Source of the DNA: Palleronia sp. LCG004 | GTDB taxonomy: Bacteria; Pseudomonadota; Alphaproteobacteria; Rhodobacterales; Rhodobacteraceae | DNA length: 64,000 nucleotides | Direction: 5' to 3' | Assembly (NCBI RefSeq): GCF_032931615.1 | Contig: NZ_CP136760.1 | Coordinates: 347,170-411,169 of the forward strand | Part shown: positions 1-64,000 of the stretch, one piece after another | Layout of the letters: each line of letters opens with the position of its first letter | How positions within the stretch are numbered: position 1 is the first letter of the stretch | The notes under the pieces: model-generated | Told to the model about the DNA's origin: nothing | Database searches by the model: none | Seen by the model: the letters and a program-made list of their open reading frames with translations, nothing else | Position numbers and translations under genes: made by a program

Positions 1-81
1 CACGGTGATCCGCAAAGGCAAGACGAGCTTACAACCGCCGATATCAGTGTTGCCGGAAGCCCCTTGCCGAAACCGCTTCGA

Positions 82-129
82 TCAGCCGATCCAAGCAAAC
101 CCGCCTGCAAGAATGACGCGCCTCGTCAT
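82..129 (-). other. Very short reading frame coupled to the racemase-like gene
   Basis: An ATG overlaps the TGA of the racemase-like gene in the usual ATGA arrangement and opens a frame of only 15 codons before TGA. Such coupling normally marks the next gene of an operon, so this may be the start of a frameshifted or decayed gene, or chance. The remaining 81 bases to the window edge show no continuation that I recognise. Confidence 0.2.
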
Positions 130-773
130 CGCTCCTCCATCAGGTAGGCCGCGATCAGGTCGATCGCTTCCGGTATGGGGGCGATCACGGGAACCGACAG
201 GCATCCGCGCATCGTCTCGGCAACCCGGGCGAGAGGTCCACCGCCGACGATCACCGCCTGCGCACCGCCGTCCTTCACCGCCGACTGGCTGGCGGAGAGA
301 AGGGCCGCCGCCAACGTGTCGTGGTCGGCCATCACGTCCCGCGGGTCGCCCGGCGTGACCCAGGTGCCGACGAAATTCGCATGGCCATACGCAACGGCGC
401 GCGCGGCGATCGCCTCGCAGAGATCGGGCGTCGTGGTCGCGACGGCGAAGGCGCGTCCACCCGCGCCCGCGGCCCGCATCGCCGCCTCGGCTATACCGAC
501 GACAGGGCATTCGAGTACGTCCCGCAACGCCTCCACCCCCGGATCGCCGAAGGCCGAAACCACGACGCCGTCATAATGCGCCAGTTGGGGGGCAAACGCC
601 GCGACGGCGCGCGCGGCCTCCGACAACGCGACGGCATCGGTGATGAGCGGCACCCCGAACGTCGCGGTATGCCCCGTGATCGAGAGACCCGGAGGGGCCC
701 TGCGCCGCGCGATCTCGCACATCGCGCTGGTAACGGCGGCATCGGTATTGGGATTGACCAGCGCGATCCTCAT
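126..773 (-). CDS. Asp/Glu/hydantoin racemase superfamily protein lacking both usual catalytic cysteines
   Basis: A 215-residue protein starting MRIALVNPNT, the typical first strand of the hydantoin/aspartate racemase family. An upstream in-frame ATG adds 20 residues but gives an arginine-rich tail unlike the family. Family segments are clear: SAFGDPG near residue 73, PVVGIAEAA near 90 and VIVGGGPLA near 174. The two positions that carry the catalytic cysteines in true hydantoin racemases are Ala74 and Gly178/179 here. A classical two-base racemase reaction is therefore unlikely; a lyase, isomerase or binding role is possible. It is divergent from the GntR regulator gene and may belong to the same sugar-acid locus. 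Confidence 0.8.
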   Translation of the reverse strand: MRIALVNPNTDAAVTSAMCEIARRRAPPGLSITGHTATFGVPLITDAVALSEAARAVAAFAPQLAHYDGVVVSAFGDPGVEALRDVLECPVVGIAEAAMRAAGAGGRAFAVATTTPDLCEAIAARAVAYGHANFVGTWVTPGDPRDVMADHDTLAAALLSASQSAVKDGGAQAVIVGGGPLARVAETMRGCLSVPVIAPIPEAIDLIAAYLMEER

Positions 774-1204
774 GCCGCTGGCTCCGCGGCGCGGGCGATA
801 TCCATCGGCGTAGCGAGCCCGACCGGATCGCACCCGCCATCGAGTGCGCGCAGGATCCCATCGCAGCGCCCGACGATCCGTAAATGAAACCCCACGTTCA
901 CAACCAATCTCCGATCTACCGCGCTTGGAGGCCGACTTCAGGGGTGATCGAAATCATCCGGCCCATTCGCTCCAAGATCGAATCCTCCTCGCATTTGCCG
1001 CTCAGCCCCCTCGAACCTGCCTCCGATCGACGCTGTGCGCCACCGATCCGGACAATCCCCCACAGATTTCTTCCAATTCCGTCAGATCCCCTCCCCTGCC
1101 CGAGGTCGCTGCGGGACAATCCTCGGCTGTTCAATCGTGATGCTATCATACAGTAAATCCATATGATAACTTCGACCGGCGAGCCGAAGAAGGAGACGAA
1201 ACAG
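774..1204. other. 431-bp divergent intergenic region
   Basis: Lies between the racemase-like gene and the GntR regulator gene. It holds the inverted repeat listed separately near its right end and the regulator's ribosome binding site (AAGGAGA). I see no reading frame with family resemblance on either strand. Both promoters are presumably here. Confidence 0.6.
1144..1168. promoter_or_regulatory. Candidate operator of the GntR/FadR-type regulator
   Basis: Inverted repeat TATCATA, 11-bp spacer, TATGATA, 36 bp before the chosen ATG of the regulator gene. The same core (ATATGAT/ATCATAT) recurs between kdgD and the semialdehyde dehydrogenase gene, which suggests autoregulation and shared control. 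Assignment to this regulator is inference. Confidence 0.5.
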
Positions 1205-1939
1205 ATGCAGGAACGGGCCGGACGACGCGGAACGATGGTGGTGGACCTCGTCGCGACCCTGCGCAGACGGATCGCGACCGGCGAGTTTCCGGTCGGGTCC
1301 CGCCTGCCGAGCGAGGCGAAGCTCTGCGAGGAAGCGGGCGTGAGTCGCACCGTCCTGCGCGAAGCGGTGGCGGCATTGCGGGCAGACGGCCTTCTGCAGC
1401 CGCGACAGGGATCGGGCGTCTACGTGACGGAACCGCCGGTGGACGAGGCGATCCCCTTCCGCAACGTCGATCCCTCCCGGGTATCGTCGGTCATCGAGGT
1501 GCTGGAGCTGCGCATCGCGCTCGAGGTCGAGGCGGCCGCGCTGGCCGCCAGACGTCGTTCGGCCCGCCAGGAGGAGGAGATGATCGCCCGGTTCGACGAC
1601 ATGGAAAAACTGATCGCTGACGGAGAAACCTCGGTCGAAGCCGATTTCGCCCTGCATGTCGCGATCGCCCGGGCGTCGAACAATACGCGGTTCGAGGAAT
1701 ATCTGACGGTGATCGGGCCCAGCCTGATCCCGCGCCGCGGGGTGCGGCAGGGCGGCACCGACGCGACCGTCGATCCGTCCTATCTGGAATTGCTGGCGCG
1801 GGAGCATCGCGAGATCGTCTCGGCGATCCTCGCCAACGACCCGTCGGCGGCCTCTGCCGCCATGCGCAAGCATCTGCAAGGCAGCCTTGCCAGGTATCGC
1901 GGCCTCCTCGGGCGCGGGACGGCGCAACAGGACTTGTAA
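1205..1939 (+). CDS. GntR family transcriptional regulator, FadR/FCD subfamily
   Basis: A 244-residue regulator. Residues about 10-75 form the winged helix-turn-helix (GEFPVGSRLPSE, GVSRTVLREAV, RQGSGVYV). Residues about 90-220 form an all-helical FCD ligand domain with the metal-ligand pattern DFALH, a mid-domain AREHRE and a late MRKHL. An ATG 14 codons upstream is possible, but AAGGAGA stands correctly in front of the chosen ATG. FadR-type regulators commonly bind sugar acids, and this one heads the transporter operon of a sugar-acid locus, so its effector is probably the imported acid or an intermediate such as 5-dehydro-4-deoxyglucarate (inference). Confidence 0.9.
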   Translation: MQERAGRRGTMVVDLVATLRRRIATGEFPVGSRLPSEAKLCEEAGVSRTVLREAVAALRADGLLQPRQGSGVYVTEPPVDEAIPFRNVDPSRVSSVIEVLELRIALEVEAAALAARRRSARQEEEMIARFDDMEKLIADGETSVEADFALHVAIARASNNTRFEEYLTVIGPSLIPRRGVRQGGTDATVDPSYLELLAREHREIVSAILANDPSAASAAMRKHLQGSLARYRGLLGRGTAQQDL

Positions 1940-1990
1940 TATAACTTAGTTTGGTCATACTACGATTGTAACTCACCGGGGAGGGGTGTG

Positions 1991-3007
1991 ATGCGGCGGA
2001 GGGTTTTACCGGATATCGCGGGACAGGCGGGAGCGATCCTCGTCACGCTGGCCGGACTTCTGATCCTGACATTCGTGATCGGACGGATCATGCCCACCGA
2101 CCCCGTCCGCGCCATCGTGGGCGAGGACGCGACACGAGAGGTCTACGAGAACGTCTATCGCCAGCTCGGCCTCGACCGGCCGGTCTGGCAGCAGTTCTTC
2201 ATGTATATCGGCGATATCCTGACGCTCGATTTCGGCACGTCGATCCGGACGGGCCAACCGGTGCTCAACGACATCGCCCGCGCCCTACCCGCCACGATCG
2301 AACTCGCGACATTCGCCATCATCATCGGCGCGGCACTCGGGATACCGATGGGCGTCGCCGCAGCGGTCAACAAGGACCGGTGGGTGGATCACGTGATCCG
2401 GATCATCAGCCTGACGGGCCATTCCATGCCGATCTTCTGGACAGGGATGATCGCGCTCCTGATCTTCTATGCCGGGCTCGGCTGGGTCGGCGGATCGGGA
2501 AGGATGAGCCAGTTCTACATCGGCATGGTGCCCGAGCGGACGAACTTCCTGCTCATCGACAGCGCACTCGCCGGCCAGTGGGACGTCTTCCGGAGTGCCG
2601 TCAACCACATCATCCTTCCGGCCTCCCTGCTGGGATATTCCTCCTCCGCCTACATCACGCGGATGACGCGCAGCTTCATGCTGGACCAGCTGAACCAGGA
2701 ATACGTGACGACGGCCCGGGTAAAGGGCCTGTCGCGGAACAAGACGATCTGGCGGCACGCCTTCGGCAACATCCGCGTGCAGCTCGTGACGATCGTGGCG
2801 CTGGCCTACGGCTCGCTCCTCGAAGGGGCTGTCCTGATCGAGACGGTCTTCGCATGGCCGGGATTCGGCCAGTACCTGACGGCCAACCTGCTCATCGGCG
2901 ACATGAACGCGGTGATGACCTGCGTGCTCATCGTCGGGCTGATCTTCATCGGCCTGAACGTGATTTCCGACATTCTCTACAGGGTCTTCGACCCGAGGAC
3001 GCGCTGA
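1991..3007 (+). CDS. ABC transporter permease, DppB/OppB type
   Basis: A 338-residue inner-membrane permease. The N-terminal segment has one membrane helix followed by the family sequence LGLDRPVWQQF, and the C-terminal half carries the binding-protein-dependent transport signature (EYVTTARVKGLSRNKTIWRHA). A GTG one codon upstream is also in frame; GGGGAGGGG is better spaced for the ATG used here. It is the first gene of a five-gene run and its stop overlaps the next start. The family moves di/oligopeptides, nickel, opines or oligosaccharides; the neighbours here favour a sugar-acid conjugate. Confidence 0.93.
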   Translation: MRRRVLPDIAGQAGAILVTLAGLLILTFVIGRIMPTDPVRAIVGEDATREVYENVYRQLGLDRPVWQQFFMYIGDILTLDFGTSIRTGQPVLNDIARALPATIELATFAIIIGAALGIPMGVAAAVNKDRWVDHVIRIISLTGHSMPIFWTGMIALLIFYAGLGWVGGSGRMSQFYIGMVPERTNFLLIDSALAGQWDVFRSAVNHIILPASLLGYSSSAYITRMTRSFMLDQLNQEYVTTARVKGLSRNKTIWRHAFGNIRVQLVTIVALAYGSLLEGAVLIETVFAWPGFGQYLTANLLIGDMNAVMTCVLIVGLIFIGLNVISDILYRVFDPRTR

Positions 3008-3903
3008 TGGTGACCCTACCGCTCGGACCTGCCCGCCGCCGCAGGATGCCCCATGCCGTGACATCGCTCGGGCGTATCGTGACCTTCCTGCTGCGCTCCC
3101 CCCCATCGGCCTTCGGGCTGGTCGTGCTTGCCCTGCTGATCCTGATGGCGCTCTTCGCGCCGCTGCTGGCCACGCACAATCCCTATGCGCAGGACCTGAC
3201 GAACACGCTCATGCCGCCGTCGCGCGCGAACCTCTTCGGAACCGACGAACTCGGGCGCGACATCTTCAGCCGTATCGTCCACGGGTCGCGCATCACCCTG
3301 TCGATCATCTTCATCGTGTCGATCGTGGTCGGACCGATCGGCCTCCTCGTCGGGACGGTCGCGGGATATTTCGGCGGGCGCATCGACACCGCGCTGATGC
3401 GCCTGACGGATATCTTCCTGTCGTTCCCGTCGCTGATCCTGTCGCTCGCATTCGTGGCCGCCCTCGGGCCGAGCCTCAACAACGCGATCATCGCCATCGC
3501 GCTCACCGCCTGGCCGCCGATCGCGCGTCTGGCACGGGCGGAAACCCTGACCTTCCGCAAGGCGGACTATATCGCGGCGGCCCGGCTGCAGGGGGCGTCC
3601 TCGGCCCGCATCATCTGGAAGAGCATCGTGCCCATGTGCCTGCCCTCGGTCCTGATCCGGCTGACGCTCAACATGGCGACCGTCATCCTGACCGCCGCGG
3701 GCCTGGGCTTCCTCGGGCTCGGCGCGCAGCCGCCGCTGCCGGAATGGGGGGCGATGATCGCGACCGGACGCCGCTACATGATCGACAGCTGGTGGCTCGT
3801 GACGTTTCCCGGCATCGCGATCCTGGCCGTCAGCCTCGCCTTCAACCTTCTGGGCGACGGCCTGCGCGACGCGCTCGATCCCAAGCAGATGAACAAGAGG
3901 TAA
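3007..3903 (+). CDS. ABC transporter permease, DppC/OppC type
   Basis: A 298-residue partner permease starting MVTLPLGPAR at a TGATG overlap with the preceding stop. A cytoplasmic N-terminus of about 30 residues is followed by the OppC_N membrane helix, the family sequence FGTDELGRDIFSRIVHGSR, and the EAA-type loop (FRKADYIAAARLQGAS). It forms the translocation channel with the upstream DppB-type protein. A longer upstream frame is only the antisense-free shadow of that gene. Confidence 0.93.
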   Translation: MVTLPLGPARRRRMPHAVTSLGRIVTFLLRSPPSAFGLVVLALLILMALFAPLLATHNPYAQDLTNTLMPPSRANLFGTDELGRDIFSRIVHGSRITLSIIFIVSIVVGPIGLLVGTVAGYFGGRIDTALMRLTDIFLSFPSLILSLAFVAALGPSLNNAIIAIALTAWPPIARLARAETLTFRKADYIAAARLQGASSARIIWKSIVPMCLPSVLIRLTLNMATVILTAAGLGFLGLGAQPPLPEWGAMIATGRRYMIDSWWLVTFPGIAILAVSLAFNLLGDGLRDALDPKQMNKR

Positions 3904-3908
3904 GCGCG

Positions 3909-4742
3909 ATGGATCCTATGCTGAGCGTGAGGAACCTCACGGTGCGCTACGGCGGATCGACCGATCCGGCGGTGCAAGGGGTCAGCTTCGATCTCGGGCG
4001 TGAGCGGCTGGGGATCGTGGGCGAATCCGGGTCGGGCAAATCCACCGTCGGACGTGCCATCATGCGGCTTCTGCCGGGGGCCGACGTGACGGCCGACCGC
4101 CTGCGGTTCGACGGGCTCGACCTGCTGGACCTGCCCGAGCGCGCGATGCTGAAGGTGCGCGGGGCGCGCATGTCGATGATCCTGCAGGATCCGAAATTCT
4201 CGCTGAACCCGATCGAACGTTGCGGCGACCAGATCGCCGAGGCGTATCGCACCCATATCCGCGCAACCAGGGCAGAGGCCCGCGCGAAGACGGTCGAGAT
4301 GTTGAAGGCCGTCCAGATCCGCGATCCCGAACGGGTCTACGGCCTCTATCCGCACGAGGTTTCGGGCGGCATGGGCCAGCGGGTGATGATCGCGATGATG
4401 CTGATGACGGATCCGGACCTCGTCATCGCGGACGAGCCGACATCGGCGCTCGACGTGACCGTGCGGCTCGAGGTCCTGCGCATCCTCGACGCGCTGGTGA
4501 AGGAACGGGGGATCGGCCTCGTGATGATCTCGCACGATCTGAACCTCGTCCGCAATTTCTGCGACAGGGTGCTGATCATGTATGCCGGCCGGGTCGTCGA
4601 GGTCCTCGACGCGGCCGATCTCGACCGCGCCACACATCCCTACACGCGTGGCCTGATCGCGGCACAGCCGCGGATCGGCGGCGACCGCGCGCCGCTTCCG
4701 GTGCTGGAACGGCAGGCGAGCTGGTCGGAGGGCGCGGCATGA
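3909..4742 (+). CDS. Dipeptide-type ABC transporter ATPase, DppD-like
   Basis: A 277-residue ATPase. Walker [10 protein letters not shown] is near residue 38, the Q-loop region reads QDPKFSLNP, the signature is SGGMGQR, and Walker B is followed by DEPTSALD and an H-loop in MISHDLN. This is the oligopeptide subfamily pattern. It ends slightly earlier than many DppD proteins and lacks an obvious cysteine-rich C-terminal motif. It pairs with the next gene product to energise the two permeases. Confidence 0.92.
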
Positions 4743-5485
4743 AGTCGGTCGGCGTCAAGAACCTGTCGATCACGCTGGGCGCGTTGCAGATCCTGCATTC
4801 AGTCAGCTTCGACGTCGCCGCGGGCGAATGTTTCGGGCTGGTCGGCGAAAGCGGATCGGGAAAGTCGACCGTGCTGCGATGTGCCTCGCTTCTCATGTCG
4901 AACTGGGAGGGGCAGGTGACGATCGGCGGGCAATCGGTGCGCGACATGGACCCGATGGCGCGGTGCCGGACATTGCAGATGGTGTTCCAGGACCCCTACG
5001 GATCGCTGCATCCCCGTCAGTCGGTCCGGACGGTCCTGACCGAACCGCTCGCGATTCACGGGCTCGGCCATCGCGATGCGAGGATGCGACAGGCACTGCG
5101 CGAGGTGGGCCTGTCGGACGACTTTCTCGAGCGGTTTCCCCACCAGATGTCGGGCGGGCAGCGGCAGCGGGTCGCCATCGCCCGCGCCCTGATCCTCGAG
5201 CCCGACGTCCTGTTTCTGGACGAGCCGACCTCGGCGCTGGACGTGAGCGTTCAGGCCGAGATCCTGAACCTGCTGGCGCGTCTGCGATCCGAGAAGGGCT
5301 TTACCTACATCATGGTCAGTCACGATCTGGCCGTGGTGGACCATATGTGCGACCGGTTCGCCGTGATGCAGGGCGGCCGGATCGTCGAGGTGCTCGACCG
5401 TGCGGACATTCCCGGCAACGGTGCCACCGACCCCTATGCGCGCGAGCTGATCGGTGCCTCGCTGGCCTACGAGCGGGCGATTTGA
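4739..5485 (+). CDS. Dipeptide-type ABC transporter ATPase, DppF-like
   Basis: A 248-residue second ATPase whose ATG overlaps the previous TGA. Walker [10 protein letters not shown], the MVFQDPYGSLHPR Q-loop region typical of DppF/OppF, signature [19 protein letters not shown] and H-loop VSHDL are present. It is shorter than many DppF proteins (about 320 residues) because the C-terminal oligopeptide extension is reduced. Confidence 0.92.
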   Translation: MKSVGVKNLSITLGALQILHSVSFDVAAGECFGLVGESGSGKSTVLRCASLLMSNWEGQVTIGGQSVRDMDPMARCRTLQMVFQDPYGSLHPRQSVRTVLTEPLAIHGLGHRDARMRQALREVGLSDDFLERFPHQMSGGQRQRVAIARALILEPDVLFLDEPTSALDVSVQAEILNLLARLRSEKGFTYIMVSHDLAVVDHMCDRFAVMQGGRIVEVLDRADIPGNGATDPYARELIGASLAYERAI

Positions 5486-6381
5486 TCGACCGGCTGCCGG
5501 ATTTCCTGGAGATCAGGCGACGAGGCTGGACCGGCCCGCCCGCCGATCTTTCCGCATGGCGCGCGACGCTTCCCCCGCATGACGGCCTGCCCGAGGTCAG
5601 ACGCCGAGGCATCCGCGTGGCGTTCCGGTTCGCGACCGGCGCGCGCGCGACCGGCGTCTTCCTCCGGGGCGAACGGCCGGGGCCCGCGATCCTGGCGCTG
5701 CACGAGCATGGCGGCGACTTCGTCCGGGGCTGGGGCAAGCTCGCCCGGCCGAGCGCGCATTACCACGGTCTCGCGCCGTTGCGGGCCATCCGCGCGGCGG
5801 GTCTGTCGGTGCTCTGCCTCGACGCCGTGGGGTTCGGCGCGCGATGGTCCGGCGGCTACGAGGCGCAGCAGGCGCTGGCGGCAGGCGCGATGGGGCTCGG
5901 CTGGTCGCTTGCGGGCATCACCGCGGCCGAGGACATGCAGGCCGCGCGATGGCTCGCATCGCTGGATGGCGTGACATCCGTGGGGGCGTTCGGCTTCTCG
6001 TTCGGCGGCTTCCGGGCATGGCAGGTCCTCGCTCTGTCAAAGGCGGTCTCGGCTGCAGCGTCGATCGGGTGGATGGCCTGCCGCGCGGACATGCTCGCCG
6101 CCGGTTCTCCGTTCCTGCGCGGCCAATCCGCCTTCCATTTCCTCCATCCCGGAATCGCTGCGGATTATCCGGATCTCGCGGCGGCGGCCGCGCCGAAGCC
6201 TCTGTTCCTGCGGGTCGGCAGGGGCGACCGTCACATGCCGGAAGCCAGCGCCGCGCGCGCCTTCGCGCGCATCGCATCGCTGCACCCCACCGTGGATGCC
6301 GGGTTCCACGACGAGCGCCATACCTGCCCGCGGGACGTCCTCACCGCGTCCATCGACTTCCTGCGCGACCGCCTCGCATAG
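5482..6381 (+). CDS. Alpha/beta hydrolase of the dienelactone hydrolase/acetyl esterase type
   Basis: A 299-residue cytoplasmic protein with no signal peptide. The start is probably a TTG overlapping the preceding TGA (TTGA); no good ATG exists in frame nearby. The fold is visible from the LALHEHGG strand-turn, the LCLDAVGFG strand, the nucleophile elbow GFSFGG and a late catalytic-His candidate in DERHTCP. It is co-translated with the transporter and so probably deacylates or opens a lactone in the imported compound. Whether it is an esterase, lactonase or peptidase cannot be decided from sequence. Confidence 0.8.
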   Translation: MIDRLPDFLEIRRRGWTGPPADLSAWRATLPPHDGLPEVRRRGIRVAFRFATGARATGVFLRGERPGPAILALHEHGGDFVRGWGKLARPSAHYHGLAPLRAIRAAGLSVLCLDAVGFGARWSGGYEAQQALAAGAMGLGWSLAGITAAEDMQAARWLASLDGVTSVGAFGFSFGGFRAWQVLALSKAVSAAASIGWMACRADMLAAGSPFLRGQSAFHFLHPGIAADYPDLAAAAAPKPLFLRVGRGDRHMPEASAARAFARIASLHPTVDAGFHDERHTCPRDVLTASIDFLRDRLA

Positions 6382-6384
6382 AAA

Positions 6385-6410
6385 CAGGGCGCGACCGAAG
6401 CCGCGCCCTG
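6385..6410. terminator. Bidirectional terminator-like hairpin
   Basis: Perfect 9-bp arms CAGGGCGCG and CGCGCCCTG around an 8-base loop, in the 50-bp gap between the convergent hydrolase and binding-protein genes. There is no strong T-run on either side, so termination efficiency is uncertain. Confidence 0.6.
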
Positions 6411-6431
6411 CATGATCAGGTCGATCGACCC

Positions 6432-8024
6432 TCAGCGGTTTTTCGTGACGTCCTCGAACCGCGACGTCCAGACATCGACGACGACACCTTCGACATCGTC
6501 CTGATAGGCGGCGGTCACGACCACCTCCGAGAAGGGCTGGATCGACATGACCAGCTCCTGCATGCGGGCCTGGATGTCGGCATACATCTGTTCCTGGACC
6601 TCGACGTCGCCCTCGACGAGCGCGTTCTCGATCATCTCGTTCAACTCCTCGTCGAAGAAGCTCGTGCGCCAGCCCTGGTAGTTGGTCAGACCCGCCTCGT
6701 CGGAATTGTCGGGGTTGTAGGCCACCGCGCGCAGGTTGCTGTCTGGATGCGGGTTCTGACCGCCGCCGCCACGACCGACCAGCATATCGAATTCGCGCGA
6801 CCGCATCGCCCCGTAGATCTGTCCCCCGTCGCCGGTGATGATCTCGGCATTGATCCCGGCCTGCGCCAGCGTTCCCTGGATCGCCGTCGCGCTGTCGAGG
6901 AATTCCTGTTCCGAGATCACGCGCAACGTGGTGTCGAACCCGTCGGGATACCCGGCTTCGGCCAGCAGTTCCTTCGCGCGTTCGACATCGAGCTCGTAGC
7001 CCGGATCGTCGGCCGCGGCGAAGGCGTAGGAATTGACCGGCACCTGACGCTCGACCCCGAAATAGGGCATGATCGCGCTGTTGATCCCGTCGTAATCGAT
7101 CAGATAGCGCAGCGCCTCGCGCACCTTCGGGTTGGCGAGGATCTCGTTCTTCATCGAGACCCCGAGATAATAGAACCCCGCACTCGGCACGGTTTCGACC
7201 GTGATGTCCTCGTTCGCCTCGAGCGCGCGCAGATCGGCCGCCCCGAGCGAATAGCCGATGTCCAGATCGCCCTGTTCGAGCGCTAGACGCTGGCTCTGGC
7301 TTTCGGGGAGGTGGCGCATCAGCACGCGCTCCATCGACGGCTCATCGCCCCAGTATTCGGGATTCTTCGTCAGGATGACGTATTCGTTGGCGCGCCACTG
7401 GTTGAGCGTGAAGGCACCCGATCCGGCCGAGTTGTTGGTCAGCCACGCCGTGCCCATGTCGCCGTCGTCGTGCTCCTCGACCACCGCCCGGTCGAGGATC
7501 GAGCCCGGACCGTTCATCGTGAGTGTCATCATCAGCAAGCGCGGATCGTCCGCCTGCGGAAGGTGCAGGCGGAGCGTCTTGTCATCGACCACCTCGGTCA
7601 TCTCTTCGATGTTCTCGGCCGTGTAGCCGCGACTGACGAGCCACGTGGATTGCGCGAGGTTCAGCTTGATCGGCCGACGCAGGCTGTAGGCGACATCCTC
7701 GGCCGTCACGGGATTGCCCGAGGCGAAGGTCGCGTCGGGGTCGATCTGGAACGTGATCGACCGGTTGTCCTCGGCCACCTCCCAGCTCGTGGCGATGGAC
7801 GGGACCAGTTCGTATGTCTCGGGGTCGAGGCGCACGATCGTGTCGTAGACGTTGTTGAGGATCTGGACCGCGTCCGCCCCGGTGATGGCCGCCGGGTCGA
7901 GCGTCAGGACGTTGTTCATGTCGAAGCCGACGATCAGCTGGTCGTCCGGCGTTTCGGCATCGGCGAGACCCGCCTGCCCGAGCAGCAGCGCGCCGAGCGC
8001 TGCGGATGCGAGAAGATGTTTCAT
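6432..8024 (-). CDS. Periplasmic substrate-binding protein, family 5 (DppA/OppA type)
   Basis: A 530-residue protein with a signal peptide of about 23 residues (MKHLLASAALGALLLGQAGLADA) and a mature SBP_bac_5 domain (LTLDPAAITGADAVQILNNV, later GDLDIGYSLGAADL). GGAGGAAT lies just before the ATG, which discards the long upstream open frame. It is the binding protein for the Dpp-type transporter but is transcribed convergently, as the last gene of the kdgD operon. Transporter and catabolic genes thus sit in two transcription units. Confidence 0.93.
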   Translation of the reverse strand: MKHLLASAALGALLLGQAGLADAETPDDQLIVGFDMNNVLTLDPAAITGADAVQILNNVYDTIVRLDPETYELVPSIATSWEVAEDNRSITFQIDPDATFASGNPVTAEDVAYSLRRPIKLNLAQSTWLVSRGYTAENIEEMTEVVDDKTLRLHLPQADDPRLLMMTLTMNGPGSILDRAVVEEHDDGDMGTAWLTNNSAGSGAFTLNQWRANEYVILTKNPEYWGDEPSMERVLMRHLPESQSQRLALEQGDLDIGYSLGAADLRALEANEDITVETVPSAGFYYLGVSMKNEILANPKVREALRYLIDYDGINSAIMPYFGVERQVPVNSYAFAAADDPGYELDVERAKELLAEAGYPDGFDTTLRVISEQEFLDSATAIQGTLAQAGINAEIITGDGGQIYGAMRSREFDMLVGRGGGGQNPHPDSNLRAVAYNPDNSDEAGLTNYQGWRTSFFDEELNEMIENALVEGDVEVQEQMYADIQARMQELVMSIQPFSEVVVTAAYQDDVEGVVVDVWTSRFEDVTKNR

Positions 8025-8092
8025 GTATTCCTCCTGTTGGACGCCCCTTGTCTCTCCCGGGCGCGTTGAATCGGCACGTTCCGCGACCGGCG

Positions 8093-8749
8093 TCACTCCT
8101 CCCCGGTCGGCGGTGTCGAAAGTCCGAGGATGCGTGCCACCGGTTCGATAAGCGCCGAGCCGATGGCGCGGGTCTGATCGCGGTGCAGATGCACGCCGTC
8201 TTCCTCCGAGGCCGTCGCGACGGTGGCGGCATCGAAGAAATGCGCCCCCTCCTCGCGCGCGACATCGGCGTAGAGCGACGGGAAGCGCAGCGATTGGGGA
8301 ATGCGGTCGGGGCCGTCCGGCATCCGGCCCGTCGCCTGCCTGCAGGCGGGCGGTGCGACGACGAGGATCTCTGGCACATGTCCCTTGGGCTTGTATCTCT
8401 GCGTCCGCGTCAGCTGCACCAGCCGACGGATTCCCGCCTGCGAATTCGCGGCCGTCGCCCCGTGGATCGGCTTCAGGTCGTTCGTCCCGAGCATCAGGAT
8501 CACGAGATCGAGCGGCATGTGCGCGGCCAGCGCCACCGGAAGGGTCTTCACCGAATTCCGGCAGCACGGCCCGCTATGGTCGTCGAAGCACGTGGTGCGC
8601 CCCCCGACCCCGTCATGGATGACCCGCGCCAAACCGGAAAGCCCGGCCTCCAGCACCGATGGCCAGAGATCGGCATGAGGGTGCCTCAGCGTCGTGACGG
8701 GGTCGGCCCCCCAGGTCAGGCTGTCGCCGTAGGCAAGGACGCTCTTCAC
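8093..8749 (-). CDS. SGNH/GDSL-family hydrolase
   Basis: A 218-residue protein starting at GTG behind GGAGGG. All four SGNH blocks are visible: GDSLTWG at the N-terminus (Ser nucleophile), GVGGRTT, GTND, and DGVHLH with the Asp/His pair. There is no signal peptide, so it acts in the cytoplasm. Such enzymes remove acetyl or other acyl groups from sugars. Its place between the enolase-family gene and the binding-protein gene suggests the imported sugar acid is esterified, consistent with a second hydrolase in the transporter operon. Confidence 0.88.
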   Translation of the reverse strand: MKSVLAYGDSLTWGADPVTTLRHPHADLWPSVLEAGLSGLARVIHDGVGGRTTCFDDHSGPCCRNSVKTLPVALAAHMPLDLVILMLGTNDLKPIHGATAANSQAGIRRLVQLTRTQRYKPKGHVPEILVVAPPACRQATGRMPDGPDRIPQSLRFPSLYADVAREEGAHFFDAATVATASEEDGVHLHRDQTRAIGSALIEPVARILGLSTPPTGEE

Positions 8750-8789
8750 CGCGGCGCCCTCCAGGGTCTTGGGCCTTCGGGGTCGCTGG

Positions 8790-10946
<2,157 letters not shown>

Positions 10947-11089
10947 CGGGGCGCGAAGATCCCGGCGCGTGGCAGCCGATCGTTGCCGCGATGGCCCGCG
11001 ACACTCCGTTCCACCCCGCCCCGGCACGCGAGGCGACCCCGTGCGGAAGCCCCTTCCGCGACCGACCTGATCCGAAGAAAGAGGACGAC

Positions 11090-12604
11090 ATGACCTTCAC
11101 CCCCAGCGGCAAGCACCTGATCTCCGGCGAATGGGTCGCCGGAGCGGCGACCTTCCGATCCGCGCCCGCCCATGGTGCCGCTCACGATTTCTCGGTCGGC
11201 ACGCCCGATCTGGTGGACCGCGCCTGCGAGGCGGCCGAGGCGGCCTTCCAGGCCTATGCCGACACCACCCGCGACGAACGTGCGGCCTTCCTCGAGGCGA
11301 TCGCGGACCAGATCGACGCGCGCGGTGCCGACATCACCGCCATCGGCACGTCCGAGACCGGTCTGCCCGAGGCCCGGCTCGAAGGCGAACGGGGCCGCAC
11401 GGTGGGCCAGCTGCGCCTCTTCGCCAGCCACATCCGCGACGGCGCCTATCTCGACCGGCGCCACGATGCGGCCCTGCCCGACCGGGCCCCCATGCCGCGC
11501 CCCGACCTTCGGATGATCCAGCGGCCCATCGGGCCCGTGGCCGTCTTCGGCGCCTCGAACTTTCCGCTGGCCTTCTCGACGGCCGGGGGCGACACCGCCG
11601 CCGCGCTGGCCGCCGGCTGCACGGTGGTCGTCAAGGGCCACTCCGCCCATCCCGGCACGGGCGAGATCGTGGCCGAGGCGATCGACGCCGCGATCCGCGA
11701 AACCGGCATGCCCGCGGGCGTCTTCAGCCTGATCCAGGGCGGCAAGCGCGACGTGGGCACGGCGCTGGTGCAGCATCCGCTGATCAAGGCCGTCGGTTTC
11801 ACCGGATCGCTCGCCGGGGGGCGTGCCCTCTTCGATCTCTGCGCGCAACGGGACGAGCCGATCCCATTCTTCGGAGAGCTGGGCAGCGTCAATCCGATGT
11901 TCTGCCTGCCCGCCGCCATGTCCGCCCGCGCCGACGCGCTCGGCACCGGCTGGGCCGGGTCGCTGACCATGGGGGCCGGTCAGTTCTGCACCAATCCGGG
12001 CATCGCGGTCGTTCTCGACGACGCCCATGCCGACACGATGCGCGATGCGGCCCGATCCGCGCTCGCGGCGATGGGCCCCCAGACCATGCTGACCGACGGC
12101 ATCGCGGCGGCCTACAGGGACGGGGCCCGGGCAATGTCCGCCGAGGCCGGCGTGACCGCTGTGGTCGCGACCGAACCGGCGGATCGCAGCGGCACGCCGT
12201 TCCTCTTCGAAACCGACGCCGAGGCGTGGCTGGGCAACCACCGGCTGGCCGAAGAGGTCTTCGGCCCGCTGGGGCTGATCGTGCGCTGCAAGGATCGCGC
12301 GCAGATGGAAGAAGTCGCGCGCAGCCTCAGGGGGCAGCTGACGGTGACGCTGCAGATGGACGACGATGACGCCGACATGGCGCGATCCCTCCTCCCGATC
12401 CTCGAACGCAAGGCCGGACGCATTCTCGCCAACGGCTTTCCGACGGGCGTCGAGGTCGCCGACACCATGGTCCATGGCGGCCCCTACCCGGCCTCGACCA
12501 ATTTCGGTGCGACCAGCGTCGGCACCCTGTCGATCCGCCGCTTCCTCCGGCCCGTCTGCTACCAGAACATCCCCGAAGGTGTCCTGCCCGCGGACATCGC
12601 CTGA
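11090..12604 (+). CDS. 2,5-dioxopentanoate (2-oxoglutarate semialdehyde) dehydrogenase
   Basis: A 504-residue aldehyde dehydrogenase of the KGSADH class (EC 1.2.1.26), oxidising the KdgD product to 2-oxoglutarate. The class is marked by GVFGASNFPLAFSTAGGD-like spacing near residue 153, Glu263 in FFGELGSVNP, and Cys300 in GAGQFCTNPG. AAAGAGG precedes the ATG; the longer upstream frame runs through the operator and is rejected. With KdgD it completes the non-phosphorylative uronic/aldaric acid route. Confidence 0.92.
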   Translation: MTFTPSGKHLISGEWVAGAATFRSAPAHGAAHDFSVGTPDLVDRACEAAEAAFQAYADTTRDERAAFLEAIADQIDARGADITAIGTSETGLPEARLEGERGRTVGQLRLFASHIRDGAYLDRRHDAALPDRAPMPRPDLRMIQRPIGPVAVFGASNFPLAFSTAGGDTAAALAAGCTVVVKGHSAHPGTGEIVAEAIDAAIRETGMPAGVFSLIQGGKRDVGTALVQHPLIKAVGFTGSLAGGRALFDLCAQRDEPIPFFGELGSVNPMFCLPAAMSARADALGTGWAGSLTMGAGQFCTNPGIAVVLDDAHADTMRDAARSALAAMGPQTMLTDGIAAAYRDGARAMSAEAGVTAVVATEPADRSGTPFLFETDAEAWLGNHRLAEEVFGPLGLIVRCKDRAQMEEVARSLRGQLTVTLQMDDDDADMARSLLPILERKAGRILANGFPTGVEVADTMVHGGPYPASTNFGATSVGTLSIRRFLRPVCYQNIPEGVLPADIA

Positions 12605-12709
12605 AACAGCGGTCCCCGCATCGCTTCACCACGGGGCCGCCGCGGGTACCACCAGCTGCCTCGACGCGGGACATCCCGCCCCCTTTCGACATGTATCGCG
12701 GAGCTCTTT

Positions 12710-13351
12710 TCAATCTGTTTTGATTGTGAGCCATGCGAGGAGCATATCGGATGCTTCTTCTGCGCGGCGTTCGATCCACGGGTCGTCGAGGGGGAGGTCG
12801 AAGACGACGCGGAGGGTGTGCATGTTGGAGATCGGGAAGTAGCACAGGGAGGCGACCGAGACGTAGAACTCGGCCGGGTCCACGTCGGGTCGGAAGACGC
12901 CCTGCTCGGCCCCCTGGGCGAGGATCCTCGTGAGGCGCTTGACGAGGACGGACTGGATCTCGGCCGCGTCGTGCATCCGGGCGACCGTCTGGCCGCCCAT
13001 CAGGTTCTCGGAGTTGAGGATGCGGATGAACCACGGCTTGCGCCGGAAGTGGTCCATCGTGAAGCGCACCAGCTCGCGCACCGCCTCGCGCGGATCGTCG
13101 GGATCGAGCGCGAGCTGCTCCTCGCCGCGGCGGATCTGCACGTAGGCCTCGCGCAGCGCGGCGGCGTAGATCGCGTCCTTGTCGCCGAAGTAGTCGTAGA
13201 TCATCGGCTTCGACACGCCCGCGCGCGCCGCGATGCGGTCCACCCGCGCGCCCGAATGCCCCATGCTCGAGAACTCCTCGAGCGCGGCCTGCAGGATCTC
13301 CTCGCGCGTGCGCTCGGCGTTGCGGCGGCGGCGGACCGGGGGCTTGGTCAT
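12710..13351 (-). CDS. TetR/AcrR family regulator of the oxidoreductase/TTT regulon
   Basis: A 213-residue regulator. The TetR DNA-binding domain spans about residues 10-60 (TREEILQAALEEFSSMG, ARAGVSKPMIYDYFGDKD) and a TetR_C ligand domain follows. An ATG three codons earlier abuts the GAAGG site; the ATG used here is correctly spaced from it. The gene follows the isomerase-like gene by 43 bp on the same strand, so it is probably the last gene of that operon and autoregulated. The CTACC/GGTAG palindromes ahead of two nearby operons are its likely targets (inference). Confidence 0.88.
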   Translation of the reverse strand: MTKPPVRRRRNAERTREEILQAALEEFSSMGHSGARVDRIAARAGVSKPMIYDYFGDKDAIYAAALREAYVQIRRGEEQLALDPDDPREAVRELVRFTMDHFRRKPWFIRILNSENLMGGQTVARMHDAAEIQSVLVKRLTRILAQGAEQGVFRPDVDPAEFYVSVASLCYFPISNMHTLRVVFDLPLDDPWIERRAEEASDMLLAWLTIKTD

Positions 13352-13394
13352 GGCTGTCATCCTTCGCGATGCCGCGGACCGGCTCCGCGACGCT

Positions 13395-14222
13395 CTAGCA
13401 GGCGGTCCGTCCGCGGTCCACGATCGTCGCCAGGACCTCGTCGGGATCGCGCCGCCACCAGTCGCGATCCGAGAAGATCTCGACCTCGGCGAGCCCGTCG
13501 AAGCCCTGCGCCTCGACCAGCCCGCGCAGGCGCGGGATGTCGATCACGCCGTCGCCCATCATGCCCCGGTCGGTCAGCAGGTCGCGCGTCGGCACCAGCC
13601 AGTCGCAGACGTGGAACGCCATGATCCGCGCGGACCCCGCCCGCGCGATCTGCGCGGCGAGATCCGGGTCCCACCAGACGTGATAGACGTCGAGCGCGAC
13701 ACCGATCCCCCCGCCCAGACGGTCGCAGATGTCGAGCGCGTGGGCGGTCGTGTTCACGCAGGCCCGGTCGGCGGCATACATCGGATGCAGCGGCTCGATC
13801 GCGATCTTCACGCCCGCCCCCCGCGCATGCTCGAGCGTGCGGGCGAGCCCCTCCTCGACCAGATCCCAGGCGCGGGGCAGATCCTTCGACCCCCGCGCGA
13901 GCCCCCCCACCACCATGACGAGGCATTCGGCCCCGATGGCGGCGGCCTCGTCCACGGCGCGCCTGTTGTCGTCGACGACGCCTTGGTCGATCGCGCCGCT
14001 CTCGGTGAACCAGCCGCCCCGGCAGAGCCCCGAGACCTGCAGGCCCGCATCGCGGATCGCCCGCGCCGCGGTCCGGGCGCCCATCTCGTGGAGCTTGTCG
14101 CGCCAGGGCGAGATCCCCCCGATCCCGTGCCGCGCGCAGCCCTCGATGCATTGCGCGAGGGTCCATTGCTCGCGCAATGTCGCGGTGTTGAGCGACAGCC
14201 GCTCGGGCCCGAGCCCGCTCAT
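13395..14222 (-). CDS. Sugar phosphate isomerase/epimerase-family TIM-barrel protein
   Basis: A 275-residue AP-endonuclease-2/xylose-isomerase-like barrel. Metal-ligand candidates follow the family order: Glu in IAIEPLHPMY, Asp/His in ALDVYHVWW, His in AFHVCDW and Glu in AEVEIFS. Its ATG overlaps the stop of the DUF993 gene. Members act as epimerases, isomerases, dehydratases or 3-keto-sugar lyases, so with a Gfo/Idh dehydrogenase upstream it could process a keto-sugar acid. Confidence 0.85.
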   Translation of the reverse strand: MSGLGPERLSLNTATLREQWTLAQCIEGCARHGIGGISPWRDKLHEMGARTAARAIRDAGLQVSGLCRGGWFTESGAIDQGVVDDNRRAVDEAAAIGAECLVMVVGGLARGSKDLPRAWDLVEEGLARTLEHARGAGVKIAIEPLHPMYAADRACVNTTAHALDICDRLGGGIGVALDVYHVWWDPDLAAQIARAGSARIMAFHVCDWLVPTRDLLTDRGMMGDGVIDIPRLRGLVEAQGFDGLAEVEIFSDRDWWRRDPDEVLATIVDRGRTAC

Positions 14223-15364
14223 GCCGCAACCCCGCGCGCGGCGAAGACCGCGCGGGCGCGCGCCGCCGCCATGTCGGGATCGGCGATCAGCCCGGCCGCG
14301 TTGGCGAGCCGCACGATCTCGGCCAGGTGCAGCGTCGATCGCGTGCTCTCCTGCCCGCCCACCATGGTGAAGTGGTCCTGGTGGCCGTTGAGATAGGCCA
14401 TGAACACCACGCCGGTCTTGTAGAACCGCGTGGGCGCGCGGAAGATGTGGCGCGACAGCGGCACGGTCGGCGCGAAGGCCCCGTGATAGGCCGCGGCGTC
14501 GCCCCGGGCCAGCTCCGACAGCGCCCGGGCCGCGACGGGGGCGATCGGGTCGAAGATGCCCAGCAGCGCGTGGGAATGGCCCTCCGCGTCGCCCTCGATC
14601 AGGTCGGGATAGTTGAAGTCGTCGCCGGTATACATGACCACGCCCTCGGGCAGGCGGCGGCGCATGGCGATCTCCTTCTCGGCCGAGAGCAGGCTGATCT
14701 TGATGCCGTCGACCTTGTCGGCGTTCTCGGCGATGACCGACAGGCACGTCTCCATCGCCGCCATGTGGTCGCCCGAGCCCCAGTACCCCTCCAGCGCGGG
14801 GTCGAACATCTCGCCCAGCCAGTGCAGGATCGCGGGCCGCCCGAGCCCCGACAGCACGCGGCCATAGACCCGCGCGTAATCCTCGGGGCCCGCGGCCGCC
14901 CTCGCCAGCGCGCGCGAGGCCATCAGGATCACCCGGCTGCCGGCCGCCTCGACCGCCTCGCACTGCTCCTCGTAGGCGCGGATCACGTCGTCGATCGTGA
15001 CCTCGGGCCCCGGAGCGAGGTGGTCGGTCCCCGCCCCGCTCGCGACGAGCGCGCCGCGCCCCTTCGCCAGCTCGGTCGAGCGGCGGATGAGCTCGAGCGA
15101 GGTCGGCCAGTCGAGCCCCATGCCCCGCTGCGCGGTATCCATCGCCTCGGCCACGCCGAAGCCCAGATCCCAGAGATGCTCGCGGAAGGCCAGCGTGCGG
15201 TCCCAGTCGAGCGCGACGTCGACCCACGGATCGGCCTCGGCCAGCGGATCGGCCACCACATGGGCCGCGGCATAGGCCGTGCGGGTCCAGTCGCCCCCCC
15301 TCGCGGGCGCGGGGCCCGCTTCGAGCGTGACGGACCCGCCGGGCAGGTTCAGGACCGCGCTCAC
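14219..15364 (-). CDS. DUF993 dihydrodipicolinate-synthase-like protein
   Basis: A 381-residue protein matching the DUF993 branch of the DHDPS/aldolase superfamily. The start is a GTG in a GTGA overlap with the preceding stop. A Schiff-base lysine is plausible in GIKISLL, and the FKTG-like YKTGVVF and GHQDHFTM segments are conserved in this group as I know it. No characterised member comes to mind, so the reaction (retro-aldol, dehydration or hydrolysis of a keto acid) is unknown. Neighbours suggest it follows the dehydrogenase step. Confidence 0.82.
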   Translation of the reverse strand: MSAVLNLPGGSVTLEAGPAPARGGDWTRTAYAAAHVVADPLAEADPWVDVALDWDRTLAFREHLWDLGFGVAEAMDTAQRGMGLDWPTSLELIRRSTELAKGRGALVASGAGTDHLAPGPEVTIDDVIRAYEEQCEAVEAAGSRVILMASRALARAAAGPEDYARVYGRVLSGLGRPAILHWLGEMFDPALEGYWGSGDHMAAMETCLSVIAENADKVDGIKISLLSAEKEIAMRRRLPEGVVMYTGDDFNYPDLIEGDAEGHSHALLGIFDPIAPVAARALSELARGDAAAYHGAFAPTVPLSRHIFRAPTRFYKTGVVFMAYLNGHQDHFTMVGGQESTRSTLHLAEIVRLANAAGLIADPDMAAARARAVFAARGVAA

Positions 15365-16521
15365 AGCCCCAGATCCTCGAGGTCGACCCAGCGACGCTCC
15401 TTCGACGACAGGTAGCCCGCCTGCGCCAGCTGCACGCCCTTGGCCCCCTCGGCCAGCGTGTAGGAGAACGGCGCATCCTCGGCCACGTGGCGCAGGAACT
15501 GCTCCCACTGCACCTTGAAGCCGTTGTCGAAGACCGTGTTGTCGGGGACCTCCTCCCAGTTCTCGAAGAAGTCGATCTGCTGCGGCTCGTCGGGGTTCCA
15601 GACGGGCTTGGGCGTGTTGACGCGGTGCTGCGACCAGCAATCGTGCAGGCCCGCCACCGCCGAGCCGTGCGTCCCGTCGATCTGGAACGTCACCAGGTCG
15701 TCGCGGCGCACCCGCGTGCACCAGCTGGAATTGATATGCGCCACGATCTCGCCGTCGGGACCGTCGAGCAGGAAGGTCGCGTAGGCCGCGTCGTCGGCCG
15801 TGGCCCTGAACCGCGCGCCCGCCTCGTCGAGGCGCGTGTCCACATGGGTGAAGCCCAGGCAGCTCACCGACTTCACCGGGGCCACCACGTTGTCGAGCAC
15901 GTAGCGCCAGTGGCACAGCATGTCCGAGATCATCCCGCCCCCGTCCTCGGCGCGGTAGTTCCACGACGGACGCTGCGGCGCGAGGTCGTCGCCGGTGAAG
16001 ACCCAGTAGCCGAACTCGCCCTTCACGCTCAGCATCTTGCCGAAGAAGCCCAGATCCCGCAGACGCCTCAGCTTCACGAGCCCCGGCAGGTCGAGCTTGT
16101 CGTGCACGATGCCGTTCTTCACACCCTTCTCGCGGGCATGGCGCGCGATGGCGACCGCCTCGTCGAGCCCCTCGCTCACGGGCTTCTCCGAATAGACGTG
16201 CTTGCCCGCGTCGATCGCGCGCCGCAGCAGGCCCGGACGCATCTGCGTCGAGGCCGCGTCGAAGAACACCGTGTCGTCGGGATTGGCCAGCGCCGCGTCG
16301 AGATCGGTCGTGAACCGCTCCACCCCGTGCCGGCGGGCCAGCGCCTCGATCTTGTCGACGTTGCGCCCCACGATGATCGGATCGGGCATCAGCCGCGAGC
16401 CGTCCGAAAGCGTCACGCCCCCCTGAGCGCGGATCGCCAGAACCGACCGGATCAGGTGCTGGTTCATCCCCATCCGCCCGGTCACGCCGTGCATGATGAT
16501 GCCGATGCGTTGGTGTTTCAC
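15361..16521 (-). CDS. Gfo/Idh/MocA family oxidoreductase
   Basis: A 386-residue NAD(P)-dependent dehydrogenase, probably starting at GTG (VKHQRIGIIMHGVTGRMG) behind GGGAG; the ORF upstream of it crosses the operator. The nucleotide-binding loop is the unusual GVTGRMG instead of GxGxxG. The family EKPVSEGLDEA motif is near residue 130 and a catalytic His candidate lies in DMLCHWRYVL. It is first in a four-gene operon with the DUF993, isomerase-like and TetR genes. The family oxidises sugars, inositols and sugar acids. Confidence 0.87.
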   Translation of the reverse strand: MKHQRIGIIMHGVTGRMGMNQHLIRSVLAIRAQGGVTLSDGSRLMPDPIIVGRNVDKIEALARRHGVERFTTDLDAALANPDDTVFFDAASTQMRPGLLRRAIDAGKHVYSEKPVSEGLDEAVAIARHAREKGVKNGIVHDKLDLPGLVKLRRLRDLGFFGKMLSVKGEFGYWVFTGDDLAPQRPSWNYRAEDGGGMISDMLCHWRYVLDNVVAPVKSVSCLGFTHVDTRLDEAGARFRATADDAAYATFLLDGPDGEIVAHINSSWCTRVRRDDLVTFQIDGTHGSAVAGLHDCWSQHRVNTPKPVWNPDEPQQIDFFENWEEVPDNTVFDNGFKVQWEQFLRHVAEDAPFSYTLAEGAKGVQLAQAGYLSSKERRWVDLEDLGL

Positions 16522-16563
16522 TCTCCCGCTCCTCCTGCTGCTTTCCTCCCCCGAACCCATAAA

Positions 16564-16579
16564 CCTACCGAATGGTAGG
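16564..16579. promoter_or_regulatory. Candidate TetR operator, oxidoreductase operon
   Basis: Perfect inverted repeat CCTACC-GAAT-GGTAGG, 43 bp upstream of the oxidoreductase GTG. Thirteen of the 15 bases from CTACCG to GGTAGG are the same as in the palindrome in front of tctC. Confidence 0.65.
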
Positions 16580-16681
16580 GTCAATCGCGAAAAATATCCC
16601 CGCCAACACCCCGCCAACTCCGCGCCAACACTGAGAGGTCGCCCCGACACACAGGTTTCGCCGCGAAACCTGTCAGGGCGG

Positions 16682-18202
16682 TCAGGCGTCGCGACGATTC
16701 CGACGTGCGAGGAGTTGCGAGATCCTGCGCCGGACGAACCCGATATTGGCCAGGATCGACACGGCGATCAGCAGAACGAATGCAGCAGAAACCGGCCGCG
16801 TGAAGAACGGCGTGAGATCCCCGTCGCTGAGTGTCAGACCCCGCCTAAGGCTCTTGTCGAGCAGGTCGCCCAGGATGATCCCCAGCACCAGCGGAGCCAT
16901 CGGGTATTTCATCTGCCGCAACAGAAACCCGACGAGGCCGAACCCGACCATTACCCAGATGTCGAAGATCCGCTGGCTCAGCGCGTAGGTTCCGATCACG
17001 CAGAGCACGAAGACCACCGGCATCAGATGGGCATAGGGCACCCGCAGCACCTGCACGAAGGCCCGCGTCAGCGTCAGTCCGTAGAACCCCATGAAGAGCG
17101 TCGCGAGGATCAGCATGGCCGCGACCGAGGAGATGAATTGCGGTTGCTCGATCATGATGAGCGGGCCGGGGCGGATGCCGTGGATGAAGAGCGCCGCGAT
17201 CAGGACCGCGGAGCTGGCCGAGCCGGGCACGGCGAGCGTGATCGCGGGGATGAGCGAGCCCGGAACCACCGCGGAATTGCCGGTCTCGGCGGCGGTCAGG
17301 CCCTCGTAGCTGCCCTTGCCGTAGCGGTCGGCCTCCTTGCTGGTGCGGCGCGCGGCGACGTAGCTGGCCCAGGCACCGATATCCTCGCCCACGCCGGGGA
17401 CGATGCCGACCAGCGTGCCGATGATGCCCGACCGGATCGAGGTGACCTTGTAGCGCCAGAGATCGGCGAGTTTGGGAATGATCCGGTCGCTCTTGTCCTT
17501 GGCGGTGGCGAGCACGCCGGCCCTGCCCCACATCGCGTTCAGAACTTCGGCGAATCCGAAGGCACCGACCATCGCGGGGATCAGCCCGATGCCACCGTTG
17601 AGGTCGGAAAACCCCATGTTAAACCGGATATGCGCGTGGATGCCCTCGGAACCCACCATCGCGACCATCAGGCCCAGGATACCCGCGATATAGCCCTTGA
17701 CCGGCGTGGTGTCGGCGGTGAGCTGCCCCGAGATCACGACCCCGAAGACGGCGAGCCAGAAGAACTCGAAGCTGCCGAAATTGAGTGCGGCCTCGGCCAG
17801 AGGCGGCGCGATCATCACCAGCAGCACGATCCCCACCAGCGTTCCCACCATCGAGCCCGCGGTGGCGAGGCCCATCGCGTAGCCCGCGCGCCCCTGCTGG
17901 GCCAGCGGATAGCCGTCGAGCGAGGTCGCCGCACTGGCCGGCGTGCCGGGAATGTTGAGCAGGATCGCGCTGCGCGATCCGCCGTAGATCGCGCCCACAT
18001 ACATGCAGAGCAGGACGAGGATCGCCGTCGTGCTGTCGAGCGAGTAGGTCAGCGTGGTCATGAGGGCCACACCCATGGTGGCCGTCAGGCCCGGAAGGCT
18101 GCCGATGACGATCCCGAGAAGCGTGGACCACGCCGCGTGAAAGATCATCGTGGGCGTGAGCAGGGAGAGCAGTTCGCTCCCGAGGCTGGCGATCGCGTTC
18201 AT
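16682..18202 (-). CDS. tctA: Tripartite tricarboxylate transporter, large membrane subunit TctA
   Basis: A 506-residue integral membrane protein with the TctA hallmarks: GSLPGLTATMGVALM near residue 34, YVGAIYGGSRSAILLNIPGT near 68, and the second repeat GIVPGVGEDIGAW followed by VPGSLIPAITLAVPGS near 300. About a dozen hydrophobic helices are visible. Its ATG overlaps the tctB stop. It forms the secondary-transport channel for a carboxylate delivered by TctC. Confidence 0.95.
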   Translation of the reverse strand: MNAIASLGSELLSLLTPTMIFHAAWSTLLGIVIGSLPGLTATMGVALMTTLTYSLDSTTAILVLLCMYVGAIYGGSRSAILLNIPGTPASAATSLDGYPLAQQGRAGYAMGLATAGSMVGTLVGIVLLVMIAPPLAEAALNFGSFEFFWLAVFGVVISGQLTADTTPVKGYIAGILGLMVAMVGSEGIHAHIRFNMGFSDLNGGIGLIPAMVGAFGFAEVLNAMWGRAGVLATAKDKSDRIIPKLADLWRYKVTSIRSGIIGTLVGIVPGVGEDIGAWASYVAARRTSKEADRYGKGSYEGLTAAETGNSAVVPGSLIPAITLAVPGSASSAVLIAALFIHGIRPGPLIMIEQPQFISSVAAMLILATLFMGFYGLTLTRAFVQVLRVPYAHLMPVVFVLCVIGTYALSQRIFDIWVMVGFGLVGFLLRQMKYPMAPLVLGIILGDLLDKSLRRGLTLSDGDLTPFFTRPVSAAFVLLIAVSILANIGFVRRRISQLLARRNRRDA

Positions 18203-18678
18203 GGCAGCCGCACCAGGAAGACTTCGGAGAAGAGGATCGATGTCCCGAAGGCCGTGCAGGCCGCGAGGATCGCGGCCCCGACGACCGCCTTGACCCGTGC
18301 CCCCCTGTCACCGTTTTCCGGCCATCCGAAGATGGCGGCGAAGGCGAAGACGAAGATGCCCGTGGACCACAGGAACGGGAGCCACCCCACCAGGATCAGC
18401 GCATAGACGAGGCATGTCCCCGCCGTGAGGCCGAGCCGCAGCCAGGACCCGTCCGCCAGGACCGGGTCGCGATCGGCACCGCGCGACGCCTCGCGCCAGA
18501 GGAGCACCGCGCAGATCACCATGAGCCCGCCGAGGATCATCGGGACGAGCCCCGGAATGGAGGCGGGATGGATCTGGCGGAATTCCAGCCGGTCCATCCG
18601 GAACCCGCCCACCGCCATCGCCAGACCCAGCGCGCCGAGCACGCCCGCCATCAGCCGATCGGCCATGGTCATCTGCAT
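18199..18678 (-). CDS. tctB: Tripartite tricarboxylate transporter, small membrane subunit TctB
   Basis: A 159-residue protein with four hydrophobic segments (GVLGALGLAMAVGG, GLVPMILGGLMVICAVLL, LTAGTCLVYALILVG, AAILAACTAFGTSILF). GGAGGAGC precedes the ATG; a second ATG two codons in is less well placed. TctB proteins are poorly conserved, and position between tctC and tctA carries much of the call. Confidence 0.9.
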   Translation of the reverse strand: MQMTMADRLMAGVLGALGLAMAVGGFRMDRLEFRQIHPASIPGLVPMILGGLMVICAVLLWREASRGADRDPVLADGSWLRLGLTAGTCLVYALILVGWLPFLWSTGIFVFAFAAIFGWPENGDRGARVKAVVGAAILAACTAFGTSILFSEVFLVRLP

Positions 18679-18701
18679 GGATCGCTCCTCCCCTCAAAGA
18701 T

Positions 18702-18730
18702 GCGGGGGACGGCCTCCCGCCGTCCCCCGC
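18702..18730 (-). terminator. Intercistronic hairpin between tctC and tctB
   Basis: Perfect 11-bp GC-rich arms (GCGGGGGACGG and complement) around a 7-base loop, placed just after the tctC stop and before the tctB ribosome site. A weak ATCTTTG follows on the minus strand. It could partly terminate transcription or protect the tctC mRNA 3' end, giving more binding protein than membrane subunits. Confidence 0.6.
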
Positions 18731-18749
18731 GATGTCTCCTCCCGGCCCG

Positions 18750-19769
18750 TCAGCTTTCGGGGCAGTCGATCCCGATCTCGGAGGGATCGATGACCGCCTC
18801 GCCGCGGGTCACGCGCGAACAGGCCTCGGCGATCACGACGGGCATCGCCTGATCCAGCGCGTCCTCGCCATAGCTGGGCGCGAAGACGGCCCCGCGATCG
18901 TTGGCGTATTTCTTGAGCGCATCGTTGTTCATCACGTGCTCCTCCCACACGCGGTCAACGGTGTCGTAGACTTCCTGCGGGGCACCCACGGGGATGAACA
19001 CGCCGAAATAATCCGCCGCGACATGGAAATCGGGAATGAAGTCGGTGATGGGCGGGACCGGATCGATCCCGTCGACCTCGAGCGTTTCGTCCGACAGCAC
19101 GGTCAGCGGACGAAGACGCCCCGCCCGCACCATCTCGGTCTGCTCCACGGCGAGCTGGGTCGTGGCCACGACCTCGCCCGATGCGGCGGCGATTACCGCG
19201 GGGTTGCCGCCGTCATAGGTGATCATGCGCGCACCCGAGAGGTCGCTCTGCGCGCCTTCGCGGATCGCGGCGAGCGCCATGCCGCCCGAGCTGTTGATGC
19301 CCGCCGTGCCGACCGTGACCGATCCGTCCTCCATCGCCGCGAGCAGGGCGGGAAAGTCCTGGTATTCGCTGTTGGCGTTGACGCTGACCAGCGGCACGTT
19401 CGCCACGTGCAGATAGATGCGGTAATCGTCGATCGAGGTGTCGGGAACCAGTCCCGTCACCGCATAGGTCGCATTGTTGGCGATCGCGTTCGCGGTCCAG
19501 GTATAGCCGTCGCGCGGCGCGTCGAGCGCGGCCGCCGTGCCGGTCGAGCCCGACGCACCCGGCTGGTTGACCACGACGACCTCGGTTCCCAGCGCCTCCT
19601 CCAGGATGGGTGCCACGACGCGCGTAACCTGGTCGGTCGATCCCCCCGCAGCCCACGGCACGATGATGTTGATGGGCCGGTCCGGCTGCCATGTCGCGTC
19701 CTGCGCGATCGCGGCCGGTGCGGTCAGACATGTCGCGGCGGCAAGCGCCCTCGTCAATCCGGTAAGCAT
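18750..19769 (-). CDS. tctC: Tripartite tricarboxylate transporter substrate-binding protein TctC
   Basis: A 339-residue periplasmic protein with a signal peptide of about 22 residues ending AAIAQ. The mature part has the Bug/TctC opening PINIIVPWAAGGSTDQVTR and the VVNQPGASGSTGTAA loop that binds a ligand carboxylate. AAGGGGGG precedes the chosen ATG; the 16 extra upstream residues cross the operator and are discarded. It is the first gene of tctCBA. The ligand is unknown; the linked dehydrogenase/aldolase trio suggests a sugar acid. Confidence 0.93.
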   Translation of the reverse strand: MLTGLTRALAAATCLTAPAAIAQDATWQPDRPINIIVPWAAGGSTDQVTRVVAPILEEALGTEVVVVNQPGASGSTGTAAALDAPRDGYTWTANAIANNATYAVTGLVPDTSIDDYRIYLHVANVPLVSVNANSEYQDFPALLAAMEDGSVTVGTAGINSSGGMALAAIREGAQSDLSGARMITYDGGNPAVIAAASGEVVATTQLAVEQTEMVRAGRLRPLTVLSDETLEVDGIDPVPPITDFIPDFHVAADYFGVFIPVGAPQEVYDTVDRVWEEHVMNNDALKKYANDRGAVFAPSYGEDALDQAMPVVIAEACSRVTRGEAVIDPSEIGIDCPES

Positions 19770-19785
19770 CTGGATCCCCCCTTGG

Positions 19786-19800
19786 CTACCGCGTGGTAGG
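19786..19800. promoter_or_regulatory. Candidate TetR operator, tctCBA operon
   Basis: Inverted repeat CTACC-GCGT-GGTAG, 16 bp upstream of the tctC start where it would block the promoter or ribosome site. It matches the palindrome of the oxidoreductase operon at all arm positions. Confidence 0.65.
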
Positions 19801-20058
19801 TTACGAGAACGGGTCAATCTGTCAAGTTTTCATTTCGAACGGCGGGCCCGTCTCGACCGGCTCCGCCGTACGGAACGGAGAGCGGCGAACGCGGATATCC
19901 GGAGCCATTCACCCGAAAACGCGTCCCGTCCCGGCACCGTCAAAAAGCAAGCATTCGTTAAGGTTCGGGAATTAGGACTAAGCCTGCGTGGCAGATCTGC
20001 CGTGTGGCCTGGCCCACCCGGTCGACCCCTTCCATTCAAACAGGTTTTTACAAGTGAT

Positions 20059-20084
20059 GGCCTTCCCCCGGGGAAGGCCGTTTT
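20059..20084 (+). terminator. Terminator-like hairpin ahead of the HD-GYP gene
   Basis: A 21-base perfect palindromic sequence (GGCCTTCC arm, GGAAGGCC complement) followed by GTTTT. It has the shape of a Rho-independent terminator reading rightward, but no gene ends here. It could end a small RNA encoded upstream or act as an attenuator of the HD-GYP gene. Confidence 0.55.
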
Positions 20085-20100
20085 CGTGGGCGTCGTCGGG

Positions 20101-21477
20101 ATGAAACATTTTGCAGATTTCCGGCCGCACGATCGCTGGCCGGACGGGCTGGGCACGCTTCGGCTGTCGGAACTTCTGGGATCGCTCAGCCACGCGCTCG
20201 ACGCCACCGAAGGGCAGCCCGCCGGTCATGCGATCCGCGTGACGGCAATCGGCGACGAGATCGGATGCCGTCTGGGCCTTCCCGTGGAGGAGCGTCACGA
20301 TCTCTACTACACACTGTTGCTGAAGGACCTGGGCTGCTCCTCCAACGCCGCGCGGATCTGCGAGCTGTATCTCGCCGACGACATGGAGTTCAAACAGGCC
20401 TTCAAGCTGATCGACGGCACGACGCGATCGGCGCTGCACTTCCTGCTCCGCGAAACGGCGCGGGGGAATTCGACGATCCGGCGCGCGAAGACGCTGATCT
20501 CGGTGATCCGGAATGCAGGGCCCATCGTGGACGAGCTGATCGAGACGCGATGCCAGCAGGGGTCCTCCATCGCATGCACGATGGGGTTCTCGGATCGGGT
20601 CGCGCGCGGCATCCATGCGCTCGACGAACACTGGGACGGCTCCGGGCGGCCCGAGCATTTGTCGGGAGAGGAGATCCCGCTCGGCGCGCGCATCGCGCTG
20701 GTCGCGCAGGTGGCTGACGTGTTCATGCAATCGGGTGGTATCGACAATGCGATCGACGAGATTTCGAGCCGCAGCGGAACCTGGTTCGATCCAGCCGTCG
20801 CTCGGGTCGCCGTCGCGGTCCTGAAGGATCCGTCCCTGCGCGCGCGGCTCGCCGCCCCGGACCTTGCGCGTGCCGTCTTCTCGAACCCGGCCGTGATCGG
20901 GGCGGCGGACCTCACCGACGACAAGATGGACCGCATCATCGCGGGGTTCTCGAAGGTCATCGACGCCAAGAGCCCCTTCACCAACAACCATTCGCAACGC
21001 GTGGCGGGATATGTCGATCGCGTGACGGCCACGCTCGGATACGACGGACACTGCCGCGCCTGGATGCGCCGCTCGGCCCTGCTCCACGATATCGGGAAGC
21101 TCGGGGTGCCGAACCGCATCCTCGACAAGCCCGGCAAGCTCGACACCGGCGAGCGCAGGGTGATCGAGTCCCATACGCTGATCGGGCGGAAGATCCTCGG
21201 CAAGATCGGCGTCTTCGCGCGGTCGGCGCACCTGGCCGAGGCGCATCACGAACGGCTCGACGGGATGGGATACCCCTACAGGCTGGGCGCGAACGACCTG
21301 ACGCTCGACGTCCGGGTCCTGACGGTCACGGATATCTACGACGCCCTGTCGGCCGAGCGCCCCTACAAGCCCGCGCTGCCGCGCGAGCGCGTGCACGAGA
21401 TCATGTCCGGGATGGTCGGAACGTCGATCGACGGCATGTGCTACGACGCGCTGACAAGCGCGATTGCCGGGGACTAG
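20101..21477 (+). CDS. HD-GYP domain phosphodiesterase with a degenerate N-terminal HD domain
   Basis: A 458-residue cytoplasmic protein. The C-terminal domain (about 285-450) is a full HD-GYP: HSQRV, LLHDIGKLG, SHTLIGRKIL, AHHERLDGMGYP and DIYDALSAERPYK, as in cyclic-di-GMP phosphodiesterases. The N-terminal half (about 40-240) repeats the layout (AGHAIRV, LLKDLGC, EHWDGSGRP, QVADVF), but the HD pair is replaced by KD, so it is probably non-catalytic. The ATG lacks a good ribosome site; a GTG five codons earlier behind GGAAGG, overlapping the hairpin, is a real alternative. Confidence 0.88.
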   Translation: MKHFADFRPHDRWPDGLGTLRLSELLGSLSHALDATEGQPAGHAIRVTAIGDEIGCRLGLPVEERHDLYYTLLLKDLGCSSNAARICELYLADDMEFKQAFKLIDGTTRSALHFLLRETARGNSTIRRAKTLISVIRNAGPIVDELIETRCQQGSSIACTMGFSDRVARGIHALDEHWDGSGRPEHLSGEEIPLGARIALVAQVADVFMQSGGIDNAIDEISSRSGTWFDPAVARVAVAVLKDPSLRARLAAPDLARAVFSNPAVIGAADLTDDKMDRIIAGFSKVIDAKSPFTNNHSQRVAGYVDRVTATLGYDGHCRAWMRRSALLHDIGKLGVPNRILDKPGKLDTGERRVIESHTLIGRKILGKIGVFARSAHLAEAHHERLDGMGYPYRLGANDLTLDVRVLTVTDIYDALSAERPYKPALPRERVHEIMSGMVGTSIDGMCYDALTSAIAGD

Positions 21478-21508
21478 CCTCCGGATCTGCGCCACCATCG
21501 CGCCTGAA

Positions 21509-21523
21509 ACCCCGCGTCGGGGT
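21509..21523 (+). terminator. Weak terminator-like hairpin after the HD-GYP gene
   Basis: Stem ACCCCG-CGT-CGGGGT 31 bp after the stop, with a second small stem nearby. There is no T-run, so this is a candidate only. Confidence 0.35.
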
Positions 21524-21722
21524 CGAGGCATCTGCCGCCTCCGGCAGGCATGACGGCAACCCGATCCTCGCGCCGGTTCCAGCCTGCCCGCTTTTCGACC
21601 CATCCGCCCAATCTTTGGGCTGTCGCTCCCGGGTGCCGCGCCGTGGGCACGCCGCCGCGTTGACCTCGCGTCGCGGCGGGCGTCACTGGCTGCGACGCGG
21701 GAAGGCCGACCGAGGGGACGGG

Positions 21723-22547
21723 ATGGGCGAATACAAGACTTACCGATCCGACCACAGGCTCGCCGAGCGTGCAGCCCCCGTTCCGGGCCGTCACGCGGAC
21801 CGCGCGATCCTCGTGACCGGCGGAGCGAGCGGGATCGGCCATGCGGTGGCCGGGCGGCTCGTGGCCGAGGGCGCACGCGTGATGATCGCCGACCTCGCCA
21901 CGGACCAGCTCGACGAGATCGCCGGAAAGCTGGGTGCCGCGGCGATCGCCTGCGACGTGTCGGACCCCGACGCGACGGGGCCCGCGATGGCAAAGGTCGC
22001 AGAGAGGCTCGGGCCGCTCGACGGCCTCGTCAACTGCGCCGCGGTGGTGCGCCATTGCGATCCGCTCGAGATTTCCCGCGCGGATTGGGAGATGCAATAC
22101 AGGGTCAACGTCTTCGGTGCCTACGACATGGCCGTCGCCGCGGCCAAGGCGATGATCGCCGCCGAGAAGCCCGGCGCGATCGTCACCCTCGCCTCAGAGG
22201 CGGGCAAGAAGGGCCATCTCGACAGCCTCGCCTATTCCAGCTCGAAGGCGGCCGTGATCTCGTGGACGCGCATCCTCGCCGCGCGGCTCGCCCCCTACGA
22301 CATCAACGTCAACTGCGTCTGCCCCGGCGGCGTGGCCACGCCGATGCTGCGGCAGGTGGCGGCCGATTACGGCAAGGTGACGGGCGAGGACCCCGAGAGC
22401 GTCTTCGCCCAGATGACGATGCCGCAGCTCGGCCGCCATATCGCCCCGGCCGAGGTCGCGGCCGTGATCTCGTTCCTTCTCGGCGACGACGCCATTCTGG
22501 TGCGCGGACAGGCGATCAACGCCGATGCGGGCGACACCCCCTACTGA
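21723..22547 (+). CDS. Short-chain dehydrogenase/reductase
   Basis: A 274-residue classical SDR. The cofactor motif TGGASGIG is near residue 37, preceded by an extra 25-residue N-terminal segment, with NCAA near 106, the active-site Ser in LASEAG and YSSSK as the YxxxK pair. The ATG follows GAGGGGACGGG. It lies 24 bp ahead of the BMP-family binding-protein gene, so it is likely the first gene of the nucleoside operon and may oxidise a sugar moiety released inside the cell. The substrate cannot be read from sequence. Confidence 0.85.
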   Translation: MGEYKTYRSDHRLAERAAPVPGRHADRAILVTGGASGIGHAVAGRLVAEGARVMIADLATDQLDEIAGKLGAAAIACDVSDPDATGPAMAKVAERLGPLDGLVNCAAVVRHCDPLEISRADWEMQYRVNVFGAYDMAVAAAKAMIAAEKPGAIVTLASEAGKKGHLDSLAYSSSKAAVISWTRILAARLAPYDINVNCVCPGGVATPMLRQVAADYGKVTGEDPESVFAQMTMPQLGRHIAPAEVAAVISFLLGDDAILVRGQAINADAGDTPY

Positions 22548-22571
22548 TCTCGATCCGGAGAAGAGACGACA

Positions 22572-23573
22572 ATGACATCCAGGATACTTGCCGCCACGCT
22601 CGCGCTTATCGCGACACCGCTCGCCGCCCAGGATTACCGGAGCGTGATATACGTCTCGCCCAACCCGGTCGGCATCAACGACTTCCTGCAGCTCGGGGCC
22701 GACGGCACGCGCCGCATCGCCGAGGAGATGGGCCTCGAGGCCAAGATCTACGAAAGCTCCGATCCGACGGTGAAGCTGCAGAACCTCGAAGCCGCGGCGC
22801 GCGAGGCCGACATCGTCGTCGTCATCACCTTCGAGTTCGACGAGATCCTGACCGAGATCGCCACCGAGCATCCCGAAACGGCCTTCCTGCAGGTCGACAG
22901 CTGCGCGCCCGACGCGCCCGAGAACGTCCATTGCTCGGTCTTCCGCGAACACGAAACCGCGTTCCTCGCGGGGGCCGAGGCGGCGCTGACGTCCGAAACG
23001 GGGACGATCGGTGCCATCGGCGCGGTCGATATCCCCTTCATCCACCGCTACACGGATGCCTTCATCGCCGGCGCACGCCACGCGGTGCCCGACATCGACG
23101 TGGCGCCGACCCTCTGGATCGGGGGCGACAATCCCTTCGCCGATCCCGCGCGCGGACAGCAGCGGGCGACCATCATGGCATCGGGCGGGGCCGACCGGAT
23201 CCTGACCGCCGCCTCCGGCACCAATGGCGGCGTGTTCCGCGCGCTCGAGGACTTCCCCGGCGCGGCGGGCTTCGGCGTCGACGTGAACCAGTGCCTTCAG
23301 GCACCCGGAACCGTCATGGACAACATCGAGAAGAACACCGACGTCGTGATCGAGATGGGCGTGCGCGGCATCATCGAAGGCACGCAGCCCGCCCTCGTGG
23401 CGCTCGGCCTTGCCGATGACGGCATGACGCTGACCGGGCTCGAACCGGGGGTCGAGGACAGCGAGTGCCTCATCGCCGAGTATCCCGAGGTCATCGAACA
23501 GGTCGCGGCCCTTCGCGACGCCATCGTCGCGGGCGAGATCGAGGTCGCCGATCCGATGCAGATGGCGCGCTAG
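22572..23573 (+). CDS. BMP-family ABC transporter binding protein
   Basis: A 333-residue periplasmic protein with a short signal peptide (MTSRILAATLALIATPLAAQ). The BMP/PnrA fold is recognisable from GINDFLQLGADGTRR, the VVVITFEFDE strand, FREHETAFLAGAEAA and GTIGAIGAVDIPFIHRYTDA. Members bind purine or pyrimidine nucleosides. The transporter and nucleoside hydrolase downstream support a nucleoside or nucleoside-like ligand. It is probably not lipid-anchored because no lipobox Cys is present. Confidence 0.9.
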   Translation: MTSRILAATLALIATPLAAQDYRSVIYVSPNPVGINDFLQLGADGTRRIAEEMGLEAKIYESSDPTVKLQNLEAAAREADIVVVITFEFDEILTEIATEHPETAFLQVDSCAPDAPENVHCSVFREHETAFLAGAEAALTSETGTIGAIGAVDIPFIHRYTDAFIAGARHAVPDIDVAPTLWIGGDNPFADPARGQQRATIMASGGADRILTAASGTNGGVFRALEDFPGAAGFGVDVNQCLQAPGTVMDNIEKNTDVVIEMGVRGIIEGTQPALVALGLADDGMTLTGLEPGVEDSECLIAEYPEVIEQVAALRDAIVAGEIEVADPMQMAR

Positions 23574-23587
23574 CGCGGATCGCGGCG

Positions 23588-25099
23588 ATGAACTGGGAGA
23601 TCGAGACCGTCGGGCTGACCAAGCGGTTCGGAGCGCTGACGGCCACCGATCATGTCGACCTGCGCGTCGCCCGTGCCGAGGTTCACGCGGTCATGGGCGA
23701 GAACGGCGCGGGCAAGTCGACGCTGATGTCGATGCTCTACGGTCTCGTCGCACCGGACGAGGGCGAGATCGTGATCGACGGGCGGCAGGTCCGCTTCGGC
23801 TCGGCGCTCGATGCGATCGACCACGGGCTCGGCATGGTGCACCAGGCCTTCAAGCTGTTCGAGGATCTGACCGTCTGGGAGAACGTCGTCATGGGGGCCG
23901 AGCCGCGACGCCGCGGGTTTCTCGACCGGGGACGCGCGATCGCGGCGGTGCGCGCGCTGACCGAGCGTTACGACCTGCGGGTCGACGTGACGCGCCGGGT
24001 CCGCGAGCTTTCGGTCGGCATCCGCCAGCGGGTCGAGATCCTCAAGGCGCTCTATCGCGATGCCCGCATCCTGATCCTGGACGAGCCCACCGCCGTCCTC
24101 ACCCCGCAGGAACGCGACGGCCTCTTCGGCGTCATCCGGACGCTGCGGGCGGACGGGCGGACGATCCTCTTCGTCACGCACAAGCTGCACGAGGTGATGG
24201 AGATCACAGACAATGTGAGCGTGCTGCGCCACGGCAAGCTGGTCGCGCGGATGAAGACGCGCGAGAGCAGCCCCGAAGCCATCATCGGCGCGATGACCGG
24301 CCGGTCGGTCAATCTCGACGTCGCCAAGGCACCGGCGCGTCCCGGACAGGTGGTCTTGAAGCTCGACCGCGTCTCGGTCGGCGCGGGGCCCAAGCCTGTC
24401 GTCGACGCGGTGTCCTTCGAGGTGCGCGCGGGCGAGATCGTCGGCATCGCGGGCGTCGCCGGCAACGGCCAGAGCGAGCTGATCGAGGCGGTCGCGGGCC
24501 TGCGCGCCGCATCCGGCCGCATCGCGCTGAAGGATCGCGACCTCGGAGGGCTCGACGTGGCCGGACGCCGCCGCGCGGGGCTGGCCTACATCCCCGAGGA
24601 TCGCGCCACGACCGGCACGGCGGCCGGGGCCAGCGCCGCCGAGAACATGCTGATGGGCCGTCAGGACGATCCGTCGCTGGTGCGCGGGCCGCTTTTGAAC
24701 GAGACCGCCATCGCGGCCCATTCAAGGCACCTCATCGCAACGAACGACATCCGCATCCCGTCGGAGCGGAGCGACGTGGCGACGCTGTCGGGCGGCAACC
24801 TGCAGAAGGTCGTCATCGCGCGCGAGCTCGACCGCGGCGCGCCGCTTCTGATCGCCGAGCAGCCGACGCGCGGCGTCGATGTAGGCGCGATCGAGGCGAT
24901 CCATGCGCGCCTTGTGGCCGAGCGTGACGCGGGCCGCGCGATCCTGCTGGTCTCGGCCGAGATGTCCGAGATCCTCGGGCTCTCGGACCGGATCCTCGTC
25001 ATGTACGAAGGCCGGATCCTTGCCGATATTCCCGCCGGAACGGCGAGCGAGGCGCAACTCGGCCTGCTGATGGCCGGTCGTGCGGAACCCGCGGCATGA
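23588..25099 (+). CDS. Nucleoside-type ABC transporter ATPase (two nucleotide-binding domains)
   Basis: A 503-residue double ATPase. Domain 1 has Walker A GENGAGKST, DEPTAVLTP and an H-loop in FVTHKLHE, with a slightly altered signature LSVGIRQR. Domain 2 has a degenerate Walker A (GVAGNGQSE) but a good signature LSGGNLQK and EQPTRGVD, the normal asymmetry of the RbsA/YufO group. It energises the two permeases encoded immediately downstream. Confidence 0.93.
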   Translation: MNWEIETVGLTKRFGALTATDHVDLRVARAEVHAVMGENGAGKSTLMSMLYGLVAPDEGEIVIDGRQVRFGSALDAIDHGLGMVHQAFKLFEDLTVWENVVMGAEPRRRGFLDRGRAIAAVRALTERYDLRVDVTRRVRELSVGIRQRVEILKALYRDARILILDEPTAVLTPQERDGLFGVIRTLRADGRTILFVTHKLHEVMEITDNVSVLRHGKLVARMKTRESSPEAIIGAMTGRSVNLDVAKAPARPGQVVLKLDRVSVGAGPKPVVDAVSFEVRAGEIVGIAGVAGNGQSELIEAVAGLRAASGRIALKDRDLGGLDVAGRRRAGLAYIPEDRATTGTAAGASAAENMLMGRQDDPSLVRGPLLNETAIAAHSRHLIATNDIRIPSERSDVATLSGGNLQKVVIARELDRGAPLLIAEQPTRGVDVGAIEAIHARLVAERDAGRAILLVSAEMSEILGLSDRILVMYEGRILADIPAGTASEAQLGLLMAGRAEPAA

Positions 25100-26133
25100 A
25101 GGCCGCGCTCGAGATCCTGCGACCCGGTCCCGTCGCGCTCGCCGTCCTGTCGGGCCTCGTGATCGGCGCGCTCATGCTGCTCGCCTCGGGCGACGACCCC
25201 GTCGCGGCCTACCGGGAGATCGTCGAGGGGGCCTTCGCCCCGCGAAACTGGTCCAACACGCTCTCATGGGCCATCCCGCTCGTGGGCATGACGCTCGTCG
25301 CCGCGATCCCGCTGCGCGGTGGCATGGTCAATCTCGGCGGCGACGGCCAGATCGTGATCGGCGGTTTCGCCGGAGCGGTCGTGCCGGTCTACCTCGCCGA
25401 TCTACTGCCCCTGCCTGGCGTCCTGCTCATCTGCGCGGCGATGCTCTGCGCGATGCTGGCCGCGGGGCTCTGGGCTGCGCTCGCGGCCCTGGGCGAGACG
25501 CGGCTGGGCATCCCCATGCTCGTGACTTCCCTGCTGCTGTCCTATCCGGCCATCGGCATCACCTCATGGGCGACCGGCTTTCCGCTCCGCGACACCGCGA
25601 CCGGGCTGCCGCAGACCCGGGCGATCCCGGCCGCCGCCGAACTCCCCGACCTGCCCGGGCCGCTCAGCACGGGGCTCGTCCTCATGCTGATCGTGGTGGC
25701 GACCGTCATCTTCGTCGATCGCCGGACCGTCGCCGGATACGAGCTCAGGATGCGCGGGCTGAACCGTCGCTTCGCCGAATATGGCGGCGTCCGGACCGAA
25801 CGGCAGAGCATCGCCACGATGTTCGCGAGCGGGGCGATCGCGGGGCTGGTGGGCGCGATCGTGATCCTCGAGACGCATCACCGTTTCCAGAACGGCGCGC
25901 TCGTCTCGCCGGGCTACACCTGGTCGGGCCTGATGGCCGCGCTTCTGGCAGGGGGCAACCCGCTCAAGGCGGTGATCGCGGGCTTCTTCTTCGCCGCGTT
26001 GCAGACGGGCGGCTTCGCGATGCAGCGCGAGATCCAGGTCCCGCGCGTCCTGTCGATGGTGCTGCAGGCAATCATCATCCTCTTCGTCTCGCTTCGCTAC
26101 GGGACCGCGCGTCCGGGACGGCGCAAGCGATGA
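25096..26133 (+). CDS. Nucleoside-type ABC transporter permease 1 (YufP/NupB-like)
   Basis: A 345-residue membrane protein of the BPD_transp_2 type, starting in an ATGA overlap with the ATPase gene. It has about eight to ten hydrophobic helices and the family GGMVNLGGDGQIVIGG segment near residue 75 and AEYGG/VRTERQSIATMF near 230. It forms a heterodimer with the next protein. Confidence 0.92.
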   Translation: MKAALEILRPGPVALAVLSGLVIGALMLLASGDDPVAAYREIVEGAFAPRNWSNTLSWAIPLVGMTLVAAIPLRGGMVNLGGDGQIVIGGFAGAVVPVYLADLLPLPGVLLICAAMLCAMLAAGLWAALAALGETRLGIPMLVTSLLLSYPAIGITSWATGFPLRDTATGLPQTRAIPAAAELPDLPGPLSTGLVLMLIVVATVIFVDRRTVAGYELRMRGLNRRFAEYGGVRTERQSIATMFASGAIAGLVGAIVILETHHRFQNGALVSPGYTWSGLMAALLAGGNPLKAVIAGFFFAALQTGGFAMQREIQVPRVLSMVLQAIIILFVSLRYGTARPGRRKR

Positions 26134-27035
26134 ACATGCTCAACGCCTTCACCGTCAACGCCACCGTCCAGGGCATGACGCCGATCCTGCTGGCGGCGCT
26201 CGCGGGCGTGCTCTGCGGGCGTGTGGGCGTCTTCAATATCGCACTCGAAGGCAAGATCCTGATCGGGGCCTTCTTCGCCATCGCCGGAAGCTTCTACACC
26301 GGATCGGCGCTCGGCGGCATCGCGGCGGGCATGCTCGCCACCATGATCTTCGCCTCGATCCTCGCGCTCGGCGTGACGCGGTTCGGCGGCGACAGCATCG
26401 TGATCTGCATCGGAATGAACCTCCTGGCCTCGGGGCTGACCGCCTACCTCCTGGGGCAGATGTTCGGGCAGTCGGGCGTGTTCTCCGATCCCGCCATCGC
26501 CGAGCTCGACCGCATCGTCATTCCGCAGATCGCGACCGTTCCCTGGATCGGCTGGATTCTGTCGCGGCAGACGCCGATCACCTACGCCTCATGGGTGCTG
26601 GTCCTCGTCATCGCTGTCATTCTCTTTCGCACGCCCCTCGGGCTGCGGCTTCGCGGGATCGGGCAGAACCCCGACGCCGCGCGCACCCTCGGCATCGACG
26701 TCGACCGGACGAAGTTCTGGACCGTGATCGTCGCGGGCGCGCTCTGCGGCCTCGCGGGCGCGCAGCTTTCGATCGGAACGGTCGGCATCTTCGCCGAGGA
26801 CATGAGCGCGGGGCGCGGCTGGATCGCGGTCGTGGCCGTGATGCTGGCGCGGGACAATCCGATCTGGGCGGCGGCGGTCTGCCTCGTCTTCGCCTTTGCC
26901 GACACGCTGTCGGTACAGCTTCAGGCGCAGGGGCTCCCGAACCAGCTGACCGACACGGTGCCCTACGTCATCACGCTCGCCGCGCTGGTGCTGGGGGCCC
27001 TGCGCGGACGACGCCGGCGACTGGCGCCGGCCTGA
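26130..27035 (+). CDS. Nucleoside-type ABC transporter permease 2 (YufQ/NupC-like)
   Basis: A 301-residue membrane protein whose ATG overlaps the previous stop. The family signature GVFNIALEGKILIGAFF is near residue 34 and GLRLRGIGQNPDAARTLGID near 170. Multiple hydrophobic helices span the rest. Together with the upstream permease it forms the nucleoside channel. Confidence 0.92.
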   Translation: MNMLNAFTVNATVQGMTPILLAALAGVLCGRVGVFNIALEGKILIGAFFAIAGSFYTGSALGGIAAGMLATMIFASILALGVTRFGGDSIVICIGMNLLASGLTAYLLGQMFGQSGVFSDPAIAELDRIVIPQIATVPWIGWILSRQTPITYASWVLVLVIAVILFRTPLGLRLRGIGQNPDAARTLGIDVDRTKFWTVIVAGALCGLAGAQLSIGTVGIFAEDMSAGRGWIAVVAVMLARDNPIWAAAVCLVFAFADTLSVQLQAQGLPNQLTDTVPYVITLAALVLGALRGRRRRLAPA

Positions 27036-27049
27036 ATTAAGGACAAGGA

Positions 27050-27994
27050 ATGACACGCAAGATCCTGATGGATGTCGATACCGGCATCGACGACGCGCTC
27101 GCCATCTACTACGCGCTGCGCCATCCCGAACTCGACCCGGTGGGCTTCACCTGCGTCTACGGCAATACCGATGTCGAGATCGCGACCGCGAACACCTTGC
27201 GCATCCTCGATCTCGCGGGCCGCGCGGACATTCCCGTGGCGGCCGGCGCGGCGCGCTCGCTCATCAATCCCTATACGCGCGAGGCCGATTTCGTCCATGG
27301 CGGCAACGGCCTCGGCGATGTCGACCTGCCCGAGCCCTCGGCGACCGCCACCGACGAACATGCCGCCGACTTCATCATCCGCACGATCAAGGAGATGCCG
27401 GGAGAGATCACGCTCTGCCCCGTCGGGCCGATGACGAACGTGGGCATCGCGCTGGCCAAGGCACCCGAGATCGCGGGGCTGGTCGCATCGGTGATCGTGA
27501 TGGGATCGACCCTGTCGCATCCGGGCATCCAGGGCGTCGCACGTCCGATGGTGGACGCGAATTTCCACAACGACCCCGAAGCGGCGCATATCCTCATGCA
27601 ATCCGGCGCGCCGATCACGGTCGTGGGGATGGACGCCACGATGACCACGCTGATGTCGCGCGAGATGATGGCCGATATCGAGGCGAACGGCACCGATGCG
27701 TCGCGCATGCTGATGCGCATCGCCGAATTCTATGTCCGTTCCTACGAGACGATGCATCCCGGCATCGCGGGCTGCCCGCTGCACGACCCGCTTGCCGTGG
27801 CGGCCTGCCATGCCCCCGACCTCCTGCAGCTCGAACGGATGCGGATCGACATCGAGCTGTCGGGCCACCTGACCCGCGGACAGGCCATCCCGGATCGCCG
27901 CCCCGCCGGGCTCGCCCGTGCCAATTGCGCGGTCGCGACCGGGGTCGATGCCCCCCGCTTCGAGGCGATGTTCCACGAGACGATGCTTCTCTGA
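27050..27994 (+). CDS. Inosine-uridine-preferring-type nucleoside hydrolase
   Basis: A 314-residue enzyme that cleaves the N-glycosidic bond of ribonucleosides to free base and ribose. The calcium-binding N-terminus DVDTGIDDA is intact, as are the CVYGNTDVE loop, VHGGNGLGD, VGPMTNVGIAL and the late HDPLAVA with the metal-ligand Asp. The conserved Asn-His pair in MVDANFHNDPEA is typical. It ends the BMP transporter operon and acts in the cytoplasm on the imported nucleoside. Base preference is not evident. Confidence 0.93.
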   Translation: MTRKILMDVDTGIDDALAIYYALRHPELDPVGFTCVYGNTDVEIATANTLRILDLAGRADIPVAAGAARSLINPYTREADFVHGGNGLGDVDLPEPSATATDEHAADFIIRTIKEMPGEITLCPVGPMTNVGIALAKAPEIAGLVASVIVMGSTLSHPGIQGVARPMVDANFHNDPEAAHILMQSGAPITVVGMDATMTTLMSREMMADIEANGTDASRMLMRIAEFYVRSYETMHPGIAGCPLHDPLAVAACHAPDLLQLERMRIDIELSGHLTRGQAIPDRRPAGLARANCAVATGVDAPRFEAMFHETMLL

Positions 27995-28014
27995 GGTCGG
28001 AACGGCACCCGACC
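27995..28014 (+). terminator. Hairpin directly after the nucleoside hydrolase gene
   Basis: Stem GGTCGG with CCGACC around an 8-base loop, starting at the base after the stop codon. No T-run follows. It may close the nucleoside operon before the LacI promoter. Confidence 0.4.
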
Positions 28015-28255
28015 ACCGGTCCATCCCGAAGATGATCGCCGCCCTCTGCGGCGGTTGACGCCTCGCGGGCGATGGCCGGTGCTTCGCTCTCCGGCCACGA
28101 TCCAGCCCCTGAACCCGCAGCAACACCGCGCCCGGTCGTCAGGCCGGGCTGTTTGCCGTTTCCGGACGAACGGGCAAGGCCGTCTTTCCGGAGCGGTCGA
28201 ATTTTCGGCGAACCGACAGAAAGTTCTTGCAACGCTCCCGGCGATGTTGTGCGCT

Positions 28256-28271
28256 GGTAAAGCGGTTTACC
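28256..28271. promoter_or_regulatory. LacI-type operator of the lacI-ABC-BtpA-TenA operon
   Basis: GGTAAAGCGGTTTACC is a palindrome with 6-bp arms and the central CG typical of LacI/GalR operators. It ends 9 bp before the ATG of the LacI gene, so binding would block transcription of regulator and operon together. Confidence 0.7.
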
Positions 28272-28280
28272 GGGTGTGAA

Positions 28281-29321
28281 ATGGCGAATCTCAGCGATGT
28301 TGCGAAGAAGGCAGGCGTTTCGGTCGCGACCGTTTCGCGTTTCCTGAACGGCTCGCTCTCGCTTCCCGAGGCGCGGGCGCAGCAGATCCGCGATGCCGTG
28401 GCCGAGCTTCGCTACGTACCCAATCCCCACGCCCGGCGGCTGTCGCGCGGACGCTCCGACGCGGTGGGCCTCGTCGTTCCCGACATCGCGGGTCCGTTCT
28501 TCTCCCATCTCGTCGCCGCGATCGAGGAGGAGGCCGACCGGCTCGATCTGGGGCTCGTCCTGCACGCCACCCTGAACCGCCCCGCGCGCGAGATGCGCTA
28601 TCTCGACGGGCTCAGGATGCGTCACCTCGACGGGATGATCTTCGTGACGAACCGCGCCGCGGACGACACGCTCCTCGACGCGGTAAGTTCCTGCCGCAAT
28701 CTCGTTTTGCTCGACGAGGACGTGCCCGGCGCGCGGGTTCCCAAGGTCTTCTGCGACAACGAGGCGGGCGGACGCATGGCCGGCGCACATCTGGCCGCGA
28801 TGGGTCACCGGTCGGTCCTCTTCGTCGGCGGCATCGAGGAGATGATCTCGGGCAGGCGACGGCTCCGCGGGTTCGAGCAGGCGATGGCCGAAGGGTCCGA
28901 CGGCCCCGTCCGCATCGACCGGGTCCGCGGCACCTACACGCCCGAGACGGGCCGCGAGGCCGGACGCCGGTTCCTGCGGATGGACCCCCGCCCCACGGCG
29001 ATCTTCGCGTCGTCGGACGAGATCCTGATCGGACTGATCGAGGTGCTGCGCGATGCGCTGGTCTCGATCCCCGGCGACGTCTCGATCCTGGGTTTCGACG
29101 ATGTCGGGCCCCTCCACCTCTTTTCTCCGCCCGTCACCGCGATCCGCCAGCCGGTCCGCGATCTGGGGCGAAGCGCTCTCGGGATGCTGCTCGAGACGCT
29201 GAAGGACGACACGGGCGAAACGGCTTCGACAGAAAAGCTGCTTCCCGTGACCCTGGTCGAGCGGGCCTCCGTCGCCCCGCCGGCCGGAAACGCCAAGCGA
29301 CGCTCAACAGGAAGGACATGA
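28281..29321 (+). CDS. LacI/GalR family regulator
   Basis: A 346-residue regulator. The N-terminal HTH and hinge helix are clear (LSDVAKKAGVSVATVSRFLNG, then PNPHARRLSRGRS), followed by the periplasmic-binding-like effector domain (AVGLVVPDIAGPFFSHL, SILGFDDVGP). The 18 codons of open frame upstream overlap the operator and are excluded. The gene is followed after 1 bp by a sugar-type binding protein gene, so the effector is probably the transported glycoside or its product. Confidence 0.92.
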   Translation: MANLSDVAKKAGVSVATVSRFLNGSLSLPEARAQQIRDAVAELRYVPNPHARRLSRGRSDAVGLVVPDIAGPFFSHLVAAIEEEADRLDLGLVLHATLNRPAREMRYLDGLRMRHLDGMIFVTNRAADDTLLDAVSSCRNLVLLDEDVPGARVPKVFCDNEAGGRMAGAHLAAMGHRSVLFVGGIEEMISGRRRLRGFEQAMAEGSDGPVRIDRVRGTYTPETGREAGRRFLRMDPRPTAIFASSDEILIGLIEVLRDALVSIPGDVSILGFDDVGPLHLFSPPVTAIRQPVRDLGRSALGMLLETLKDDTGETASTEKLLPVTLVERASVAPPAGNAKRRSTGRT

Positions 29322-29322
29322 C

Positions 29323-30258
29323 ATGACCATCAAGGGAACGGCCAGCCGGATGGCCCTCGCGCTCGCAGGCGCGACGGCCCTCACCGCAAGCGCGGCTTTC
29401 GCGCAGGAGGACGGCAAGACCTTCGCGCTCGTGCAGATCAACCAGCAGGCGCTCTTCTTCAACGAGATGAACCGCGGGGCCGAGCAGGCCGCCGAGGAGC
29501 TCGGCGCGGAACTGGTGATCTTCAACGCCAACAACGAGGCGTTCCAGCAGAACTCCGCGATCGAGACCTACATCACGCAGGGCGTCGACGGGATCGCCGT
29601 CGTGGCGATCGACGTGAACGGCATCATGCCCGCCGTCGAGCAGGCGGATGCCGCGGGCATTCCCGTGGTGGCCATCGACGCGATCCTGCCCGACGGGCCG
29701 CAGGCCGCGCAGATCGGCGTCGACAACGCCCAGGCCGGCGCGGACCTCGCCGCCCATATCGGCGAGACGATGGATGGCGGAGAGATGTCGCTCGGCGTGG
29801 TCGGCGCGCTCAACTCATATATCCAGAACGTGCGCCGCGACGGCTTCGTCGAGAACCTGCCCGACGGCGTGACCGTCGTGAACACCGTCGACGGCCAGAA
29901 CATCCAGGACGTGGCGCTGAACGCGTCCGAGAACCTGCTGACGGCCAATCCGGGCATGAACGCGATCTACGGCACCGGCGAGCCCGCGCTGATGGGCGCC
30001 ATCGCCGCCGTCACCTCGCAGGGGCGCACCGGCGACGTGTCGATCTACGGCTGGGACCTGACCGAACAGGCCATCGCCGGGATCGACGAAGGCTATGTCG
30101 AGGCGGTGATCCAGCAGGATCCGGCCGAGATGGGTGCCGCGGCGATCCGCGCGCTCGCCACCCTGGCCGATGGCGGCGAGGTGGAGGCCGAGATCTCGGT
30201 CCCCGTGACGATCGTCACGCAGGACAATGTCGACGAGTTCCGGTCCCTCTTCGAATGA
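29323..30258 (+). CDS. Sugar ABC transporter binding protein (ribose/fructose type)
   Basis: A 311-residue periplasmic protein with a signal peptide of about 27 residues ending SAAFAQ. The Peripla_BP_4 pattern is present: ALFFNEMNRGAEQAAEELG, then YITQGVDGIAVVAID, IGVDNAQAG and YGWDLTEQAIAGIDEGYVEA. GGAAGG precedes the ATG. It supplies the ligand to the single-NBD transporter encoded downstream; the ligand is likely a pentose, ketose or glycoside. Confidence 0.92.
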   Translation: MTIKGTASRMALALAGATALTASAAFAQEDGKTFALVQINQQALFFNEMNRGAEQAAEELGAELVIFNANNEAFQQNSAIETYITQGVDGIAVVAIDVNGIMPAVEQADAAGIPVVAIDAILPDGPQAAQIGVDNAQAGADLAAHIGETMDGGEMSLGVVGALNSYIQNVRRDGFVENLPDGVTVVNTVDGQNIQDVALNASENLLTANPGMNAIYGTGEPALMGAIAAVTSQGRTGDVSIYGWDLTEQAIAGIDEGYVEAVIQQDPAEMGAAAIRALATLADGGEVEAEISVPVTIVTQDNVDEFRSLFE

Positions 30259-31046
30259 CGGCGACCGACACGGATATCCGCACCGCGTCGGAGGGGAGAG
30301 ATCTCCCCTCCGACGGAAAGCCGCTGATGTCCCTCAGGGGCATCAGCAAGACCTTCGGATCGCATCAGGCGCTGCGCGGCGTCGATCTCGACATCTTCGC
30401 GGGCGAATGCGTGGGCCTCATCGGCGACAACGCCGCCGGGAAAAGCACTCTGTCGAAGATCATCGCCGGAACGCATGTTCCCGATGGCGGGCAGATCAGG
30501 CTGCGCGACGAGCAGGTCAGCTTCCAGTCCCCCGCCGATGCACGGGCCCGTCATATCGAGATGGTCTATCAGGACCTGAGCCTCTGCGATCATATCGACG
30601 TCGTGGGCAACCTGTTCCTCGGGCGCGAGATGAAGAAGGGGCCCTTCCTCGATCAGGAGCGGATGATCGAACGCGCCGAGGAGATGCTCGCCCGGCTCGA
30701 AATCCGCATCCCGCGCCTGACCGCCAAGGTCGAGAAGCTCTCGGGCGGACAGCGGCAGGCCATCGCCATCGCCCGCGCGGCAAGCTTCGAGCCCGACATC
30801 CTCATCATGGACGAGCCGACTTCCGCGCTCGCCGTGGCCGAGGTGGAGGCGGTGCTCGAACTCATCAACCGGGTGAAGGCGCGCGGCGTCGGCGTGATCC
30901 TCGTAACCCACCGGATGCAGGACCTCTTCCGCGTCTGCGACCGGATCGCGGTCATGTACGAGGGCACCAAGGTCGCCGAGCGCCGCACCTCCGAGACCAA
31001 TCTCGAGGAACTGGTCGACCTCATCGTCGGAAAGGGAGGTCACTGA
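30255..31046 (+). CDS. Sugar ABC transporter ATPase, single-domain FrcA type
   Basis: A 263-residue ATPase with one nucleotide-binding domain, unlike the double RbsA type. Walker A is GDNAAGKST, signature LSGGQRQA, Walker B region LIMDEPTSALAV and H-loop LVTHRMQD. The first 24 residues before MSLRGISKTFG are unusual and possibly disordered. Its ATG overlaps the binding-protein stop. It presumably works as a homodimer under the permease. Confidence 0.92.
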   Translation: MTATDTDIRTASEGRDLPSDGKPLMSLRGISKTFGSHQALRGVDLDIFAGECVGLIGDNAAGKSTLSKIIAGTHVPDGGQIRLRDEQVSFQSPADARARHIEMVYQDLSLCDHIDVVGNLFLGREMKKGPFLDQERMIERAEEMLARLEIRIPRLTAKVEKLSGGQRQAIAIARAASFEPDILIMDEPTSALAVAEVEAVLELINRVKARGVGVILVTHRMQDLFRVCDRIAVMYEGTKVAERRTSETNLEELVDLIVGKGGH

Positions 31047-32056
31047 TGTCCACGACCTATACCGAACGCGTCGCCGGATCGGCGTTCCGCGACTTCGTCA
31101 CCGACTACGCCCAGGTCCTGTCGATCGCGACGTTCTTCATCGTCTGCCTTGTCTTCTTCGGGGCCATGTCGGACGTGTTCCTGAGCACGGCGAACCTTCT
31201 CAACATCGTCCGGCAGGCCGCGCCGATCCTCGTCGTGGCCGTCGCGATGACGCTGGTCATCACGACCGCGGGGATCGACCTGTCGGTCGGCAGCCAGGTC
31301 GCCTTCGTCAACGCGCTGACCGCGATCACGATCGCCGCGGGCGTGCCGTGGCCCATCGCGATCCTCCTGATGCTCGCCGTCGGCGCGGTGATCGGGGGGG
31401 TGCAGGGCTGGTTCGTGGCCTATCAGGGGATCCCCGCCTTCATCGTGACGCTCGCGGGCCTCTCGATCTACCGCGGTGCGGCGCTCCTCCTGACCGAGGG
31501 GTATTCGATCCCGATCCAGGGCGCGGACGGGTTCCTCTGGCTCGGGCGCGGCACGCTTCTCGGCATTCCGGTGCCCGCCATCATCGCGATCCTCGTCGTG
31601 ATCCTGGGCTTCGTCGTGATGTGGCGCACGCCCTACGGACGGCAGATCATCGCCTGCGGATCGAACCTCGAGGCCGCGCGGCGCGTCGGCATGCCCGCCC
31701 GCCGGGTCGTCAACTCCGTCTATGTCCTGGCCGGCGTGGCGAGCGCGCTGGCGGCACTTCTGCTCGCGGCGCGCCTCGGGTCGGGCTCCTCCAACGCGGC
31801 GCAGGGGTTCGAGCTTCAGGTCATCGCGGGCGTGGTCCTGGGCGGCACCTCCCTCATGGGGGGCAAGACTTCTATGATCGGGACCGTGCTCGGCACGCTG
31901 ACCATCGCGGTGATCGGAAACGGGCTGATCCTGATGCATGTCTCTCCCTTCTTCACGCAGATCGTGACCGGCATCATCATCCTGCTCGCCATCTGGATGA
32001 ACACCCGGCTCTTCACCGGATCGTGGAAGATCCGGAAGGGGGCGCCGAATGTCTGA
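31046..32056 (+). CDS. Sugar ABC transporter permease, FrcC/RbsC type
   Basis: A 336-residue membrane protein starting at a TGATG overlap. Eight or more helices are visible and the BPD_transp_2 motifs VITTAGIDLSVGSQVAF, GWFVAYQGIPAFIVTLAG and VLGGTSLMGGKTSMIGTVLG are present. It is expected to dimerise. The stop overlaps the start of the phosphotriesterase-like gene by 8 bp, tying transport to that enzyme. Confidence 0.92.
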   Translation: MSTTYTERVAGSAFRDFVTDYAQVLSIATFFIVCLVFFGAMSDVFLSTANLLNIVRQAAPILVVAVAMTLVITTAGIDLSVGSQVAFVNALTAITIAAGVPWPIAILLMLAVGAVIGGVQGWFVAYQGIPAFIVTLAGLSIYRGAALLLTEGYSIPIQGADGFLWLGRGTLLGIPVPAIIAILVVILGFVVMWRTPYGRQIIACGSNLEAARRVGMPARRVVNSVYVLAGVASALAALLLAARLGSGSSNAAQGFELQVIAGVVLGGTSLMGGKTSMIGTVLGTLTIAVIGNGLILMHVSPFFTQIVTGIIILLAIWMNTRLFTGSWKIRKGAPNV

Positions 32057-33134
32057 ACTCTCCAGCGCGCATACGAACTCGGGCCTCGTCATGACGGTCG
32101 ACGGCCCCATCGCCTCCTCCGAGATGGGGGTGACGCTCATGCACGAGCATCTGCAGAACGATTGCAGCTGCTGGTGGAACCCGCCCCGGACCGAGGATCG
32201 CCGGCATCTGGCCGACGGCCCCGTCCGGATCGAGATCCTGTCGGAGCTGCGGCAGGACCCGTTCGTGAACCGCCACAACATCGCGCTCGACGACCTCGAC
32301 CTCGCGGTCGAGGAGCTCGAGGAGTTCGTGCGGCTCGGCGGGCAAACAATCGTCGATCCGACCTGCCGCGGCATCGGACGCGACCCCGCGAAGCTGCGCG
32401 AGATCTCGGCCCGGACGGGCCTCCAGATCGTCATGGGGGCGGGCTACTACCTCGCCTCGTCGATGCCCGACGCGGTCGAGGGCAAGTCCGCCGACGACAT
32501 CGCCGACGAGATCGTCGAGGAGGCGCTGACGGGCGTCGATGGCACGGATGCGAAGATCGGCCTCATCGGCGAGATCGGCGTGTCGGGCGACTTTCTCGAG
32601 ATCGAGGAGCGGTCGCTCGTGGGGGCCGCGCGGGCGCAGGTCCGCACGGGCCTGCCGCTGATGGTCCATCTTCCGGGCTGGTTCCGCCACGCCCACAAGG
32701 TCCTCGACATCGTGGAGCGCGAAGGGGCCGATCTCCGCCAGACGGTGCTTTGCCACATGAACCCGTCATTCGACGACGTGGCGTATCAGACCGAATTGGC
32801 CGAACGGGGTGCCTTCCTCGAATTCGACATGATCGGGATGGACTTCTTCTATGCCGATCAGGGGGTGCAATCCCCCTCCGACGACCAGGTGGCCCGCGCG
32901 ATCGTCGGGCTTGCCGACGCGGGCCATCTCGACCGGCTGCTCCTGTCGCAGGACGTGTTCATCAAGATGATGCTCACCCGCTACGGCGGCAACGGCTACG
33001 CGTTCGTCCTGCGTCATTTCCTGCCGCGGCTCGCGCGCCACGGAATGCCGGCCGAGACCGCGATGAGCATGCTCACCCACAACGCACGCAGTGTGTTCGA
33101 CACCGAAAATACCCTGAAAGGATCCCCCGCATGA
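32049..33134 (+). CDS. Phosphotriesterase-family metal-dependent hydrolase
   Basis: A 361-residue amidohydrolase-superfamily protein without a signal peptide. Metal-site residues are visible: H32 and H34 in MHEHLQ, a bridging Glu in IGEIGVSG where true phosphotriesterases have a carboxylated Lys, His in MVHLPGW, His in LCHMN, and Asp in LLSQDVF. The Glu-type bridge is known in E. coli Php and some lactonases. It could hydrolyse a sugar lactone or a phosphoester of the imported compound. True organophosphate hydrolysis is not implied. Confidence 0.88.
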   Translation: MSELSSAHTNSGLVMTVDGPIASSEMGVTLMHEHLQNDCSCWWNPPRTEDRRHLADGPVRIEILSELRQDPFVNRHNIALDDLDLAVEELEEFVRLGGQTIVDPTCRGIGRDPAKLREISARTGLQIVMGAGYYLASSMPDAVEGKSADDIADEIVEEALTGVDGTDAKIGLIGEIGVSGDFLEIEERSLVGAARAQVRTGLPLMVHLPGWFRHAHKVLDIVEREGADLRQTVLCHMNPSFDDVAYQTELAERGAFLEFDMIGMDFFYADQGVQSPSDDQVARAIVGLADAGHLDRLLLSQDVFIKMMLTRYGGNGYAFVLRHFLPRLARHGMPAETAMSMLTHNARSVFDTENTLKGSPA

Positions 33135-33895
33135 CGATCAAGGCTCTTCTCGTCGGAGAAAGCTGGGTCACTTCCGAAACCCACTATAAGGGGTTCGACC
33201 AGTTCGGCAGCGTTCATTTCCATCTCGGCGCGCAGCCGATGGTGGACGCGTTGAAGGATACGGAGGTCGAGCTCGACTGGATGACGGCGCACGAGGCCGC
33301 CGAGAAGTTCCCGTTCGAGCGCGAGGGCCTCGATGCCTACGACGTGCTGATCCTGTCGGATATCGGGTCCAACACCTTCCTCCTGCCGCCCGATGTCTGG
33401 CTGCGCTCCAAGCCCGTACCGAACCGCCTGAACCTCATCCGCGACTGGGTGGCCGATGGCGGCAACCTCATGATGGTGGGGGGCTATTTCAGCTTTCAGG
33501 GGATCGACGGTCGCGCACGCTGGCGCCGGACCCCGGTCGAGGATGCTCTTCCCGTCCGCTGCCTGCCCTGGGACGACCGCGTGGAGATCCCCGAAGGCGC
33601 GACGCTCCAGTCCGTGGCCTCGGACCACCCGGTGATGTCGGGCTTCCCCGCAGGCGACTGGCCGCTGCTTCTGGGCGTGAACGAGGTCGAACCGAAGGAC
33701 GACGCGACGGTCGTCGCGCGCCTGCCCGATCATCAGGGCGGCCATCCCCTCATCGTGACGGGCAGCTACGGCAAGGGCCGGAGCGCCGTCTGGACCAGCG
33801 ATCTCGGTCCGCACTGGCTGCCTCCGGCCTTCTGCGAATGGGACGGCTACCCCGTGCTCTGGCGCAACCTGATCTCCTGGCTCGTCGCCCGGTGA
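33131..33895 (+). CDS. GATase1-like (ThuA-related) protein of unknown function
   Basis: A 254-residue protein starting in an ATGA overlap. It resembles the putative glutamine amidotransferase-like family (GATase1_like): an N-terminal Rossmann-like strand KALLVGESWVT, the central DVLILSDIGSN, GGNLMMVGGYFSFQG and the C-terminal GKGRSAVWTSDLGPHW. The classical catalytic Cys-His-Glu triad of amidotransferases is not apparent, since the nucleophile-elbow position reads VGGYFS. It is likely an enzyme or binding protein of sugar metabolism rather than a glutaminase. Confidence 0.75.
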   Translation: MTIKALLVGESWVTSETHYKGFDQFGSVHFHLGAQPMVDALKDTEVELDWMTAHEAAEKFPFEREGLDAYDVLILSDIGSNTFLLPPDVWLRSKPVPNRLNLIRDWVADGGNLMMVGGYFSFQGIDGRARWRRTPVEDALPVRCLPWDDRVEIPEGATLQSVASDHPVMSGFPAGDWPLLLGVNEVEPKDDATVVARLPDHQGGHPLIVTGSYGKGRSAVWTSDLGPHWLPPAFCEWDGYPVLWRNLISWLVAR

Positions 33896-33941
33896 TCCGC
33901 CCCTCTTTCGGGCATGCCGACCATTCCGGGCGCGGCGGGAA

Positions 33942-33966
33942 CCGCGGCGCCCGGATCGGGCCGCGG
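33942..33966 (+). other. Hairpin in the only wide gap of the BtpA-TenA operon
   Basis: Arms CCGCGGC and GCCGCGG around an 11-base loop, within the 181-bp gap between the GATase1-like gene and the BtpA gene. The rest of the gap holds no recognisable gene. It may be an RNA-processing or attenuation element. Confidence 0.4.
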
Positions 33967-34076
33967 ACCGGCGATCGCCGCCACGGCCCCCACTCCGGAC
34001 ACCTCGTTGAAGGGCGCGTATCGGGTGGCGAAAGCGCGCAGATCCGACATTCCGTCTCACGCATGAAAGGCGACAG

Positions 34077-34913
34077 ATGACCGTCATATCCAGCAGATCC
34101 TCCGGTGCAATCGAGGACATCTTCGGACGCCCGAAAGCCCTGATCGGAATGATCCATTGCCCGCCCTTCCCCGGCTCGCCCCGGTATCGCGGCGCGTCGC
34201 TCGAGGAGATCTGCGATGCCTGCCTCCGGGATGCCGAGCGGCTGATCGAGAACGGGATGCACGGGCTCATCGTCGAGAATCACGGCGACATTCCCTTTTC
34301 CAAGCCCGAGGATATGGGGCCCGAAACCTCCGCCTTCCTCGCGGTCGTGACGCGGCGGATCCTCGACCGGTTCGACGTGCCGGCGGGCATCAACGTGCTG
34401 GCCAACGCCCCGATCCCGGCATTCGCCGCCGCGGCCGCGTCCGGCGCATCCTTCATCCGGGTCAACCAATGGGCCAACGCCTATGTCGCGAACGAGGGCT
34501 TCATGGAGGGGCGCGCGGCCGAGGCGATGCGATACCGCTCCGCGCTCAGGGCCGAGCATATCCGCGTCTTCGCCGATTCCCACGTCAAGCACGGCGCGCA
34601 TGCGATCACGGCCGACCGCACGATCGTGGAGCTGACCCGCGACCTCGCCTTCTTCGACGCGGATTGCGTCATCGCCACCGGCCAGAGGACCGGCAACAGC
34701 GCCACGACCGAGGAGATCACCGAGATCGCGAGCGCCACGCATCTCCCGCTGCTGGTGGGCTCCGGCGTGACCGAGGACAACGTCGTCGAGATCCTGGGCC
34801 TGACGGATGGCGTGATCGTCGCCTCGTCGCTGAAGGAGGACGGCGTCTGGTGGAACCCGGTCGAGCCCGCCCGCGTCAAGAGCTTCACCGCCCGCGCGGC
34901 GGACGCGCTGTGA
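34077..34913 (+). CDS. BtpA/SgcQ family TIM-barrel protein
   Basis: A 278-residue protein of the BtpA/SgcQ family. The family opening LIGMIHCPPFPGSPRY is intact, followed by ENHGDIPF, GINVLANAP, FIRVNQWANAYV, FADSHVKHGAH and the barrel end LLVGSGVTEDNV. AAAGG precedes the ATG. BtpA was named for photosystem I biogenesis in cyanobacteria, but bacterial SgcQ-type genes sit in sugar or nucleoside transport operons, which fits here. A role in breaking or rearranging a glycoside is inferred only. Confidence 0.87.
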   Translation: MTVISSRSSGAIEDIFGRPKALIGMIHCPPFPGSPRYRGASLEEICDACLRDAERLIENGMHGLIVENHGDIPFSKPEDMGPETSAFLAVVTRRILDRFDVPAGINVLANAPIPAFAAAAASGASFIRVNQWANAYVANEGFMEGRAAEAMRYRSALRAEHIRVFADSHVKHGAHAITADRTIVELTRDLAFFDADCVIATGQRTGNSATTEEITEIASATHLPLLVGSGVTEDNVVEILGLTDGVIVASSLKEDGVWWNPVEPARVKSFTARAADAL

Positions 34914-35557
34914 CGGAGCGTCTGTCGGATCGCTGCCTGCGCGAGAACCGGGACCGGTTCGACCGGATGGTCGATCACAGGTTCGTCCGCGATATCGAGG
35001 CCGACCGCCTGCCGCCCGAGGTCTTCGATCGCTACCTCCTCATCGAAGGCGCGTTCGTCGCGACCGCCATCTCGATCTTCGCCTTCGCAACGATCAAGGC
35101 GCAGGACATCGAGGATCGGCGCAAGTCCATCGCGGTGCAGGAGGCGCTCGCCAACGAGCAGATCCCCTATTTCGAGCAGGTTCTCCTGCGTCGCGGGATC
35201 GCCGCCGATCCCGCCGTCACCGCCGATCCGCGCGTCGTGGCCTTCGACCGCGGAATGCACGATATCGCGGCCGGGGGCACGTTCGCCGAGATCGTCGCGG
35301 CGATGTTCGGGGCCGAATGGATGTACATGACGTGGTGCAGGCGGGCCGGCGCGCATCCGAACGGGGACCCCGACATCCGCGCCTGGGTGGATCTCCATAC
35401 CGAACCCGGCTTCGTCGACGGGGCCCACTGGCTCAGGTCGCGCCTGGATATCGCGGGCACCGGGATGGACGAGGACGAGGCGGCCGCCTGCAGCCGCATC
35501 TTCGGGATGGTGCAGGATCTGGAATACGCCTTCCACGACGCCGCCTATCCCGGCTGA
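34910..35557 (+). CDS. TenA-family protein, TenA_E-like
   Basis: A 215-residue all-helical protein starting at GTG in a GTGA overlap with the BtpA gene. TenA proteins hydrolyse aminopyrimidines from thiamin breakdown. The active-site Cys of TenA_C (in the CPW segment) is absent; the region reads FGAEWMYMTW. The late Glu of the TenA_E type is kept (DLEYAFHDAAYPG). It therefore resembles the TenA_E subgroup, whose substrates are less certain. Placement at the end of a sugar-ABC operon suggests it cleaves an amino-heterocycle part of the imported molecule. Confidence 0.82.
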   Translation: MTERLSDRCLRENRDRFDRMVDHRFVRDIEADRLPPEVFDRYLLIEGAFVATAISIFAFATIKAQDIEDRRKSIAVQEALANEQIPYFEQVLLRRGIAADPAVTADPRVVAFDRGMHDIAAGGTFAEIVAAMFGAEWMYMTWCRRAGAHPNGDPDIRAWVDLHTEPGFVDGAHWLRSRLDIAGTGMDEDEAAACSRIFGMVQDLEYAFHDAAYPG

Positions 35558-35558
35558 C

Positions 35559-35585
35559 CGCCGGCGCAGTCGGACCGCGCCGGCG
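35559..35585. terminator. Bidirectional terminator-like hairpin
   Basis: Perfect 9-bp arms CGCCGGCGC and GCGCCGGCG around a 9-base loop, in the 45-bp gap between the convergent TenA and glycerophosphodiesterase genes. Confidence 0.6.
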
Positions 35586-35602
35586 AAAGACGTCCAGAGC
35601 CG

Positions 35603-36415
35603 TTATCGCGACTGCAGGAATTCCTGCAGGCCAGCCAGATCGTCGGTGTTGATACGGTCCACGCCCGCATCGTCAAGTTCGGTCCAGATCGCCTCCCTTG
35701 CCGGGCCGGCTTCGTCGGGCGTCGCCCAGAACCGGACCTGCCAGCCCTTGTCGTGCGCGGTCGACACGATCTCGTCCAGTCTGGCGCGTTCCTCGTCGGG
35801 CATCTTGCCCTCGCCGGTCCAGTCGAAATGGTTCGTCCAGTTGTCGCTCAGCAGCGGCATGAAGGATGCGGGCGTGTCGGATTCGAGATCGTCCATGCGC
35901 CCGTCATAGCCCGCATGGCGGACGTCCTGATCCATCATCATCTCGCGCGGCCGGTTGCCCGAGATCACGGCCGTCACCGCGCCGGGTTCCATGCTCCCGT
36001 CCCGGTAGGTGGTCAGCATGTCGGAATAGCCCTCGAGGACCGACGAAAGGACCTCGTAGGTCTCGGCCCCGTCCGACTTGATGTCGATCAGCAGCATCGC
36101 CGGTCGATCCATCTCGGCGGAATAGACCTTTCCGTCATTCTCCTCGACGCGTTTGCGCAACGGATCGAGATAGAGGCTCTGCAAGGTGCGTCCCTCCTCG
36201 ATCTCGTCCTCGTCATGGGCGACGAGCAGTTCACCGCCGACGAGCCAGATATCTGCCTCGAATCCGGTGAACCCGTGCGCGAGCGCATCGAGCAGCGGCC
36301 TCTCGTGTTCGTAATCGTTGTGGGCATGCGCCTTTGCCAGCGGCATCACGTCGTCTGCGGCCATCGCAGATGTCGCCGTCAACATCATCGCGGCGGCGGT
36401 CATCGTCTTCAGCAT
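35603..36415 (-). CDS. Secreted phosphatidylinositol-PLC/glycerophosphodiesterase-like protein
   Basis: A 270-residue protein with a signal peptide (MLKTMTAAAMMLTATSAMAA). The mature start AKAHAHNDYEHERPLLDAL, then GFEADIWLVGGELLVAHD and LLIDIKSDG, follow the GDPD/PI-PLC barrel pattern with paired His, Glu and Asp at the first strands. GGGAG precedes the ATG. It is periplasmic or secreted. As the last gene of the AfuABC-like operon it could release a phosphorylated polyol from a glycerophosphodiester outside the inner membrane. Confidence 0.85.
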   Translation of the reverse strand: MLKTMTAAAMMLTATSAMAADDVMPLAKAHAHNDYEHERPLLDALAHGFTGFEADIWLVGGELLVAHDEDEIEEGRTLQSLYLDPLRKRVEENDGKVYSAEMDRPAMLLIDIKSDGAETYEVLSSVLEGYSDMLTTYRDGSMEPGAVTAVISGNRPREMMMDQDVRHAGYDGRMDDLESDTPASFMPLLSDNWTNHFDWTGEGKMPDEERARLDEIVSTAHDKGWQVRFWATPDEAGPAREAIWTELDDAGVDRINTDDLAGLQEFLQSR

Positions 36416-36470
36416 GTCATTCTCCCGATCTGACTCAAATTGACGGGTGATGCGAGATAGGGAAGGAGTT

Positions 36471-37301
36471 TCACCCGCGATTGTCGCGGCCTCCCCAAAC
36501 CGCGTCGTCGGTCAATTGCGAAAGCTCTAGGATCTGTTCGTAACACCGGGGTGACGCGCCCAGCACGGGCGCGGGCCGGAGCATCGCCTCGCCCTGCGGG
36601 AACGGCAGCACGCGGCCGCCCGCTTCCTCGATCAGGCAATAGGCGGCCATGCAGTCCCACGCGCTCATCCGCGGCTCGACATATCCGACCAGCCGACCCG
36701 CCGCGACCCAGGCCAGCATCAGCGCGCCCGACCCGTACCGAGTCCAGCTCGCCCCGGCCTCCATGAAGGCCGCCAGCATGTCGCCGACATTCCCGTGCGG
36801 CACCCGGTCGTTCGCGCCGATCCCGAGCAGCCCCGTCGAAAGGTCGAACCGGTCCGTGACACGTATGGCCGACCCGTTGAGCGTCGCGCCGCGACCCCTC
36901 GCGGCGACGAATGTCTCGCCCAGGATCGGGGCATGGATCACGCCGATCAGCGGGCCCGCATCGTCGCAGGCCCCGACGCAGACGCACCAGCCGGGCAGAC
37001 CCGCGAGGAAGGGTGCCGTGCCGTCGATCGGATCGATCACCCATGTGAGGCCGGACGTCCCCTCCAGATGACCGTGCTCCTCGCCCAGCTGTGCGTCGTC
37101 CGGAAACGCCTCCGACAGCCCGGTTCGGATCATTCTCTCGACATCGCGATCCGCCTCGCTCACCATATCCTGCAGGACGCGCTTGGTCTCGACCGCCAAT
37201 GTCTCGCGCCGGTCGAAATACTCCTTGGCGAGAGCGCCGGCCTCGCGGGCGATGCGTTCGGCGACCGCGAGACGCGCGTCGGCATCAAGGGCCCCGCTCA
37301 C
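36471..37301 (-). CDS. Inositol monophosphatase family phosphatase
   Basis: A 276-residue magnesium-dependent sugar/inositol phosphatase. Metal-ligand motifs are LGEEHG, DPIDGTAPF (family WVIDPLDGT-like) and AWDCMAAYCLIEEAGGRV. The start is GTG in an overlap with the ATPase stop. It is cytoplasmic and would dephosphorylate the compound imported by the transporter encoded upstream, or histidinol phosphate or fructose-1,6-bisphosphate if unrelated. The operon argues for an imported sugar or inositol phosphate. Confidence 0.9.
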   Translation of the reverse strand: MSGALDADARLAVAERIAREAGALAKEYFDRRETLAVETKRVLQDMVSEADRDVERMIRTGLSEAFPDDAQLGEEHGHLEGTSGLTWVIDPIDGTAPFLAGLPGWCVCVGACDDAGPLIGVIHAPILGETFVAARGRGATLNGSAIRVTDRFDLSTGLLGIGANDRVPHGNVGDMLAAFMEAGASWTRYGSGALMLAWVAAGRLVGYVEPRMSAWDCMAAYCLIEEAGGRVLPFPQGEAMLRPAPVLGASPRCYEQILELSQLTDDAVWGGRDNRG

Positions 37302-38353
37302 GAGATCAGCGCCAGTCCGCGCGGCCTGAATTCGAGCGACACGCGGTCCCCCCGCATCAGCGCGCGGTCCTCCTCATGGGCGATGACAAAGAGGCGGGCA
37401 TCTCCCGTCTCGACCTCGTATTCCATGTGATCCCCCAGATAAGCGGACGACTGGACAGTTCCCGTCAGCGGCCCCTCGCCCTTGGCGAGCCGGATCGCAT
37501 TGGCGCGAACGGCCAGTTTCGCGGGCCCCGGCACCGCACCCCGCGCGGGCAACCTCTCCCTCAGGTCGCCCACCGCGATCGTCGCGATCCCGTCCGACAC
37601 CGCCTCGACATTGCAGTCGAGGATGTTCGCCTCGCCGATGAAATCGGCGATGAATTCCGATTTCGGTGCCTCGTAGAGTTCGCGCGGCGTGCCCTGCTGC
37701 GCGATCCGGCCGTCCTGCATCACCACGATCCGGTCCGAGACGGCCAGCGCCTCCTCCTGATCGTGGGTGACGTAGACGGCCGTGAACCCGAGCCGCTTCT
37801 GCAGGTCGCGGATCTCGGTCCGGACCCGGCGACGCAGCCGCGCATCGAGGTTCGAGAGCGGCTCGTCCAGCAGCAGGACCTGCGGCTCGAGCACGAGGGC
37901 ACGCGCCACGGCCACCCTTTGCTGCTGGCCGCCCGACAATTCCGACGGCAGGCGCTCTCCCATCCCGGAGAGCCCAACCAGTTCGAGGCCGTCATCCGCC
38001 AGCCCGAGGGCCTCGCGCGGTCTGATGCCACCGGCCTCGAGACCATAGGCCACGTTCTGTCGCACGGACATGTGCGGAAACAGGGCGTAGGACTGGAACA
38101 CCATCGACACGTCGCGCCGGTTCGCCGGCAGGCGCGTCACGTCCTGCCCGCCGATATGGATTTCCCCGTCGGTCGGGCTTTCAAGACCCGCCAGCATCCT
38201 CAGCGTCGTCGTCTTGCCGCAGCCCGACGGTCCGAGAAGGGTCACGAGCTCGCCCGGACGGATCTCGAGGTTCAGGTCGTGGATCGCGGTGAATGCCCCG
38301 AAGCTCTTCCGGACCTGCCGGAACGCGACGGCCCCGCGAAGTTCGCCGTTCAT
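37298..38353 (-). CDS. ABC transporter ATPase, AfuC/PotA-like
   Basis: A 351-residue ATPase with C-terminal TOBE domain. Walker A GPSGCGKTT, signature LSGGQQQR, DEPLSNLDARLR and H-loop VTHDQEEAL are intact; residues about 280-350 form the TOBE part. Its ATG overlaps the permease stop. The subfamily serves iron, putrescine, phosphonate and sugar-phosphate systems; the phosphatase next to it favours a phosphorylated substrate. Confidence 0.92.
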   Translation of the reverse strand: MNGELRGAVAFRQVRKSFGAFTAIHDLNLEIRPGELVTLLGPSGCGKTTTLRMLAGLESPTDGEIHIGGQDVTRLPANRRDVSMVFQSYALFPHMSVRQNVAYGLEAGGIRPREALGLADDGLELVGLSGMGERLPSELSGGQQQRVAVARALVLEPQVLLLDEPLSNLDARLRRRVRTEIRDLQKRLGFTAVYVTHDQEEALAVSDRIVVMQDGRIAQQGTPRELYEAPKSEFIADFIGEANILDCNVEAVSDGIATIAVGDLRERLPARGAVPGPAKLAVRANAIRLAKGEGPLTGTVQSSAYLGDHMEYEVETGDARLFVIAHEEDRALMRGDRVSLEFRPRGLALIS

Positions 38354-40560
38354 GCCGGTACCTCTGCTGTTGTTCTTGCCGCTGCGCGTCGTGCGTTGTC
38401 CGGGCCGCGCCTCAGGCGGCGCTCTCCGACCAGAAGCTGGAAAACGCCGATGACGGAGAGCATCACGACGATGAGGACCGCCGAATAGGCGATCGCCACG
38501 CCGTATTCCCCGTTCTCGACGAGGCCCACGATATAGGCGGTGGCCATGTTGTACTTCGCACTGACGAGGAAGATGACCGCCGAGATCGACGTTATGGCCC
38601 TGACGAACGAATAGACCAGCGCCGCGAGGATCGCGGGACGCAGCAGCGGCAGGATGACCCTCCGCAATGTCCGCGGGCTCGACGCCCCGAGGGTCAGCGA
38701 CGCCTCGTCGAGCGACTTGTCGAGCTGTGCCATCGCCGCGACCCCGCCCCTGACGCCCACGGGCATGTTCCGGAACACGAAGCAGAAGATCAGGATGAGC
38801 GCGGTTCCGGTCATCTGCAACGGCGGCAGGTTGAAGGCCGAGATGTAGCTGATGCCGATCACCGTTCCGGGGATGGCGAAGCTCAGCATCAGCAGAAATT
38901 CGAACGCGGTGCGCCCCGGAAACCGCTGTCGCACGATGAGCCAGGCCGTCAGCAGCCCGATCGCCGCGGTCAGCGGTGCGGCGATGAGCGCGATCTGCAT
39001 CGTCGTCCAGAAACTGTTCCACGCGACCCCCGTCCAGACCAGGCCGTCCGCGAACGAGATCGAGAAGGCGCGGGCGAAATGTTCGAGCGTCAGGGAATGG
39101 TCGAGGCCCCAGACCTTCACGAAGCCACCGAACATGATCATTCCGTAGACGAATATCGTGAAGGCCGACCAGCATGCCACGACGAAGATCACCGGCACGG
39201 CGACCCGCCTGGGCAGGGAGGCGTGCCGCCCCCCGTCGCCCTTGCCCGACAGCGTCGCAAAGCTTCGACGGCCGAGCCAGAGCCGCTGCAGCAGGAACGC
39301 GGACAGCGTGAAGCAGAGCAGGACGGTGGCCAGCACGGCCGCGCGCGCGGGATCGTGCTGCGCCCCGACGACCGCGAAGAAGATCTCGGTCGACAGCACC
39401 CCTCCGGACCCTCCGAGCACGAGCGGATTGCCGAAATCCGCCATCGATTCGATGAAGCCGATCAGGAACGCGTTGGCGAGGCCCGGTGCCATGAGCGGCA
39501 GCGACACCTTGCGGAACGTCCGCCAGCGCCCCGCCCGCATCGTCTGGCTCGCCTCCTCCATCGACGGGCTGACGCCCTCGACCACCCCGATCAGCACGAG
39601 GAAGGCGATCGGCGTGAAGCTCAGCATCTGCGCGATCCAGATCCCCGTCAGACCATAGAGCCAGCGCCCCATCTGGAGGCCGGTGACGTCCTCGATCAGT
39701 TCCGTGACGAAGCCCGCGCGCCCGAACATCAGGATCAGCGTCAGACCGATCACGAAGGGGGGCGTGATGATCGGCAGGACCGTCAGCAGCCTCAGCCCCT
39801 TCTTGAACCGCATCCCGGTCCGCGTCGCGACGAGCGCGAAGGCGAGCCCGAGCGCGGTGGTGCCCGTCGCCGTCGAGAGCGCGAGCAGAAGGGTGCGCCA
39901 CGCGACACCGCAGCCGCCCGATCCGGTCAGACAGCGCAGGCTCCAGATCTGCGGATCGCCGATATTGTCGCGAACGCCCTCGGTCGTGAAGGCCCCGCGG
40001 AAATCCTGGAACGCGCCCGCGAACATCGAGCCGATGGGATAGAGCACGAAAAGCGTGACGAGCAGCACCAGCAGGGTGATCGCGCCCAGAACGAACGCAT
40101 CGCCCTTCAACGCGCCGCGCTCGGCAAGACCGAAGGCGATCATGAAGGCAAAGCAGAGACCCAGACCGATCGCCCCCGCCCCGAAGGCCGGCTGTCCCTC
40201 GACCGTGCCGAAGGCCGCCTCCAGCAGCGCCGAGTTCCACCCCCTCAGGCCGATCGAAAGCCCCTCGATGGCGAGCCAGGCCAGCCCCGCCGCCCCGAGT
40301 GCCAGCAGCGCGCCGCCGCGTCGCGATCCGGGCTCCCGCATCAGTCGCAGGGCCACGGCCGCCCCGATCAGGACCGGCAGCGGCCAGAGCCACGGGGCCG
40401 CGAGCTGCGCGATCCCGGGCCAGAGGTCACGGTCGCCCGCCCAGTCCGCGAGCCATGACATCCCGAAGAACCCGCCGCGGATGTGATACCACGGCAGCAG
40501 GACGAAGCTGAGGAGCGCGGCCGCGACGAGAACGTCGAGCCGAAGATTGTCGCGCTGCAT
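38350..40560 (-). CDS. Fused double ABC permease, AfuB-like
   Basis: A 736-residue membrane protein containing two permease halves. The EAA loops are EEASQTMRAGRWRTFRKV near residue 345 and DEASLTLGASSPRTLRRV near 645. Four extra hydrophobic segments (residues about 10-180) precede the first half. Such fused permeases occur in FbpB/AfuB systems; AfuABC imports hexose phosphates in Actinobacillus. No iron-uptake gene lies nearby, supporting the organophosphate reading. Confidence 0.9.
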   Translation of the reverse strand: MQRDNLRLDVLVAAALLSFVLLPWYHIRGGFFGMSWLADWAGDRDLWPGIAQLAAPWLWPLPVLIGAAVALRLMREPGSRRGGALLALGAAGLAWLAIEGLSIGLRGWNSALLEAAFGTVEGQPAFGAGAIGLGLCFAFMIAFGLAERGALKGDAFVLGAITLLVLLVTLFVLYPIGSMFAGAFQDFRGAFTTEGVRDNIGDPQIWSLRCLTGSGGCGVAWRTLLLALSTATGTTALGLAFALVATRTGMRFKKGLRLLTVLPIITPPFVIGLTLILMFGRAGFVTELIEDVTGLQMGRWLYGLTGIWIAQMLSFTPIAFLVLIGVVEGVSPSMEEASQTMRAGRWRTFRKVSLPLMAPGLANAFLIGFIESMADFGNPLVLGGSGGVLSTEIFFAVVGAQHDPARAAVLATVLLCFTLSAFLLQRLWLGRRSFATLSGKGDGGRHASLPRRVAVPVIFVVACWSAFTIFVYGMIMFGGFVKVWGLDHSLTLEHFARAFSISFADGLVWTGVAWNSFWTTMQIALIAAPLTAAIGLLTAWLIVRQRFPGRTAFEFLLMLSFAIPGTVIGISYISAFNLPPLQMTGTALILIFCFVFRNMPVGVRGGVAAMAQLDKSLDEASLTLGASSPRTLRRVILPLLRPAILAALVYSFVRAITSISAVIFLVSAKYNMATAYIVGLVENGEYGVAIAYSAVLIVVMLSVIGVFQLLVGERRLRRGPDNARRAAARTTAEVPA

Positions 40561-40612
40561 GGATGGTCCTCCGAAAGGCAGGGTCGGCGGCTCTCCCGCC
40601 GACCTCGTCCGT

Positions 40613-41632
40613 TCAGTTGCCGACGCCGCCGATCTCGCGGCTCCACCGCGACAGCAGCTCGGCGCGGCGATCCGATCCGCCGTACTGGGCGAAATCGTAA
40701 TCGATGAGTTTCACGTCATCGAGCTTCGGAGCGGCCTCCGACACCTTCGCATCGACGTTGGAGGGGATCTGGAAAGATCCGGCCTCGGGCAGCATCGACT
40801 GGATGTCCGCCCCCAGGACCCAATCGTAGAAGGTCTTGGCCGAGTCCTCGTTCTGCGCGCCGGCGATCAGCGACATGGAGCCGATCTCGTAGCCCGTCCC
40901 CTCGCAGGGTGCGACGACCTCGATCGGAAAGCCCTCCTCCGCCTGGGCGACCGCATCGTGCATGAAGACGATGCCGAGCCCCGACTCGCCACGTCCGGCC
41001 GCCTTGACCGGAGCGGAGCCGGATTTCGTGTACTGGCTCACATTCGCATCGAGCTTCTTGAGATAGTCGAACGCCTCGTCCTCGCCCATCAGCTGCACGA
41101 GCGTCGCGAGCGCCGTGTAGGCCGTGCCGGAGGAATTCGGATCGGCCATCTGCACTTCGCCGGCCAGGGCCGGGTCGAGCAGATCCGCCCAGCATTGCGG
41201 CGGCTCGATCCCCTTCTCCGCCAGGATGTCGGTGTTGTAGCCCCAGCCCAGTGCGCCCGAATAGACGCCGACGGTGCGGTACTCGGACGTCTCCGCCTGC
41301 TCGACGGCCCAGTCCTGCAGCTTCTCCAGCATGGGCGAGCGGTATTCCTCGCTCAGCCCGTCGATCGCGGCCTGCAGATGCGGATCGCCCGTCCCGCCCC
41401 ACCAGAGATCGGTCTGCGGGTTGCGCGCCTCGGCGCGGATCTTGGCATAGGCCTCCCCCGAGGACAGGCGCACCATGTTGACGTCGATGTCGTGCGAGCC
41501 CTCGAATTCCGCGACCAGCCGCTCGCAGACCGCCTGATCGGCCGAACAGATGAGATTGAGATCCTGCGCGGATGCGGCTTCCGCGAAGGAGGCCGAGACC
41601 CCTCCGGCGAGAATCACCATGGTCTTCTTCAT
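40613..41632 (-). CDS. Periplasmic binding protein, AfuA-like (extracellular family 1)
   Basis: A 339-residue protein with a signal peptide of about 22 residues (MKKTMVILAGGVSASFAEAASA). The mature segments LICSADQAVCERLVAEFE, TDLWWGGTGDPHLQA, GALGWGYNTDIL, GEVQMADPNSSGTAYTALA and FMHDAVAQAEEG follow the AfuA-type pattern. The tandem tyrosines used for ferric binding in FutA/FbpA are not evident, unlike in the true iron protein further along this window. It is first in a five-gene operon. Confidence 0.9.
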   Translation of the reverse strand: MKKTMVILAGGVSASFAEAASAQDLNLICSADQAVCERLVAEFEGSHDIDVNMVRLSSGEAYAKIRAEARNPQTDLWWGGTGDPHLQAAIDGLSEEYRSPMLEKLQDWAVEQAETSEYRTVGVYSGALGWGYNTDILAEKGIEPPQCWADLLDPALAGEVQMADPNSSGTAYTALATLVQLMGEDEAFDYLKKLDANVSQYTKSGSAPVKAAGRGESGLGIVFMHDAVAQAEEGFPIEVVAPCEGTGYEIGSMSLIAGAQNEDSAKTFYDWVLGADIQSMLPEAGSFQIPSNVDAKVSEAAPKLDDVKLIDYDFAQYGGSDRRAELLSRWSREIGGVGN

Positions 41633-41644
41633 CTTTCCCCTCCC

Positions 41645-41662
41645 TTTGCACAGCTGTGCAAA
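41645..41662. promoter_or_regulatory. Perfect 18-bp palindrome between afuA-like and lacI-type genes
   Basis: TTTGCACAGCTGTGCAAA is fully symmetric with 9-bp half sites. It lies 12 bp upstream of the binding-protein ATG and 73 bp upstream of the LacI ATG. It is the likely operator of that regulator, although its centre is GC within AGCT rather than the usual CG. Confidence 0.7.
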
Positions 41663-41735
41663 CGATCACTGAGAGGGTAGGCTCGTGTCAACAAAAAGTA
41701 TGCGGGCGGCAATTTGCGGGGTAGTCAGGCGTATC

Positions 41736-42743
41736 ATGAACCACGATCGTCCCGAGAAACCGCCGCGCGGCTCCGTCAGCGCGAAACACGTGGCCGAACT
41801 GGCGGGCGTTTCGCGCACGGCCGTGTCGCGGACCTTCACGCCCGGTGCCAGCGTCGCGCCCGCGACCCGTGCCAAGGTGCTCGCCGCCGCGGACGCGCTC
41901 GGCTATCACGTGAACCACCTCGCGCGCGGGCTGAACCGGTCGGAATCGGGGATCGTCGCGCTCATCGTGGCCGAGCTCGACACGCCGTTCCGCTCCCGTT
42001 TCGTCGCATCCCTGACCAACCGGCTGCAGGCCGCTGGGAAGGTCGCGATGCTCATCAACACCGACCGCTCCGACGAAAGCGTCGAGGGCGCGCTCCGGCA
42101 GGCCATGTCCTACCGCACCGATGCCGCCATCGTCCTTTCGGGACGCCCCGATGCCGAGCTCGGACGCCTTTGCGAGCGCAACGGCATGCGGCTCGTCCTC
42201 ATCAACCGCGACGAGGACTTTCCCGAGGCGCTGCATGTCCGTCTCGATGACGTCAGATGCGGCGAAGACGCGTTCGAGCATCTGCGCAAAAGGGGATGCT
42301 CGCGGCCCGCGCTGGCGACCTCGTTGCACGCGACGACCAGTCTCCGGCTGCGCGCGAAGGGCTTCGAGGCCGCGGCGCGGCGCGCGGGGGTTCCGATAAC
42401 GGTCCGGTCCATCGGCCCGACCGCATACGCGACGGGGCGGGATCTGGGCCGCGCGCTCCTTTCCTCCGACGATCGGCCGGACGGCGTGTTCTGCACCACC
42501 GATCTTCTGGCATGCGGATTCATGGATGCCGCGCGGCAGGAGTTCGGCCTGCGGATTCCCGAGGACCTTTCCGTCATCGGGTTCGACGACATCCATCAGG
42601 CATCCTGGGACAGCTACCGTCTGACGACCTTCTCGCAGCCAATCGCGGAAATGTGCGAGGCATGCGTCCTCTGGCTGGGCGAGGCGAGCGGTGGCAGATC
42701 CGTCAGCCTCAAGGCGGAACTGATCCCGAGGGAAACGGCCTGA
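41736..42743 (+). CDS. LacI/GalR family regulator of the AfuABC-like operon
   Basis: A 335-residue regulator. The HTH reads VSAKHVAELAGVSRTAVSRTF near residue 15 with hinge helix NHLARGLNRSES, followed by a sugar-binding-like effector domain (GIVALIVAELDTPFRSRF, DLSVIGFDDIHQASW). In-frame starts 12 and 17 codons earlier (ATG, GTG) exist; the one chosen fits family length. It is divergent from the transporter operon across the palindrome. Confidence 0.9.
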   Translation: MNHDRPEKPPRGSVSAKHVAELAGVSRTAVSRTFTPGASVAPATRAKVLAAADALGYHVNHLARGLNRSESGIVALIVAELDTPFRSRFVASLTNRLQAAGKVAMLINTDRSDESVEGALRQAMSYRTDAAIVLSGRPDAELGRLCERNGMRLVLINRDEDFPEALHVRLDDVRCGEDAFEHLRKRGCSRPALATSLHATTSLRLRAKGFEAAARRAGVPITVRSIGPTAYATGRDLGRALLSSDDRPDGVFCTTDLLACGFMDAARQEFGLRIPEDLSVIGFDDIHQASWDSYRLTTFSQPIAEMCEACVLWLGEASGGRSVSLKAELIPRETA

Positions 42744-42978
42744 AGCGCCCCCTCAGGACCGGTGCCGAGGCTCACGGGTCGGGATACCTTCATCCTGCCC
42801 CCGTGGCCGGGAAAGCCGGGCTCGAACCGCAAAATCAGGCATCCGCAGCCTGAATCAGCCGCACCCGACGCGCACGGACCCATCCCGAAACAGGGACCTT
42901 CGCGCCTACTTCCCCGGGGCGGACCGACGCGATCACCGCCCCCGAAACGCGGGCCCCTTCTCCGATGTCGCATCGATC

Positions 42979-44484
42979 GTGGATATCCCCCACCGTACGG
43001 ATCGGCTGCCAACCCTTTCGATTGCCGCTCAAATCGTGTATGTCTTCTCTCTTGCGGGCTCCGACAGCGGTTCTGCCCGTTCGGGAGGGCCCGCCATCAA
43101 CATCGCATTGCTTCGCCAGATCGACCCCGCCGAAATCGTCGCCAGCCTGCGCGAGAGCCTGCTGGTGCTGACCGAGGATCTGGTCGTGGAATATGCCAAC
43201 GACCGCTTCTTCCGCACCTTCGACGTCGCATCGGACGAGACCGTCGGATATCCGCTGTCCACGCTTGGCAACGGCCAGTGGGATATCCCCGCCCTTCTCG
43301 GCGAACTCGGCAGGATCGTCTCGGGCGGAGACGAGGTCGTGGATTTCGAGGTCGATCACGCCTTCGAACAGATCGGGCGGCGGGTGATGCGTCTGAACGC
43401 GCGCAAGACCGTGCGCCCGGGCAACGGGTCGCGGCGCATCCTCCTCGCCATCGAGGACGTCACCGCCGAACGCGACGCCGCCACGGCCCTCGAACGCGAG
43501 CGTCTGCTGTCGGTGGGCATCGTCGACACGATCCGGGAGCCGCTCCTCGTGCTGGACGAACAGCTCTCCGTCGTGCTGGCAAGCCGGTCCTTCTACAGGA
43601 CGTTCAATGTCGAACCGGATGCCACGATCGGACGGCGGCTGGCCGATCTGGGCAACGGCCAGTGGGCGATCCCGAAACTGCTCGACCTCCTGACCGACGT
43701 GGTGCCGCGGAACACCGTGGTGGAGGATTTCGAGGTCAGCCACGACTTTCCCGACCTGGGCGAGCGGATCATCCTGCTCAATGCGCGCAAGGTTTTCCGG
43801 GAGGACAATCACACCCACCTGCTGCTTCTCGCGATGCAGGACGTGACCGCGCAGCGGCGGCTGGAGGCCGAGCGGACAGACGCCCTCGACCATGCCGACA
43901 GGCTGCTCGAAGAGCTGAACCACCGGGTGATGAACAGCCTGACGATGATCGGCAGCATCATCGCTCTCGAAGCGCGCAACATGAGCGACGAGGCCTGCCG
44001 CGCGGCCTTCTCGCGGATGCGGGCCCGGATCGACGCCATCGCGAGCCTCTATCGCAGCCTGTCGCAGACCCGCTCCGTCGACACGGTGACGGCGCAATCC
44101 TACCTCACCGCCCTCGTCGGCAACGTCGTCGCATCGTCGGGCCAGGCGGACGCCGTCTCGACGGAATTCGACGTGGCCGACATACGGCTTTCGACGCGGG
44201 TCGCCGTGCCGCTGGGGCTGATCGTGAACGAACTGGTCACGAACAGCCTGAAATACGCCTATGCCGGGCGGCCCGGGGGACGGCTCGGGGTCGAACTCTC
44301 CGTCGACGGGAATGCGATGACCCTGTCGGTCTGGGATGACGGGCCGGGCATCGACCCCGATGCCCGCGTCGATTCCGGCCTCGGCCAGAAGCTGACGGAG
44401 GCCTTCACGACCCAGCTCGACGGCAAGATGCACCTGAAGAGCGAGACCACCGGCACGCGGCATACACTCGTGATCCCCCGCTAG
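42979..44484 (+). CDS. Sensor histidine kinase with tandem duplicated PAS domains (HisKA_2 type)
   Basis: A cytoplasmic kinase of up to 501 residues. Two PAS domains (about 50-165 and 180-290) are clearly duplicated: LGNGQWDIPALL and LGNGQWAIPKLL, each ending in I/MxDVTA. The phospho-acceptor is His315 in EELNHRVMNSL, and the ATP-binding core has NELVTNSLKYAY and DDGPGID. This is the HisKA_2 family common in alphaproteobacteria. The GTG start is uncertain: the first 40 residues resemble no domain, and translation may begin near 43100 behind GGGAGGG. No response regulator is adjacent. Confidence 0.87.
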   Translation: MDIPHRTDRLPTLSIAAQIVYVFSLAGSDSGSARSGGPAINIALLRQIDPAEIVASLRESLLVLTEDLVVEYANDRFFRTFDVASDETVGYPLSTLGNGQWDIPALLGELGRIVSGGDEVVDFEVDHAFEQIGRRVMRLNARKTVRPGNGSRRILLAIEDVTAERDAATALERERLLSVGIVDTIREPLLVLDEQLSVVLASRSFYRTFNVEPDATIGRRLADLGNGQWAIPKLLDLLTDVVPRNTVVEDFEVSHDFPDLGERIILLNARKVFREDNHTHLLLLAMQDVTAQRRLEAERTDALDHADRLLEELNHRVMNSLTMIGSIIALEARNMSDEACRAAFSRMRARIDAIASLYRSLSQTRSVDTVTAQSYLTALVGNVVASSGQADAVSTEFDVADIRLSTRVAVPLGLIVNELVTNSLKYAYAGRPGGRLGVELSVDGNAMTLSVWDDGPGIDPDARVDSGLGQKLTEAFTTQLDGKMHLKSETTGTRHTLVIPR

Positions 44485-44508
44485 GCCCGCGCCGCGCGGC
44501 CGGGCGGA

Positions 44509-44976
44509 TCATCCCGTCCGTTCGTCCTCGAGGTCCAGCCGCATGGTGGCGGTGCCCTGACGGCGGGACAGCTCCTGGTAGCCTGCCGACAGATACGCGT
44601 TCAGCGCGGGCGCATTGTCGAGCTCCACCTTCAGCGTCAGTGCCAGCGCGCCCAGATCCCGCGCCGCCTGCTCCACGCGCTCCGTCAGTTCCGACGCGGC
44701 ACCGCCGCGCGCCTCCTCGCTCAGGTAGACATATGTGAGGTGGCGGACCTCCGGGCCGATCCCGACCCTCAGGGCGAAGAATCCAACATCGCGCCCCGCA
44801 TCGTCCCGAAGATAGTAGGAGACATCGTCCAGCTCTCCCAGCCATTTGCGATGCCATTCCATCTCGTCGAACGGGACCTTCGCATTCGGGTTCATCAGCG
44901 GAATCTCCTCGGGCGGCAGCATTGCCGCCAGGGGCGCGAGGTCGCCCTCGCGATTGCGATGCAGGGTGAGAGCCAT
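44509..44976 (-). CDS. GNAT family N-acetyltransferase
   Basis: A 155-residue acetyltransferase. The acetyl-CoA motif A region is YVYLSEEARGGAASELTERV near residue 85-105 (R/Q-x-x-G-x-A-like), followed by the typical VELDNAPALNAYLSAGYQE. AAGG precedes the ATG. It ends 24 bp from the convergent kinase gene. The acceptor substrate cannot be predicted. Confidence 0.87.
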   Translation of the reverse strand: MALTLHRNREGDLAPLAAMLPPEEIPLMNPNAKVPFDEMEWHRKWLGELDDVSYYLRDDAGRDVGFFALRVGIGPEVRHLTYVYLSEEARGGAASELTERVEQAARDLGALALTLKVELDNAPALNAYLSAGYQELSRRQGTATMRLDLEDERTG

Positions 44977-45110
44977 GGATCCTTCCTTCGGTCAGGTCTG
45001 GCGCGCATGCGCCGGAAAAGAACTAAAGGCCGGTCGACTCACACGATGCCCCCTTCGACGTCAACCGCCATGCCCCTCCGACACCGCCGGACGCCGTGTC
45101 CGGTGCCGCC

Positions 45111-46295
45111 TCATGCCCTTTGCAGCGCGATCAGCCGTCGCATCGCCTCCACACCGACAAGCGGCCCGATCCCGAACAGGGCGAGGGTCGCGGGCCAGCC
45201 GAACTGCGTGGCGAGGATCGGCGCGATCTGGATCGTGAACACCGTCAGCAGAAAGCCGAGCGCGGTCTGCAGCGTGATCAGGCTTCCGGCGCTTTCCGGC
45301 GGCGCGGCATCCGCGACGAGGGCCGAGAACTGCGCGCTGTCGGGCACGACGAACATCCCCCATGCCAGGACGAGCGCGATGGTCAGCCATGCCGGCCCCC
45401 CGAAGGACAGCGCCGTGGCGAGCGCCATGCTCCCGCTCAGCGCCAGTGCCCCGCCCGCGACGCGCGCCTTTCCGATACGGTCGGCCAGCGCCCCCGCCGG
45501 AATGCAGAGCCCGGCCCCGAATGCGATCGCCGCGAAGGTGACGGATCTGGCAAGCGTCTCGGCATCCGCCCGTCCGCCCGCCTCGAACGAGACGATCAGC
45601 GCGCTGCCGATCCACGCCCAGAACGCATAGAGCTCCCACATGTGGCCGAGATAGCCCGCCGTCGCCAGACGCACCGGCCTGAGACGCCACATGAGCCACA
45701 ATGCCCCCGGCCGGAAGGCCTGCGCCCTCGCGTGATGCGGCCCGAGGCCGGTGAACAGGATCATCACGCCCGCCAAAGCGGCCATCCCGCTCGCGAGGAT
45801 CACGGTCCGCCCCCAATCCGCCCCGCCCATCAGCGCGAGCCCGTGCGGCGCCGCCGATCCGAAGGCGAGCGCCGAGATCAGCGCCCCGATCACCAGCCCC
45901 CGGCGGCGCAGGGTCCATCCGACGGCGATTTTCATGCCGACCGGATAGACCCCGGCGAGGCACATCCCCGTCACCGCGCGCGAAAGGATCTGCGCCGTGC
46001 CGCCCGGCGCGGTGAAGATCAGCGCGAGGTTGGCCGCCGCGGCGGCAAGCGCGCTGACCGCAAAGACCCTCCGCGGATCGATCCGGTCGGACGTGCCGTG
46101 GATCGCGAGCGTCAGTGCCCCGATCACGAAGCCGATCTGCACGGCCATCGACAGCAGCCCGACCCGCCACGGTCCCGCATCCGACGCCCGAAGCAGATCG
46201 GGCAGGATGGCGGACGACACGAACCACAGCGACATGGCCCCGAATTCCGCCACCAGCAGCAGGCCCAGGCTCAGCGATCTCGACCGGCCGCTCAT
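45111..46295 (-). CDS. MFS transporter
   Basis: A 394-residue membrane protein with about twelve hydrophobic helices. The loop 2-3 motif is TSDRIDPRRVF and the inter-domain motif is ADRIGKARV, both MFS-type. GGAGGGGGC precedes the ATG, which excludes the long upstream frame. YPVGMKIAVGWTLRRRG resembles NarK/CynX-like branches, but the substrate is unknown. It is divergent from the membrane hydrolase gene. Confidence 0.88.
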   Translation of the reverse strand: MSGRSRSLSLGLLLVAEFGAMSLWFVSSAILPDLLRASDAGPWRVGLLSMAVQIGFVIGALTLAIHGTSDRIDPRRVFAVSALAAAAANLALIFTAPGGTAQILSRAVTGMCLAGVYPVGMKIAVGWTLRRRGLVIGALISALAFGSAAPHGLALMGGADWGRTVILASGMAALAGVMILFTGLGPHHARAQAFRPGALWLMWRLRPVRLATAGYLGHMWELYAFWAWIGSALIVSFEAGGRADAETLARSVTFAAIAFGAGLCIPAGALADRIGKARVAGGALALSGSMALATALSFGGPAWLTIALVLAWGMFVVPDSAQFSALVADAAPPESAGSLITLQTALGFLLTVFTIQIAPILATQFGWPATLALFGIGPLVGVEAMRRLIALQRA

Positions 46296-46637
46296 CGCGC
46301 CCCCTCCATCGCCGCACAGCGCCCACCGCCATCCGGCGGGGACAGGATCGGTGCGGTGAGGTCGATGATCATTGCGGCTGCCTCTTGTCCGAGCGTTCCG
46401 ACGCGCATCGCGCCCCGCCCGAGAATGATCGGGGAAAGGCCGGAACTGAAGTCCCCAAACGATGGCAAGGAACCCTGTGGTCTTGGCCGCCCCGTCGAAC
46501 AAGCCCCGTTCCGCACCCTCCCGTCGCCGTCCCGGACGCAGGGATGCCCGACGCCCCTCCCGATTTCGCGACCCGACGACACCCGAAGGCCTCGCCCCGG
46601 CAGGGCGATCCGCCGATCCCGCCCTATACTCACCTCC
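46296..46637. other. 342-bp divergent intergenic region
   Basis: Between the MFS gene and the membrane alpha/beta hydrolase gene. It presumably contains two promoters. Open frames here are GC-rich shadows with no family resemblance. I see no strong hairpin or repeat. Confidence 0.55.
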
Positions 46638-48107
46638 ATGCGGATCGATCGAACGACGGCAGCGGTTCTGGCGGTGGCGGCTCTTCTCGCCGTGCTGTCC
46701 GTGGTCATGCTCGAACGGCAGCGCGGTGGCGTCACGTCCGAGCGGCTGGTCCTCGCATCCTCCCCCGTCACGATCTGGCGCCCCGACGATGCCGGGGGCG
46801 GCCCGCTCGTCGTCGTCGCACACGGCTATGCCGGATCGCGCCGGATGATGCAGCCGATCTCCATCGCTTTGGCGCGGTCGGGCTTCACCGTCGCGGCCTT
46901 CGACTTCTTCGGGCACGGCCGCAATCCGATCCCGATGCAGGGCGATCCGACATCGATCGACGGCACGACCGCGCAGCTGGTCGATCAGACCCTGGCCGTC
47001 GCGCGCGCGGCGGGCGACCTGCCGGGCGTCAGCGATCCGGTTTCCCTCGTCGGGCATTCGATGGCGACCGACATCGTGATCCGGGCGGCGGACCGGCTCG
47101 ACCGGACGGCGGCGGTCGTGGCCATCTCGATGTATTCCGATGCCGTCACGCCGGACGCGCCGGAGCGCCTGCTGATCGTCTCCGGCGCGCATGAGGGACG
47201 CCTGCGCGAGGTCGCGCTGGACCGCCTGCGCCAGATCGACCCGGACGGGGCGGAAGGCGTGACCGTCACGCGCGGCGCTGTCGAACGGCGCGCGGTCTCG
47301 GCACCCCGGGTCGGTCACGTGGGCGTGCTCTACTCCCCCGTCACCCTGCGGGAGGTGCGCGACTGGATCGGCGGGGCGCGCGACGGAACGCCCTCAGCCC
47401 CCCTCCCGCGCATCGGGCCGTGGCTGCTGGCGCTGCTGTCCTCGCTCGTCCTGCTGATGTGGCCCGTCGCGCGCATGACCGGCCCCGTCGTGCCGCATCC
47501 TGAACGGCTGGGGCGCAAGGCGGTCGCGATGCTCGCTCTGCCCGTCGCACCGGCCCTTCTGGCGACGATCGCGGTCCCGCCCGCAGCGGGCTCCTTCGTC
47601 GCCTTTGCCGCCTTCGCGGCCTTCTTCGGTATCTGGGGGGCGGTCCAGCTTGCACTGCTCCGGCGCGGCGGGATGCGTCCGGGCCGCCTCCATCCCACCG
47701 CCATCGCGATCCTGCTCGTCTGGGGGCTCGGCATCTTCGCCCTGGCGCTCGACCGCTACGGCGCGGCCTTCGTGCCGACCGGTCCCCGACTGGGGCTGAT
47801 GGGCCTGCTGATGCTCGGGACGATCCCTTTCTGCGTCGCGGATGCCGTGGTGACGGCGCGATCGGGTTGGGTGGCGGCGGGGCTGCAACGGCTTCTGCCC
47901 CTCGTCACGCTGCTCGGGGCGATGCTGATCACCCCGCCCCTCGGGATCGCCTTCACCGTGCTTCCGGTCATGGTCCTCTTCTGGCTCGTCTACGGGATCG
48001 CCGCGCGGTGGGTCCGGCTCCGCAGCGATCCGTGGTCCGCGGGCCTGGCGCTCGGCGTCATCCTGGCCTGGGCGATCGCCGCCAGTACGCCCCTTCTTGC
48101 ATCCTGA
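46638..48107 (+). CDS. Membrane-anchored alpha/beta hydrolase with C-terminal multi-helix domain
   Basis: A 489-residue two-part protein. One N-terminal helix anchors it (AAVLAVAALLAVLSVVML). Residues about 50-245 form an alpha/beta hydrolase: VVVAHGYAGS, FDFFGHGRN, nucleophile elbow LVGHSMA, and a likely catalytic His in RVGHVGVLYSP. Residues about 255-489 hold some eight hydrophobic helices. The hydrolase domain is expected in the periplasm. Similar fused proteins exist in alphaproteobacteria, but I know no characterised example. The ribosome site (CACCTCC before ATG) is poor. Confidence 0.82.
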   Translation: MRIDRTTAAVLAVAALLAVLSVVMLERQRGGVTSERLVLASSPVTIWRPDDAGGGPLVVVAHGYAGSRRMMQPISIALARSGFTVAAFDFFGHGRNPIPMQGDPTSIDGTTAQLVDQTLAVARAAGDLPGVSDPVSLVGHSMATDIVIRAADRLDRTAAVVAISMYSDAVTPDAPERLLIVSGAHEGRLREVALDRLRQIDPDGAEGVTVTRGAVERRAVSAPRVGHVGVLYSPVTLREVRDWIGGARDGTPSAPLPRIGPWLLALLSSLVLLMWPVARMTGPVVPHPERLGRKAVAMLALPVAPALLATIAVPPAAGSFVAFAAFAAFFGIWGAVQLALLRRGGMRPGRLHPTAIAILLVWGLGIFALALDRYGAAFVPTGPRLGLMGLLMLGTIPFCVADAVVTARSGWVAAGLQRLLPLVTLLGAMLITPPLGIAFTVLPVMVLFWLVYGIAARWVRLRSDPWSAGLALGVILAWAIAASTPLLAS

Positions 48108-48158
48108 CCCCGCGCCCCCGGCGGGCATCGCAACGCATACGCCCGAGAGCGGCCTCGA

Positions 48159-49043
48159 TCATTCGGCCCCGGCACGCTCCTCCCGGCGGAGCGCCTCGGG
48201 CACCTCCTTGATCACGAGGTTCTGGTAGGCATAGGGAATCTCGATCCCGGCCGCGTCGAACCGCTTCTTCACCGATTCGAGCACGGTGTTCGTGACCCCG
48301 GCCGCGACACCCGAATCCGCGCACCAGACGCGCAGGCTGAAATCGACGCTCGAGGCCCCGAGATTGGTGACCGGGCAGCCCACGACCTCCTCGATCTCGG
48401 GAATGCCGGACGCGATCTCGAGGATCAGCGCGCGGGCCGTGTCGATGTCGGAATCGTAGCCGACCGAGATGGCGATGATCGCCATGGTCCGCTGTTCCTT
48501 GGCCGACAGGTTCACCATCGTCGTGCTCGAGATCGACGAGTTCGAGATGATGACCCGGCGATTGTCGTAGGTCTTGAGCATCGTGTAGCCCAGCGACACG
48601 TCCTCGACGATTCCTGTCTCGACGCCGGTCGGCGCGGTGATCTGCAGCTTGTCGCCCAGCCGGAACGGCCGGTAGAAGATCAGGCTGAAGCCCGCGACGA
48701 AGTTCGACAGCGTCGATTGCGCGGCGAGGCCGAAGACCACCGACGCGACCGAGACGCTCGCCAGCAGCGCTGTGGCAAGCTTGTCGAGCGCCGGGATCAT
48801 GTGCGCATAGAGCATCAGGATCATGATCCAGACGAAGGCGCTCGCCACCTTCGACAGGAACGAGATCGACATGCGGTCGAGGCGATTGTCGTGGTCGCGC
48901 TCGACGACCAGGCGGATCGTGTGCTTGAGCAGATGCGACAGCACCAGCCCCGCCAGCACGAAGAGCGCGAGGATGATCAGCGCGCCCGACCACTTGTCGG
49001 GATGAAGATGCGTGGCCCAGCCCTCGACGATGTTCCAGCTCAT
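48159..49043 (-). CDS. MscS-family mechanosensitive ion channel
   Basis: A 294-residue inner-membrane protein. Three N-terminal helices are followed by the pore-lining TM3 (ASVVFGLAAQSTLSNFVAGF) and the MscS beta domain (FRLGDKLQI, GIVEDVSLGYTMLKTYDNRRV, IISNSSI). The C-terminal alpha/beta vestibule follows and ends in IPYAYQNLVI. CGGGAG precedes the ATG. It would release solutes upon hypo-osmotic shock. Confidence 0.92.
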   Translation of the reverse strand: MSWNIVEGWATHLHPDKWSGALIILALFVLAGLVLSHLLKHTIRLVVERDHDNRLDRMSISFLSKVASAFVWIMILMLYAHMIPALDKLATALLASVSVASVVFGLAAQSTLSNFVAGFSLIFYRPFRLGDKLQITAPTGVETGIVEDVSLGYTMLKTYDNRRVIISNSSISSTTMVNLSAKEQRTMAIIAISVGYDSDIDTARALILEIASGIPEIEEVVGCPVTNLGASSVDFSLRVWCADSGVAAGVTNTVLESVKKRFDAAGIEIPYAYQNLVIKEVPEALRREERAGAE

Positions 49044-49170
49044 GGAGTTCTCCCGGATCTATCGGGGATACCCATCCCCCCAAAGGCATCAAGCATACGC
49101 CGCGGCGGCCTTCCAGCGCGCTCGGCCCGGCGGGCGGCGCGGACCGGCCACGCGGCAGGACCCCGCCCCC

Positions 49171-50604
49171 TCAGAGGACCGGCCCGATCGTCGCGATCGC
49201 GTTGTTCCAGATGCGCCTGTGGCGCGGCCAGTCGGAGACCGCGGCAAGCGTCACGGGATCGGATCGCGTGATATAGGTCTCCTGCCGCTCGCGCACGGCC
49301 CGCGTCATGTCGGGGTCCTGCAGCAGGATGTTGTTCTCGTAGTTCAGATCGAAGCTCCGCAGGTCGAGGTTCGACGAGCCCACGAACGTCACCTTTCCGT
49401 CGAGCGTCAGCGTCTTGGCATGCAGCAGACCGCCCTTGAACTCGTGGATCCGGCACCCGGCCGACAGCAATTTGGGGTAATAGCTCCTGCTCGCCGCCGC
49501 GACGATCCAGCTGTCGTTCACCTTGGGAAAGATCAGCGTGACCTCCACCCCGCGATGCGCGGCCGAACAAAGCGCATCGAGCACGGTCGCGTCCGGCACG
49601 AAATACGGCGTCGAAAGCGTCAACACGTCCCGCGCGCTGCCGATCAGCGCCGAGAAGAGCTGAGGTGTCGCCCCCCGCCGCTCGGTCGGGCCGTCCCCCA
49701 TCACCTGCGCGGGAAACCCGCCCCCGACGGGATGCGCCGTCAGCGAGAACCCGTCGAGGGTGTCGCCCGTCGCCTGCATCCAGTCGCTGAGGAACAGCAA
49801 TTCGTTCTGCGCGACGATCGGGCCCTCGAACCGCAGCATGATATCCACCCAAGGGGCATACTTCGCCTTGATCAGGAATTCCGGATCGGCCGAGTTGCGG
49901 CTGCCGCAATAGGTGATCTTGCTGTCGATGACCGTGATCTTGCGGTGGTTTCGCAGATCGATCCGGCTGAACAGGACGGTGCGGATCACGTTGTCCAGCG
50001 GCAGGGCCACGGCCACCTGCACGCCCGCATCCCTCATCCTGTGCCAGAGGGCGGAGCCGATCAGCGCGCGCGATCCCAGCCCGTCGGCCATCGCGCGGCA
50101 GGTCACGCCGCGCTCCGCGGCGCGGATCAGCGCATGCGCGACGTCGGTTCCGGTCCGGTCGTCCAGCCAGATGTAATAGAGCACGTGGACATGGCTTTGC
50201 GCGGCGTCGATATCCGCGATCAGCCGCGCGTTCGTCTCCTCGGCATCGGCCATCAGCTCCGCACGGTTCTCCCCGACCGGATGGAAACCGTTGATCGATC
50301 CCGCATACCGGAAGGCCGGCCTGTAGAGCGGATCGATCAGCCGTTCGGTATCGGCCGGATCCCCCATGAGATGCGGTGCCCGCGCCCGGATCTGGTCGAA
50401 GATTTCCTGATGCCGCCGGTTCGCGTGGTTCCCCAGATCGACTTCGCCGAAGAGGAAATAGATGATGCCCCCGACATAGGGCAGCACCGCGAGGACGACG
50501 AACCACGCCAGTCGCGCCTGCGGCGAGTAATCGTCGCGCAGAAAGACGCGCAGCGTGAAGCCGATGACGATCAGCAGATGAAGGATCAGCAGAAAGGTCG
50601 CCAT
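49171..50604 (-). CDS. cls: Cardiolipin synthase (phospholipase D family)
   Basis: A 477-residue membrane enzyme that joins phosphatidylglycerol units to cardiolipin. Two N-terminal helices (FLLILHLLIVIGFTLRV, WFVVLAVLPYVGGIIYFLFG) precede two PLD motifs: HRKITVIDSKITYCGSRN and HAKTLTLDGKVTFVGSSN. GGAGAC before the chosen ATG excludes 30 upstream residues. It lies 127 bp upstream of the MscS gene on the same strand, a reasonable osmotic-membrane pairing. Confidence 0.93.
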   Translation of the reverse strand: MATFLLILHLLIVIGFTLRVFLRDDYSPQARLAWFVVLAVLPYVGGIIYFLFGEVDLGNHANRRHQEIFDQIRARAPHLMGDPADTERLIDPLYRPAFRYAGSINGFHPVGENRAELMADAEETNARLIADIDAAQSHVHVLYYIWLDDRTGTDVAHALIRAAERGVTCRAMADGLGSRALIGSALWHRMRDAGVQVAVALPLDNVIRTVLFSRIDLRNHRKITVIDSKITYCGSRNSADPEFLIKAKYAPWVDIMLRFEGPIVAQNELLFLSDWMQATGDTLDGFSLTAHPVGGGFPAQVMGDGPTERRGATPQLFSALIGSARDVLTLSTPYFVPDATVLDALCSAAHRGVEVTLIFPKVNDSWIVAAASRSYYPKLLSAGCRIHEFKGGLLHAKTLTLDGKVTFVGSSNLDLRSFDLNYENNILLQDPDMTRAVRERQETYITRSDPVTLAAVSDWPRHRRIWNNAIATIGPVL

Positions 50605-50786
50605 CGTGCAGTCTCCGTGAACGCAACATCCGGCCTGCCGCCGGTTCCATGAACATGCGCCCCGTTCATTTCCCGTCCGCGAGCGCATAGTCAACCGACG
50701 GCGTCATCCCGCCCTCGCGACCGCCATGCCCGGCACCCGCCGCAGCGCGTGCCCGCGATCCGGTCATGTGCCGCCCCGCATGCGAA

Positions 50787-50817
50787 ACGGGCCCGGAGCA
50801 TCCACGCTCCGGGCCCG
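50787..50817 (-). terminator. Terminator of the iron-binding-protein gene
   Basis: Perfect 12-bp arms CGGGCCCGGAGC and complement around a 6-base loop, followed on the minus strand by TTT, about 35 bp after the stop of the iron-binding-protein gene. One of the strongest hairpins in the window. Confidence 0.75.
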
Positions 50818-50851
50818 GTACTGTCCTGTCCGCGTCGTCCGAACGGGTGCC

Positions 50852-51865
50852 TTATTCCCAGCCGACCTCGTTGAAGATCCGCTGCGCCTCGGGAAGGTTG
50901 GCCGCCACCGCCGACAGGTTCACGTCATCGGGCCGGAAGAAGCCCATCCGCGCCACCGCGTCGGTGATCGCGACGCCCGAGACGGCCGGATATTCGTTGT
51001 TGCCCGCCGAGAAGTATTCCTGCGCGCTGGGGGAGGCCAGATATTCGAGGAAGGCCACGGCATTGTCGCGGTTGGGGGCATTGGCCGCCACGCCGCCGCC
51101 CGACAGGTTCATGTGCGCGCCGGTCGAGCTCTGGTTGGGAAAGACCCAGGCGATCGTCTCGGCCGCATTCTCCAGCCCCTCGACATCCGAGGACAGCGCG
51201 CGCGCGAAGTAATACGTGTTCGCGACCGCGATGTCGCATTCCCCCGACGCGATCCCGCGAAGCTGGTCGGTATCGCCGCCCTGCGGCGACCGGGCGAGGT
51301 TCCCGACCACGCCCTCGGCCCAGGCGGTCGCCTCCTCGACGCCCAGATGCTCGATCAGCGCGGCCATCAGCGTCTGGTTGTAGACGTTGGTCGAGGAGCG
51401 GATGCAGATCATCCCCTCGTAAGCGTCGTCGGCCAGCTCCTCGTAGCTCATCGGCGGGTTCTCGACCGTCTCGGGGTTGTAGAAGATGATCCGCGCGCGT
51501 TGGGAAAAGCCGAACCACTCGTTGTCGGCATCCTGCAGCGAATCGGGGATCCGCCGTTCGAGAACGTCGCTCTCGACCGATTGCAGCAGGCCCGCATCCT
51601 TGGCGCGTTCCAGCCGCGACGTGTCCACCGTGATGAACACGTCGGCGGGCGAATTCGCCCCCTCGGCCTCCATCCGCGCGATCAGCTCGTCGGCATCGGC
51701 CTCGATCCGGTTGATCGTGATCCCCGTCTGCTCCTCGAATTCGTCGTAGAGCTGCTCGTCCGTGTCGTAATGGCGCGAGGAATAGAGGTTCAGCTCTCCC
51801 CCGTCCTGAGCCGCGGCCGGCAATCCGGCGAGAAGCGCGGCTGCGACGGTCATCATGCGTGTCAT
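50852..51865 (-). CDS. Ferric-iron ABC transporter binding protein, FutA/FbpA type (orphan)
   Basis: A 337-residue periplasmic protein with a signal peptide of about 19 residues (MTRMMTVAAALLAGLPAAA). The mature start LNLYSSRHYDTDEQLY and the tandem tyrosines in VANTYYFARAL are the iron-ligand positions of FutA/FbpA proteins. No permease or ATPase gene is next to it, so it must use partners elsewhere. A TGA-N9-TCA element stands in front of the gene, consistent with iron regulation, and a strong hairpin ends it as a single-gene unit. Confidence 0.92.
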   Translation of the reverse strand: MTRMMTVAAALLAGLPAAAQDGGELNLYSSRHYDTDEQLYDEFEEQTGITINRIEADADELIARMEAEGANSPADVFITVDTSRLERAKDAGLLQSVESDVLERRIPDSLQDADNEWFGFSQRARIIFYNPETVENPPMSYEELADDAYEGMICIRSSTNVYNQTLMAALIEHLGVEEATAWAEGVVGNLARSPQGGDTDQLRGIASGECDIAVANTYYFARALSSDVEGLENAAETIAWVFPNQSSTGAHMNLSGGGVAANAPNRDNAVAFLEYLASPSAQEYFSAGNNEYPAVSGVAITDAVARMGFFRPDDVNLSAVAANLPEAQRIFNEVGWE

Positions 51866-51887
51866 CGGCGTCGGTCTCCTGTTTTCC

Positions 51888-51902
51888 TGACTTAAACACT
51901 CA
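51888..51902. promoter_or_regulatory. Iron-Rhodo-box
   Basis: TGACTTAAACACTCA fits the Iron-Rhodo-box pattern TGA-N9-TCA, with an AT-rich centre, 22 bp upstream of the iron-binding-protein ATG. In Rhizobium this element is bound by the iron-sulfur regulator RirA and represses iron-uptake genes when iron is sufficient. Confidence 0.65.
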
Positions 51903-52117
51903 ACAACATCGGAAGGCCCGAGACAACCCCGTCCGGGCACGGAAATTTCCGCCGGCGGTGAAAGGCCCGACTGCGTTCCTTGCCGGGGAAAAGCCGCAGG
52001 GTATTGCCCGCGCTCCGGACGATCGGGCGGGATATCCCGCGCAACCCGCACTGGCCCTCGGCCATGTTCTGGGATTAGGCTCGACCCCGACGTCGAACAC
52101 CCAATGCCAGGATCGCC

Positions 52118-53497
52118 ATGACCGAGCCGCATGTTTCCCCCGACGAGATCCGCGCCCGCTTCGCGCGCGCCATGTCCGGCATGTACCGCGAGGAAGTGCC
52201 CGCCTACGGCACGCTCGTCCGCCTCGTCGAGACCGTGAACGCCGAAACCCTCGCCGCCGATCCCGACCTCGCCGCGCGGCTCTCCGCGACGGACGAGCTC
52301 GACCGCATCGACGAGGAACGCCACGGCGCGATCCGCCTCGGCACCGCGGCCGAGCTTTCGACCATGCGGCGTCTCTTCGCCGTGATGGGCATGCATCCGG
52401 TCGGCTATTACGACCTGTCGGTGGCGGGCGTTCCGGTCCATTCCACCGCCTTCCGCCCCGTCGATCCCGCAGCGCTCTCGGCCAATCCGTTCCGCGTCTT
52501 CACCTCGCTCCTCAGGCTCGACCTGATCGAGGATGCAGATCTGAGGGCCCAAGCGGCAACCGTTCTCGAAGGCCGGCGCATCTTCACGCCCCGCTGCCTC
52601 GAACTGATCGACGGGGCCGAGCGCGCGGGCGGGCTTGCCGAGGCCGACGCCACCGCCTTCGTCGCCGAGGCGCTCGAGACCTTCCGCTGGCACGAAAAGG
52701 CCCATGTGAGCGCCGACCTCTATCGCCGGCTCAGCGACGCGCATCGGCTCGTGGCCGATGTCGTGGCCTTCAAGGGACCGCATATCAACCACCTGACACC
52801 CCGGACGCTCGATATCGACGCGGTGCAGGCCCGCATGCCCGACGAAGGCATCGCCCCCAAGGCCGTGGTCGAGGGGCCGCCGCGCCGCGCCGTGCCGATC
52901 CTGCTGCGCCAGACCTCGTTCAAGGCGCTCGAAGAGGCCGTCGCCTTCGAGGGCGACGACGGCGCGCAGGGCCGCCACACCGCCCGCTTCGGCGAGATCG
53001 AGCAGCGCGGCCTCGCGCTCACGCCCAGGGGCCAGGCGCTCTACGACCGGCTCCTGGCCGAGGCGCGCGCCCGCGTGACGCCTGCCGCCGACGGCTCGAA
53101 CGCCGCGCGATACGTCGAGACGCTTCAGGATGTCTTCGCCGGGTTTCCCGACGATCCCGACACGCTCAGGACCGAAGGGCTCGGCTATTTCCGCTATGCC
53201 CCGACCGGCAAGACGGATGACGGTTCCCCCGACCGCGACGCCGCCGATCTCGTGGCCGCCGGACTCCTGCGCGCGGATCCGATCACCTACGAGGATTTCC
53301 TGCCGGTCTCGGCCGCGGGGATCTTCCAGTCCAATCTCGGAGACGGCGCGGCGCAGACCTTCGAGGCCGATCCGAGCCGCGAGCGGTTCGAGGCCGATCT
53401 GGGCGCACCCGTCACCGATCTCCACGCCCTCTACGCCGAGGCCGAGGCGGCCTCCCTCGCCCATGCGCGCGCCGAACTCGCCCGCCGCGCGGCCTGA
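52118..53497 (+). CDS. hglS: 2-oxoadipate dioxygenase/decarboxylase (HglS, DUF1338/YdcJ family)
   Basis: A 459-residue enzyme converting 2-oxoadipate to 2-hydroxyglutarate (EC 1.13.11.93), a step of lysine breakdown in Pseudomonas putida. Active-site candidates are His69 and Arg73 in ERHGAIRLG, His226 in GPHINHLTPR and Glu294 in RFGEIEQRG, matching the metal- and carboxylate-binding positions of HglS as I recall them. The following genes act earlier in the same pathway (AmaB, AmaA), which strongly supports the call. The ribosome site is weak (AGGA). Confidence 0.87.
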   Translation: MTEPHVSPDEIRARFARAMSGMYREEVPAYGTLVRLVETVNAETLAADPDLAARLSATDELDRIDEERHGAIRLGTAAELSTMRRLFAVMGMHPVGYYDLSVAGVPVHSTAFRPVDPAALSANPFRVFTSLLRLDLIEDADLRAQAATVLEGRRIFTPRCLELIDGAERAGGLAEADATAFVAEALETFRWHEKAHVSADLYRRLSDAHRLVADVVAFKGPHINHLTPRTLDIDAVQARMPDEGIAPKAVVEGPPRRAVPILLRQTSFKALEEAVAFEGDDGAQGRHTARFGEIEQRGLALTPRGQALYDRLLAEARARVTPAADGSNAARYVETLQDVFAGFPDDPDTLRTEGLGYFRYAPTGKTDDGSPDRDAADLVAAGLLRADPITYEDFLPVSAAGIFQSNLGDGAAQTFEADPSRERFEADLGAPVTDLHALYAEAEAASLAHARAELARRAA

Positions 53498-53513
53498 CCA
53501 AAGGATTGCCCCG

Positions 53514-55034
53514 ATGCTGACGAAGCCCCTTTCGACTGTGACCCGCGAGACGATGGAGGGCTGCGGCGTCACCGTCCCGCTCGACATGCAGGGCCTCGAC
53601 GTCGTCTCGCCGCTCACGGGCGAGGTGGTGGCGACGCTCGCCCCCCATTCGACCGCCGAGGCCATCGAGGCCATCGCCCGCGCGGGCACGGCCTTCCGCG
53701 CCTGGCGGATGGTCCCCGCGCCGCGGCGGGGCGAACTCGTCCGCCTCTTCGGAGAGGAACTGCGCAAGTCCAAGGACGATCTCGGCCGCATGGTCTCGAT
53801 CGAGGCGGGCAAGTCGCCCTCCGAGGGTCGCGGCGAGGTGCAGGAGATGATCGACATCTGCGACTTCGCCGTGGGCCTCTCGCGTCAGCTCTACGGTCTC
53901 ACCATCGCGACCGAACGTCCCGGCCACCGCATGATGGAGACGTGGCATCCCCTGGGCGTCGTCGGCATCATTACCGCCTTCAACTTTCCCTGCGCGCCCT
54001 GGGCGTGGAACTCCGCGCTCGCGCTCGTCTGCGGCGATCCGGTCCTCTGGAAGCCGTCGGAAAAGACGCCGCTCACCGCGCTGGCCTGTCAGGCCGTGCT
54101 CGACCGCGCCATCGCGCGGTTCGGCGACGACGCGCCCGAAGGGCTGAGCCAGGTCCTCGTCGGCGGGCCCGATCTCGGCACCGCGCTGGTCGAAAGCCCC
54201 GACATCGCGCTTCTCTCGGCGACGGGCTCCACCCGGATGGGCCGGGTCGTGGGGCCGAAGGTGGCCGAACGCTTCGGCCGGTCGATCCTCGAACTCGGCG
54301 GCAACAATGCGGGCATCGTCTGCCCCTCCGCCGATCTCGACATGACGCTCAGGGCCGTGGCCTTCGGCGCGATGGGCACGGCCGGCCAGCGTTGCACCAC
54401 GACGCGACGGCTCTTCGTCCACGACGATGTCTACGACCGGCTCGTCCCCGCGCTCCGGTCCGCCTATGCCTCCGTCAGCGTCGGCAACCCGCTCGAGACC
54501 GAGGCCCTGGTCGGCCCCCTCATCGACCGCGCGGCCTTCGACGGGATGGTCGCGGCACTGGCCGAGGCGCGCGAGGCCGGCGGCACCGTGCATGGCGGCG
54601 CGCGTCAGGACGTGGGCCCGGAAACGGCCTATTACGTCAAACCGGCGCTGGTCGAGATGCCCGATCAGACCGGCCCCGTCACGCGCGAGACCTTCGCGCC
54701 GATCCTCTACGTGATGCGCTACACCGATCTCGACGACGCGATCGCGCGCCACAACGCCGTGGGCGGTGGCCTGTCCTCGTCGATCTTCACCACCGACCTG
54801 CGCGAGATGGAGACGTTCCTCTCGGCCGCCGGATCGGATTGCGGCATCGCCAACGTCAATATCGGTACCTCCGGGGCCGAGATCGGCGGGGCCTTCGGCG
54901 GCGAGAAGGAAACCGGCGGCGGTCGCGAGAGCGGATCGGACGCCTGGCGCGCCTACATGCGCCGCGCGACCAACACGATCAACTATTCCCGCGACCTGCC
55001 CCTCGCGCAGGGCGTCAGCTTCGACATCGGCTGA
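53514..55034 (+). CDS. amaB: 2-aminoadipate 6-semialdehyde dehydrogenase (ALDH7/AmaB)
   Basis: A 506-residue aldehyde dehydrogenase. The ALDH7 (antiquitin) marker ILELGGNNAGIV contains catalytic Glu260, and Cys294 is in GQRCTTTRRL. FNFPCAPWAWN is the family substrate-tunnel segment. It oxidises 2-aminoadipate semialdehyde, formed from pipecolate via piperideine-6-carboxylate, to 2-aminoadipate. It lies 16 bp after hglS. The 2-aminoadipate aminotransferase needed between the two is not in this window. Confidence 0.85.
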   Translation: MLTKPLSTVTRETMEGCGVTVPLDMQGLDVVSPLTGEVVATLAPHSTAEAIEAIARAGTAFRAWRMVPAPRRGELVRLFGEELRKSKDDLGRMVSIEAGKSPSEGRGEVQEMIDICDFAVGLSRQLYGLTIATERPGHRMMETWHPLGVVGIITAFNFPCAPWAWNSALALVCGDPVLWKPSEKTPLTALACQAVLDRAIARFGDDAPEGLSQVLVGGPDLGTALVESPDIALLSATGSTRMGRVVGPKVAERFGRSILELGGNNAGIVCPSADLDMTLRAVAFGAMGTAGQRCTTTRRLFVHDDVYDRLVPALRSAYASVSVGNPLETEALVGPLIDRAAFDGMVAALAEAREAGGTVHGGARQDVGPETAYYVKPALVEMPDQTGPVTRETFAPILYVMRYTDLDDAIARHNAVGGGLSSSIFTTDLREMETFLSAAGSDCGIANVNIGTSGAEIGGAFGGEKETGGGRESGSDAWRAYMRRATNTINYSRDLPLAQGVSFDIG

Positions 55035-55084
55035 GGCACCGGCATGGGGCACCCCGCGACTTCCCGCTGCGTCGTTACCCCGGG

Positions 55085-56359
55085 ATGAGCACGGGCGGCA
55101 ATCTCTGGACCCATTCCTGCCGCGAACGGGTCGAGAGCCTGCCGCTTGCCGCCGACACCCATGCCGATCTCGTCGTGATCGGGGCGGGCTTTACCGGCCT
55201 CTCCGCGGCACTCGACGCGGCGCGTCGCGGGGCCTCGGTCGTCTGTCTCGAGGCCGAGACCGTCGCGCATGGCGGATCGGGACGCAATGTGGGCCTCGTC
55301 AATGCGGGCCTCTGGCTGCCCCCCGACACAGTCGTCGCGACCATGGGCGAGGTTGCGGGCACCCGCCTTCTCACCGCCCTCGGGGACGGGCCAGCCACCG
55401 TCTTCGACCGGATCGACAGGCACGGCATCGACTGCGACGCGGTCAGGGCCGGCACGCTGCACCTCGCCCATTCGCCTGCCGGGCTCCGCGCGCTGCGGGA
55501 CCGCTGCCGTCAGGGCAACCGGCTGGGCGCGCCCCTGCGCCTTCTCGACGGGGCCGAGACCGCCGCCCGGACGGGCAGCACCGCCTTCCACGGCGCGCTT
55601 CTCGATCCGCGCGCGGGCACCATCCAGCCGCGCGCCTATTGCACCGGCCTCGCCCGCGCGGCGATGGCGGCGGGCGCGAGGCTCCACGTCGCCTCGCCCG
55701 TCACGCGGCTTGACTGTGCCGACGGCCACTGGACGGTCCACGCCAATGGCCACCGGGTGCGGGCGGGGGCGCTGATCCTCGCGACGAACGCCTATCATCG
55801 CGACCTCGCGGGCCTCGACGCGCCCGCGCATGTCAAGGTCGGCTACAGCCAGTTCGCGACCGTCCCGCTGCCGCCGAAGCTGCGCGACCGCGTGCTCCCC
55901 GGGGGCGAGGGCTGCTGGGACACCGCGCTCGTCATGTCGTCGATCCGCCTCGACCGGGCGGGGCGGCTCATCCTCGGGGGCGTGGGCGATGCGGGCGGGC
56001 GGGGCGCGCGCATCCATGCCGGATGGGCGCGCCGCAAGCTCCGCAGCCTCTATTCCGACCTCGCGGATCTGCCGTTCGAGCATCGCTGGCAGGGCGTCAT
56101 CGCCATGACCGGCGATCACATCCCCAAGGTGATCGAGTTCGGGCCCCGCGCCTATGCGGTCTTCGGCTATTCCGGCCGCGGCATCGCGCCCGGCACCGTG
56201 ATCGGCACCGCCGCCGCCGAGGCCCTTCTCACCGGCCGGCCCGGGGCACTGCCCCTGCCGGTCGAAACCCGCCATTCCGAACGGTTCCGCCGCCTCCGGG
56301 CCGCGTGGTACGAACTCGGCGCGGTCGTGACCCACGCCCTGCCCCAGCGCGCGGGCTGA
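55085..56359 (+). CDS. amaA: FAD-dependent oxidoreductase, probable L-pipecolate oxidase (AmaA-like)
   Basis: A 424-residue DAO-family flavoprotein. The FAD dinucleotide motif VIGAGFTGLSAAL is near residue 31, GGSGRNVGLVNAG near 61 and the C-terminal FAD segment AVFGYSGRGIAPGT near 362. Family members oxidise amino acids or glycine derivatives, so alone the call would be generic. Position 50 bp after amaB points to pipecolate oxidation. It converges with the MmgE/PrpD gene 10 bp away. Confidence 0.8.
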   Translation: MSTGGNLWTHSCRERVESLPLAADTHADLVVIGAGFTGLSAALDAARRGASVVCLEAETVAHGGSGRNVGLVNAGLWLPPDTVVATMGEVAGTRLLTALGDGPATVFDRIDRHGIDCDAVRAGTLHLAHSPAGLRALRDRCRQGNRLGAPLRLLDGAETAARTGSTAFHGALLDPRAGTIQPRAYCTGLARAAMAAGARLHVASPVTRLDCADGHWTVHANGHRVRAGALILATNAYHRDLAGLDAPAHVKVGYSQFATVPLPPKLRDRVLPGGEGCWDTALVMSSIRLDRAGRLILGGVGDAGGRGARIHAGWARRKLRSLYSDLADLPFEHRWQGVIAMTGDHIPKVIEFGPRAYAVFGYSGRGIAPGTVIGTAAAEALLTGRPGALPLPVETRHSERFRRLRAAWYELGAVVTHALPQRAG

Positions 56360-56369
56360 GCCGCCCGCA

Positions 56370-57674
56370 TCAGCCGTCGAAGAGCACCCGCGTCAGCCCG
56401 CGCGCATCCGCCGCCGCGTCAAGGCCATCGACCGCCTGCCAGAGCGCGTCCGACCGCCCCGCCCCCAGAAGCGTCGCGGATTTCTCGCGCAGGCGCGCCT
56501 CGATCACGCCCATATCGGTCAGCGCCGCAAGGTCGTGATACGCCTCGCGCATCCCTCCGGCCGTCTCGATCCGGACCCGCGCCTGCATGTCGCTGAGGCC
56601 CTCGTCGGTCTCGACGATCACGCGGTCGCGCAGCGCGGTCAAGTCGGGCCGTGCCGTGATCTCGTCCGAGAACGTGTCGAGCGCGGCGGTATCCACCCCC
56701 GCGATCCCCATCGCGGCCGTCAGGCGATAGCTGAACTTGGCCCCCAGCCCCGTCGTGGGGGACCGCTGATTGCATACGGCAAGCCAGCGCGGATGCGTGA
56801 CGATCCGCACGGCCTCGACCGCATCGGGGTCGAGCCCCTCTTCCCGCAACTCCCGGACCGCCTCGAGCATGGCGTGAAGGCCGTGGCAGCAGGCATGGAA
56901 CTTGTAGGACACGTCCGGAAACACCCACGCCTCTCCGAACCCGTCCCAGGCCGCGCCCCGCGCCGCACCGGCATGGGTCGGGCCGAAGCCCTGGGCGCCC
57001 TCGATCGCCTCGGGGTTCGATCCCGCCCCGTGCCGGGCGAGCGCGGCGCAGGACACGCCGATCTCGGCCGCGAAGCCCGCGTTGAGCGGCTTGCCCATCG
57101 TGCCGAACTGGCTCTTGAGCCCCGCCGCCCGCGTCGAGCAAAGCGCGAGCGCCCGCTCCATCGCCACCGCGTCGAGCCCCATGAGCCGCCCCGCCGCAGC
57201 CGTCGCGCCGAACGCGCCCGCCGTGCCGGTCTGGTGGAACCCCGCCTCGTAATGACCCCGCCCGAGCCAGTCGCCCATCCGGCACGACAGCTCCAGCCCG
57301 ATGGCGGCGGCCTCGATCAGCGCAGCCCCTTCTGACCCCCGCGATTCGGCCACGGCAAGTGCTGCGGGCAGAACCGCGACGCTCGGATGGCCGATATGGA
57401 GGAAATGCGTGTCGTCGTAATCGAGCGCATGGCTCGCCGCGCCATTGGCCATCGCGGCCATCCGCATCGTGGCGCGCCCGCCCGCAAAGAGCCCGGCCGC
57501 CCCGCCCCCTTCCTCCGTCGCCGCGTCGCGCGCTGCACGCGACACCGGCTCGTTCCGCCCGGCAATGCCCACGCCGCCCCAGTCGAACACGGAACACGCG
57601 ACCGACCGGCGCATCCGATCGGTCAGGTCCACGGGTGCCACCGCGACGCGCGCAAGATCCCCCGCCAATCCCAT
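56370..57674 (-). CDS. MmgE/PrpD family dehydratase/decarboxylase
   Basis: A 434-residue protein of the 2-methylcitrate dehydratase/cis-aconitate decarboxylase family. Family active-site segments are present: ALDYDDTHF with HIGHPS near residue 85-97, SQFGTMGKPLNAG near 192 and KFHACCHGLHAMLEA near 260. Its ATG lies 1 bp after the acyl-CoA dehydrogenase stop, so it is translated with it. With a CoA-transferase and class I fumarase next door, a C5/C6 di- or tricarboxylate substrate is likely; the exact one is unknown. Confidence 0.87.
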   Translation of the reverse strand: MGLAGDLARVAVAPVDLTDRMRRSVACSVFDWGGVGIAGRNEPVSRAARDAATEEGGGAAGLFAGGRATMRMAAMANGAASHALDYDDTHFLHIGHPSVAVLPAALAVAESRGSEGAALIEAAAIGLELSCRMGDWLGRGHYEAGFHQTGTAGAFGATAAAGRLMGLDAVAMERALALCSTRAAGLKSQFGTMGKPLNAGFAAEIGVSCAALARHGAGSNPEAIEGAQGFGPTHAGAARGAAWDGFGEAWVFPDVSYKFHACCHGLHAMLEAVRELREEGLDPDAVEAVRIVTHPRWLAVCNQRSPTTGLGAKFSYRLTAAMGIAGVDTAALDTFSDEITARPDLTALRDRVIVETDEGLSDMQARVRIETAGGMREAYHDLAALTDMGVIEARLREKSATLLGAGRSDALWQAVDGLDAAADARGLTRVLFDG

Positions 57675-57675
57675 C

Positions 57676-58833
57676 TCAGTAACTCCGCTTCATGCCGAGC
57701 ACGTGCTCGGCCAGGTAGGACAGGATCAGGTTGGTCGAGATCGGCGCCACCTGATAGAGCCGCGTCTCGCGGAACTTGCGCTCGACATCGTATTCCTCGG
57801 CGAAACCGAAACCGCCATGCGTCTGCAGGCAGGCCTCCGCCGCCTCCCAGCTCGCCTCGGCGGCCAGCATCTTGGCCATGTTCGCCTCGGCCCCCATGCT
57901 CTCGTCGGCCTCGTAGCGGCGGATCGCCTCGCGCAGCATCAGCTCGGCCGCGCGCATCCGGGCATAGGCCTTGGCGATGGGGAACTGGATGCCCTGGTTC
58001 TGCCCGATGGGCCTGCCGAAGACCTCGCGCTCGTTCGCATAGGCCACGGCGCGGTCGATGAACCACTTGGCATCGCCCACGCATTCCGCCGCGATCAGGA
58101 TCCGCTCGGCATTCATGCCCGACAGAATGTACCGGAACCCCGCCCCCTCCTCGCCGATCAGGTTCTCGGCCGGGACCGGCACGTCGGTAAAGAAAAGCTC
58201 GGTCGTCGCGTGGTTCATCATCGTGCGGATGGGCCGGATCTCCAGCCCGCTCTCCCGCGCCTCCTTCATGTCGACGAGCAGGACCGACAGGCCGTGGCTC
58301 CGCTTCTTCGTCTCGTCCATCGGGTTCGTGCGGCAGAGCAGCACCATCAGGTCCGAATGCTCCGAGCGCGAGATCCAGATCTTCTGCCCGTTGACGATGT
58401 ACCTGTCGCCCTCACGCCGGGCGGTGGTCCTGAGCGCGCTCGTATCCGTACCGGAGGTCGGCTCGGTCACGCCGAAGGCCTGCAGGCGCAGCGATCCGTC
58501 CGCGATTCGCGGCAGGTACTTCTGCTTCTGCGCCTCGGACCCGTGACGCAGAAGCGTGCCCATCGTGTACATCTGCGCGTGGCAAGCCCCCGCATTGCCG
58601 CCCTGGCGGTGGATCTCCTCGAGGATGACGGCCCCCGCCGACAACGGCAGGCCCGATCCGCCGTATTCCTCGGGGATGAGCGCCGCGAGATATCCCGCCT
58701 CGGTCAGCGCCTCGACGAACTCGGTCGGATAGGCCCGCGTCTCGTCCAGCTTGCGCCAGTACTCGCCGGGGAAATCCTGGCAGAGCTTGCCGACGGCGTC
58801 GCGGATCTCCTCGTGCATCTCGAAATCTGACAT
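57676..58833 (-). CDS. Acyl-CoA dehydrogenase with isovaleryl-type catalytic Glu
   Basis: A 385-residue flavoenzyme. FAD-binding segments are AFGVTEPTSGTD near residue 119-130 and IWISRSEHSD, and the C-terminal helices include FGRPIGQNQGIQF and THGGFGFAEEYDVER. The usual catalytic Glu in the YEGT segment is missing (it reads YQVAPIST). Glu243 in NAERILIA sits where isovaleryl-CoA dehydrogenase has its base. Substrate is probably a branched or dicarboxylic acyl-CoA delivered by the CoA-transferase encoded upstream. Confidence 0.88.
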   Translation of the reverse strand: MSDFEMHEEIRDAVGKLCQDFPGEYWRKLDETRAYPTEFVEALTEAGYLAALIPEEYGGSGLPLSAGAVILEEIHRQGGNAGACHAQMYTMGTLLRHGSEAQKQKYLPRIADGSLRLQAFGVTEPTSGTDTSALRTTARREGDRYIVNGQKIWISRSEHSDLMVLLCRTNPMDETKKRSHGLSVLLVDMKEARESGLEIRPIRTMMNHATTELFFTDVPVPAENLIGEEGAGFRYILSGMNAERILIAAECVGDAKWFIDRAVAYANEREVFGRPIGQNQGIQFPIAKAYARMRAAELMLREAIRRYEADESMGAEANMAKMLAAEASWEAAEACLQTHGGFGFAEEYDVERKFRETRLYQVAPISTNLILSYLAEHVLGMKRSY

Positions 58834-58893
58834 GGAAACGTGGTCTCCCTCATTCGTCCTCCGGCCCCCGGGGCACGGATCCTCGTCGCCGCC

Positions 58894-60030
58894 CTAGCGC
58901 TTCGCGCCGTCGGCGAATTCCGCCCGGATCGCGGCCCCGTGCGCGTCGATGGCGGGCACGGCCCCCGCCTGCGGCACGACACCGTCGATCACCTCCCCCC
59001 GCGCGAGCAGCCTTGCGGGGCCGGTCGGCGTCTCGACCTCGACATAGCGCGTCTGGGGATGGACCATCAGGTCCTCCATCTCGTTGACGCGGCCGTTCGC
59101 GATGCCCGCCCGTTCGAGCATGTCGGCCAGCGCGTCGCGCTCGTGCCGCACGAAGACCGCGCCGATCACCGCGTCGAGCGCGTCGCGATTGGCGACCCGG
59201 TCCGAATTCGTCCCGAAGCGCTCGTCCGTCGCCACCGAACCGTCACCGAGGATATCCTCGCAGAACTTCACCCATTCGCGCTCGTTCTGGATCGAGAACA
59301 GCACCTCCTTGCCGTCGGACCCGGCATAGGTGCCGTAGGGTGCGATCGTCGGATGCTCCAGCCCGTTGCGCGGCGGCACCTTCCCGCCATAGGCGTATTG
59401 CAGGTAGGGCACGTTCATCCAGTCGGTCAGCGCATGGAAGAGGCTGACCGCCACGTGACGCCCCCGCCCCGTCCGCTCGCGCGCGAAAAGCGCCTGAAGC
59501 ACCGCCTCGTGCGCGTTCATTCCGCAGGCGATGTCGCAGACCGACACGCCCACCCGCGCCGGCCCGGCTCCGTTGCCGGTGATCGACGACAGGCCGCTCT
59601 CGGCCTGGATCAGCAGATCGTACGCCTTCCGGTCGCGATAGGGCCCCTCCTCGCCATAGCCCGAGATCGACACGGTGATCAGCCGCGGATTCTCGGCCCT
59701 CAGCCGCTCGGGCGCGAAACCCAGACGGTCGATCGCGCCGGGTGCCAGATTCTGGATGAAGATGTCGGCGCGCGCCAGCATCGCCGCCATCACCGCCTTG
59801 TCGTCCTCGTCCCTGAGGTCGAGCGCGATGGATTCCTTGCCACGGTTCAGCCAGACGAAATAGGCGCTCTCCCCGTGGACGAGATGATCGTACCGGCGCG
59901 CGAAATCCCCCTCCGCCCGCTCGACCTTGATGACCCGCGCGCCCGCCTCGGCCAACCGGCACGAAAGGTAGGGCGCCGCCACGGCCTGTTCGAGCGTGAC
60001 GACCGTCAGCCCGTCGAGATCTCCTGCCAT
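58894..60030 (-). CDS. Class III CoA-transferase (CaiB/BaiF family)
   Basis: A 378-residue CoA-transferase. The N-terminal VVTLEQAVAAPYLSCRLAEAG, ADIFIQNLAPGAIDRLG and SGYGEEGPYRDRKAYDLLIQAESG are family segments; the Asp in AYDLLIQA is the catalytic aspartate. GGGAGGGGC precedes the ATG; 16 upstream residues are excluded. It heads the operon with the acyl-CoA dehydrogenase and MmgE/PrpD genes. It would move CoA from a donor such as succinyl-CoA to a dicarboxylate. Known substrates of relatives include oxalate, mesaconate, itaconate and citramalate. Confidence 0.88.
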   Translation of the reverse strand: MAGDLDGLTVVTLEQAVAAPYLSCRLAEAGARVIKVERAEGDFARRYDHLVHGESAYFVWLNRGKESIALDLRDEDDKAVMAAMLARADIFIQNLAPGAIDRLGFAPERLRAENPRLITVSISGYGEEGPYRDRKAYDLLIQAESGLSSITGNGAGPARVGVSVCDIACGMNAHEAVLQALFARERTGRGRHVAVSLFHALTDWMNVPYLQYAYGGKVPPRNGLEHPTIAPYGTYAGSDGKEVLFSIQNEREWVKFCEDILGDGSVATDERFGTNSDRVANRDALDAVIGAVFVRHERDALADMLERAGIANGRVNEMEDLMVHPQTRYVEVETPTGPARLLARGEVIDGVVPQAGAVPAIDAHGAAIRAEFADGAKR

Positions 60031-60115
60031 CGTGCCTGCCCCTCCCGAGCGCTGCCTGCCGCCGAGAGAGGATGCCAAGCCCGCGCGCCCGCGGGAAATA
60101 GCATATCCGTTTGGG

Positions 60116-60138
60116 GGGTATCGCGGATTTCTATACCC
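60116..60138. promoter_or_regulatory. Inverted repeat in the CoA-transferase/fumarase divergent promoter
   Basis: GGGTAT, 11-bp spacer, ATACCC. The spacing resembles a LysR-type T-N11-A box. It is placed between two divergently transcribed genes, where a shared activator would bind. No LysR gene is in the window next to it. Confidence 0.5.
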
Positions 60139-60190
60139 GCATGCCGATGCGTCGCACTAGGATCGAAAACGGGCGAAGGAGGCTCCCACG

Positions 60191-61732
60191 ATGACGATCG
60201 ACCATTCCACCCAGTCCGACCCGGACGACCCCGGCATGACCCGCGCCCGCATCACCGGGGCCCATTTCATCGACAGCGTGGCGGACGCGCTGCAATACGT
60301 CTCCTACTATCACCCGCCGGATTTCATCACCGCCATGGCCCGCGCCTACGCGCGCGAGGAAAGCCCCTCGGCGAAGAACGCGATCCGGCAGATCCTGATG
60401 AACGCGCGCATGGCCGCGATCGGGCACCGTCCCATCTGTCAGGATACGGGCGTGGTGAACCTCTTTCTCAAGGTCGGTGTCGAGGCCCCGATCGACTGGA
60501 CGCGCAGCCCGCAGGACATGGCCGACGAGGCCACGCGCCGCGCCTACAGCCTCGAGGCCAATCCGCTGAGAAATTCCGTCGTCGCGGACCCGCTGGGCGC
60601 GCGGCGCAACACCCGCGACAACACGCCCGCCATGCTCCAGACCGAACTCGTCGCGGGCGACAAGGTCGAGGTCACGGTCTCGGCCAAGGGCGGCGGGTCC
60701 GAGAACAAGGCGAAATTCGCCGTGCTGAACCCGTCGGATTCCGTCGCCGACTGGGTGGTCGAGACGGTCGCGGGCCTCGGGGCCGGGTGGTGCCCGCCCG
60801 GCATGATCGGGCTCGGCGTCGGCGGCAGCGTCGATCGCGCGATGGCGATGGCCAAGGCCTCGCTCAACGATCCCGTCGATATCGGCGATCTGCGCGACCG
60901 CGGTGCCGCGACGGCCGAGGAGGCTCTGCGCCTCGAACTCTACGACCGGCTGAACGCGCTCGGCATCGGCGCGCAGGGGCTGGGCGGCCTCACCGCCGTG
61001 CTCGACGTCAAGGTCCTCAGCTTCCCGACCCATGCGGCCTCGCTTCCGGTGGCGCTGATCCCGAACTGCGTGGCGACGCGGCACGCGCATTTCACGCTCG
61101 ACGGCTCCGGCCCCGCGGAATTCGCGCCGCCGGACCTCTCGCTCTGGCCGGATCTGGGCGATGGCGCGGCCGAGGGGCGTCGCGTCGATCTCGATGCGCT
61201 CGACGACGACCTGCTGCGATCGTTCGAACCGGGCGAGACGCTGCTCCTGTCGGGGCGCATGGTTACCGGCCGCGACGCCGCGCACCGGCGCATGATCGAC
61301 GCGCTGGATCGCGGCGAGGATCTGCCCGTCGATCTGCGCGGCCGCGCGATCTACTACGTGGGCCCCGTCGATCCCGTGGGCTCCGAGGTGATCGGCCCCG
61401 CGGGCCCCACCACCTCGGAACGGATGGACAGGTTCACCCGCCCCCTTCTCGCGGCCTCGGGTCTCAGGATGATGATCGGCAAGGCCGAACGCGGCCCCGA
61501 GGCGGTCGCGGCCATCCGCGATCACGGGGCCGTCTATCTCATCGCCGTGGGCGGTGCCGCCTATCTCGTCTCGAAGGCCGTCCGCTCCGCGCGCCCCGTC
61601 GCCTACGAGGATCTCGGGATGGAGGCGATCTACGAGATCGTGGTCGAGGACATGCCCGTCACCGTCGCCGTCGACACGCGCGGCCAGTCGATCCACGTGA
61701 CGGGCCCACCGCGATGGGCCCGCAAGATCTGA
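60191..61732 (+). CDS. Class I (iron-sulfur) fumarate hydratase family enzyme
   Basis: A 513-residue hydro-lyase with both the alpha and beta parts fused. The three cluster cysteines are Cys83 (PICQDTGVV), Cys201 (GAGWCPPGM) and Cys293 (IPNCVATRH); the C-terminal beta part has AGPTTSERMDRF. GAAGGAGG precedes the ATG. The reaction is fumarate to malate, but class I enzymes also hydrate mesaconate to (S)-citramalate, which would suit the divergent CoA-transferase operon. Such oxygen-labile fumarases are often duplicated paralogues of a housekeeping enzyme. Confidence 0.92.
   Translation: MTIDHSTQSDPDDPGMTRARITGAHFIDSVADALQYVSYYHPPDFITAMARAYAREESPSAKNAIRQILMNARMAAIGHRPICQDTGVVNLFLKVGVEAPIDWTRSPQDMADEATRRAYSLEANPLRNSVVADPLGARRNTRDNTPAMLQTELVAGDKVEVTVSAKGGGSENKAKFAVLNPSDSVADWVVETVAGLGAGWCPPGMIGLGVGGSVDRAMAMAKASLNDPVDIGDLRDRGAATAEEALRLELYDRLNALGIGAQGLGGLTAVLDVKVLSFPTHAASLPVALIPNCVATRHAHFTLDGSGPAEFAPPDLSLWPDLGDGAAEGRRVDLDALDDDLLRSFEPGETLLLSGRMVTGRDAAHRRMIDALDRGEDLPVDLRGRAIYYVGPVDPVGSEVIGPAGPTTSERMDRFTRPLLAASGLRMMIGKAERGPEAVAAIRDHGAVYLIAVGGAAYLVSKAVRSARPVAYEDLGMEAIYEIVVEDMPVTVAVDTRGQSIHVTGPPRWARKI
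61701..61722 (+). terminator. Hairpin within the last codons of the fumarase gene
   Basis: Arms CGGGCCCA and TGGGCCCG with a 6-base loop, 10 bp before the stop codon, where only 15 bp separate this gene from the convergent SDR gene. A termination role is possible but there is no T-run. Confidence 0.35.
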
Positions 61733-61747
61733 CCGCGCGGCCTTTGG

Positions 61748-62497
61748 TCAGACGGTCCGCCCGCCATCCACCTCGAGGATCACGCCCGTGATGAACTCTG
61801 CCTCGTCCGACGCGAGATAGAGCGCCGCATTGGCGATGTCCTGCGGCTCCGACAACCGCCCCAGCGGCACGGTCGCGATGAACTTCTCGCGGTTCTCGGG
61901 CGTGTCCTCCATCCCCATGAACTGCTCCAGCAGCCCCGTCGCGCCCATCACCGGCGCGATGCAGTTGACGCGGATCCTGTCCGGCGCAAGCTCCACGGCC
62001 AGCGACCGCGTCATCAGGTTCACCGCCCCCTTCGAGGAATTGTACCACGTCAGCCCCGGTCGCGGCCGGATGCCCGCGGTCGAGCCCACGTTGATCATCA
62101 CGCCCTGCCCGGCATCGCGCCAGACCGGCACGCAGCTCTTCGTCATGTGAAAGATCGACAGCACGTTGACGTCGTAGATCTTGCGAAACGTCGCCTCGTC
62201 GGTCTCCATCAGCGGCGCGTTGCGGTTCGTCCAGCCCGCATTGTTGACGACGATGTCGATCCCGCCGAACGCGCCCTCGGTCTCCTCCACCGCGGCCTGC
62301 ACCGCCGCGCCGTCCGACACGTCGCATTCGACCGCGATCGCGGCCTCGCCGATCTCCTCGGCGACCGCGCGCGCCCCGTCGAGGTCCAGATCGACGATGG
62401 CGACCCTGGCGCCCTCCCGCGCGAAGGTCTTCGCGATGCCGCGTCCGAAGCCCGACGCGGCCCCCGTGACGATCGTGCGCTTGTCCTTCAGCCTCAT
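61748..62497 (-). CDS. Short-chain dehydrogenase/reductase
   Basis: A 249-residue classical SDR. Cofactor motif TGAASGFG is at residues 11-18, NNAG near 90, the active-site Ser in GSTAGI near 142 and YNSSK as the YxxxK pair. GAGGGG precedes the ATG; the longer upstream frame overlaps the aldehyde dehydrogenase gene. It follows that gene by 10 bp on the same strand, so an alcohol-to-aldehyde-to-acid pair is plausible. Substrate unknown. Confidence 0.88.
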   Translation of the reverse strand: MRLKDKRTIVTGAASGFGRGIAKTFAREGARVAIVDLDLDGARAVAEEIGEAAIAVECDVSDGAAVQAAVEETEGAFGGIDIVVNNAGWTNRNAPLMETDEATFRKIYDVNVLSIFHMTKSCVPVWRDAGQGVMINVGSTAGIRPRPGLTWYNSSKGAVNLMTRSLAVELAPDRIRVNCIAPVMGATGLLEQFMGMEDTPENREKFIATVPLGRLSEPQDIANAALYLASDEAEFITGVILEVDGGRTV

Positions 62498-62507
62498 GCC
62501 CCTCACC

Positions 62508-63977
62508 TCACCCGTGGTTATTGACGATTGTCTTGATGGTGGAGAATTCGAGGAGGGCTGCGAAGCCCTTCTCGCGGCCGTGGCCGGACCTGCGGATGCC
62601 GCCGAAGGGCAGCTCGACCCCGCCGCCCGCGCCGTAGCCGTTGATGAAGACCTGGCCGCAGCGCATGGCCTTGGCGACCCGCTGCTGACGCCCGCCGTCG
62701 CGCGTCCAGACCGCGGCGACAAGGCCGTATTCGGTGCCGTTCGCGATCGCGATGGCCTCCGCCTCGTCCTCGAACGGGATCATGCAGACCACCGGCCCGA
62801 ACACTTCCTCCTGCGCGATCCGCGCCTTCGGATTGCACGGCCCGAAGACCGCCGGGGCCACGTAGAACCCGCCGTCGGGCGCGCCCTCCCCGATCCGCCC
62901 GCGCGCCATCAGCGGCGCGTCGGCCTCGGCGATGTAGGTCTCGACCCGCTTCTTCTGCTTCGCCGAGATCAGCGGCCCCAGCGTCGCCCCGTCATGGTCC
63001 GACGCCTCCGCCTCGACCTCCCCGAACCGCTCCGCGAGCCGCGCGCCCACCGCGTCGAAGATGCCCCGCTGGACCAGCACCCGCGTGCCCGCCGAGCAGG
63101 TCTGCCCGCCGTTCTGGATCACCGCGTTGACCAGCACCGGCAGCGCCGCGTCGAGATCGGCATCCTCGAACACGATCTGCGGCGACTTGCCCCCGAGCTC
63201 CAGCGTGCAGCCGATGAAGTTCCGCGCCGCCGCCTGCTGGATCATCTGACCCACTTCCGGAGACCCCGTGAACGAGATGAAGTCGATGCCGGGATGATCG
63301 GCCAGCGCCTGTCCCGCGCGCGCGCCCCGGCCCGTCACGATGTTGATCGCCCCCGGCGGAAAGCCCAGATCGGTCGCCATCCGCCCGATGGCGAGCGCGG
63401 TCAGGCACGCATCCTCCGCGGGCTTCAGAACCGCGGCATTGCCCATCGCGATCGCCGGCGCGACCGAGCGGCCGAACATCTGCGCGGGATAGTTCCACGG
63501 GATGATGTGGCCCGTCACGCCGTGCGGCTCGCGATGCACCTCGACGTTGTAGCCCTTCTGGAAGGGGATGACCTCGCCATGCACCTTGTCGGCCGCGCCG
63601 CCGTAATACTCGAAATAGCGCGCCGTCACCTTCATGTCGGCGCGCGCCTGCGCGATGGGCTTGCCGTTGTCGCGCGTCTCGAGCTGCGCGAGATCCTCGG
63701 CATGCTCCAGGATCCTCTCCGACAGCCGGATCATCAGCCGCCCCCGCTCGGCCGCCGTCAGCTCCGACCACGCGCCCCCCTCGAACGCCGCCCGCGCCGC
63801 CTGCACCGCCGCATCCACATCCGCCGCGTCGCTGTCGGCGATCCGCGCGAAGACCTCCCCGTCGATCGGCGACACGACATCCATCTCGCCCCCCGACCGG
63901 GCCGGAACCCATTCCCCCCCGATCAGGTTCAGAGGCTCGGGAAGAGCGAGCTTCGAAAGGTTCACGACGTCCTTCAT
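62508..63977 (-). CDS. NAD(P)-dependent aldehyde dehydrogenase
   Basis: A 489-residue aldehyde dehydrogenase. Catalytic Glu260 is in LELGGKSP and Cys294 in GGQTCSAGTR; the cofactor segment is IIPWNYPAQM near residue 158 and SFTGSPEVG near 235. AAGGAGAAAC precedes the ATG. It resembles betaine/indoleacetaldehyde-type enzymes, but the substrate cannot be fixed. It is the first gene of a pair with the SDR gene; its promoter lies beyond the window edge. Confidence 0.9.
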   Translation of the reverse strand: MKDVVNLSKLALPEPLNLIGGEWVPARSGGEMDVVSPIDGEVFARIADSDAADVDAAVQAARAAFEGGAWSELTAAERGRLMIRLSERILEHAEDLAQLETRDNGKPIAQARADMKVTARYFEYYGGAADKVHGEVIPFQKGYNVEVHREPHGVTGHIIPWNYPAQMFGRSVAPAIAMGNAAVLKPAEDACLTALAIGRMATDLGFPPGAINIVTGRGARAGQALADHPGIDFISFTGSPEVGQMIQQAAARNFIGCTLELGGKSPQIVFEDADLDAALPVLVNAVIQNGGQTCSAGTRVLVQRGIFDAVGARLAERFGEVEAEASDHDGATLGPLISAKQKKRVETYIAEADAPLMARGRIGEGAPDGGFYVAPAVFGPCNPKARIAQEEVFGPVVCMIPFEDEAEAIAIANGTEYGLVAAVWTRDGGRQQRVAKAMRCGQVFINGYGAGGGVELPFGGIRRSGHGREKGFAALLEFSTIKTIVNNHG

Positions 63978-64000
63978 GCGGTTTCTCCTTCGGATTGGCG

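Follow-up and report, generated by a model that had tools for sequence, protein, structure and literature searches.

We found that positions 28281-35557 of the window (the whole 64,000-nucleotide stretch of Palleronia sp. LCG004 DNA analysed here) carry an operon that is real and widely conserved in bacteria, and whose probable role is to take up a sugar linked to a nitrogen-containing group and then break the compound apart. Our best explanation, to which we give about an even chance, is a catabolic unit, repressed by LacI, that breaks down a glycoside with amide, amine or ureide nitrogen in its non-sugar part. The ORF coordinates place eight closely packed genes here in a single orientation (forward strand), encoding a LacI-family repressor (lacI, 346 aa, 28281-29321; PF00356 and PF13377), a periplasmic substrate-binding protein of ribose-binding fold (SBP, 311 aa, 29323-30258; PF13407), a single-domain ABC ATPase (263 aa, 30255-31046; PF00005), an ABC permease (336 aa, 31046-32056; PF02653), a phosphotriesterase-family hydrolase (PTE, 361 aa, 32049-33134; PF02126), a GATase1-like protein (254 aa, 33131-33895; PF07090), a BtpA/SgcQ-family protein (278 aa, 34077-34913; TIGR00259), and a TenA-family protein (GTG start, 34910-35557; PF03070, 52 bits). 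Pfam confirmed all of these families, and every gene lies where an earlier note on this DNA, which had described an eight-gene operon with mostly overlapping ends, had put it: the seven junctions comprise five overlaps of 1-8 bases, a 1-base gap between lacI and the SBP gene, and a 181-base gap at 33896-34076. Position 28256, where the note has the operon begin, is not the lacI start: a palindromic operator begins at this base, and lacI starts at 28281.

The earlier note had made conservation of the genes as a unit a check on its reading, and the co-occurrence check bears such a unit out. The LacI-transporter-PTE-GATase-BtpA core is present in 73 of the 80 loci closest by identity of the GATase1-like protein, a tally biased toward the arrangement of the window because the loci were chosen by GATase similarity. 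With score limits applied, all 73 core loci encode a PfkB kinase and 58 a TenA; an M20 hydrolase is of the allantoate amidohydrolase/carbamoylase type in 45 and ArgE-like in 5, and three loci have neither TenA nor M20. The gene set also occurs on a Pantoea plasmid and in genomes outside the class, and the association with a single importer, kinase, and operator extends over many Rhizobiales and Rhodobacterales as well as Pantoea. A search of the open-licence PMC literature returned no published account of the gene set, nor did it show BtpA/SgcQ, PF07090, the Cys-less TenA clade, or this PTE group to have an accepted function in an operon of this type. Knowing the ligand of one binding protein would assign a function to each of these, among them a bacterial PTER relative of solved structure (PTER being mammalian), and, by analogy, to the sgc operon of E. 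coli. From the earlier reading as a whole, the conserved unit and the glycosylated nitrogen compound stand, the latter because neighbouring amide hydrolases fit it, whereas an upstream nucleoside operon and thiamin drop out, and the PfkB kinase, the M20 hydrolase, and the operator had been overlooked.

In the best explanation, the SBP, ATPase, and permease would import the intact glycoside, the PfkB kinase would phosphorylate its sugar, and BtpA would act on the resulting phosphosugar. PTE, together with M20 in relatives, would cut C-N bonds of the aglycone, TenA would release the amine nitrogen, and the GATase1-like protein may perform a further step of unspecified kind. A phosphorylated sugar ester, which the earlier note had offered as another target, may still be the substrate, although the presence of a kinase in the set would imply phosphorylation after entry.

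Control by LacI of its own operon is predicted to run through a LacI-type operator, the palindrome GGTAAAGCGGTTTACC at 28256-28271, 9 bases before the lacI ATG. Conservation supports this predicted site: of 71 core loci, 65 have the core TAAAN4TTTA between -200 and +100 relative to the start of the lacI ORF, as compared with 2 of 3345 control windows. The exact site GGTAAANNNNTTTACC occurs once in the 3.87 Mb genome, as does a reversed control pattern, and sites with one mismatch turn up elsewhere in the genome about as often as they do for the control (three versus two per strand). The repressor itself matched 18 NCBIfam models, scoring under the curated cut-off of each.

In 64 of the 80 related loci a convergent PfkB kinase gene stands at the place of the 181-base gap. 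A tblastn search of the window with the kinases of three relatives gave chance-level matches only (best E 1.0), and by sequence the kinase gene is absent from the operon here. Aligned to the 5' end of the kinase gene of two relatives, the gap DNA scored 216 (L014; shuffled 173 +/- 6.2) and 204 (L013; shuffled 176 +/- 6.9; 100 base shuffles each), a faint similarity that is suggestive of a kinase remnant at the DNA level only; the best protein-level match, 43 against a shuffled mean of 32.9 and a maximum of 48 in 200, was not significant. A relative of the kinase is encoded on another contig of the genome, beside repABC genes, and is up to 72.5% identical to the operon kinases of relatives; it scored 174.4 against the ribokinase model TIGR02152 (curated cut-off 299.65). 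No operator with up to three mismatches was found in the 19.5 kb around this gene, which speaks against its control by the same LacI, and its use by the operon pathway is therefore putative.

The importer resembles those of rbs-type CUT2 operons, which share the LacI repressor, the ribose-fold SBP, the permease, and, in relatives, a ribokinase-family kinase. It differs in that the ATPase is single-domain, aligning to positions 1-236 of the 492 of the best CUT2 ATPase model, while CUT2 systems have a fused double ATPase of about 500 aa; in addition, the SBP falls below the RbsB cut-off (96 versus 337 bits), the partner kinase falls below that for ribokinase, and extra enzyme families are present. 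The nearest solved relative of the SBP is 5hsg (E 1.2e-100). On an alignment to 2ioy, the positions of the RbsB ribose contacts Arg90, Arg141, and Asn190 read A, N, and G, while those of D, D, and Q are retained. Because the aromatic and acidic positions of ribose binders are kept, a plain sugar is a possible ligand.

This ribose-type binding protein is one argument for the catabolism of a plain sugar or sugar lactone, an unlikely alternative in our estimate, in which the imported compound is a free sugar or lactone, PTE has lactonase activity, a phosphosugar passes by way of the kinase and BtpA into central metabolism, and the TenA and M20 activities are incidental. The PTE family also includes lactonases, and the window PTE matched the phospho-furanose lactonase model, albeit weakly (59.6 bits, far below the cut-off of 630); distant BtpA proteins occur in an ordinary sugar context, together with an FGGY kinase, an SDR, and sugar importers. 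Against this alternative, several unrelated types of C-N hydrolase adjoin these genes (two types seen once each), and known TenA members act on amines, according to an excerpt of PMC10470507.

The PTE has the ligand set of the phosphotriesterase family (HxH, E or K bridge, H, H, D) at H32, H34, E175, H207, H236, and D302, positions conserved in all 83 aligned sequences, the window included. Its solved relatives are 3k2g (the closest, from Rhodobacter), 3rhg, and 9efa. An excerpt of PMC11374699 describes PTER as the mammalian N-acetyltaurine hydrolase with substrate residues R204, R233, and H300, and its docking section names 3k2g as a PDB entry found by FoldSeek. By count on the 9efa alignment, whose numbering runs 7 above that of mouse PTER in this part, these residues correspond to G210, P239, and F304 of the window PTE, again in 83 of 83 sequences. 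The window PTE shares the fold and the two-metal ligand set with PTER and 3k2g but differs from PTER in its substrate residues, which counts against the best explanation.

The BtpA protein scored 206 bits against TIGR00259 (curated cut-off 153.4) and 185.6 against the photosystem I biogenesis model NF045918 (cut-off 400). Its AlphaFold2 model is a (beta-alpha)8 barrel (pTM 0.85) in which strands 225-227 and 245-248 are followed by the loops G228-S-G230 and A249-S-S-L-K253. These GSG and ASSLK loops, after strands 7 and 8, are conserved in alignments and, as modelled, appear to be of phosphate type. A carbohydrate kinase gene adjoins btpA or lies two genes away from it in records from Haloferax, Thermus, Rhizobium, Sulfitobacter, and Mesorhizobium, while the Labrenzia record lists none near it. 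The frequent pairing with a sugar kinase and the apparently phosphate-type barrel loops are the reasons for proposing that BtpA acts on a phosphosugar. The SgcQ protein of E. coli (sgcABCEQX) likewise belongs to the BtpA/SgcQ family and is encoded alongside sugar-uptake genes, but uptake there is by a PTS, and no PTE, GATase, TenA, or M20 is named in the sgc operon in an excerpt of PMC13343008, which states that some nitrogen-containing substrates induce the operon and reports no growth defect for the sgc mutants tested.

The GATase1-like protein scored 404.2 bits against PF07090 (gathering score 27), and its relatives include STM1381. It has no nucleophile-elbow Cys (GGYFSF), Tyr119 standing in its place in 102 of 102 aligned sequences, the window included, and because of this loss it cannot be a classical amidotransferase, so that a class I glutamine amidotransferase was ruled out. 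A literature search yielded nothing decisive on a phosphoribosylation-based role for such proteins. On pTiK224, a homologue (37.5% identical) is encoded one gene from hydantoinase genes and near a fructoselysine 6-kinase and a SIS protein. This setting favours the breakdown of an N-glycosyl amino acid (Amadori or opine-like), in which an imported conjugate is phosphorylated on its sugar, either BtpA or the GATase-like protein carries out the deglycation, and the amino acid is freed by PTE and M20 acting as hydrolases of N-acyl or N-carbamoyl amino acids. The M20 families named for such hydrolysis agree with it, as does the occurrence of BtpA with SIS and a kinase in Mesorhizobium. However, the pTiK224 protein is distant, Pfam detected no SIS deglycase in the operon, and TenA is not known to take part in Amadori pathways; we regard this alternative as distinctly unlikely.

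The amide theme of the best explanation, a glycoside with a nitrogen-containing aglycone, is drawn from the relatives' M20, which passes the hydantoinase/carbamoylase model TIGR01879 (357 and 387 versus a cut-off of 204), from the relation of PTE to PTER, and from gene contexts: BtpA beside an Amidase (PF01425) at L164 (one genome, seen once), BtpA and a kinase near allE (303 versus a cut-off of 200) and M20 in Sagittula, the hydantoinase genes of pTiK224, and another GATase1-like homologue beside a nitrilase-family protein in Klebsiella (seen once). The locus L161, which encodes the transporter, TenA, BtpA, and the kinase but has no PTE, GATase, or M20, shows that the amide hydrolases do not occur throughout, which speaks against this explanation. 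A close copy of the operon-type M20 elsewhere in the Palleronia genome was ruled out, the best match being 40% identical (34% for the ArgE type, best by E-value).

A more specific pathway, for sugar-bearing ureides or hydantoins such as ring-opened or oxidised nucleosides, strikes us as a long shot. The N-glycoside would be imported intact, PTE would act like allantoinase in opening a cyclic amide, M20 (in relatives) would take off the carbamoyl group in the manner of allantoate amidohydrolase, TenA would release ammonia like AllE, and the pentose would be freed as its phosphate by the PfkB kinase together with BtpA. Ureide (allantoin) catabolism shares with these loci the family of the relatives' M20 and the Sagittula allE and M20 genes near btpA, but the window operon has neither M20 nor allE. 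If this pathway were true, BtpA would be a phospho-N-glycoside-cleaving or isomerising enzyme, giving a chemistry to the SgcQ family, and the pathway would be split here, a copy on another replicon having taken the place of the kinase.

TenA_E proteins are defined by the lack of the active-site Cys and a neighbouring Glu. In the operon TenA the thiaminase Cys, Cys135 of B. subtilis, is replaced by Ala135; the A135-E136-W137 motif is invariant in 30 aligned sequences, its A135 and E136 align with the AE of 1z72, on which we judged the TenA_E motif to be present, and the carboxylates E46 and E205 are retained. The protein thus shares Pfam fold, carboxylates, and Cys-less AE motif with TenA_E/thiaminase II, yet forms its own clade, scores below the salvage-TenA cut-off (TIGR04306, 47.6 versus 130 bits), and lacks a TPP riboswitch. 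Control of salvage TenA by TPP riboswitches is common, though not universal; no Rfam match at gathering score was obtained in the window, L013, L014, L161, or L025, and the genome has two such riboswitches elsewhere, one of them 2.3 kb from a second, Cys-bearing TenA that passes TIGR04306. These four results (score, Cys loss, riboswitch absence, second TenA) contradict the thiamin-type salvage suggested previously. Conversion of formyl-aminopyrimidine to HMP by TenA and a YlmB-like M20 resembles the Bacillus TenA and YlmB pair, is in keeping with the AE motif shared with 1z72, and agrees with the action of TenA_E proteins on FAMP (excerpt of PMC10470507), but it is very improbable given the same results, the LacI and sugar-type importer, and the report in that excerpt that Sagittula stellata E-37, with a TenA_E that is not necessarily the operon-type TenA (L176), does not grow on FAMP.

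The nucleoside importer and hydrolase operon directly upstream, which the note had taken as a partner, is not conserved with the set and was ruled out as part of the system: within the flanks covered, no related locus carries both BMP and nucleoside hydrolase genes, and the four single matches were weak (39-89 bits). When the 2175 flanking ORFs were clustered, ten groups occurred in at least six loci; judged by eye, they are for the most part transporter components, a response regulator, and an SDR.

We infer that the operon would break down, in a phosphorylation-dependent way, a glycoside that carries an amide or ureide group; a specifically ureide substrate, for which M20 family membership, the allE context in Sagittula and analogy speak, we consider improbable. 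The eight genes, from lacI to tenA, occupy 28281-35557 on the plus strand, and each family was confirmed by Pfam. Across the eight proteins, only the match to the BtpA/SgcQ family model scored above its NCBIfam cut-off among the matches listed (for the ATPase, the best 25 of 188 were considered). Directly upstream lies a BMP-type nucleoside ABC operon with a nucleoside hydrolase (22572-27994, families read from ORFs), which the earlier note had taken as a companion; it is not conserved next to the operon in relatives, within the flanks covered. Downstream, on the minus strand, are a GDPD-family and an inositol-monophosphatase-family protein (35603-37301), the latter with HisN as its best NCBIfam match, below the HisN cut-off.

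The earlier note had also proposed looking for conserved co-occurrence of the gene set, and this was found. Using the GATase1-like protein as query over genome contigs, we kept the best 80 of 220 confirmed loci; since these were the loci closest by that protein, the tally is biased. LacI, binding protein, ATPase, permease, phosphotriesterase (PTE), GATase and BtpA (the core) were all present in 73 of these 80 loci, and judged by gene content the operon is a conserved unit. The others were L015, L021, L044, L054, L074, L087 and L091, and in L015, L021 and L087, whose sequences span 9.8-11.3 kb, neighbours may be cut off; L056 and L077, within the 73, carry the operon genes as two divergent groups. 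At the script's score limits, a PfkB-type kinase was found in all 73 core loci of this best 80 of 220 sample, TenA in 58 (L078 has a TenA fragment under the limit), a carbamoylase-type M20 hydrolase in 45, an ArgE-type M20 in 5, and neither TenA nor M20 in 3. In the Marinicella sp. W31 record (L016:8900-9996), PTE and binding protein are each split into two ORFs, and are thus broken there or mis-assembled.

A less biased sample was a BtpA survey of 398 Pseudomonadota genomes, with matches at E 1e-20 in 18, Palleronia sp. LCG004 included. Ten of the other 17 neighbourhoods were examined, the seven left out having BtpA of 28-33% identity. Among the nine with BtpA of at least 54% identity, a recognised kinase adjoins BtpA in eight, and PTE and GATase occur in seven; in L161 only transporter, TenA, BtpA and kinase are present, and L164 combines GATase with an Amidase, without recognised kinase or PTE. 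The tenth, L162 (BtpA 47% identity), shows BtpA and a weak kinase match, without PTE or GATase. A PTE match at E 1e-60 was found in 4 of 146 near relatives, own genome counted, and the distribution of the operon, as sampled here, is sparse.

A conserved, predicted operator sequence precedes lacI in the window. Position 28256, given previously as the operon start, is not lacI but the first base of GGTAAAGCGGTTTACC, a sequence that is separated from the lacI ATG by nine bases. GGTAAANNNNTTTACC has one exact match in the whole 3.87 Mb genome; as the reversed control pattern likewise has one, this uniqueness alone proves little. Among the 71 core loci whose lacI is on the plus strand, 65 show the motif core TAAAN4TTTA between -200 and +100 relative to the lacI ORF start, versus 2 of 3345 equally sized control windows. 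In 56 of the 65 positive loci the motif is present twice, at a spacing of 13 bases; the window has one copy. LacI would be expected to bind this predicted operator.

The window operon lacks its kinase partner, and an operon-type kinase lies elsewhere in the genome. In 64 of the 80 loci a minus-strand kinase gene separates GATase from BtpA. Palleronia abyssalis (L013) and Roseivivax jejudonensis (L014), the relatives nearest to the window with shared proteins 66-93% identical, are among them. In the window tblastn found none between these genes, and the gap is only 181 bases. Gap DNA adjoining BtpA scored 216 against the L014 kinase start (100 base shuffles: 173 +/- 6.2, maximum 193), and gap DNA scored 204 against that of L013 (176 +/- 6.9, maximum 200, 100 base shuffles); the protein-level match of the gap to kinase was not significant. 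The kinase on another contig of this genome, C4, shares 72.5% identity with the Poseidonocella operon kinase and 53% with that of L013. A kinase tree places it, on a long branch, among the operon kinases of Rhodobacterales but not next to the pair from L013 and L014 (support 100/97 at the node of 14 rows, 87-88 at nearer nodes). It adjoins repA, repB and repC, so that C4 is probably a plasmid. The operator was not found in 19.5 kb around it. The simplest reading is that the C4 kinase is the displaced operon partner, with a putative role in serving the operon. On C4 (L124:8808-13859) it lies between repABC and a group of RibD_C, methyltransferase-domain and GTP cyclohydrolase II genes, which we take to resemble toxoflavin-type clusters.

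A carbohydrate kinase also adjoins BtpA in plasmid records of Haloferax, Thermus, Rhizobium and Sulfitobacter, and lies two genes from it in a Mesorhizobium plasmid record; none is listed near BtpA in a Labrenzia record, whose gene table there may be incomplete. Against solved structures the BtpA sequence gave one match (E 0.049). Its AlphaFold2 model (mean pLDDT 80.3, pTM 0.85; stretches 70-79 and 173-177 below 50) has eight strands alternating with helices, with conserved G228-S-G230 after strand 7 and A249-S-S-L-K253 after strand 8. Phosphate-binding barrels hold phosphate after strands 7 and 8. The E. coli relative SgcQ is reported to belong to an operon that some nitrogen-containing conditions induce, the mutants tested having no growth defect (PMC13343008). 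A Sagittula stellata E-37 plasmid (L176:2741-10487) carries RidA, allE, M20, kinase, two BtpA genes and TenA, flanked on each side by a set of ABC transporter genes.

The nearest solved relative of the binding protein is 5hsg, presumably from Klebsiella. Compared with 2ioy, which we take to be a ribose-binding protein, two aspartates, one glutamine and two Phe are kept, and A, N and G stand at what we assume are RbsB Arg90, Arg141 and Asn190; this pattern suggests a ligand that would be sugar-like but modified.

As read from its sequence, the operon contains no thiaminase motif. Its TenA, the least conserved protein shared with L013 and L014, scores 47.6 against a thiaminase II cut-off of 130 and has Ala in place of the catalytic Cys, with E46 and E205 kept. 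A second TenA in the genome, with a score of 132.4, does reach this cut-off and contains LLPCFC; a TPP riboswitch is located 2.3 kb away from it, and no TPP riboswitch was found in the window. In Sagittula stellata E-37, BtpA and TenA form a pair of the operon type, 77% and 56% identical respectively. This strain is reported to hold a TenA_E, which need not be the operon-type protein, and yet not to grow on FAMP (PMC10470507).

The nearest solved relatives of the PTE are 3k2g (598 bits), 3rhg (218) and 9efa (211), the last bearing the name phosphotriesterase-related protein. The paper on PTER, an enzyme that hydrolyses N-acetyltaurine, gives 3K2G as the FoldSeek hit in the PDB (PMC11374699). 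The metal positions are kept in 83 of 83 sequences, whereas G210, P239 and F304, all invariant in the 83, stand where PTER has its substrate residues R204, R233 and H300 (counted on the 9efa alignment); the agreement with PTER thus covers fold and metal site but not the substrate site. At position 301, just before Asp302 of the metal site, 65 sequences have His and 18, the window among them, have Gln.

The nucleophile elbow of the GATase1-like protein reads GGYFSF, with Tyr in 102 of 102 sequences, so that the public name glutamine amidotransferase is misleading; no classical amidotransferase motif is recognisable in the operon. Relatives include STM1381. Homologues lie one gene from hydantoinase genes in one setting, adjoin a nitrilase-family protein or an M20 hydrolase elsewhere, and also occur with ribokinase-type kinase, PRPP synthetase and nicotinate phosphoribosyltransferase. 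On plasmids of Arthrobacter (pLDW-10, L107) and Rhodococcus (PD04, L098) the gene accompanies LacI, ribokinase-type kinase, PRPP synthetase, nicotinate phosphoribosyltransferase, LLM monooxygenase, HAD phosphatase and aldehyde dehydrogenase genes, with a nucleoside hydrolase in L107; this set may degrade a heterocycle by way of phosphoribosylation. On pTiK224 (L100:8989-16569) a distant homologue has hydantoinase A/B, SIS and fructoselysine 6-kinase genes in its vicinity. L040, L065 and L067 have, next to the operon, a second GATase1-like gene that is grouped with ATPase, binding protein and two permeases, and in L054, L056 and L077 the only copy found sits in such a separate group.
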